Source of the DNA: Pelagicoccus sp.
Lineage (GTDB): Bacteria > Verrucomicrobiota > Verrucomicrobiia > Opitutales > Opitutaceae
Direction: 5' to 3'
Length of the DNA: 33,879 nucleotides
Assembly (NCBI GenBank): GCA_028284635.1
Contig: JANQRJ010000017.1
Coordinates: forward strand, 1 to 33,879
Shown: one piece after another, positions 1-33,879 of the stretch
Layout: each line of letters opens with the position of its first letter
How positions within the stretch are numbered: the first letter of the stretch is position 1
Notes under the pieces: model-generated
The model's database searches: none
Seen by the model: only the letters and a program-made list of their open reading frames with translations
What the model was told of the DNA's origin: nothing
Position numbers and translations under genes: made by a program

Positions 1-597
1 ATAAGCTGAATAGCTTTATGCCTTTGTCAGAGAAAGCCTTATGCCTTGCGCGTTTTTGGGAACGGAGTTGCGACAAGCGCTGCATTGCGAATGAGGGCGG
101 GCGGGAGGCGAAGCCAGACCCTCCGCGTTTAAATTTCTAACGTTGGAAAGTTAAATACAGAGGATGGGGTCGAAGAGCGCGATTCGAAGCAATGGGATTT
201 TCCGAGTGTCACCGTCCTGTTGGCAGCAACTCGGGCCTAAGGGAAAAAAAGGAACCGTTCCCCGTTCAAGGCGTTGATCCGCAAGTCATCCTGTTAGGTC
301 GCCCAGAACGGTCCCGAGATGCCCATCGACAAGCTCAGGCTCTTCGGACAGGCGCGTCCCCCGAAGAAGAAACGCTTCCCGTCACTTCAAATCGCACCCC
401 AAAGACCCCAAACAATTCCTTAGCCGACGCGCCTGAAGCGCTTCGCGGTCGACCGAATTGATTAGATGATCGAATTGATGTCTTTCGGTCAGTTTTCTAA
501 GGGTTTTCTCGTATTAAACGGCCGACATTGCGTAAAGTGTTTGTAAAATAAGTCCCATTCGTGAAACACACACCTGAAGGAAACCCGCGCGACTAAA
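1..597. other. Non-coding region upstream of the lipid synthase cluster
   Basis: No convincing gene is visible here. A short open frame at 192-461 lacks any recognisable domain and has the Arg/Pro/Glu-rich composition of chance translation. The stretch around 85-130 and the stretch around 325-350 resemble dispersed intergenic repeat fragments, but no clean inverted arms were found. The last 100 bases are more AT-rich and should hold the promoter of the synthase operon. No -35/-10 pair with correct spacing could be assigned: TAAAAT at 543-548 has no good partner. A GAAGGA run near 576 is about 18 bases from the start at 598, too far for a usual ribosome binding site. Confidence 0.5.
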
Positions 598-2202
598 ATG
601 GAACAAAACCCCGAAACAATCGAACGCCCCACGAGAATAGCGTTCGACCCACAGGGGATTATTCGACTCGCGCACGAAACGCTGCGCGAGCCCGTAGCGA
701 TCCATCGGCACCCAAAACTGACGACCTATGGGCTGGCTCGCCTCGAACCGCTCGAAGGGCAAGCGCCCGCTCGTCAAGCCATCGCCGAGCTCCCCCCATT
801 GTATCCCGAGTGGCTCGGCGATCGCTCGTTCAATGAGACCCACCATACCCGATTCGCCTACGTCGGGGGAGCCATGGCCCGCGGCATCTCGTCCGTCGAA
901 CTGGTGACAGCTCTCGCTCACGCGGGAGCGATAGGCTTCTTCGGGGCAGCCGGCACGGCCCTGAACGAACTGGAGAGCAGCCTCAAGCGCCTCTCCGCGG
1001 AACTCGATCCCCGGGGGCTGAGCTGGGGCTCCAACCTCATCCACACGCCCCACTCTCCCGAGCTCGAAGAGCAGGTTGTCGATCTGTATTTGAAACTTGG
1101 AGTCAAGCGCGTGTCCGCTTCCGCCTTCATGGACCTCTCCCCGAGCATCGTTCGCTACGCGTGCCGAGGCCTGAACCGCGATGCCAATGGTCGAGCGATC
1201 CGAAGCAACTTCGTCTTCGCCAAAATCTCGCGTCCGGAAGTCGCCAAACGCTTCCTCTCGCCACCCCCCGACGCTCTGCTGGAGAAACTGGTCGTCGAGC
1301 GAAAAATCGCTCGTGACGAGGCGGACATTGCAGCTACTCTCCCCCTATCCGAGGATGTGACCGTCGAATCCGATTCCGGTGGCCATACCGACAACCGCCC
1401 GCTCGGTTCGCTTTTTCCCGTCATCCAGGAGCTTGCCGTCGACCTGTCCGAAAAATTCGGATACGATCGCCCGATTCGCATCGGAGCCGCCGGCGGACTC
1501 GGTTCCCCACAAGGCCTGGCAGCCGCCTACGCCCTGGGAGCCGCCTACGTATTGCTCGGCTCCGTGCACCAGGCCTCTGTGGAGTCGGGGCTTGCCGAAG
1601 GCGGGAAACGCATGCTCGCCCAAGCCAACGTTTCGGACGTGGCCATGACCGCGTCCGCCGACATGTTCGAAGCGGGCGTCAAGGTGCAAGTCCTCAAGCG
1701 CGGCACACTCATGGCCAACCGAGGCAACACCCTCTATCGGATCTACAAGGAGTATCCATCGATCGAGGACATTCCCGTAAAAACCCGGCTCGAGCTCGAA
1801 CGCTCCATCTTTCAGGCTCCCTTGGACACGATCTGGAAAGAGACGAAATCCTATTTCGCTCAAAAGGATCCCCAGCAGATCGTCAAAGCCGAGGCCGACC
1901 CCAAGCGCCAAATGGCCCTCGTCTTCCGCTGGTACCTCGGCAATTCCAGCCACTGGCCTATCGCCGGAGAGGAAGGTCGGCAAGCCGACTATCAGATCTG
2001 GTGCGGCCCCGCCATGGGCGCCTTCAACAACTGGGTTCGGGGCTCCTTTCTCGAAGCCCCGGAAAACCGCCGAATCTCCCAGATCGCCCTGAACCTAATG
2101 GAAGGAGCCGCTCGCCTGACGCGTCTCCAGCAGCTACGGGCCGCCGGACTGCCGATCCCAGGTTCCGCCTTTCGATTCTCGCCCCGGCCTCTAGCCATCT
2201 AG
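598..2202 (+). CDS. pfaD: PfaD-type enoyl reductase of a polyunsaturated fatty acid/secondary lipid synthase
   Basis: The 534-residue length and sequence fit the PfaD family, FMN-dependent TIM-barrel enoyl reductases related to 2-nitropropane dioxygenase. In Pfa synthases PfaD acts in trans on the growing ACP-bound chain and reduces selected double bonds. Seen directly: an N-terminal extension of about 85 residues; a glycine-rich start of the barrel near 89-118 (YVGGAMARG, AIGFFGAAG); the probable flavin-phosphate segment with RIGAAGGLGSPQG and YVLLGSVHQ; the family hallmark KVQVLKRGTLMANRG; and a conserved C-terminal domain with YQIWCGPAMGAFNNWV. The gene comes first in the cluster, as the enoyl reductase does in myxobacterial pfa1-3 loci, whereas Gammaproteobacteria place it after pfaABC. 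Only 16 bases separate it from the ketosynthase gene. No good Shine-Dalgarno is visible at this start. Confidence 0.93.
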   Translation: MEQNPETIERPTRIAFDPQGIIRLAHETLREPVAIHRHPKLTTYGLARLEPLEGQAPARQAIAELPPLYPEWLGDRSFNETHHTRFAYVGGAMARGISSVELVTALAHAGAIGFFGAAGTALNELESSLKRLSAELDPRGLSWGSNLIHTPHSPELEEQVVDLYLKLGVKRVSASAFMDLSPSIVRYACRGLNRDANGRAIRSNFVFAKISRPEVAKRFLSPPPDALLEKLVVERKIARDEADIAATLPLSEDVTVESDSGGHTDNRPLGSLFPVIQELAVDLSEKFGYDRPIRIGAAGGLGSPQGLAAAYALGAAYVLLGSVHQASVESGLAEGGKRMLAQANVSDVAMTASADMFEAGVKVQVLKRGTLMANRGNTLYRIYKEYPSIEDIPVKTRLELERSIFQAPLDTIWKETKSYFAQKDPQQIVKAEADPKRQMALVFRWYLGNSSHWPIAGEEGRQADYQIWCGPAMGAFNNWVRGSFLEAPENRRISQIALNLMEGAARLTRLQQLRAAGLPIPGSAFRFSPRPLAI

Positions 2203-2218
2203 TCAAGCTATTGTATCC

Positions 2219-5200
2219 ATGAAACCAGCGCAAAAGAAAGCCACGCCTCAGGAGCCCATTGCCATCGTCGGCATGAGCGCCCTCTTTCCAGGTTCGGTGG
2301 ACCGCCAGCGCTTTTGGAGAAACATCGTAGCCGGCCGCGACTTCATTACCGAAGTTCCACCCAGCCACTGGCTGCCCGATGACTACTTCGACTCGGACCC
2401 TCAGGCCAAGGGGAAGGTCTACACCCGACGCGGCGCCTTCCTCCCCGAGCTGCCGCTCAACCCCATGGAGTTCGGCATCCCGCCCAACAACCTGCCCTCC
2501 ACCGACACCGTCCAACTGCTTTCCCTGCTGGGAGCCAAGCACCTGCTCGAGCAAACCCATTGCTTCGCCGCCGAAAAGGTCTCGCGCAAGCAGGTGGGCA
2601 TAATCCTCGGCGTCGCCGCCGGCACCGAACTCATCGGCCAGATGGTCAGCAAGATCCAGCGACCCAACTGGCTGGAGGCCATGCGTCGCCACGGGCTGCC
2701 CGAGACGGAAGCTCAAGCCATCTGCGACCACATCGAAGACACCTACCCAGCCTGGAACGAAGCCACCTTCCCCGGCTTGCTCTCCAACGTCGCCGCCGGC
2801 CGAGTCGCCAATCGCTTCGACCTAGGCGGAACCAACTGCGTCATCGATGCCGCCTGCGCTAGCAGTCTCGGCGCCGTATCCATGGCCGTCGACGAGCTGC
2901 GCATGGGCAAAGCCGACATGGTCATCTCCGGCGGGGCCGACGCTCTTTGCGACATCTTCATGTTCATGTGTTTCAGCAAGACGCCCGCCATCTCCTTCAC
3001 CGGAGACTGTCGGCCGTTTTCCGACAATGCCGACGGCACCATGATGGGAGAAGGCCTGGCCATGTTCGCCCTTCGACGCCTCTCCGACGCAGAACGCGAT
3101 GGAGATCGTATCTACGCTTTGATTACAGGAGTCGGCTCCTCATCCGACGGAAAGTCCAAAAGCGTCTACGCCCCCGTATCCGAGGGACAATCACGCGCCA
3201 TCAGACGAGCCTGGGACCAAGCCGGAGCATCTCCCGAGTCCATAGAGCTTATCGAAGCCCACGGCACCGCCACCAACGCGGGCGACGCCGCCGAGTTCGG
3301 CGGACTCAAGCTCGCCTTTGGCGAAACCAGCCGCAAAAAGCCCTGGTGCGCTCTCGGCTCCATCAAGTCCCAGATCGGCCACACGAAATCCTCTGCTGGG
3401 GCCGCCGGGCTTTTCAAAATTGCCATGGCGGTCAGTCAGAAGGTCTTGCCTCCGACCATCAAGGTTCAGGCCCCAAATCCCAATCTCAAGATATCCGAGA
3501 GTCCCCTCTACTTGAATACAGCCGCCCGCCCCTGGATCCACGCTTCGGATACGCCACGCAGGGCCGGACTGAGCTCCTTCGGCTTCGGCGGCAGCAACTT
3601 CCACCTCGTGGTCGAGGAGTATCAAAACGGCGAAAACCGGAAAACCTACCAGTCCGACACCCACCTCATCCTCATCGGCGCCAAAACCGCCAAGGAACTC
3701 GAGACCCAGGCGAAAAAGCTCTGCGACCTAGCCGAGAACCAAACCCTCGGAGCAGCCGGGCGAGAAAGCCAAAAGACTTTCCAAGCCAAGGCGAAACTCC
3801 GCTTGGCGGTCGTTGCAGACGACCCGGGCCAATTCGTCGATCTGCTTTCCCAAGCCCTTCCGCGCATAGGCGATCGACAGGAAGAGAGCTTTTCCATCGA
3901 TGGAAAATGTCACTTCTCCCGAGCTCCGATATCCACCGGCAAAGTAGCCTTCCTCTTTCCTGGACAAGGCAGTCAGTATCCAAACATGGGATCCGGCCTC
4001 GCTCGGGAATTCGACCAAGCGCGCCAGATCTGGGATCGATCCACCGCTTTCGAGCTGGAGGACGGAACTCGTCTGCCAGACGTCGTTTTCCCGCCACCCG
4101 CTTTCACCAAGGAAGATCGTATCGAACAATCCGATGCGCTCAAACGCACCGAGTGGACCCAGCCCGCCCTCGGCTGCGCCTCCCTCGCCCAGCTGGCGAT
4201 CCTAGACACCCTTGGCCTGAAGCCCGACGCGGTCGCAGGCCACAGCTACGGCGAGCTTGTGGCGCTGCACGCCGCCGGGGCCATCAAGACGGACGACGAG
4301 CTCCTGCTCCTGTCTCAAGCGCGCGGCCTTCGCATGGCCGAGGCCTCCACCAATATCGCCGGAGCCATGACCGCCATTCTGGCCGACTTCGAAACCGTAT
4401 CCTCGATTTTGGATACAGGATTCGAAAATATCGCGATCGCCAATCAGAATGCGCCCGAGCAGACGGTAGTGGCCGGCAGGACTGAAGACATCGCCGCCCT
4501 GGAAAAGCATCTAGCCATCGACGTCAAGCTGAGCTTCCAACGGCTCCCCGTGGCTACCGCCTTTCATTCCCCCATCGTCGCCGAAGTCTCCTCCGGATTC
4601 GCCCAAGACCTAAAACCCCTTCGCATGGGCCAGCCGAAAATTCCCGTCTACGCCAACAGCACTGCTGAGCCGTATCCAAAAACCCCTGCCGCCATCAAGA
4701 AACTGCTCGCCGAGCAACTCGCGCTCCCCGTTCGCTTTCGCGACCAGATCCAAGCCATGGCTGACGACGGCATAAGTGTTTTCGTCGAAGTCGGCGCAGG
4801 CTCTACCCTCTCGAGCCTCACCCGTAGCTGCCTAGCCGACAGCTCCAATACCGTCGTAGCTCTGGATACGAAAAACGAAACGGGCCTGCAGAGTTTCTGG
4901 CAAGGGATTGCAGCCCTTTCGCTCGCCGGTCTGCCTCTCGATTTCCCAGCATTATGGGAGCAATTCGAGCCCGACCTGGCGGACTTCTCGAAGAAGCCTC
5001 TCGGCCCAGGGGAAGTGCATTTCAGCGGGGCCAACATCGGCAAGAAGTACCCGCCCGCAGAAGGCGCGTCCGGCAAAAGCAAACCCAATCTCTCGACTCC
5101 AAAGCCCATCTCCAGTCCTTCCGCGAGCGGCCCGTCTCCTGCTCTATCCAGCAACATGAGTTCCGACAATATCCAAACTTCCGATACAGAAGCCCGACTT

Positions 5201-5830
5201 AGGTCGCTGGAGCGCATCCAGCAGAATATGATGAAGGCTCATTCCGACTTCCAAAACGCTCTCTCGCAAAGCCACCAAGCCTTCATAAGAGCTTCCGAGC
5301 AACTCATCGCCCAGCTAGGCGGTTCATCTTTCGAGCTCAGCTCGAACCCTGCGAAGCTCGAAGAGCAAAGCATGGACCCTCCTCCCATAGCGCCCATCAC
5401 CCAGTACCCCACCCCTACCACCCAACCCCCCACATCACGCCGTAGCGCTCTTCATCAGCAAGATGCGAAGGCGGAAGAACCACCTCCCCAGGACCCAACG
5501 CCCAGAACCTTCGAGCCCCGCTCGAACCCTGCGAAGCTCGCAGAGCGAAGCACGGGCAACTACAAATCCCTCATCCTTTCCACCGTCGCGGAAAAGACCG
5601 GCTACCCCGAAGAGACGATAGGCATGCAGATGGATCTCGAAGCCGAACTCGGCATCGACTCCATCAAGAAAGTCGAGATCTTCTCAGCCCTCCAGGAAAG
5701 CATCCCCGAATACGCCGACGCGGACGCATCGCAACTGGGAGAGCTCTCCACCATCGAAGACATCCTAGCCTTTACCAAAGGCATCGCCGGCAGCCAGACA
5801 CGAGAGGGGACCGAACTAAAAAACTCCTAA
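2219..5830 (+). CDS. pfaA: Pfa-type ketosynthase-acyltransferase-ACP protein
   Basis: This 1,203-residue iterative synthase subunit has three domains. The ketosynthase spans about 12-470: active Cys213 in DAACASS, His348 in EAHGTA and His388 in KSQIGHTKS, all intact, so it should condense. The acyltransferase spans about 574-880: FPGQGSQ, Ser676 in GHSYGE, His783, probably loading malonyl groups. A coiled-coil and Pro-rich linker follows at 950-1110, then one acyl carrier domain at 1114-1195 with phosphopantetheine Ser1148 in LGIDSIKK, the Pfa-type ACP signature. Gammaproteobacterial PfaA carries several tandem ACPs and continues into KR; here there is one ACP and the frame stops soon after it. 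The following KR-DH frame probably belongs to the same polypeptide through -1 frameshifting. No phosphopantetheinyl transferase is in the window. HglE-type glycolipid synthases have a similar KS-AT-ACP order and remain an alternative relative. The start has no clear Shine-Dalgarno. Confidence 0.92.
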   Translation: MKPAQKKATPQEPIAIVGMSALFPGSVDRQRFWRNIVAGRDFITEVPPSHWLPDDYFDSDPQAKGKVYTRRGAFLPELPLNPMEFGIPPNNLPSTDTVQLLSLLGAKHLLEQTHCFAAEKVSRKQVGIILGVAAGTELIGQMVSKIQRPNWLEAMRRHGLPETEAQAICDHIEDTYPAWNEATFPGLLSNVAAGRVANRFDLGGTNCVIDAACASSLGAVSMAVDELRMGKADMVISGGADALCDIFMFMCFSKTPAISFTGDCRPFSDNADGTMMGEGLAMFALRRLSDAERDGDRIYALITGVGSSSDGKSKSVYAPVSEGQSRAIRRAWDQAGASPESIELIEAHGTATNAGDAAEFGGLKLAFGETSRKKPWCALGSIKSQIGHTKSSAGAAGLFKIAMAVSQKVLPPTIKVQAPNPNLKISESPLYLNTAARPWIHASDTPRRAGLSSFGFGGSNFHLVVEEYQNGENRKTYQSDTHLILIGAKTAKELETQAKKLCDLAENQTLGAAGRESQKTFQAKAKLRLAVVADDPGQFVDLLSQALPRIGDRQEESFSIDGKCHFSRAPISTGKVAFLFPGQGSQYPNMGSGLAREFDQARQIWDRSTAFELEDGTRLPDVVFPPPAFTKEDRIEQSDALKRTEWTQPALGCASLAQLAILDTLGLKPDAVAGHSYGELVALHAAGAIKTDDELLLLSQARGLRMAEASTNIAGAMTAILADFETVSSILDTGFENIAIANQNAPEQTVVAGRTEDIAALEKHLAIDVKLSFQRLPVATAFHSPIVAEVSSGFAQDLKPLRMGQPKIPVYANSTAEPYPKTPAAIKKLLAEQLALPVRFRDQIQAMADDGISVFVEVGAGSTLSSLTRSCLADSSNTVVALDTKNETGLQSFWQGIAALSLAGLPLDFPALWEQFEPDLADFSKKPLGPGEVHFSGANIGKKYPPAEGASGKSKPNLSTPKPISSPSASGPSPALSSNMSSDNIQTSDTEARLRSLERIQQNMMKAHSDFQNALSQSHQAFIRASEQLIAQLGGSSFELSSNPAKLEEQSMDPPPIAPITQYPTPTTQPPTSRRSALHQQDAKAEEPPPQDPTPRTFEPRSNPAKLAERSTGNYKSLILSTVAEKTGYPEETIGMQMDLEAELGIDSIKKVEIFSALQESIPEYADADASQLGELSTIEDILAFTKGIAGSQTREGTELKNS
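5330..5555 (+). repeat. Two in-frame copies of a 46-bp repeat in the AT-ACP linker
   Basis: The copies lie at 5330-5375 and 5510-5555, exactly 180 bp apart, and differ at about 5 of 46 positions. The central CTCGAACCCTGCGAAGCTCG is identical. Each copy opens with a small hairpin, TTCGAGC-NNN-GCTCGAA, whose three-base loop differs between copies. Both are read in the same frame and give related peptides (SNPAKLEEQS and SNPAKLAERS) in a low-complexity linker just before the ACP. This looks like a short mobile or duplicated palindromic element tolerated in a flexible linker. Confidence 0.75.
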
Positions 5831-5863
5831 GCGGCGCCGCTCCCCCGCCCACAGCGACGCCGC
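5802..5863 (+). promoter_or_regulatory. Candidate programmed -1 ribosomal frameshift signal
   Basis: A AAA AAC at 5818-5824 is in the exact phase X XXY YYZ of the KS-AT-ACP frame (codons CTA AAA AAC), two codons before its stop at 5828-5830. After a -1 slip the next codon is 5824-5826, in the frame that stays open to 8226 and encodes KR-DH. Upstream, GAGAGGGGA at 5802-5810 is SD-like. Its GAGG ends 10 bases before the heptamer, the spacing used in Escherichia coli dnaX. Downstream, after a six-base spacer, GCGGCG (5831-5836) can pair with CGCCGC (5858-5863). All three parts of a bacterial -1 signal are therefore present. The alternative is a real or sequencing frameshift at the A6 run. Confidence 0.6.
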
Positions 5864-5913
5864 GAACTTCCACCGCTCTCTACGAACTCGCGCTCCAGCC
5901 CGCTCCAATCTCG

Positions 5914-8226
5914 TTGACCGCTCTCGCCGATCTTTCCCAGCTCGGCGCACTCGCGATCATCCCCGACAGCAAAGGGATCGCCCGAGCCCTCGCCGCCAAG
6001 CTCCGCAAGGCGGGCATTCCCGCTCGGATCCATCAGAAGCCGCCAGCAGACAGTCGAGCGATTCTCTTTCTGAAATCACTGTATCCAAAGTCTCTTGACG
6101 AATCCATATCCAACAACCAGCACGCCTTTAGACTCCTCAAGTCCATGGCAACGGAGGCGACCGAGGAGCTCCGCCTCTTTGTCGCCGTCCAGGACACTGG
6201 AGGCAGCTTCGGACTCGACGGCCAATCCACTCCAAACGCCTGGACCGGCGGCCTTGCCGGACTAGCAAAAACCGCCGCACGCGAATGGCCAAACGCCGCT
6301 GTAAAATCCATCGATCTAGAAACCGGCGATCTCTCCGCGGAACAGCTGGCGGACCGCCTGTATCAGGAAATCCTTACCGGCGGGACTCAGGTCGAAATCG
6401 GCCTGAAAGCGAATGGCGAACGCATCGCCCTCGATCTAGCGCCCGTCACCAACGTAGCGCGGAGCTTCAGCCCGCGACCGCGAAGAATAGATCCTGCAAC
6501 GCGGTCGCGGGCTGAAGCTCCGCGCTACGGCATTCAGCAAGGCGACACCATCGTCGTCAGTGGCGGAGCCCGCGGTGTCACCGCCAAATGCCTCGTCGAA
6601 CTCGCCAAACGCAAGCCCCTGAAGTTCGCCCTGCTCGGTCGTTCCGCCCCTCCGGAAACGGAAGCCCCAGAGTTCGCCGCCTGCCAAAGCGACGCCGAAC
6701 TCAAGGCGAAGATCCTGCAACTCAAACGCCAGGCTGGAATCACTCCCACTCCGCTCGAGCTGAACAAGGAAGCCTCCAGCATCATCGCCGCTCGCGAAAT
6801 CCGAACCACCTTGGAAACCCTCCAGTCGCTCGGCTCCGAGGCCCTCTACCTGCAAGCCGATGTGGTCGACGCAGCATCCGTGCAGGCAGCTCTCGCCCAG
6901 GCTCGCGAAGCTTTCGGCCCGATCCACGGCTTCGTTCACGCAGCTGGCGTCCTAGCCGACAAGCCGATCCGAGACAAGACGGACGAGCAGTTCGACCGCG
7001 TATTCAAAGTAAAAGCGCATGGCCTGCGAAATCTGCTCGAGGCCACCAGCTCCGACTCTCTCAAGCTCATCTGCTGTTTTTCCTCAGTCGCCGCCAGGGT
7101 CGGCAACCCAGGACAAGCCGACTACGCCTGCGGCAACGAGATACTGAACAAGGTCTGTCAGGCAGAAGCCCGCCGACGTGGCTCCTCCTGCCTGGTGCGG
7201 TCCATCAACTGGGGGCCCTGGGACGGCGGCATGGTCAAGCCCGCTCTCGCCAAGCATTTCGCCAAGGCAGGTGTATCGCTTATTCCCATACAAGAAGGAG
7301 CGGAGTGTTTCGCCGACATCGCGCTAGGCAAGCGTGGATCAGGTGTGGAGCTAATCGCCGGGGCCAATCTTCCCTCAGCCGACGAGGGAGAGCAGGGTCG
7401 AACGAAACGGCGAGCCCTGCATCTGCATGTATCCAATTTTCCCTACCTCGTCGACCACGCCATGCATGGCTATCCCACCGCCCCCATGGTCCTCATCGCC
7501 GAACTCGGGATGCGCATCGCCAGGGAGCAGCAACCCGGCAAGCCAAGCTACCAATGTCGCGACGTGACCGCTCTCAAAGGCATGGGAACGGCAAAACTCG
7601 CCCGTCATGGCCGTTGGTTCTCCACCGAGGCGACCACGGAAGCGGGTGGAACGCGTATTCAGATCAAGCTGCAAACCCCCGAGCAATTGGTTACGCTCAA
7701 CTCCAGCTTCGTCCCCAGCGCATACGAAGCCCCCGAGCGAGTACAAGCCCCCAGCATAAAGGGCGAGCCCTGGAATCTCGACCTCGTCGCTGCCTACGCT
7801 GGCCCGCTGTTCAATCGAGGCGACTTTATGGTGCTCCAGAAAACGAATACGATTTCAAAGAGCGGTTGCGTCTCCGAACTGGTTATCAAAGAGGACCTGC
7901 CCAGTCCCGCATCCGACTGGATGAGCCACCTCTGGCTGCTCGACGGCATCCTGCAAACCGCTACCGAATGGAAGCGTCACCATACCGACCACCACGCTAT
8001 CCCCTTCCGTATTGGCCGCGTAACCTCCCTACCCGGCTGGGAGCGTTTGACTCGAGCCTCCTGCGTGATGGAAATCGTCAAGGACACTGCCACGAAGACC
8101 ACCTGGAACGCCTGGCTCGTCTCCCCCAATGGCGAAACCGCAGCAACGCTCGAAGAACTGGAGATGCTGCCCATGCCGCACGACAAGAATATCTGGAACA
8201 CGCAAAAGGAGATCCTCGACCTGTGA
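5914..8226 (+). CDS. Pfa-type ketoreductase-dehydratase, probably the -1 frame extension of the KS-AT-ACP protein
   Basis: The only in-frame start is TTG at 5914 (770 residues), with no Shine-Dalgarno. The frame is open back past 5824, and residues read from there include ELALQPAPI, like the linker before Pfa/PKS ketoreductases. Production from the -1 frameshift signal at 5818 would give a fused protein of about 2,002 residues. Counting from 5914: a structural KR subdomain (10-205); a Rossmann KR with nucleotide-binding SGGARGVT (216-223), VHAAG (341-345), Ser390/391 and catalytic Tyr404 in DYACGNE; then a double-hotdog dehydratase (about 500-770) with His515 in HAMHGYPTAP, matching HxxxGxxxxP, and Asp677 in DGILQ. 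All catalytic residues are present. KS-MAT-ACP-KR-DH is the order of myxobacterial Pfa2. A palindromic element is translated at residues 180-206. Confidence 0.85.
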   Translation: MTALADLSQLGALAIIPDSKGIARALAAKLRKAGIPARIHQKPPADSRAILFLKSLYPKSLDESISNNQHAFRLLKSMATEATEELRLFVAVQDTGGSFGLDGQSTPNAWTGGLAGLAKTAAREWPNAAVKSIDLETGDLSAEQLADRLYQEILTGGTQVEIGLKANGERIALDLAPVTNVARSFSPRPRRIDPATRSRAEAPRYGIQQGDTIVVSGGARGVTAKCLVELAKRKPLKFALLGRSAPPETEAPEFAACQSDAELKAKILQLKRQAGITPTPLELNKEASSIIAAREIRTTLETLQSLGSEALYLQADVVDAASVQAALAQAREAFGPIHGFVHAAGVLADKPIRDKTDEQFDRVFKVKAHGLRNLLEATSSDSLKLICCFSSVAARVGNPGQADYACGNEILNKVCQAEARRRGSSCLVRSINWGPWDGGMVKPALAKHFAKAGVSLIPIQEGAECFADIALGKRGSGVELIAGANLPSADEGEQGRTKRRALHLHVSNFPYLVDHAMHGYPTAPMVLIAELGMRIAREQQPGKPSYQCRDVTALKGMGTAKLARHGRWFSTEATTEAGGTRIQIKLQTPEQLVTLNSSFVPSAYEAPERVQAPSIKGEPWNLDLVAAYAGPLFNRGDFMVLQKTNTISKSGCVSELVIKEDLPSPASDWMSHLWLLDGILQTATEWKRHHTDHHAIPFRIGRVTSLPGWERLTRASCVMEIVKDTATKTTWNAWLVSPNGETAATLEELEMLPMPHDKNIWNTQKEILDL
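6453..6529. repeat. Palindromic element A, in frame inside the ketoreductase gene
   Basis: Two perfectly complementary 30-bp arms (6453-6482 and 6500-6529) flank a 17-base loop. The arm outer end reads CGTAGCGCGGAGCTTCAGCC. The same arm recurs between genes at 29257-29410 and as a single arm at 15906-15922. Here it is translated as about 26 Arg/Ser/Pro-rich residues immediately before the KR nucleotide-binding loop. The loop bases GATCCTGCAA recur in the element at 16128-16202, so these are members of one family. Confidence 0.93.
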
Positions 8227-11200
8227 ACCAGCGCCCCCACGTCCTACCTTTGCCGCCAGCTTTGGAAACGACAAGCAAGCTGCCTGGGAACGCGGGCAGC
8301 TCGTCCGCAACAACATCGGACACTGAAATGCGGGCGAGCCGCCCGCGTTCCCAGGATACCCTCATCCTCGCGGCCCACGCCGCTCTCACCCGTGCCCACC
8401 AGGAGCATGTACAAGCTTTGCAAGAAGCCCAAAGCGCCTTCGATTCCTTTAACCTCTCCCTCCAGCAAACCGCCCTGGAGCTGGCAACCGGCTCTCCCCA
8501 CGCAGCCGAAGTCGATAGACCCTTGATTTCAACCACCTCTCCAAAGTCTATCGACTTCGGCTACAAGTCTGAAGAACCTATCGCCCCCGCATTTCCCAAA
8601 ACCGCCATTGACGCCTTCCGTCACGGAGATCCCGTGGCGTGCTTCGGCGAGGAACTGGCCGACGCGATCTGCCACACCCGCACGCCTCGCCTCTACGCGC
8701 CCGAGAGCCACGCGCTCGCCCAAGTTCTTTCCATCGATCCCCAAGGCGGCAATCATAGACTCGGATCTATCGCTATCGAGATCGCGGCAAACCAGGACCC
8801 GGAAACCGCCGCCCTGCAAGCCCTCTCCCTCTACCTCGCCTACCAAAAGGAAACTATCCGCCGAGACGGTTGGCTCTTCGAAAAACTGCTAGAGCGAGAC
8901 AGCGATACCCAGAGTATCAAAGGTAGGGACCGATCGCCGAGCGGTCCGCAGAGTACAGATACAACAAAGGGATCTTGCAACGCGGACCGCTCGGCGATCG
9001 GTCCCTACCAAAACGAAAGCGCATCTCTCCCCAGATCAGAAAACCCCCAACAAGCCCACATCCACATCACCTCTCTCTACAAGGACGAGGATCAGCCCTG
9101 CATCACCGCCCGAGTCTCCGTGCCCCAGGTTGGCATCGATTTCCCAACAGGCCTCAAGCTCGCCGTCGCCTATCCGCTCACCTCGTTCCCCGAGCTCGTA
9201 TCCAATCTGCCAGACACGCGACCGGTTGCCAGTCTGCAAGGCCTGACCTTCGATCAGGCCTCGACCATCGCCTGCTCCCTCGGCGAGCCTGCAAAAGCCT
9301 TCGGCCCCGCCTTCATCCACTTCAAGAACGGTCGATCGCCACGTTTGCCCTCCCCTCCCTACAACTGCTGCACCCGTATCACAAAACTGGATGCGAACTT
9401 CGCCTCCATGGAAACCGGATCTTCCGTCGAGTTCCTCTTCGATATCGCCAGCGACCCCTGGTACTTCCAGGAAAACGACCAGACCACCATGCCTATCGCG
9501 ATCCTGCTGGAAGCCGCTTTGCAGCCCTGCGGCTGGCTCAGCACCTTCCTCCTAGAGAAGGAGGCCGCCACCTGGGAACCCCTGTTTCGCAACCTCGACG
9601 GCAACTGCCGTTTTCCTCGACCCGTCACGCCCAACGACGAAACCATCGTCACGCGAATCACCCAGTCCATGATCGCCAAGGTCAGCGAGCAGGTGATCGT
9701 GAAGTGCGAGATCGAATGCCGCTCGAAAGGCGAAATCGTCATGCAAGGCGATTCCACCTTCGGCTTCTTCACCCAAGCGGCTCTGGACAAACAGGGCGGC
9801 TTCCCGCCCAGCGGGAAGGAAATCGAGATTCTAAACGCCCCAGGCAAGGTCGACTACCTGCTCGCGGATCGAGAAAGCGACCTGCGCCAACGATTCGGCT
9901 ACAAGCTACCGGTGGACAAATTGCGACGCATACACCGTATCACTGATTTCGATACGAAAGGAGGAAAATTCGGCAAAGGCTACATGCGCGGCGAAAATCC
10001 AGTCTCCCGAGCGGACTGGGTTTTCAAAGCCCACTTCTATCGCGACCCCGTGCAGCCAGGATCGATTGGCATCGAAGCCCTCTGCCAGCTTCTCAAGCTC
10101 TATGCCCTCGAGCTATCTCCTCCCCAGACAGGCAGCGCGCCCGTATTCGAGACCCCGCTGCCGGACCTCGAGGTGAAATGGGCTTACCGCGGCCAGGTCC
10201 TGCCTCACAACAAGATGGCCGTCTTCGAAGCGCACATCGAGTCAGTCGAGCAGAGCGAGCGCGGTCTCGCTGTGATTGCCGAAGGCTCGCTTTGGGCCGA
10301 CGGCGTCAAACTCTACAGCGTGAACAACCTCAGTCTCAGGCTTCGCTTCGAAGCGCTGCCAGACGAAAAGCGAAGAAAAGCCTTCGCTAGGCAACACGGC
10401 CTTTCCGAAGCCGGTCTGCGTTGGCAACCGATTCTTCGCCAGTGGGACAACCTTCCCTTCAACCCCACGGCAAAAGGCCAGACGCAAAGCCTCGATGCCG
10501 ATGCCCTGCGACGGGCTATGAATCGGCGCTTTGGATACAAGACAAGCGCTCTTCGGGACGTTATGACCGGCTTGATCGCCCGCTTTGTCGATGCGGTGAT
10601 CATCGAATCGCCGGAAGCCTTCGAAAGGACGAAAGGCAAGCCCGCTCTCTATCTGGCCAATCACCAGATCGGCATCGAGTCCGTATTGTTCAACATCTTC
10701 GCCAGCATTCTTGGCAAGACTGACTGTCGAATCATTTCCAAGGAAGAGCACCGTCAATCCACTTTCGGAGCTCTTAATAAACTCATCGAAAGCGAAATCG
10801 GATTCGATTCCCTCTTCTACTTCGACCGGGCCAATCAACAGGCCATGTTCGATATTCTGGATACGTACAAGATCGAGACCTCCACCCGACCCTACTCTCT
10901 CTTCGCTCACGCCAGTGGCACGCGTTCCCTACAGAAGCTCAATCCCCTGAAAACAGTCAGCTCCGCCCTCACCGATCTGGCGATCAAGCGAAAACTGCCG
11001 ATCATACCCGTCAGATTCGGCCACGGACTGCCAAGCAAACCAGTACCCCAACGCCTGGAATTTCCCTACCAATACGGAAAGCAACGCTACTACGTCGGCA
11101 CACCCATCGCCTCGGACGAACTTGCTAAACTCAACCTCAAGCAGCGCGCCGAACGCATCTGCGCCGCCGTCAACGAACTCGGCCCCAAGCCAGCAAAGGA

Positions 11201-11462
11201 ATCCCTCATTCCCACAGAGCAACCCTTCCGCAAGACCGTGGAAAGAATCCGTGAAACCCTGAACCTCGCCGAACTGCCCACCACCTTCATCGCCACCCTA
11301 TTCGCCTACGATCAACCCTGCGACGAGTCGAAGAAGCTGATTTCCTGGATGCAAAGCGGTATGCCGAAAAAACGATTCGCCGAATTCAACCCCGAGACCC
11401 AATCTCTGATAAAGCTGCTTTCTTTAACCGCGAATGGACGCTATTGCACACGAATACAATAG
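8223..11462 (+). CDS. Pfa-type dehydratase-dehydratase-acyltransferase (DH-DH-AGPAT) protein
   Basis: GTG at 8223 overlaps the KR-DH stop (GTGA), with AAGGAG at 8206-8211, 11 bases upstream; this gives 1,079 residues. A helical N-terminal segment (about 46-95) precedes two FabA-like hotdog domains as in the C-terminal half of PfaC. DH1 is around 411-440 (DPWYF...MPIAILLEAALQP), with Asn418 where FabA has its catalytic His. DH2 has His604 in HFYRDPVQPG, and Glu618 where FabA has Asp84. A PlsC/AGPAT-like acyltransferase occupies about 770-1040: NHQIGIE (813-819), then SGTRS (898-902) where EGTRS is usual, then IIPVRFGHG. The layout equals myxobacterial Pfa3 minus its N-terminal KS-CLF-AT. The acyltransferase could release the finished chain onto a glycerolipid acceptor. 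Palindromic elements are translated at residues 21-45 and 234-263, and the last residues come from another repeat. Confidence 0.9.
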   Translation: MNQRPHVLPLPPALETTSKLPGNAGSSSATTSDTEMRASRPRSQDTLILAAHAALTRAHQEHVQALQEAQSAFDSFNLSLQQTALELATGSPHAAEVDRPLISTTSPKSIDFGYKSEEPIAPAFPKTAIDAFRHGDPVACFGEELADAICHTRTPRLYAPESHALAQVLSIDPQGGNHRLGSIAIEIAANQDPETAALQALSLYLAYQKETIRRDGWLFEKLLERDSDTQSIKGRDRSPSGPQSTDTTKGSCNADRSAIGPYQNESASLPRSENPQQAHIHITSLYKDEDQPCITARVSVPQVGIDFPTGLKLAVAYPLTSFPELVSNLPDTRPVASLQGLTFDQASTIACSLGEPAKAFGPAFIHFKNGRSPRLPSPPYNCCTRITKLDANFASMETGSSVEFLFDIASDPWYFQENDQTTMPIAILLEAALQPCGWLSTFLLEKEAATWEPLFRNLDGNCRFPRPVTPNDETIVTRITQSMIAKVSEQVIVKCEIECRSKGEIVMQGDSTFGFFTQAALDKQGGFPPSGKEIEILNAPGKVDYLLADRESDLRQRFGYKLPVDKLRRIHRITDFDTKGGKFGKGYMRGENPVSRADWVFKAHFYRDPVQPGSIGIEALCQLLKLYALELSPPQTGSAPVFETPLPDLEVKWAYRGQVLPHNKMAVFEAHIESVEQSERGLAVIAEGSLWADGVKLYSVNNLSLRLRFEALPDEKRRKAFARQHGLSEAGLRWQPILRQWDNLPFNPTAKGQTQSLDADALRRAMNRRFGYKTSALRDVMTGLIARFVDAVIIESPEAFERTKGKPALYLANHQIGIESVLFNIFASILGKTDCRIISKEEHRQSTFGALNKLIESEIGFDSLFYFDRANQQAMFDILDTYKIETSTRPYSLFAHASGTRSLQKLNPLKTVSSALTDLAIKRKLPIIPVRFGHGLPSKPVPQRLEFPYQYGKQRYYVGTPIASDELAKLNLKQRAERICAAVNELGPKPAKESLIPTEQPFRKTVERIRETLNLAELPTTFIATLFAYDQPCDESKKLISWMQSGMPKKRFAEFNPETQSLIKLLSLTANGRYCTRIQ
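8283..8355. repeat. Palindromic element B, at the N-terminus of the DH-DH-AGPAT gene
   Basis: Arms of 27 bp (8283-8309 and 8329-8355) match at 25 positions around a 19-base loop. The outer end reads CCTGGGAACGCGGGC. The element is translated as residues 21-45 between the GTG start and the helical segment. An ATG inside the right arm (8328-8330) could serve as an alternative start, which would mean that the element supplies the start codon. Confidence 0.88.
8922..9009. repeat. Palindromic element C, in frame inside the DH-DH-AGPAT gene
   Basis: Two 28-bp arms (8922-8949 and 8982-9009) are perfectly complementary around a 32-base loop. The outer end reads GGTAGGGACCGATCGCCGAG. The same arm lies between genes at 16128-16202. 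It is translated as residues 234-263, a Ser/Asp/Gly-rich stretch between the N-terminal region and the first hotdog domain. No stop codon arises and the frame is kept. Confidence 0.93.
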
Positions 11463-11510
11463 GATTAACTCTGTGTCCTTATTCGCGTCTATTAGCGTCC
11501 ATTCGCGGTT
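11426..11510. repeat. Inverted repeat spanning the end of the DH-DH-AGPAT gene
   Basis: AACCGCGAATGGACGCTA (11426-11443) and its exact complement (11493-11510) form 18-bp arms. The inner sequence is made of related degenerate units (CGAATACAA, TTATTCGCGTC). The stop codon at 11460-11462 lies in the loop, so about the last 12 residues of the protein (from around LTANGRY) derive from the repeat. It may also act as a hairpin before the phosphatidyltransferase gene. Confidence 0.85.
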
Positions 11511-11527
11511 GAAAACCACTCTCTAAC

Positions 11528-12085
11528 ATGACCCCACCTTGGCGCTACCTCATCCCCAACGGCATGACCTTTCTGGTCAACGTTCTCGCTCTAGCCAGCC
11601 TCTATATCGCCTATGCTCACCAGGATCGTCGGGCTGCTATTTTGCTGTTGGCAGCTGGCGCTCTCGACGCTTGCGATGGCGTGGTAGCCCGCAAACTCGA
11701 AGCTCAAAGCCGCTTTGGCAATATCTACGACAGCATGTCGGATCTACTGGCCTTTGGCGTAGCCCCCGCTCTATCTCTTTTCTTCCTCGATTTGCTGCAT
11801 CCGCTCGTAACAGGATTCTACATACTGGCCATCCAATTGCGCCTTACCCGCTACTCCGCTGCTCCGGAAAGCGAAACTGCTGGAAGCTACTTCCGTGGCC
11901 TAGCCTCTCCAGACGCCGTATACATGGGAATCCTCTTCGGCCTCATCCCGTATTCGAACTTCAATTACGGATTTTCGGCAGTCGCCCTGTTCGCCATTTA
12001 CCCCGGCAAACTCTGGCCCAAAGGTTTGAGAATTCCTAAACTGATCGTAGCAGCTCTGACCATGTGGGCTTTTCTAGCCATCTGA
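11528..12085 (+). CDS. pssA: CDP-alcohol phosphatidyltransferase, PssA-like
   Basis: This 185-residue membrane protein carries a complete CDP-alcohol phosphotransferase signature: DG(2)AR(8)G(3)D(3)D, seen as DGVVARKLEAQSRFGNIYDS followed by MSD. The family moves a phosphatidyl group from CDP-diacylglycerol to an alcohol. The N-terminus (IPNGMTFLVNVLA) resembles CDP-diacylglycerol-serine O-phosphatidyltransferase, so serine is the likely acceptor; other acceptors cannot be excluded. About six hydrophobic segments are visible. It lies 65 bases after the acyltransferase gene, on the same strand, so it may be co-transcribed with the synthase. CdsA, which makes its substrate, is encoded nearby on the other strand. 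No Shine-Dalgarno is evident. Confidence 0.85.
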   Translation: MTPPWRYLIPNGMTFLVNVLALASLYIAYAHQDRRAAILLLAAGALDACDGVVARKLEAQSRFGNIYDSMSDLLAFGVAPALSLFFLDLLHPLVTGFYILAIQLRLTRYSAAPESETAGSYFRGLASPDAVYMGILFGLIPYSNFNYGFSAVALFAIYPGKLWPKGLRIPKLIVAALTMWAFLAI

Positions 12086-12090
12086 GTTCT

Positions 12091-12177
12091 TTGCCCACAG
12101 ATCGCACAGATCCTCACAGATATCACACCCGCTTTCACTGAAGATCATCTGTGAAAATCTGTGCGATCTGTGGGCAA
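12091..12177. terminator. Inverted repeat between convergent genes, possible bidirectional terminator
   Basis: Arms of 31 bp (12091-12121 and 12147-12177) match at 29 positions around a 25-base loop. Each arm is built from the iterated unit CACAGAT. The repeat fills the gap between the phosphatidyltransferase (plus) and the MFS transporter (minus). Its position fits transcription termination in both directions. No T-run follows, so it may simply be another dispersed repeat. Confidence 0.7.
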
Positions 12178-12181
12178 GACT

Positions 12182-13372
12182 TCACGCCCTCCTCATACGC
12201 CTGAAAACAAAAATGCAAAGCAGAAAGACCGCTACCACGACCATTCCAATCCAACGGCCGGCCACCACCGTGCCTTCCATCTTCGAGAGCGAGCCGGCAA
12301 TGAGTCCTCCCAGGCTCGGAGCGCCGCCCATTATAATGGCGAAAACGCTGAAGGCGCCTCCTCGCTGCTCGGGTTTGGCCTGACGCTGCACGATCACCAA
12401 AATCAAGGCGCTGCTGACCCCCATCATCAGACCGCAGACGAAGAAGAGCAGCACCGCAACGGTCACCGAGGCATAGCTCATCCAAAAGATGGATACGCCA
12501 GCAAGAATAGCGGACCCGATTGTCGCCAAGCCATGACGTCCCTCGAAATCGATCCGCAGAACGCTGAAGGCTCCGATCACCAGACCGGTACCGCCGAAAC
12601 TCAAAGCCAGCCCTACTTGCATGGGCGAAAAGCCAAGCGCTCCACTCATGAAGTCGGGAGCCAGGACTTCGATTGGGCCGGTCAAGCCGATGCTTAAGAG
12701 AAGCGCCACCAGAAAAGTCTGCCCCAACAAGCGATTGCCCGCGATGTAGGAAAAAAGCGTCCCTAGACCTTCTTTGAAAGTCACGCTTTCCCGCGACAAT
12801 TTCGCCTGGTTCTCCCACTTCACGCGCGTGGCCAAAACGAAAGACGAAGCGCTGAGAACGGCCAACGATAGGAACAGCCACGGCCAATCGAACTTCAGCC
12901 GCAGCGCGCCGACGAACAATGGAGCATAGGCCAGAGAAACGGTCGCCAGCGCATTCACCCAGATGGTGGAACGTTCCGCTCGCTCCGGCCCTACCACCTC
13001 GGGAAGAATGGCCAAAAAAGCCGGATACTGGACTGTGTAGGAAGTACCGTAGATCAAAATAATCCCCCCCAGAAACACGCCTACGCGCAGCTGGGCAACC
13101 CCGCTCGCCATGTATTCTTCGAACAAGTACAAGCCTCCGAAAAGAACTATTGGACAAAGCAGACTCCACATCAGGAGGCGGAGCTTGGGAAGGCGGTCCA
13201 CCAGATGTCCGCTAAACAGCCCCACTGCAAGATAGGGAGCGAAAAGGCAAAAGTAGAAGATGCCCGCCCACTGCCCGCCACCCATCTTCTCGAAGCCATA
13301 GACGATCGCCATGAAGCCGAACATCCGCCGACACAGCGAGCCGAGAAAAAAGGACGCGTAGAAGCAGCTCAT
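12182..13372 (-). CDS. MFS transporter
   Basis: A 396-residue polytopic membrane protein with about 12 hydrophobic segments and a cytoplasmic loop in the middle (WENQAKLSRESVTFKEGLG). The loop between segments 2 and 3 reads GHLVDRLPKLR, the usual MFS motif position. It resembles the MFS_3/EntS-like branch; the substrate cannot be read from the sequence. Its start codon overlaps the cdsA stop (ATGA at 13369-13372), so the two are translationally coupled. Coupling to a phospholipid enzyme makes a lipid-related cargo conceivable, but that is only context. Confidence 0.85.
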   Translation of the reverse strand: MSCFYASFFLGSLCRRMFGFMAIVYGFEKMGGGQWAGIFYFCLFAPYLAVGLFSGHLVDRLPKLRLLMWSLLCPIVLFGGLYLFEEYMASGVAQLRVGVFLGGIILIYGTSYTVQYPAFLAILPEVVGPERAERSTIWVNALATVSLAYAPLFVGALRLKFDWPWLFLSLAVLSASSFVLATRVKWENQAKLSRESVTFKEGLGTLFSYIAGNRLLGQTFLVALLLSIGLTGPIEVLAPDFMSGALGFSPMQVGLALSFGGTGLVIGAFSVLRIDFEGRHGLATIGSAILAGVSIFWMSYASVTVAVLLFFVCGLMMGVSSALILVIVQRQAKPEQRGGAFSVFAIIMGGAPSLGGLIAGSLSKMEGTVVAGRWIGMVVVAVFLLCIFVFRRMRRA

Positions 13373-14115
13373 CGAGATAGAAGATAGATGAAACAGAATG
13401 CAGGCCCAGCCGCCAAGCTGCTATCGAAGCGATCGAGTATCCCGCCATGTCCTGGCAGAATCGTACCAAAATCCTTGATACCGAGTCGCCGCTTGGCCAA
13501 AGAAGCCAGCAGGTCGCCCAGTTGAGCGAAAAAGCTGATCGCCACGGCAAAGAACAGTAGCAAAGGCAAAGAGAATTCCAAACCTAGGGCGTACTCGAAG
13601 AGAGCCGCCAAGGCTATCGTGACTGGTATCACTCCTATGCTGCCCTCCACCGTCTTTCCTGGGCTGATGCTCGGAGCTAGTTTCGTTTTTCCAAAGAGCT
13701 TTCCACAGAAATATGCCGCCGTATCCGAAATGTTGATCAGAAAAAAGGCGAACACGCACAAGGCCGCGCCCTGCGGCTGGACACGCAAAACCGCGAACGC
13801 GAAAAAACCAGCCACCACCCAAAGCAGGCCCGACGACTGCCAAGCGAAACCGTGAGATTTCGTCGCTCGCAACCATTCCCGACCACCGAGAATCGCCAGG
13901 AGCAGTAGTGAAAAAAACGATACGGCGCTCGGCAAGGCGAAAGCCAGATACATACAGACGTAGATCGCAGCCAAAGTCGCTCCTCGACCTCGATCCACCG
14001 GACGCCCTCTCTTGCCGGCAACTCGACTGATCGACCACATGGCCACCAATAAAGTCAGCATCAAGGCAGGAAAGAAAATGCCCAACTCGTGGATACTGGA
14101 ATCGGAGAACGACAT
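13369..14115 (-). CDS. cdsA: Phosphatidate cytidylyltransferase (CDP-diacylglycerol synthase)
   Basis: The C-terminus carries the CdsA signature: SLAKRRLGIKDFGTILPGHG followed by GILDRFD, with the conserved Lys-Asp and His-Gly-Gly...Asp-Arg-Phe-Asp. The enzyme makes CDP-diacylglycerol from phosphatidic acid and CTP in the inner membrane. NISDTAAYFCGK and SPGKTVEGSIG are further conserved blocks. I start it at 14115 (248 residues, MSFSDSS), just before the first membrane helix. The frame is open to an ATG at 14193, but the extra 26 residues are hydrophilic and neither start has a clear Shine-Dalgarno. It is the first gene of a two-gene operon with the MFS transporter. CdsA usually neighbours uppS/dxr in bacteria; here it does not, so a second copy elsewhere is possible. 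Confidence 0.93.
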   Translation of the reverse strand: MSFSDSSIHELGIFFPALMLTLLVAMWSISRVAGKRGRPVDRGRGATLAAIYVCMYLAFALPSAVSFFSLLLLAILGGREWLRATKSHGFAWQSSGLLWVVAGFFAFAVLRVQPQGAALCVFAFFLINISDTAAYFCGKLFGKTKLAPSISPGKTVEGSIGVIPVTIALAALFEYALGLEFSLPLLLFFAVAISFFAQLGDLLASLAKRRLGIKDFGTILPGHGGILDRFDSSLAAGPAFCFIYLLSR

Positions 14116-14193
14116 CGGAGGACAAGAGGAAAGGAGAAAGCGGTTACGAGAATAGTCGGAAGCAAAATCATTAAGGGCAAAATCATTTCGCAA

Positions 14194-14527
14194 GCGAATC
14201 GATCGAGCTTTCTCGCGGAGCGACGAGCTGCTCTGGAAAACGGGTGCGATTGAAGCCGGTGGGGTTCCCGAGAATCAGATCACTTTCACTAAAACGCACC
14301 CGCAAACTCGGAGGTTCGATCTTTTTGCTAGGCGAAGCAGGGGCTTTGCGCTAAGCCTCCGCCCTTTCATACGGCGTCTTCTGATCGACGCTGGCTATGC
14401 GCCGACAGGAAACGACTTTTTTTCGGAACGCCTAGCGCTCAACAACAGGCCAGACCATGGCCTCCCGAAGTCGCCTGATCGGACCCGTCGCGAGACGCGG
14501 CCAGCGACTTTTCATACCAAGAAAACT
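14194..14527. other. Intergenic region between divergent cdsA and the helicase gene
   Basis: No gene or RNA was recognised in these 334 bases, which must hold the promoters of both flanking transcription units. CGGGTGCG (14241-14248) and CGCACCCG (14295-14302) are complementary and could form a long-loop hairpin. A T7 run occurs near 14418-14424. DEAD-box helicase genes often have long regulated leaders, so the roughly 300 bases upstream of 14528 may be transcribed; nothing here proves it. Confidence 0.4.
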
Positions 14528-15904
14528 ATGCCATTCGCAAAACTCGGGCTTCGCCCGGAACTCGCCGCCGCTGTCGCCAAGAAGGGCTACGCCGAACCTT
14601 CTCCCATTCAGGCCCGCGCCATCCCCGCCGTTTTAGAGGGCCGCGACGTTCTAGGCGGCGCCCAAACCGGTACGGGCAAGACGGCGGCATTCGGGCTGCC
14701 GCTTCTCCAGCGCCTGGCCGCTTCGGAGTTTCGCAGCAAACGGCCTCGGGCGCTGATTCTCGCCCCTACTCGCGAGCTCGCCGCCCAAGTCCACCAAAGT
14801 CTCGTCGACTACGGCAAAGGGTTGAAACTCCGCTCCGCTGTCATCTTTGGGGGCGTTGGTTTCAATCCGCAGATCAGCGCTCTTCGTCGCGGACTCGATA
14901 TCGTAGTGGCTACGCCAGGCCGCTTGCTTGACCTTTGCCAACAGGGCGAGGCAAAGCTCTCCGCCGTAGAGATGCTGGTGCTGGACGAAGCCGACCGCAT
15001 GCTGGACATGGGCTTCATCCACGACATCAAGAAGATCCTCAAACACCTGCCGGAGAAGCGGCAGAACCTCTTCTTCTCCGCCACCTATTCGAACGAGGTC
15101 AAACGACTCGCCGACTCCATGCTGCGCAACCCGGTCGAAGTGGAGGTCGCTGCTCGTAACTCCACGGCCGAGCGTGTCGACCAGGAGGCCTACGAGGTCG
15201 GACAGAAAGCGAAACGGGAAACGCTGTCCAAGATGATCAAGGAAGGCGACTGGAGCCAGGTACTGGTCTTCACCCGCACCAAGCACGGAGCCAATCGCCT
15301 GGCAACCCAGCTCGACAAGGACGGCATCACCGCCATGGCAATCCACGGCAACAAGAGCCAGTCAGCTCGCGAGCGAGCCCTGGCCAGCTTCAAGGCAAAC
15401 GATATTCGCGTCTTGGTGGCGACCGACATCGCGGCGCGCGGGCTGGATATCGCCTCCCTACCCTACGTGGTGAACTTCGAGCTGCCGAACGTACCGGAGG
15501 ACTACGTGCACCGCATTGGCCGCACGGGACGCGCAGGCAAAGCGGGCAAGGCCATCTCGTTGGTATGCGAAGCCGAGGAGGAGTACCTTTGGGACATCGA
15601 GAAGCTGCTGAAACGGCGAATCCCTCTCTACCGTATCGACCGCAGGGGCGAGCGCGTGAAGGTGGAGGAGGACAGCCGACCAAATCGACGGCCTGTATCC
15701 AAAAAACCCGCGCAACAGAATCGCGGAGGCGGTGGGCGACGGGGACCAGGCGGTGGCGGCAGCGGCAAGGCTCGGCGGCCAAACCGTCAGGGCAAGCGCC
15801 AGCGCGGCTCAGGCAAGCCTGCGGAGCAGCGCTCGTCGGCCAACCCAACGCCAGCCGCGACCTCTAGCCGACCAAAACGCTGGAGTAACCGAGGCAGGAG
15901 CTAG
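14528..15904 (+). CDS. rhlE: DEAD-box ATP-dependent RNA helicase, RhlE-like
   Basis: All superfamily 2 motifs are present: Q motif region near 23-28; AQTGTGKT (45-52); PTRELAAQ (80-87); [12 protein letters not shown] (153-156); SAT (184-186); [24 protein letters not shown]; and [11 protein letters not shown]. The enzyme unwinds RNA duplexes in ribosome assembly, decay or cold adaptation. The C-terminal 75 residues are a Gly/Arg/Pro/Lys-rich basic tail with RGG-like runs, typical of RhlE and likely to bind RNA without sequence specificity. Length (458) is normal. No Shine-Dalgarno is visible. The stop codon is followed directly by a solo arm of palindromic element A. Confidence 0.93.
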
Positions 15905-15905
15905 A

Positions 15906-15922
15906 GAAGCTCCGCGCTACGG
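15906..15922. repeat. Solo arm of palindromic element A
   Basis: GAAGCTCCGCGCTACGG is identical to the outer part of the right arm of element A at 6500-6529 and of the element ending at 29410. No matching left arm lies nearby, so this is a half-element or decayed copy placed directly after the helicase stop codon. Confidence 0.6.
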
Positions 15923-15946
15923 CTTCGCAGCTTTCCGGATACGAAG

Positions 15947-15976
15947 AAGCCTCTCGAATCGAAATCCGAGAGGCTT
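15947..15976 (-). terminator. Hairpin after tRNA-Gly, likely terminator
   Basis: AAGCCTCTCG (15947-15956) and CGAGAGGCTT (15967-15976) form a perfect 10-bp stem with a 10-base loop. It starts seven bases beyond the tRNA-Gly 3' end on the minus strand. The minus-strand transcript continues as CTTCG after the stem, so there is only a weak U-run. It could also end the plus-strand helicase transcript. Confidence 0.6.
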
Positions 15977-15982
15977 GGAAAG

Positions 15983-16058
<76 letters not shown>

Positions 16059-16127
16059 TTGTTGAAAGAGGTGGCCAGAATCCACCTCAGACTACCCAAG
16101 TCAACAGAATTCTTGGAGCCGATTGAA

Positions 16128-16228
16128 GGTAGGGACCGATCGCCGAGCGGTCCGCTTTGCAGGATCCATTCTTCGCGGCTCGCTCGGCGATCGAGCCCTA
16201 CCTTCCGCGTTCTCACGAACGCGGCTAC
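16128..16228. repeat. Intergenic palindromic elements (C-type arms plus a 26-bp repeat)
   Basis: 16128-16155 is identical to the left arm of element C (8922-8949). Its partner 16175-16202 matches at 24 of 28 positions. The loop contains, on the minus strand, GATCCTGCAA as in element A, which ties arms and loops together as one modular family. It is followed by 16203-16228, a 26-base unit containing CCGCGTTCTCACGAACGCGG that recurs identically at 31615-31640. The group sits between tRNA-Gly and the end of the response-regulator gene. Confidence 0.88.
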
Positions 16229-16239
16229 GCGTTCGTCGT

Positions 16240-17604
16240 CTAGCGGTCCAGCACATCCAGCTCGGGCCACTGCTGGAGCTTGCGGTGCAGAGTGCGACGA
16301 CTGATGCCAAGCAGGCTGGCGGCTCGAGTGCGGTTGCCTCGGGCGTCGGCCAGGGCCTCGCGCAGGAGGCGCTTCTCGTTTTCCTCCTTGTCGAGCGGCG
16401 AAACGACGCGACCGGAGCCGTCGATAGAGCGGCTTTCGCCGCGAAACTTGGCTTCGAGATCGTAGTCGTGAATGACGCCTCCTCGGTGCAGCACGACGGC
16501 GTTTTCGGCGAAGTTGCGCAGCTCGCGGATGTTGCCGGGCCAACTGTAGCGACGCAGGCATTGCATGGCGCCGGGCTCGAAAGTGGGCGCCTCCATGCCG
16601 TTTTCCTCGGCGAATTCCTCGAGGAAGTGGTTGAGCAGCATGGGCAGGTCCTCGGCTCGCTCGCGCAGGGCGGGCATCTGGATCTGAACGACGTTGAGCC
16701 GGTAGTAGAGGTCCTCGCGAAAGCTGCCGTCCTTGGTCATGGCGAGCAGGTCGCGGTTGGTGGCGGCAACGAGGCGAGTGTCGACCTTTATGGACTTGGA
16801 GCTGCCGATACGCTCGAAGGTACGTTGCTCGAGAAAGCGCAGGAGCTTGACCTGGGTGGAGAGGTTTATCTCGCCGATTTCGTCGAGGAACAGGGTGCCG
16901 CCTTCGGCCATCTCGAAGCGGCCTACACGGCGCTCCGTGGCGCCGGTGAAGGATCCCTTTTCATGTCCGAAGAGCTCGCTTTCCAGGAGATTAGCGGGCA
17001 GCGCGGCACAGTGCACAGCGACGAAGGGGCCCTTGGCTCGGCCGCTGTTCTGGTGGATGGCTTGGGCGATGAGCTCCTTGCCGGTACCGGTTTCGCCTCC
17101 GATCAGCACGCTTGCTCGAGAGGGGGCGACGAGCTGGACGCGTTCGATGACGCGCTTGAGCTCGGCGGAGCTGCCAATGATCCCGTCGAAGCTGAACTTC
17201 ACGTCGAGGCGTTCGTGCAGCTGCTTGACCTCGGTCTCGAGATCGCGGGACTGCAGGGCTCGCTTGATGAGGATTTCGAGCTTCTCGAGATTGACGGGCT
17301 TGGTGAGGAAGTCATAGGCGCCGTGCTTCATGGCCTCGACCGCCGAATCGACGTCGCCATAGGCGGTCATCATGATGACGGGCGGGCGGTTGGCTAGGGT
17401 GAGGGCCTTGTCGATGACCTTCATACCCGACTTGCCTGGCATGCGCAGGTCGGTGAGCACGAGATCGAAGGTCTCGCTCTCCATGAGGTTGAAGGCCTGC
17501 TCGGCGTTTTCGGCGAGGTAGACGTCGTACGAATCCTCGAGGACCTGCATGAGGCCTTCACGGGTGTGACGCTCGTCGTCGACAATGAGAACAGTTGGCA
17601 CCAT
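16240..17604 (-). CDS. NtrC-family sigma-54 response regulator
   Basis: This 454-residue protein has three parts: a receiver domain (1-120) with acidic pair Asp9/10, phospho-acceptor Asp52, Thr80 and Lys102; a sigma-54 AAA+ domain (about 140-370) with Walker A GETGTGKE (170-177), GSFTGA (217-222) and Walker B (TLFLDEIG); and a Fis-type helix-turn-helix at the C-terminus (NRTRAASLLGISRRTLHRKL). When phosphorylated it should activate sigma-54 promoters. The sigma-54 contact loop reads GSFTGA instead of GAFTGA. The partner kinase is encoded just upstream on the same strand, with 185 bases of hairpin repeats between them. Targets are not evident; no clean -24/-12 promoter was found in the window. 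Confidence 0.95.
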   Translation of the reverse strand: MVPTVLIVDDERHTREGLMQVLEDSYDVYLAENAEQAFNLMESETFDLVLTDLRMPGKSGMKVIDKALTLANRPPVIMMTAYGDVDSAVEAMKHGAYDFLTKPVNLEKLEILIKRALQSRDLETEVKQLHERLDVKFSFDGIIGSSAELKRVIERVQLVAPSRASVLIGGETGTGKELIAQAIHQNSGRAKGPFVAVHCAALPANLLESELFGHEKGSFTGATERRVGRFEMAEGGTLFLDEIGEINLSTQVKLLRFLEQRTFERIGSSKSIKVDTRLVAATNRDLLAMTKDGSFREDLYYRLNVVQIQMPALRERAEDLPMLLNHFLEEFAEENGMEAPTFEPGAMQCLRRYSWPGNIRELRNFAENAVVLHRGGVIHDYDLEAKFRGESRSIDGSGRVVSPLDKEENEKRLLREALADARGNRTRAASLLGISRRTLHRKLQQWPELDVLDR

Positions 17605-17647
17605 GGCAGCGAAGATTGCTCAGGTCTTGAAGAGGGGTCAAGTGGGA

Positions 17648-17692
17648 AGGTTTGGCACACCCGTCCGCTTTGCGGACGGGTGTGCCAAACCT
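17648..17692. repeat. Perfect 21-bp hairpin between kinase and regulator genes
   Basis: The arms 17648-17668 and 17672-17692 are perfectly complementary with a three-base TTT loop. The outer end reads AGGTTTGGCACACCCG. As RNA this is a very stable hairpin inside the kinase-regulator operon. It could lower regulator expression, protect an mRNA end, or simply be a dispersed repeat. There is no adjacent U-run on the minus strand. Confidence 0.9.
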
Positions 17693-17768
17693 AGGTGTTT
17701 AGGTTTTAGGTCTTTAGGCTGTAGGCTCGCACCTTGATCCCTACAGCCTAAACACCTAAAGCCTAAAC
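17693..17768. repeat. TTTAGG-rich inverted repeat
   Basis: The stretch is built from iterated TTTAGG/CCTAAA units. TTTAGGCTGTAGG (17713-17725) pairs exactly with CCTACAGCCTAAA (17740-17752), and outer units (GGTGTTTAGG, CCTAAACACC) can also pair. It lies directly next to the 21-bp hairpin and before the kinase stop codon. It appears to be another dispersed repeat family. Confidence 0.75.
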
Positions 17769-17789
17769 TACCTGCGCAGCTGCGCTGCG

Positions 17790-18971
17790 CTAGCCTTCCA
17801 GCATTCGGATGCGGCGGTTTTCCTTGGGGAAGTCGAGCGTGACTACAGTGCCATCGCCGGGCTGGCTGTCGATTCCCACGTGGCCGCCATGCTCGCGCAT
17901 GATGCGCTGCACGATCATGAGACCGAGGCCGTTGCCATCCTCCTTGGTGGTGTGGTAGGGCTCGAAGACTCGAGGGAGATCGGCCTGCTGGATGCCGGAA
18001 CCGGTATCGCCGAACTGAAGGAAGATGCGTTCCTCGTCGCTGCGGGTCTTCACTTGGAGAGAACCACCGGGCTGCATGGCCTCCATGGCGTTTTTGATGA
18101 GGTTGAAGAAGACCTGTTTGAGCTGATTCTTGTCGGCCTGGACAATGGGGAGCTCGGAGCTGGTGCCCATGTCGACTTCCACTTCGACTGAGATTTCGCG
18201 ATCAGTCAGCTCGGAACGGACGAACTGCAGGACTTCCTCGAGCACTTCGTGGAGGTTGAGCAGCTGGAGATCAGGGCGCTGGGGACGGATGGCCTCGAGG
18301 AAGTTTTTCACGATGCCATCGAGGCGCTCGACCTCGCCCCGGCTGATTTGGAGCGAGTCGGCTAGCTTTTCGGTCGAGGGCGTCGCTTCGAGCTTCTTGA
18401 GCTGACGCTCCATCAGTTGGAGATGGATGGTGAGAGAATTGAGGGGGTTGCCGAGTTCGTGGGCCACTCCGGCCGCGAGGAGGAGAATGGAGGCGATCTT
18501 CTCCGACTCGAGATTCTCTTCGGAGGAGATCTTGTCGCGCGTGATGTCGGATAGCATGACCACGAATTGCTTGGCTCCCTCTTCCACCGGTTCCTTGAAG
18601 GGCAGGATGTAGATGCGGGCGTAACGGGGCTCTGGATACGTGAGTTCGAGTTCGCGCGAGCGAATGGAGTCCCGCAAAGGCTCTCCGTCGAGCAGACCGA
18701 GCGAGCCGCGTAGGCTGGGGATGAGTCGCCAGAGCACGGCCGAGCCTACATCGGCCTGATTGAAGCCTATCATGCGGCAGCTCGATTCGTTGGCGTACTC
18801 GACGACGCCGTCTTCGTCGACCACCAGGATGCCTTCGAGGGTGGTGTTGAAAATGGTCTCCAGGTAGGCGCGTTCCCTGGCCAGCTTTTGGGCGAGGTTG
18901 GCGAGATTCGTTACGTCGAGGGACTCGATGCGGCCCAGAACTCTGTCGAGAGAGGATTCTTTCCTAGCCAT
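17790..18971 (-). CDS. PAS-domain sensor histidine kinase, partner of the NtrC-type regulator
   Basis: From the ATG at 18971 the protein has 393 residues. A short helical N-terminus is followed by a PAS domain (about 35-145; [20 protein letters not shown]). A dimerisation domain has His171 in [13 protein letters not shown], and a GHKL ATPase has [18 protein letters not shown] and GNGLGLMIV. No membrane segment is seen, so it senses a cytoplasmic signal. The HELGNPLN box is typical of NtrB-like kinases paired with NtrC-type regulators. The frame is open to 19067, but the additional 32 residues look non-coding and I prefer MARKESS. It is transcribed away from the cytochrome c operon. Confidence 0.92.
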
Positions 18972-19166
18972 AGATGCGGGCCAGGTTACGGAGACGAAAG
19001 GTGGTTTGGCAACCCTTCCAGGAGCCACTCGGAAGCTTGTCGGAATCCATGTTGCAAGATCTTGCATTGCATAGCCCAGGACGGGCTTTTAATCGGGCCT
19101 GTTGGAGACGCTTTGCTTCGGTCCTGCTTGATTTATGCGATGACCGGCTCTTATGTCCTGCCGAGT
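18972..19166. promoter_or_regulatory. Divergent promoter region with a 14-bp perfect palindrome
   Basis: This gap separates the kinase operon (minus) from the lipoprotein-ResB-CcsA operon (plus) and should carry both promoters. TGCAAGATCTTGCA at 19053-19066 is a perfect palindrome about midway, well placed to be an operator acting on both sides. No promoter hexamers could be assigned with confidence. Confidence 0.4.
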
Positions 19167-20252
19167 ATGGATTCGCGCCCGCTACGCATTTCGCTTCTCA
19201 GCTCCGTCTCGATCTCGATCCTGCTGTTTTCCGGCTGCCGAAAGGCGGAGGTCAGCGTATACCAAGCCCCTAAGGATCCGGTCGCCGAAACGAGAACCGC
19301 ACCGGCTTTGCAAGCAGCCGCGGAAAGAGACAGCGAAGTCGTCTGGACTGCGGATCCGTCTTGGGAAACGCTGCCGGCCACCCAATTCCGCAAGGGCAAC
19401 TACCGGGCCGCTACGGAAAGCGGCGAAACCGTAGAGATCTCGGTGTCCTCATTTCTTGGCGCCACGGGGGGAATCCTGGCAAACGTCAACCGTTGGCTCG
19501 GACAAGCCGGGCGGGAGCCGGTAACGGAAAGCCAGCTCGAGCAGATGGTTGGCAAACGAACCCTGCCCTCTGGCATCGAAGCCTCTTTCGTCGATCTGCG
19601 CGGAGATCCGCAGGACGATTCGGCAATCCGCATCATCGCAGCGACTTTCTTTCACGCCGGGCAGAGCTGGTTCTTTAAAATGAGCGGCCCGACCTCCGCC
19701 GTCGAGGAGCAGATCGAACCCTTCAGCCGCATGTTGGCTGGCTTGGAGATCAAGGCGAAAGCTCCGAGCGACTCGCAGGGAGGCGCGGCGACGCAGGAGG
19801 AAAAGATCGTGTTCGACACGCCGCAAGGTTGGGTCGAATCCCAGGGTTCAAGCCTGCGGCTGGCCAGCTTGAGCATAGAGAAGGAGGGGCTGCCTCCTGC
19901 GGACTTCGCCATCACCGCGTTTCCCGGCGACACTGGCGGCTTGACCGCTAACGTGAACCGCTGGCGACGCCAGATCGGCCTGCCAGCCTGGACCGAGGCG
20001 CAGGTGGTAGCCAATCAAACGCAGTTCACCAACGGGCAGGGACACGCCTTCCAGGTTTTCGACTTGAAGTCCGATCCAGACGGCGCTCGCGCGGCCGAAG
20101 ACCAGCGCATCCTCGCCGCCATCCATTCCAGATCGGACAAGTCATGGTTTTTCAAACTCCGCGGCGACGCCCTTTTGCTGGATACGCAACGCAACAATTT
20201 CCAGGCTCTTTTGGAGAGCGTGGACTTCGCCCCCAAGAACGACGTTCCCTGA
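19167..20252 (+). CDS. Lipoprotein with two tandem domain copies, first gene of the cytochrome c maturation operon
   Basis: From ATG 19167 the protein has 361 residues. A short basic N-terminus (MDSRPLR), a hydrophobic stretch and the lipobox LFSGC indicate a lipoprotein signal peptide; ATG 19140 is a longer alternative start. The mature part has two related halves of about 130 residues. Each contains FLGATGGILANVNRW or FPGDTGGLTANVNRW, then QxGxPxxTExQ, a middle part with D-x-(K/R)-x-D-P, and SWFFK(M/L). This is an internal duplication. No named family was recognised; the function is unknown. It ends one base before ResB starts, so an envelope role linked to ResB/CcsA is plausible but unproven. 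Confidence 0.85.
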   Translation: MDSRPLRISLLSSVSISILLFSGCRKAEVSVYQAPKDPVAETRTAPALQAAAERDSEVVWTADPSWETLPATQFRKGNYRAATESGETVEISVSSFLGATGGILANVNRWLGQAGREPVTESQLEQMVGKRTLPSGIEASFVDLRGDPQDDSAIRIIAATFFHAGQSWFFKMSGPTSAVEEQIEPFSRMLAGLEIKAKAPSDSQGGAATQEEKIVFDTPQGWVESQGSSLRLASLSIEKEGLPPADFAITAFPGDTGGLTANVNRWRRQIGLPAWTEAQVVANQTQFTNGQGHAFQVFDLKSDPDGARAAEDQRILAAIHSRSDKSWFFKLRGDALLLDTQRNNFQALLESVDFAPKNDVP

Positions 20253-20253
20253 C

Positions 20254-21420
20254 ATGAAGCCTCTGCTGAAACTACTTTCCTCCATGGAGCTGGCCATCGG
20301 CACGCTCGTCCTATCGATGGTCCTGATCTTCTTCGGCACCCTCGATCAGCAGAACCTGGGCATCCACGGAGCGACTGAAAAGTACTTCTACTCCTTTTTC
20401 GTCTACAGCGAGATACCCTCGCTCGGATTGAAGATACCCTACATGCCTGGAGGATACCTGCTCGGCTTTGTCCTGCTCGCGAATCTCTGCACCACGGCTT
20501 TCATTCGCTTCAAATTCTCCGCGGCCAAGTTCGGCATTTGGATGCTCCATCTCGGCGTCATTCTGCTCCTCATCGGCGAGTTCGTTTCCAGCGTCTTCCA
20601 GGAGGAAGCGAGCATGACCATCGACGAAGGCTCGAGCAAGGACTACACGGAGAGCTTCCGACTGGCCGAGCTCGCCCTGATCGACACCACCGATCCTGAG
20701 ATCGACACGGTCTACGCCATCCCCGATGCGATGCTGAAACGCGAACAGCAGGTGACCATAGACGGGCTGCCCTTCTCTCTCAGCATCGACGACTACATGG
20801 CGAACTCCATCGTACAGCGCCGGGCCCACTCCAACGCCGCGGCAAACAAGCTGGCTAACCGCGGCATCGGCCTGAACAACGTCGCTATCGAGATCCCCAA
20901 GACCGGCAAGACCGACGAGCGAAACATCCCAGCCACTCTGGTCACCATCTACACCAACGCGACCGGCGGCCAGCGTTCCGAAGTGCTTGGAACCTGGCTG
21001 GTGCGCGAGTTTATGGCTCCCCAGAGCTTCACGTATGAGGATCGCGAATACACGCTCACCGTGAGGCGCGAGCGCGAGTACACCCCCTACGAGATCACTC
21101 TGCTCGACTTCAGCCACGACCGCTATCTCGGAACGAATATACCGAAGAACTTCTCCAGCCAGGTGCTGATCAGCGACAAGCGCACTGGACTCGAACAGGA
21201 GTTCCTCATCTACATGAACAACCCGCTTCGCTACGACGACCTGACCTTCTACCAGCAAGGCTTCATGAACGACGACAAGACCTCCATCCTGCAAGTCGTG
21301 CGCAACCCCGGTCGCAGCCTGCCCTACATCTCCTGTACCATTCTTACCCTGGGACTGCTCTACCAATTCGGCTACGGCCTGATGCGCTACAACGCAAAAC
21401 GAAAGAAAGCCGCCGCATGA
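20254..21420 (+). CDS. resB: ResB-like cytochrome c biogenesis protein
   Basis: This 388-residue membrane protein has the ResB layout: an N-terminal helix (about 12-30, MELAIGTLVLSMVLIFFGTL), two further helices (about 66-85 and 92-114), a large periplasmic domain, and a last helix near 350-375. ResB (Ccs1) with CcsA forms the System II machinery that exports haem and attaches it to apocytochrome c. The periplasmic domain includes ITLLDFSHDRYLGTNIPKNF and YMNNPLRYDDLTFYQQGF, blocks shared by ResB proteins. Its stop overlaps the CcsA start (ATGA), which implies coupled translation. It is somewhat shorter than classical ResB, as in fused or split variants of this family. Confidence 0.9.
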   Translation: MKPLLKLLSSMELAIGTLVLSMVLIFFGTLDQQNLGIHGATEKYFYSFFVYSEIPSLGLKIPYMPGGYLLGFVLLANLCTTAFIRFKFSAAKFGIWMLHLGVILLLIGEFVSSVFQEEASMTIDEGSSKDYTESFRLAELALIDTTDPEIDTVYAIPDAMLKREQQVTIDGLPFSLSIDDYMANSIVQRRAHSNAAANKLANRGIGLNNVAIEIPKTGKTDERNIPATLVTIYTNATGGQRSEVLGTWLVREFMAPQSFTYEDREYTLTVRREREYTPYEITLLDFSHDRYLGTNIPKNFSSQVLISDKRTGLEQEFLIYMNNPLRYDDLTFYQQGFMNDDKTSILQVVRNPGRSLPYISCTILTLGLLYQFGYGLMRYNAKRKKAAA

Positions 21421-23315
21421 AACGCTACCTCGCTCCCATCTTCTCCATCCTTTTCCTGCTTCTGTACCTGGTCAGCAACTACAGAAACCAGACGCCAAAG
21501 TCCGACTTCGACTTCGATCTGCTCGGCTCCACTCCTGTCCTGCTCAACGGCCGTATCCAGCCGATGGATTCAGTCGCCCGCAACTCCCTGCTCGCCATCA
21601 ACGGCAAGCGCAACGCCAAGTACGAAGACGGCACCCGTCACCGAGCCATCGAGTGGCTCGCCGAGCTGATGCTCGACGGCAGGAAAGCGGAAACCCGTCC
21701 CGTATTCAGAATCTACGACGATGGGCTTCGCTCCATTCTGCCGACCAAGCAGCAGAAGGAGGACGACGAAGACGAACGCTCCCCCATCGCCGCTCTGCTC
21801 CTGGGCAAAGGCAGCTCCCAGTTCTACTACTCCTTCGCCGAGATCATGCCACTTTACGAACGCCTCCGCATGGACGCGATCGCCGCCTCCGAGTTCGATG
21901 CTAAGGAACGCAACCGCTACCAGACCGCGGTTATCGAACTGGTAAACGGCCTCGGTGTCTTCCACGCCCTGCGCAACTCCGTCCACCACGGCGAACTCGA
22001 CAGCTTCCGCGAAGAGCTCGAGATACTGCAGACCACGCTGCCCGCCGGCATCGAAGCCCTGAACAAGCAGCAGGCGGGCGAGACCTTCGACGAAGAAGCG
22101 CTCGCCAAGATGATCAGTTTCGCCCGCATCTACCAGAACTTCGAAAAGCAAGGGCACTTCTTCACCCATCCGACGCTACAAGCCGACGGCGAACTCGACT
22201 GGAAGAAAGCCGGCGCCTTGCTCGGCGAGATAAGCGCCGACGGAACGCCCAGCCCCACCACCCTCGCCTACGCTTCGATCGTCGACGCCTACCGCCAAGG
22301 CGACACCGAGAAGTTCAACGCCTCGGTAGCCGAATTGCACCAAGCTCTGCGCGACGTCTCGCCCCAGACCTTCGGAAAAAGCGCCGCCGAAAGGACCTTC
22401 AACTACCTCGAGCCATTCTACATCGCGATGGTCGGCTACGTCATGGTGCTCCTGCTCGCCATTGTTTCCTGGATACGCTGGCCAGAGGCCCTCAGCCGCG
22501 CCGCTTTCGCCACCGCCGCGCTCAGCCTGCTCATCCATACCGCAGGCATCGGCTATCGCATCTACATCATCGGCTACGCGCCCGTGATCAATCTCTACTC
22601 CTCGGCGATCTTCGTGGGCTGGGGCGCCGTCGTGCTGGCCCTCATCCTGGAGCGACTCCATCGAAACGGGATCGGAAACGTCGTCGCCTCGCTGGTCGGC
22701 TTCTCCACTCTGTTGGTGGCCCACCACCTGGGAGACGATGGCGACACGCTCGAAATGATGAGAGCGGTGCTCGACTCGAACTTCTGGCTGTCCACTCACG
22801 TCATCACCATCACGATCGGCTACTCGGCCACCTTCCTGGCCGGGGCGATCGCCCTCGTATTCGTGCTTATGGGACTGTTCACCGCTCGCATCACGCCGGA
22901 CATGGAGAAGTCCGTCAAAGGCATGGTCTACGGGATCATCTGCTTCTCCATGCTATTCAGCTTCGTCGGCACAGTGCTAGGCGGCATCTGGGCCGACCAG
23001 TCCTGGGGACGCTTTTGGGGTTGGGATCCGAAGGAAAACGGAGCCATTCTCATCGTGCTCTGGAACGCCGTCATCCTGCACTCTCGCTGGGGAGGCTTCA
23101 TCAAGACGCGCGGGCTCATGGCGATGGCCATCTTCGGAAACATAGTCACCAGCTGGTCCTGGATGGGCACGAATATGCTGGGCATCGGCCTGCATTCCTA
23201 CGGCTTCATGAGCGCCGCCTTCTACTATCTCGTAGGCTTCGTCGCGTCGCAGCTCGTTTTCATCGGCCTCGCTATGCTCCCCACCCAAATGTGGAAGAGC
23301 AACATCAAGGCTTAG
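21417..23315 (+). CDS. ccsA: CcsA/ResC-type cytochrome c haem-lyase subunit
   Basis: This 632-residue protein is longer than classic CcsA. One N-terminal helix (5-20) is followed by a soluble, probably periplasmic domain of about 300 residues. The CcsA membrane core lies from about 340 to the end, with roughly eight helices. The WWD haem-handling motif is clear (WGRFWGWDPKENG at 530-542). Candidate haem-ligand histidines are His461 (STHVIT) and His555 (VILHSRW). With ResB it carries out System II cytochrome c assembly. The N-terminal extension has no recognised fold and may contact the upstream lipoprotein or ResB; that is inference. Confidence 0.93.
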   Translation: MKRYLAPIFSILFLLLYLVSNYRNQTPKSDFDFDLLGSTPVLLNGRIQPMDSVARNSLLAINGKRNAKYEDGTRHRAIEWLAELMLDGRKAETRPVFRIYDDGLRSILPTKQQKEDDEDERSPIAALLLGKGSSQFYYSFAEIMPLYERLRMDAIAASEFDAKERNRYQTAVIELVNGLGVFHALRNSVHHGELDSFREELEILQTTLPAGIEALNKQQAGETFDEEALAKMISFARIYQNFEKQGHFFTHPTLQADGELDWKKAGALLGEISADGTPSPTTLAYASIVDAYRQGDTEKFNASVAELHQALRDVSPQTFGKSAAERTFNYLEPFYIAMVGYVMVLLLAIVSWIRWPEALSRAAFATAALSLLIHTAGIGYRIYIIGYAPVINLYSSAIFVGWGAVVLALILERLHRNGIGNVVASLVGFSTLLVAHHLGDDGDTLEMMRAVLDSNFWLSTHVITITIGYSATFLAGAIALVFVLMGLFTARITPDMEKSVKGMVYGIICFSMLFSFVGTVLGGIWADQSWGRFWGWDPKENGAILIVLWNAVILHSRWGGFIKTRGLMAMAIFGNIVTSWSWMGTNMLGIGLHSYGFMSAAFYYLVGFVASQLVFIGLAMLPTQMWKSNIKA

Positions 23316-23339
23316 CCGTATCCAGGAATCGACTACTCC

Positions 23340-23687
23340 ATGACTCGTAAGAATCCCCATGCTCTCGAGCCAGGCGAAACGCTCGCCGAAGACGTGTTCA
23401 ATCTAGACGGCAACCTCCTGTTCAGCCAAGGCAAGATCCTGACCGGCAAGCGGATCGAAACGCTCATGATGTGGGGCATAAGCTCCGTCGCAGTGACTGG
23501 AGGAGCGGACGCCAAGCCGCAGGTGGATCTCAGCAGCTTCTCTCAGAAGGCCATCCGGCAAGCCGAGAAACGCATCGAAGAACGCTATCGTCTCAACAAA
23601 TCCTCGCACCCCGCAGTCGAACTCATACGCCGCATCAGCGTGCAAGCCACCGCCCAACTCGGGAAAAGAGCGAACCGCCAGCCGTGA
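23340..23687 (+). CDS. Small conserved-looking protein of unknown function
   Basis: The protein has 115 residues. The N-terminal half (PGETLAEDVFNLDGNLLFSQ, then GKILTGKRIETLMMWGISSVAV) resembles the small beta domain often found before HD-GYP or related signalling domains, in which a 'leave the old state, new default' segment precedes the output. No catalytic domain follows. The C-terminal half is a basic helix. It starts 24 bases after ccsA and ends 29 bases before an HDOD gene, so it probably works with the HDOD protein as a split regulatory module. Function is not established. Confidence 0.72.
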   Translation: MTRKNPHALEPGETLAEDVFNLDGNLLFSQGKILTGKRIETLMMWGISSVAVTGGADAKPQVDLSSFSQKAIRQAEKRIEERYRLNKSSHPAVELIRRISVQATAQLGKRANRQP

Positions 23688-23716
23688 GCCGGACGCATCG
23701 CTTTCAATCATCCCCC

Positions 23717-24568
23717 ATGAGTCCCTCCCTGCAGAATCTCCTCGACGACCCAGCCTCCGTTCCCCCTCTCCCTCAAACCTACATCTCCATCAACGAAGCG
23801 GTGGAGGATCCCGAGTCTTCGTTTGAGGACATCGCCCATATCGTAGCGGAGGACGAGGACCTGGCCCCGCGAATACTGCGGCTCGCCAACAGCTCTTTCT
23901 ACGACTATCCCAGCCGCGTCAGCGCCATTCCAGAAGCTTTGAACGTCATCGGCCTCCAGCAGATCGCCAGCATGACGCTTGCCGCGAAGCTCCCAAGCAT
24001 CTGCCAGCCGACGCAAGACAGTCCGCTCGACGTCACCGAATTCTGGCGGCACTGCATTGCAGTAGGCCTCTGCTCGCGAATCATGGCCCTGGACCTGCGC
24101 GAAGCGAATGCGGAACGCTTCTTCCTTGCCGGACTCTTCCATAAAACCGGTCGACTCGTTCTCCTCAAGCGCGACTCGAAGCTGGCTGCCGACCTCCTCG
24201 ATCGTACCCAAAAGGAGAATACTCATCTCTCTACCCTAGAACGGGAGGCTTTCGGACTGGAATGCGGCGAGGTTTCTGCCGCCCTGCTCTCCCATTGGCA
24301 GCTTCCGGAGAACCTCCTGGATCTGGTCCACTACTACGCGAAACCGGTGCTCGCCAAGAACGCCGTCCGCGATGTGAGCCTGCTGCACATCGCCGATTTC
24401 ATCACCCAGTCCCTCGCCATCGGCAATGCAGGCGAGCGCTTCGTACCGGAATTCTCCGAAGCGGCTTGGGACTATAGTGGCTTGAAAGAGAGCCGCCTTT
24501 ACTACGTAGTCGAAGAGTTGCGACGACAAATCCTAGATGTGAGCCCCGTTTTTCTCCAAGCCCCATAA
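23717..24568 (+). CDS. HDOD-domain protein
   Basis: This 283-residue protein consists almost entirely of an HDOD domain (about 15-220). Typical blocks are the start LPPLPQTY-like VPPLPQTYISINEAVED; the segment IVAEDEDLAPRILRLANSSFY; AIPEALNVIGLQQIASMTLA; and FWRHCIAVGLCSRIMA. HDOD domains are catalytically dead relatives of HD phosphohydrolases that act as scaffolds in signalling. It lies between the small unknown gene and a histidine kinase, in the same direction with gaps under 30 bases, which fits a regulatory role in that operon. The ATG at 23717 is chosen because the domain begins shortly after it; no Shine-Dalgarno is evident. Confidence 0.88.
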   Translation: MSPSLQNLLDDPASVPPLPQTYISINEAVEDPESSFEDIAHIVAEDEDLAPRILRLANSSFYDYPSRVSAIPEALNVIGLQQIASMTLAAKLPSICQPTQDSPLDVTEFWRHCIAVGLCSRIMALDLREANAERFFLAGLFHKTGRLVLLKRDSKLAADLLDRTQKENTHLSTLEREAFGLECGEVSAALLSHWQLPENLLDLVHYYAKPVLAKNAVRDVSLLHIADFITQSLAIGNAGERFVPEFSEAAWDYSGLKESRLYYVVEELRRQILDVSPVFLQAP

Positions 24569-24595
24569 GCCACCCCCAGTCTACCCCCCCTCCTA

Positions 24596-26323
24596 ATGTC
24601 GCAAATGGATCTCAGCTATCTGCGGAAGCACGAGCAAGTGCTGAGTCGCTTCGAAGCGCTCGACCTCTTTCAACGCAAGCTTCGGGAAGCGGCGAATCTG
24701 AACGACGCGATCAAGATCACCGAAAACGAGATCGAAAGCATCTACCACTTCCCCTCCAGCGGCTTCTACCTCGTCGACCAAGCGGAAGGCGGCTTCGAAC
24801 TCCAACGCAGCAACCCGCAAGCAGACTACGAAGTCTTCGAACGCGTCGTCGGGCGAGCCATCCGCCAAGGCTCCTTCGCCTGGGCCCTTCGCCAGCAAAA
24901 GCCTCTCTTCTGGGTAGATGAAGAATTTGGATACAAGCTGGTGATGCACGCCCTTTCCACCCGAGAGCACACGCTTGGCATGTTCATCGGGCTCTTCGAC
25001 CGGGAGAATCCGCAGGAGCAGCAGAACATCGTCTTCACTCACATCTCGCTCGTGCTGACCGCCATGGCTACCACCATGGACAGCCTCATCCTCAGCCACC
25101 GGCTGCGACAGCACAACCAAAGCCTGGAAGACACCATCGAACGCCGCACCGCAGCCTACCTGGCCGCCAAGGACGAAGCCGAGCGCGCCAACAAGGCCAA
25201 AAGCGAGTTCCTCGCAATGATGAGCCATGAGCTCCGCACCCCCATGAACGGCGTTATCGGCTTCACCTCCCTCCTCATGGAAACCAGTTTGGATTCCGAG
25301 CAAAAGGAGTTCGTGCGGACCATTCAAAACTCCGGAGAGTCTCTGCTCAACATCATCAAGGACATCCTCGACTTCTCCAAGATCGAGGCCGGACGCGAAG
25401 AGCTAGAGCTCCTCAGCTTCAACCTGCATTCAACACTGAAGGAAGCGCTCGACGTGGTCGCCCCCATCGCCCGAAAGAAGAAACTGTCCACTCGTCTCGA
25501 ATTCGAAGAGGGCATGCCCGAGTTCGTCATAGGCGATCCGGAAAAAGTGAAGCAAGTCGTTCTCAATCTGGTAGGCAACGCCATCAAGTTCACCGACAAA
25601 GGAAGCGTCACCGTCCAGGCAAGCCGCTTCGAGGATCCCAAACTCTGCTCGATGGTTCGTATCTCGGTCGTGGATACAGGCATCGGCATGGACGAAACGG
25701 TCCAGGAACGCGTTTTCCAGCCATTCACCCAGGCGGACTCCTCCACCAAGCGCAAGTATGGTGGCACCGGTCTAGGGCTCGTCATTTCGAAACGCCTCGC
25801 CGAAATGATGGGAGGCGACATCAATATCGAAAGCGAAGCGGGAAGCGGCTCCACCTTCCACTTCACCGCGCTGCTCGAGTCCAGCGTTCACCAAGAGGAA
25901 TACAAGGTCGATCCTCCTCCTGTAGGCCCGCGACTCGCCGCGCTCGGCCGACTCGAAATCCTGGTGCTCGAAGAGAAGGCCGACAACGGAAACCCGATCG
26001 TAGGCATGCTGCGAAAGTTCGGCTTCAAGGCCAAGGTCCTGACTACCCCAGCAGAAGCGAACTCGTTGTCGGAAACAAGTGGATACGACCTCATCTTCGT
26101 GGAATGCCAACAGCCGACCGGGGAAGGCTTCGAGATGGCTCGAAACATGCGCAGCAAACTCAAGGCGGTCGACTCGCACACGCCCATCATCGCCCTCACT
26201 GGGTCACTGCAGGACGAGGACCGAGACCGGCGCCAAACCGCCGGCATAGACGACTTCCTAAACACTCCCGTCCAGATCGAAGCTCTCCGACAGATGATCC
26301 TGAAATGGGGCAAGCTCGGCTAA
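24596..26323 (+). CDS. Histidine kinase with GAF-like input and a degenerate receiver domain
   Basis: The protein has 575 residues. An N-terminal GAF-like sensor region (about 20-165) leads through a coiled coil (170-203) to a HisKA domain with His211 in [16 protein letters not shown] ATPase follows (about 310-430) with [18 protein letters not shown] and [13 protein letters not shown]. The C-terminal 125 residues have a receiver fold but have lost key residues: Glu503 (FVECQQP) stands where the phospho-Asp should be, Thr557 replaces the conserved Lys, and the first acidic pair is reduced (VLEEKAD). Thr535 is kept. The kinase should autophosphorylate but not pass phosphate to its own receiver, which could act as a fixed 'on' mimic or a docking site. 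No membrane segment. Last gene of the operon. Confidence 0.9.
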
Positions 26324-26340
26324 AGCTGCCCCAAAGAAAA

Positions 26341-26459
26341 CCCTCCCCCCTAATCCTAATCTTCCTCCTCCTCTTAATCTCAATCCCAATCCCCTCTCGG
26401 ATTGGATGATGAGGAGGAGGAGGATTAAGATTAGGATTAAGAGGAAGATTAGGAGGGGT
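26341..26459. repeat. Purine/pyrimidine-skewed inverted repeat between convergent genes
   Basis: The left half (26341-26395) is almost all C/T with some A (TAATCCTAATCTTCCTCCTC). The right half (26405-26459) is its G/A counterpart (GAGGAGGAGGAGGATTAAGA, then TTAGGATTAAGAGG). They pair over about 50 bases with small bulges. It fills the gap between the kinase (plus) and clpB (minus) and could end transcription both ways. A GGGGCA/TGCCCC hairpin also overlaps the kinase stop region (about 26307-26332). Confidence 0.8.
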
Positions 26460-26467
26460 AGCCTGCT

Positions 26468-29062
26468 CTAATCTCCGACGACTAGCTGTAATTGGTCATC
26501 CACTACGCTAAACCGAACCTCGGTTCCCTCTTGAACTTGGCCGCCAATGATGGCCTTCGCCAGATCCGTCTGGATCGAGCGCTGCATGAATCTGCGTAAA
26601 GGGCGGGCGCCGTAGACGGGATCGAAACCTTTGATCGCGATCCATTTCACCGCTTCCTCGTCTAGACAAACCGCAATGCGACGGTCTTCCAAAGTCCGGT
26701 TCAGATCTGCCAGCAACAGAGCTACGATCTTCTCTATATCCTCCAAATCCAGCGGCCGGAAGATTACCGTCTCGTCAACGCGGTTCAGAAACTCGGGGCG
26801 AAAATGCTGCCTCAGCTCGGTCATAACCGCTTCCCGCGAAGATTCGCTGATCTCTCCCCCGATCGCGCCAGAGAGCAGATGCTCGCTGCCGATGTTGGAG
26901 GTCATGATCACGATCGTGTTCTTGAAATCGACCACCCTGCCCTGCGAATCGGTCACCCGGCCGTCGTCCAATATTTGCAACATAATGTTGAATACGTCTG
27001 GATGGGCCTTCTCCACTTCGTCGAAAAGGATTACCGAGTAAGGCTTCCGGCGGACCGCTTCCGTCAACTGACCACCCTCCTCGTATCCGACATAGCCGGG
27101 AGGCGCGCCGATCAGGCGAGCGACCGAATGCCTCTCCATGTATTCGCTCATGTCGATACGCGCGATGGCGTTCTCGCTGTCGAAAAGCGTATTGGCCAGC
27201 GTCTTAACCAGCTCTGTCTTGCCCACGCCAGTCGGACCGAGAAAGATGAAGCTGCCGATCGGGCGCTTCGGGTCCTTAATGCCTGCCCTGGCTCGTAGTA
27301 TCGCCTCGGATACGTAGCGAGCCGCCTCAGCCTGACCAATGACTCGCTCCTGCAAGGCATCTTCCAGATGCAGCAGCTTTTGCCGCTCGCCTTCCAGCAA
27401 GCGATTGAGCGGCACGCCCGTCCAGCGCGAAACGATCTCGGCAATCTCCTCAGGCGAAACTTCCTCTTTCAGAAGCGAACTCTGCCCGTGAGTGGATTCA
27501 GCCTCGGCCAACTCCCGCTCGAGCTGAGGCAGTCGTCCATGCTTGAGCTCGCCTGCCTTGTTCAAGTCGTAGGCCCGTTCCGCCCTCTCGATCTCCAGCT
27601 TGGTGGCTTCAATAGATTCGCGCAGTTCCTGCAGCTTGGAAATGGCCTGCTTCTCGTTTTCCCAAACACGACGCTGGGCGGACTCCTCCTCTCGCAGGTT
27701 GGCAATCTCCTGACGAACTCCGTCCAAGCGCTCCTTCGAGCTCGTATCCTTTTCCTGGACAAGGGCAGCCTCCTCGATCTCGAGCTGCATCAAGCGACGC
27801 GTCAGGGCATCGAGCTCCTCCGGTAGACTGTCCATTTCGGTGCGGATGCTCGAACAGGCCTCGTCCATCAAGTCGATGGCCTTGTCCGGCAGGAAACGAT
27901 CGGAGATGTAGCGGTTCGAAAGGACGGTGGCGGTGACCAGGGCGCTGTCCTGGATACGCACGCCATGGTGCACTTCGTAGCGTTCCTTCAAGCCGCGCAG
28001 AATCGAGATCGTATCCTCCACCGAGGGCTCGTCTACCTGTACGCTCTGGAAACGGCGCTCCAGGGCCGCGTCCTTTTCTATATACTGACGGTATTCGTCG
28101 AGCGTCGTAGCGCCGATACAATGCAGCTCGCCCCGAGCCAGCATAGGCTTGAGCAGGTTACCCGCATCCATCGCCCCGTCGGTCTTGCCGGCGCCGACAA
28201 TGGTATGCAGCTCGTCGATGAAAAGCAGGATGCGACCATCGCTGGACTTCACTTCCTGAAGCACCGCCTTGAGACGCTCTTCGAACTCCCCACGAAACTT
28301 CGCTCCAGCAACTAGCGAACCCATATCGAGCGAAAAGATGGTCTTCTCCTTCAGCCCCTCCGGCACGTCGCCGCGCACGATGCGCTGGGCGAGGCCTTCC
28401 GCGATAGCCGTTTTGCCCACGCCCGGCTCGCCGATCAACACGGGGTTGTTCTTCGTCTTGCGAGAGAGGATACGGATCACGCGGCGAATCTCGTCGTCGC
28501 GCCCAATCACCGGATCCACCTTGCCCGCGCGAGCCCGTTCCACGAGATCCGAGCCGTACTTCTCCAGAGCTTGGTAGGTGGCCTCGGGATTCTGCGAGGT
28601 GACACGCTGATTGCCGCGCACGCTGCGCAAGGCCTCGAGCAACTTGACTCGATCCAGGCCAAAGCTCTTCAGCAACTGGGCAAGCGCAGAGGGCTTGGCC
28701 ACGGTGGCCAAGGCAAGCAAGAGATGCTCCACGCTAATGTATTCGTCCTTCAACGACGCGGCCTCCTCCTCTGCTTTGGTGAAGACCTCGTTCATGGCCT
28801 GCGTGACGTAGATCTTCGAACTGTCGACGCTCCCGGAGACCTTCGGCAGACGGTCCAGTTCGCGGTTCAGAGCCAGCGAAAGGGCCGAGTCCGAAATGCC
28901 AAGCTTGCCGAGGACGCCCTGCACAATACCAGCTTCCTGCTCGGTCAGAGCGGATAGCAAGTGCAGGGTATCGGTTTCGTTGTTCTGGTTGCGACGAGCG
29001 ATACTCTGAGCCTCCACCAGAGCCTCGCGGGCCTTCTCGGTCATTCTGTTGGGATCCACCAT
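26468..29062 (-). CDS. clpB: ATP-dependent disaggregase ClpB
   Basis: From ATG 29062 the protein has 864 residues, normal for ClpB. The start is set by GGGAGGAA (minus strand, 29072-29079) nine bases upstream; a longer frame to 29113 is not needed. It has a Clp N-domain (1-145), AAA+ 1 with GEPGVGKT (211-218) and LLFIDELH, a coiled-coil M-domain (about 400-525), and AAA+ 2 with GPTGVGKT (609-616) and [11 protein letters not shown]. The M-domain identifies ClpB rather than ClpA or ClpC. The hexamer threads aggregated proteins with DnaK. The 5' region carries a strong hairpin that may take part in heat-shock control. No CIRCE element was found. Confidence 0.97.
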
Positions 29063-29106
29063 ATCTGAAAATTCCTCCCTCTTGCGGTTCGCGTTTGCAC
29101 GCCTCG

Positions 29107-29155
29107 CTTGCACGAAACGCGCCCTAGCGAAACCAACTGGGACGCGTTTCGCAAG
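29107..29155 (-). promoter_or_regulatory. Inverted repeat in the clpB upstream region
   Basis: CGAAACGCG (29113-29121) and CGCGTTTCG (29143-29151) form 9-bp arms. CTTG (29107-29110) and CAAG (29152-29155) can extend the stem past a two-base bulge. It lies about 45-93 bases upstream of the clpB start and could be an operator, or a leader hairpin if transcription starts further up. It differs from the HrcA CIRCE consensus. Confidence 0.5.
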
Positions 29156-29256
29156 TATCTAAGCGCAAGGAGTTAAGATCGAATCGAAAACCAAATCCCA
29201 TCCAGAGCCCGCGTCACGCTGGCGTGGATACCCGACGCCTTGTGTCGCTTTGTCAC

Positions 29257-29410
29257 GCCCGTAGCGCGGAGCTTTAGCCCGCGTCCGTTACCTTTCTTCA
29301 TCCTCATCATCTTCTTCATCCTCATCTTGATCCTGGGATGAGGATGAAGATGAGGAAGGTGGATGAGGAGGACCAATCGCGGCCGCGGGCTGAAGCTCCG
29401 CGCTACGGGC
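29257..29410. repeat. Long palindrome: element-A arms around a purine/pyrimidine hairpin
   Basis: The outer arms (29257-29282 and 29385-29410; one mismatch in 26) are the element-A arm (GTAGCGCGGAGCTT). The inside is an R/Y-skewed hairpin: CTTCATCCTCATC pairs with GATGAGGATGAAG around TTGATCCTGG. The right arm ends at 29410, immediately before the symporter stop codon (minus strand, 29411-29413). It may terminate that transcript. Confidence 0.88.
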
Positions 29411-31279
29411 CTAATGATCCATCGCCTGCTCGATATCCACGGCCGGACCGACCCCTTCGGGCTCGCGAATCGTGTCGATCAGCTGCTGAGCTCGTGGTCC
29501 GGCGGCAGCGCAGAAACGAGCCAAAACGAGAGTGACCGCAAAATTGAGAATCATGCCGAGCGAGCCGATTCCTTGCGGGTTGATGCCTTGCTCGAACAAA
29601 CCGAAGGTCCACTTTTCCATGCCGAGAAACTGAACGCCTATGATATAGAAACCAGTGAAGCCGATGCCAACAAGCATCCCGGAGATCGCTGGAATCGCCC
29701 CAACCCGACGAGAGAAGATGCCGAGTACGAGCGCCGGGAAAAAACTGGATGCAGCCAGACCGAAGGCAAACGCGACCACCTCGCTGACGAAACCAGGCGG
29801 ATTGATCCCCAAGACTCCAGCAACCACCACGGCAAGCCCGATCGTCGTGCGACCGATAAGCAGCTTCTTGCTATCCGGAGCTTCGGGGTTGATGATCCTC
29901 CCATACAAGTCGTGCGACACGCTGGAGGAGATGACCAGCAGCAGACCGCTCGCCGTAGAAAGAGCGGCCGCCAGGCCACCAGCGGCCATGAATGCTATGA
30001 TCCAGTTAGCCAGCTCCGCCATTTCGGGCGTGGCCAGCACGATGATATCCTTGTCTGGACCTGCAGTCTTGGCATGCTTCGCGAGCTCGATGCGACCATC
30101 CTCACCCTGGGCCCCTTTCGAGCCAACCCAAAGAGCATGGCGTTCGCGAATGGAATTGAAGCTATCGCCAGCGGCGCCGCGATTGAAGATCTCGTTGTCC
30201 GCGCCTTTCGAATACACGACCTTTCCATCTCCATCGTCCAGCCAGGCGACGAGTCCCGTCTTCTCCCACTTGACGTACCAGCTAGGCAGATCTTCCCTTG
30301 TCGCTCCGTTGAGGGTCTCGATCATATAGTACCGAGCGAAAGCGCCGGTGGCTGGAGCGGTCAGATAGAGCAGCGAAATGAAGAGCAAAGCCCAAAACGC
30401 GGACCAGCGCGCCGCGCCGATATTCTTCACCGTATAGAAACGCACAATGACATGCGGCAACCCAGCAGTCCCGGCCATCAGGGCGAGAGCAACGAAAAAC
30501 ACGTTCCACTTGTCCCAGTTGCCGACGAACGCTTCAGTATAGGAACCAAAACCAAGGGCCTCTTGAATGCTGTTGAGCTTATCGAGCAGGTAGATGCCCG
30601 ATTCGCCGTCGACAAGGCTTTCCTTGAGTGTCGAGCCTAGACCGACCTGGGGCAGTGGCGTACCCGTAAGCTTGATACTGATAGCAATGGCAGGGATGAG
30701 AAAGGCGGTAATCAAAACCCAATACTGAGCTACTTGCGTGTAGGTGATGCCCTTCATCCCGCCAAGCGTCGCGTATATGAAAACGATAGCCATGCCGATA
30801 AGGATGCCGACGTTTATATCGACTTCCAAGAAACGGGAAAACACGACGCCAACGCCCCGCATTTGACCTGCAACGTAGGTGAAGCTGACGAAGATCGCGC
30901 ATACAATGGCAACTCCGCGAGCCACGTTCGACTCATAGCGGTCGCCCACGAATTCCGGCACGGTATAGCGCCCCGACTTGCGAAGAAACGGAGCCAACAG
31001 CAAGGCGAGCAAAACGTAACCGCCAGTCCAACCCATCAAGTAAACGCCTCCGGCATAACCCATGGTCGAAATGGATCCAGCCATGCCGATGAAGGAAGCG
31101 GCGCTCATCCAATCCGCTGCAGTGGCCATGCCGTTGGCCGGAGCGGGCACGCCGCGACCGGCGACGTAGAATTCGCCCGTGCTACGGACACGACTGCGCC
31201 ACGCTATATAGAGATACAGGGAGAAAGTGGCTCCGACAAAGATCCACGTCCAGGAGTTGATGCTCAGGGCTTCGCTCAT
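29411..31279 (-). CDS. Sodium:solute symporter (SSS family), acetate/monocarboxylate-type
   Basis: This 622-residue polytopic protein has about 13 helices and SSS blocks such as FYVAGRGVPAPANGMATAAD, SFIGMAG, GWTGGYVLLALL, FVGDRYES and YVAGQMRGVGVVFSRF. A hydrophilic insertion of about 100 residues (around 335-430, DDGDGKVVYSKGADNE) is seen between helices. It belongs to the branch that works with a DUF4212 small subunit, encoded just upstream with a 4-base overlap (ATGA at 31276-31279). ActP-like members move acetate or other short carboxylates with Na+; the exact substrate cannot be read here. The closest 3' neighbour is the long palindrome at 29257-29410. Confidence 0.92.
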   Translation of the reverse strand: MSEALSINSWTWIFVGATFSLYLYIAWRSRVRSTGEFYVAGRGVPAPANGMATAADWMSAASFIGMAGSISTMGYAGGVYLMGWTGGYVLLALLLAPFLRKSGRYTVPEFVGDRYESNVARGVAIVCAIFVSFTYVAGQMRGVGVVFSRFLEVDINVGILIGMAIVFIYATLGGMKGITYTQVAQYWVLITAFLIPAIAISIKLTGTPLPQVGLGSTLKESLVDGESGIYLLDKLNSIQEALGFGSYTEAFVGNWDKWNVFFVALALMAGTAGLPHVIVRFYTVKNIGAARWSAFWALLFISLLYLTAPATGAFARYYMIETLNGATREDLPSWYVKWEKTGLVAWLDDGDGKVVYSKGADNEIFNRGAAGDSFNSIRERHALWVGSKGAQGEDGRIELAKHAKTAGPDKDIIVLATPEMAELANWIIAFMAAGGLAAALSTASGLLLVISSSVSHDLYGRIINPEAPDSKKLLIGRTTIGLAVVVAGVLGINPPGFVSEVVAFAFGLAASSFFPALVLGIFSRRVGAIPAISGMLVGIGFTGFYIIGVQFLGMEKWTFGLFEQGINPQGIGSLGMILNFAVTLVLARFCAAAGPRAQQLIDTIREPEGVGPAVDIEQAMDH

Positions 31280-31599
31280 TTTTCCTGCTCCTTTAGCGTT
31301 TCAAGCTCCTCGTGGTGCTGGCGATCGCGGCGATTCATCGCCAAACAGAAGGCTAGTATCACAAGAACGAATACGATAATGCTGCCCTGCTGAGCGAACC
31401 AGAAGCCGAGCGGATAGCCGCCGATGCGATATTCGTTGAGCTCGGCAGCAAAGAGAATGCCGCAGCCGAGCCCAGCGAAGGCCCAGACGGCAAGCAGGCA
31501 TAGCATGAGACGGATGTTGCGAGCCCAGAATCGACGCAGGCAACTCCGGTAGGCTTCGCTTTGAGCGGGCTCCGACGAAGGGGGTTCGGGAGTATTCAT
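31276..31599 (-). CDS. DUF4212 small subunit of the sodium:solute symporter
   Basis: A 107-residue membrane protein with two helices (about 30-52 and 67-88). The signature is FWARNIRLMLCLLAVWAFAG, then IGGYPLGFWFAQQGSIIVFV. These proteins are nearly always paired with an SSS transporter and are thought to assist its folding or function. The stop overlaps the transporter start. The C-terminus is charged (NRRDRQHHEELETLKEQ). Confidence 0.93.
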   Translation of the reverse strand: MNTPEPPSSEPAQSEAYRSCLRRFWARNIRLMLCLLAVWAFAGLGCGILFAAELNEYRIGGYPLGFWFAQQGSIIVFVLVILAFCLAMNRRDRQHHEELETLKEQEK

Positions 31600-31614
31600 A
31601 GGGGCGGTGTGGTT

Positions 31615-31677
31615 TTCCGCGTTCTCACGAACGCGGCTACAGGTACGCGGTCCCGCTCGGCGGGATCCGCGCTACGG
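31615..31677. repeat. Intergenic palindromic repeats
   Basis: 31615-31640 is identical to 16203-16228 and contains the hairpin CCGCGTT-CTCACG-AACGCGG. It is followed by a second hairpin (GCGGTCCCGC with GCGGGATCCGC) ending in CGCTACGG, the outer end of element A. It lies between the DUF4212 start and the end of the RG-rich protein gene, both on the minus strand. Confidence 0.8.
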
Positions 31678-31714
31678 GTTGGAAGCTTCAGAACGTTTCG
31701 TATCGGGAATCCGA

Positions 31715-33481
31715 TTACGCCGGCGGTTTTGGGGATTCCGCCTTTTCGGGCTCGGCTGGCAGCTTGGGCTCGGGATTTGGTTCTGCAGCCTCATCGGCTT
31801 TGGCAACCGGCTCGGGCGCGGCTTCGACCTTCTCAGGTTCAGCTGCGGACTCGACTTGAGGAGCCTCTTTCGGTTCGTCGCTCGCCACTGGCTCTGCTGG
31901 AGTCGGCGCCTCAGCATCAGGAGTCGAGGTCGCCTCCGGCGACGCTTCTGGAGCCGAACTCGACGACTCGGGACTTTTCGCTTCTTCGGGGGACTCTTCT
32001 TGAACCGGCTTGGTCTGAGGCTTGGGCTTCTCCCGCGGCGTAGGAGCCTCGATAACCGGTTGGGAAATGAGGGTGTCGTCTTCGAAATGACTGACGTAAC
32101 CATCGGCGATTAGCCAATGCAGATCGCGCAAGAGCTTTTTCTCGTCGATTTTCTCGTCGGGCGACTTCTCCTGGATGGAAGCCGCGATCGCAGCTGGGAA
32201 TTCCTTGGCTTTGATCCGAGGATTCGATTCGAGGAAAGAAATGATGCGATCCAGATCGGGCGCCATCACCTGGCCGGGCTGGCGGAAGTTGCGCTTGGCG
32301 GAGCAGACGTAGGTCACGCCCTTGGCTCCCTTCTTGTAGATGCTGAACTTCTCGCGACGCATGCGGCCTCGAATGGCGTTGGCAGTTTCGAGCGGGAAGC
32401 GCTGCTGGCGCTCGCGTTCGCCCTTCATCGCCTTGAATGCCTCGGTCTGCTGGTGCTTTTCCAGAACGACGCCGTGCACGCGAGCGTAGCTGACGGTCTT
32501 CACCACCCGGCTTCGAGCGTCGCCACGCAAGTAGCCGAGCGCATCCTCGGCGGATTCGAAGGTCTTCGGCTCGGCGCCCTCCTCCTCTTCCTTGGCCGTG
32601 TAGCGGGTAGCTTTCTTTTGAGTCTCCAGCCATTGGGCGACCACTTCCTCGTCACGCACGGTCTCGATAGAGGCCTGCAGCTTGGCGAACGGCATATTCG
32701 TCAAACGGTCGCGATGGTGCTGAAGCAAGGTCGCCTCGTACTTGTGGTAGTTTGGCGGGCCAAGCAGTTCCTTGGTGAAGGGACAACGGTTGACGAAGGG
32801 AAAATTGCCCTTTGGGGCCTCGACCTCCACTTCCTCCACGGAAAAGAACTTGTCGGCGTGGTGGCTCATGGCATGGGCGATCGCTTCGTCCTCGGTAGCA
32901 AAGGGCATGTCGTCGCAAAGACAGATGGCAACCTTCTCAGGCTTTTCGCCCGCGGCGGCCTTTCGGGTGATACTCGCGATGAAACGGTCGGGCTTTTCGA
33001 GGAAGAGCTTGGCGACGTGAAAGAGTTCGTAGGTAGTGTGATTCGCTCGCATCGCCTTCACGATGGCGGCAAAGCAATTGTCCTCCGGATAGAAGCACAC
33101 GTCGAAAACCGGGCTCTCGTAAGGCCGGTACGGCGCTTGGCCATGGGCTTGCCGTCCACCGTGCCCACCACGAGCAGGACGATCGCCGCCACCTTCATGG
33201 CGCCCACCGCCTCTAGGACGGTCACCTCGCGGGCCGCCCCCTTGATGGGGAGACGAAGGTCTGGGAGGACGACGGTCTCGGCGCTCGGGCGGTCTTCCTG
33301 GCCGACGGTCCGGACGATCCCCTCTCGGTCCGCCCCGGCTGGGACGGGCGTCTTTCGACGAACCTGGGGATTTGGTAGCTGGGGACCATTGAGTCCCGAA
33401 GCTGAAGCTTTTGAGATCTGACAAATCGACGGACTTGGGCGTCTCGTCCTCTTTGGGTTCCTGGGAACTTGGATCTGGCAT
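31715..33481 (-). CDS. RG-rich, Pro/Ala/Glu-tailed protein of unknown function
   Basis: The 588-residue protein has three parts. Residues 45-120 are an Arg/Gly/Pro-rich disordered region with repeated RGG, RGD and GGG runs, as in RNA-binding tails. Residues 121-485 look folded and contain [40 protein letters not shown], then LLQHH, and a possible winged-helix-like end ([20 protein letters not shown]). The last 100 residues are an Ala/Pro/Glu repeat tail. I recognise no named family. The basic disordered head suggests nucleic-acid binding, and a translation- or RNA-linked role is only a guess. The gene stands alone, with 114 bases of repeat downstream. Confidence 0.85.
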
Positions 33482-33697
33482 GGCAGCTAAAAAAAGGGAG
33501 CCGGCGGATTAGGCGGCTTCCGGAGGTTTGGAGAATAAAGCGAGGCGAACGAACTAAAGAGTTTCTGAGCAGAAGTCGCACTCACTACCCCGCCAGCAAC
33601 CGAGAATCAACCCAATATGCAGAATTCCCAAATTCCTCCATTTTGACTCTTTACAAACGCGAAAATGTTTCCATTTCTTTGCGGCCTCTATTCGCCT
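33482..33697. other. Intergenic region between the RG-rich protein gene and tRNA-Leu
   Basis: No gene was recognised. The half near the tRNA is AT-rich (ACTCTTTACAAACGCGAAAA around 33645-33664) and likely holds the tRNA promoter: TTTACA-like bases at 33650-33655 could be a -35 box, with a weak -10 candidate downstream. Confidence 0.35.
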
Positions 33698-33782
33698 GCT
33701 CAGGTGGTGGAATTGGTAGACACGTACGCTTGAGGGGCGTATGGCGCAAGCCGTGGGGGTTCGAGTCCCCCCCTGAGCACCA
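33698..33782 (+). tRNA. tRNA-Leu (GAG)
   Basis: The 85-base gene has a 7-bp acceptor stem (GCTCAGG/CCTGAGC). The D arm is typical of leucine tRNAs (TGGTGGAATTGGTAGACACG). The anticodon stem TACGC/GCGTA holds loop TTGAGGG (anticodon GAG). A long variable arm (TGGCGCAAGCC) and T arm (GGGGGTTCGAGTCCCCC) follow. The discriminator is A and CCA is encoded. Confidence 0.97.
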
Positions 33783-33817
33783 GCCTTCGCTCGCAGCGCA
33801 GCAAGAGCCGAAGGCTG
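33781..33817 (+). terminator. Hairpin overlapping and following the tRNA-Leu end
   Basis: CAGCCTTCG (33781-33789) pairs with CGAAGGCTG (33809-33817) around a 19-base loop. It begins in the encoded CCA and may end the tRNA transcript, or be another dispersed repeat; no U-run follows. Confidence 0.5.
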
Positions 33818-33879
33818 TCACGCCGGAGTCCCGCAGGGCGAAGGCGGACCTACGCTTCCACCCCAAACGCTGCGAGACT

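Follow-up and report, generated by a model that had tools for sequence, protein, structure and literature searches.

We propose, at about even confidence, that low-level -1 frameshifting in a Pfa-type synthase gene of Pelagicoccus sp. yields the full-length synthase beside free KS-AT-ACP. The gene lies in a window of 33,879 nt, the whole stretch of DNA analysed (contig JANQRJ010000017.1 of GCA_028284635.1; all coordinates are those of the window on its + strand), and it is divided between two reading frames that meet at an in-phase slippery heptamer, A AAA AAC. Judged by homology to relatives, both frames derive from a single ancestral protein, each encoding one half of it. An earlier note on this DNA had put forward a programmed frameshift fusing KS-AT-ACP to KR-DH; the anatomy of such a cassette is borne out below, whereas conservation of the site is not.

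One synthase in two reading frames

Sequence analysis establishes the frames and their phase, and shows each half to be homologous to one-frame genes of relatives. The 0 frame (2219-5830, +) encodes KS-AT-ACP, as assigned from the open reading frame and its Pfam domains, and its length of 1203 aa is that given in the earlier note. At its 3' end the 0-frame codons read GAA CTA AAA AAC TCC TAA, with the TAA stop codon at 5828-5830 (+), two codons past the codon pair of AAC. The -1 frame (5824-8226, +) comprises 800 codons up to its stop codon at 8224-8226, and 926 codons when counted from stop to stop. It holds a KR domain recognized by Pfam and a DH-like end with weak blastp similarity to the DH region of relatives; one relative similar to this end, L112, has Pfam DH domains in the corresponding part. 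A search of solved structures returned KR and FabG folds, with the best stretches among the matches listed running from residue 303 or later. The -1 frame is indeed open to 8226 as the note had it, and the TTG at 5914-5916 (+) is its sole ATG, GTG or TTG between the heptamer and KR. Codon usage cannot place the frame switch, its signal over 5791-5880 being too faint in all frames.

The two frames together remain open over ~2,000 codons, spanning three in-frame copies of a dispersed repeat. A palindromic copy lies inside the KR half (6453-6529, +), and two further copies lie in the linker before ACP (5330-5375 and 5509-5562, +). The copy in the KR half is REP-like and reminiscent of the Rickettsia palindromic elements; against three relatives in the alignment, it lengthens the protein by about 20 residues. 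In a blastn search of 434 kb of the genome with 6424-6560 as query, 47 of the 50 matches, with self-matches and double hits on the two strands of one place included, fell outside predicted genes of at least 150 aa.

Upstream in the operon lies a PfaD-like enoyl reductase (598-2202, +; Pfam NMO and FabD_helical_ins), showing 45-53% identity to genes adjoining pfaA in relatives. Over both frames the order KS-AT-ACP(n)-KR is homologous to PfaA-like genes, the homology being to relatives' genes that stand beside PfaD-like genes and the Pfa name resting on domain order. Tandem ACPs were not found in the window, where Pfam detects one ACP; one was also detected in L112, and two to four in many other relatives. 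Single-ACP clusters are not excluded in the portion of Shulse and Allen 2011 consulted (PMC3098273). The next gene (8223-11462, +) contains FabA-like regions and a PlsC-type acyltransferase, and its GTG overlaps the KR-DH stop as GTGA. This gene looks PfaC-like without KS-CLF. Since no companion KS-CLF was found in it, the locus departs from a complete Pfa cluster. Elsewhere in the genome assembly, which is 96% complete, the KS-AT-ACP query (E 1e-10) matched a 2139-codon PKS-like frame, three short KS-like frames and one AT-like frame. In L063, no PfaC-like frame was found within 918 bases downstream of its pfaA.

After a first pass over relatives (57), the KR-DH query at E 1e-30 matched none of the 7 other members of the genus. 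Besides its own genome, it matched 6/252 genomes of the family, 2/372 of the order, 9/384 of the class and 10/387 of the phylum, the last three sets being overlapping samples, and another 3/3 and 3/6 genomes around G912. The matches in relatives show identities of 31-42%, and one contig scan of named genomes gave two distant planctomycete loci. Of the 22 loci compared first, 18 carry KS, AT, ACP and KR in a single frame, and two that are cut by the contig start (L041 and L073) have ACP and KR in one frame. Among the loci added, L112 is complete and in one frame, and L113, L114 and L115 are cut, with ACP and KR in one frame. The two remaining loci are not orthologues and were left out of the count: L049 has another architecture, with ACPs and KR in different ORFs and with KS, AT and KR sharing a 3349-codon frame, and L050 gave no KR match. 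Therefore, with ACP and KR sharing a frame in 24/24 orthologous loci, 19 of which also hold KS-AT, the gene was ancestrally fused and the copy in the window is split. In the fragmentary genome of L113, the KS-like regions of the G1014 PfaC-like gene appear in two overlapping frames (3-4888, minus strand), possibly through a frameshift or an error.

In a tree of the KR region (25 rows), the window joins L063 (99/96; L063 is flagged for odd composition) inside a set of seven (100/99). The split itself is seen in one genome only, and an in-phase A AAA AAC between ACP and KR occurs in 0/24 orthologous loci. The alignment with relatives that the earlier note had called for thus shows neither the heptamer nor the frame offset to be conserved. 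The note had also held that one-frame relatives without the heptamer would refute its claim; this is largely the picture obtained, with slip-prone runs recurring in a few lineages (see below). Because even the nearest relatives are remote, the site may have arisen recently.

The heptamer and its surroundings

The heptamer A AAA AAC occupies 5818-5824 (+) in X XXY YYZ phase ahead of the 0-frame stop, exactly where the earlier note had located it, and the -1 frame is open beyond it. In the 232 predicted genes of 434 kb of the genome, an in-phase A AAA AAC occurs 8 times in 103,706 codon pairs, the synthase site included. An in-phase A6N heptamer within the last 15 codons occurs in three of these genes, again including the synthase, where the -1 frame stays open for 800 codons, compared with 3 and 57 in the other two. 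The heptamer by itself is weak evidence, because an A run that loses one base will, without any selection, end up as an in-phase heptamer in ~1/3 of phases.

A hairpin is predicted at 5831-5863 (+), six bases past the heptamer. The spacing is that of the stem described in the earlier note; the predicted structure is larger than the 6-bp stem described there, comprising 6 bp, a 1x1 internal loop and 4 bp. RNA structure 4-10 nt after the heptamer is common, not universal, in prokaryotes, according to the spacing rule in the part of PMC4066793 consulted, and the predicted hairpin falls in that range, without being distinctive in longer context. The 40-nt stretch has a predicted stability of -17.2 kcal/mol (z -2.8), equalled by 3/200 shuffles; over a 76-nt stretch z shrinks to -0.86 and 38/200 shuffles are equally stable. 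At the same offset, an equally stable 40-mer follows 1.17% of in-phase sites in a random set of 6000; within the same gene the share is 1.4% (1983 in-phase sites). With 60-mers the figure rises to 28%, so the hairpin is unremarkable at that length. None of the 11 other in-phase A6C or A6G heptamers with enough sequence is followed by a comparable hairpin, the strongest reaching -11.1. The idea that the hairpin is a piece of a dispersed repeat was rejected, as its sole match in 434 kb is itself. A genome search with 5500-6200 gave matches elsewhere only via the repeat at about 5509-5563.

Upstream of the heptamer lies an SD-like GAGGGGA (5804-5810, +) of doubtful role, whose GAGG at 5804-5807 the earlier note had likened to the element of dnaX. 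The motif is present, ten bases upstream; its weight is less than the note gave it, and we regard it as weak evidence, because the starts in this genome have no SD enrichment. Such motifs were found in 15/160 upstream regions, compared with 13% of random 16-mers, with a flat profile, in a survey that took the first start codon of each ORF as the start, which blurs the signal. GAGG, GGAG or AGGA stands at the same distance from 6366 of 101,618 in-phase sites (6.3%). At most positions upstream of the sampled ATG starts, C outnumbers every other base.

The same host appears to use this heptamer elsewhere. A transposase pair (L116) on contig C67 at about 1300-2490, minus strand, carries HTH_Tnp_1 and rve domains and is read as IS3-type by these domains; its two frames overlap in -1 at an in-phase A AAA AAC with AAGGAG upstream. 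Pieces of 80-98 bases that are 100% identical to this pair end the contigs C38, C101 and C96, suggesting a multicopy, recently mobile element, and therefore a working shift on A AAA AAC in the same host. In addition, contig ends inside transposon pieces point to a short-read assembly.

A frame model with strict starts placed the switch at 5824-5826 among 46 events in 434 kb, whereas a looser version gave 8 events and did not call the synthase gene. The model has little power, because its looser version missed the gene and its strict version gave 45 others. The use of these events as an assembly-error rate was dropped; neither model yields such a rate, few events having been inspected singly (five of the looser model, the pair at the right end of the window and C11:130138). 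The last of these, where G GGT TTC stands at the end of a gene, was rejected as a candidate, being two genes of which the second has its own ATG.

Homopolymer runs between ACP and KR in relatives

In 20 relatives with a GC of 0.55 or more, all three A/T runs of at least 7 sit in the ACP-KR interval: an A10 in L112, a T7 in L066 and a T7 in L071. The interval makes up 5.4% of codons (p 1.6e-4 for runs of at least 7, with the run-length cut-offs picked post hoc and the window itself not counted). Against linker codons only, of which the interval holds 2106/7436 (28%), p is about 0.02. The enrichment fades with shorter runs, to 3/18 for runs of at least 6 (p 0.07) and 6/73 for runs of at least 5 (p 0.20). 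Four genes of lower GC, in which A runs are many, were omitted from this test. Runs of at least 7 number five in L063, none in L070 and five in L078, and L069 has three A7 and one C7. One of the runs in L078 falls between ACP and KR; L063, the sister of the window in the tree, has no run of at least 7 in its ACP-KR linker.

The A10 of L112, a one-frame gene of the same family, reads CAA AAA AAA AAG TTA and lies at position 3257 (T10 on +), as the sole A/T run of at least 8 in 175.5 kb of that genome. Beyond the run, a stop codon is reached after 7 codons in the -1 frame and after 1 codon in the +1 frame. No hairpin was found close after it, 97.6% of sites folding as well. In the KR tree L112 groups with L062, L114 and L115, all without the run, so the runs of L112 and of the window look independent. 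In L066, of the same class and another family, T TTT TTT stands in phase 31 codons past the ACP match and is followed by an immediate -1 stop; the hairpin after it is equalled by 7.3% of the sites in that gene. The long product is that of frame 0 in all three run-bearing relatives, and in these two slippage would truncate the protein after ACP. The third, L071, does not fit simply, because its -1 frame stays open for 428 codons.

A wider reading, which we offer as speculative and consider rather doubtful, is that slip-prone homopolymers at the ACP-KR boundary form a recurrent recoding switch of Pfa-type synthases that arose independently in several lineages. Such a switch would make the KR-DH half optional and set the amount of free KS-AT-ACP per full-length chain. 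Its default would differ, being full length in L112 (A10) and L066 (T7), and truncated in the window (A6C with hairpin).

The proposed frameshifting, its alternatives and known systems

In the proposed scheme, an ancestral one-frame KS-AT-ACP-KR-DH gene would have been split by a frame change in the flexible ACP-KR linker. Most ribosomes would terminate at 5828-5830 and release KS-AT-ACP, and a minority, aided by the hairpin at 5831-5863, would slip one base back on A AAA AAC and read on to 8226 to give a full-length protein of about 2,000 residues. Slippage would also bring ribosomes to the GTGA at which the next gene overlaps. We infer that slippage on the heptamer takes place; the transposase with the same in-phase heptamer in this genome and the recurrent runs in the ACP-KR interval of relatives favour it. 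The rate is probably low and the fusion a minor product, because in E. coli A AAA AAC acts with low efficiency, according to the portions of PMC4066793 and PMC5009743 consulted. The short product may be useful and not waste; a use for KS-AT-ACP is plausible because Type D clusters are likewise divided between ACP and KR, according to the consulted part of PMC3098273.

A plain indel is a possibility that we take seriously, though we hold it to fall short of probable. It would be a recent mutation in the A run, with loss of KR-DH, or an assembly error in a gene that is normally fused, and the heptamer would be a by-product. The split is a singleton against 24/24 one-frame orthologous loci, homopolymers are where indels fall, and singletons of this kind are mostly errors or indels in the account of Antonov et al. 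(PMC3711429, consulted part). The companion gene without KS-CLF and the repeats inside the gene could fit decay. However, an indel does not predict a hairpin at the right spacing (about 1% of sites) or the position between domains, nor that, the change of frame aside, both halves lack internal stops for about 2,000 codons; and in a short-read assembly, as the contig ends suggest this to be, an error in A6 would be unusual.

We consider it unlikely that KS-AT-ACP and KR-DH are products of a split gene acting in trans, with KR-DH starting at TTG 5914, or at another unusual start, by re-initiation after 5830. The TTG lies 83 bases past the stop, and separate genes in Type D (between ACP and KR) and a split pfaA in Type H are described in the consulted part of PMC3098273. 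Against this, no ATG or GTG occurs in the -1 frame between the heptamer and KR, and similarity to L063 and other relatives begins upstream of the TTG: LYELALQPAP of the -1 frame aligns with TYELGVQASP of L063, in a stretch that the earlier note had read as a pre-KR linker. A separate start at TTG 5914 is disfavoured, since the homology of the KR frame begins about 5881 and a start at 5914 would cut into it. Less likely still is slippage of RNA polymerase at the A run, or phase variation by replication slippage, so that transcripts or cells carrying the fusion would be mixed with others lacking it. The A10 of L112 is long enough to suggest either process; in the window, the A6 run is short for both, and the hairpin would have no role.

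If ribosomal frameshifting does operate here, it would let translation adjust the ratio of ACP to KR from one gene. Domain ratios matter in iterative lipid synthases; PUFA yield goes up with ACP number according to the part of PMC5067506 consulted. If the split is merely an indel, it warns that slippery sites can be mimicked by indels in homopolymers. That one gene may give both a short and a long enzyme is plausible and unusual, though not proven. In the open-access literature, searched mostly by title and the start of the abstract, we found no paper describing frameshifting in Pfa or PKS genes.

In domain order (KS-AT-ACP-KR) and in the homology of both halves, the gene resembles PfaA of PUFA and other secondary lipid synthases, from which it differs by its one ACP, its split frame and a companion gene without KS-CLF. 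With dnaX of E. coli (A AAA AAG) it shares an A-rich in-phase heptamer, a predicted downstream hairpin, an upstream SD-like element, here of doubtful role, and two products that would differ by C-terminal domains. In dnaX, where a hairpin and an SD-like element also accompany two products, the 0 frame gives the long product and the shift truncates it. In the window, in contrast, the 0 frame is short, the shift would extend it, and the heptamer ends in C; L112, with an in-phase A AAA AAG within its A10, would have the dnaX orientation. As in Type D and Type H pfa clusters, pfaA is divided, and in Type D the division likewise falls between the ACPs and KR; unlike here, those are described as separate genes, and the word 'frameshift' is absent from the part of PMC3098273 consulted. 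The orientation matches that of IS1/IS3-family transposases, in which a short 0-frame product is extended into a fusion by way of the -1 frame, and A AAA AAC is among the heptamers they use (PMC4066793, consulted part). Unlike those elements, the gene encodes a biosynthetic enzyme, with no OrfA-like role known for its short product; an overlap of the IS type is nevertheless present in the same genome.
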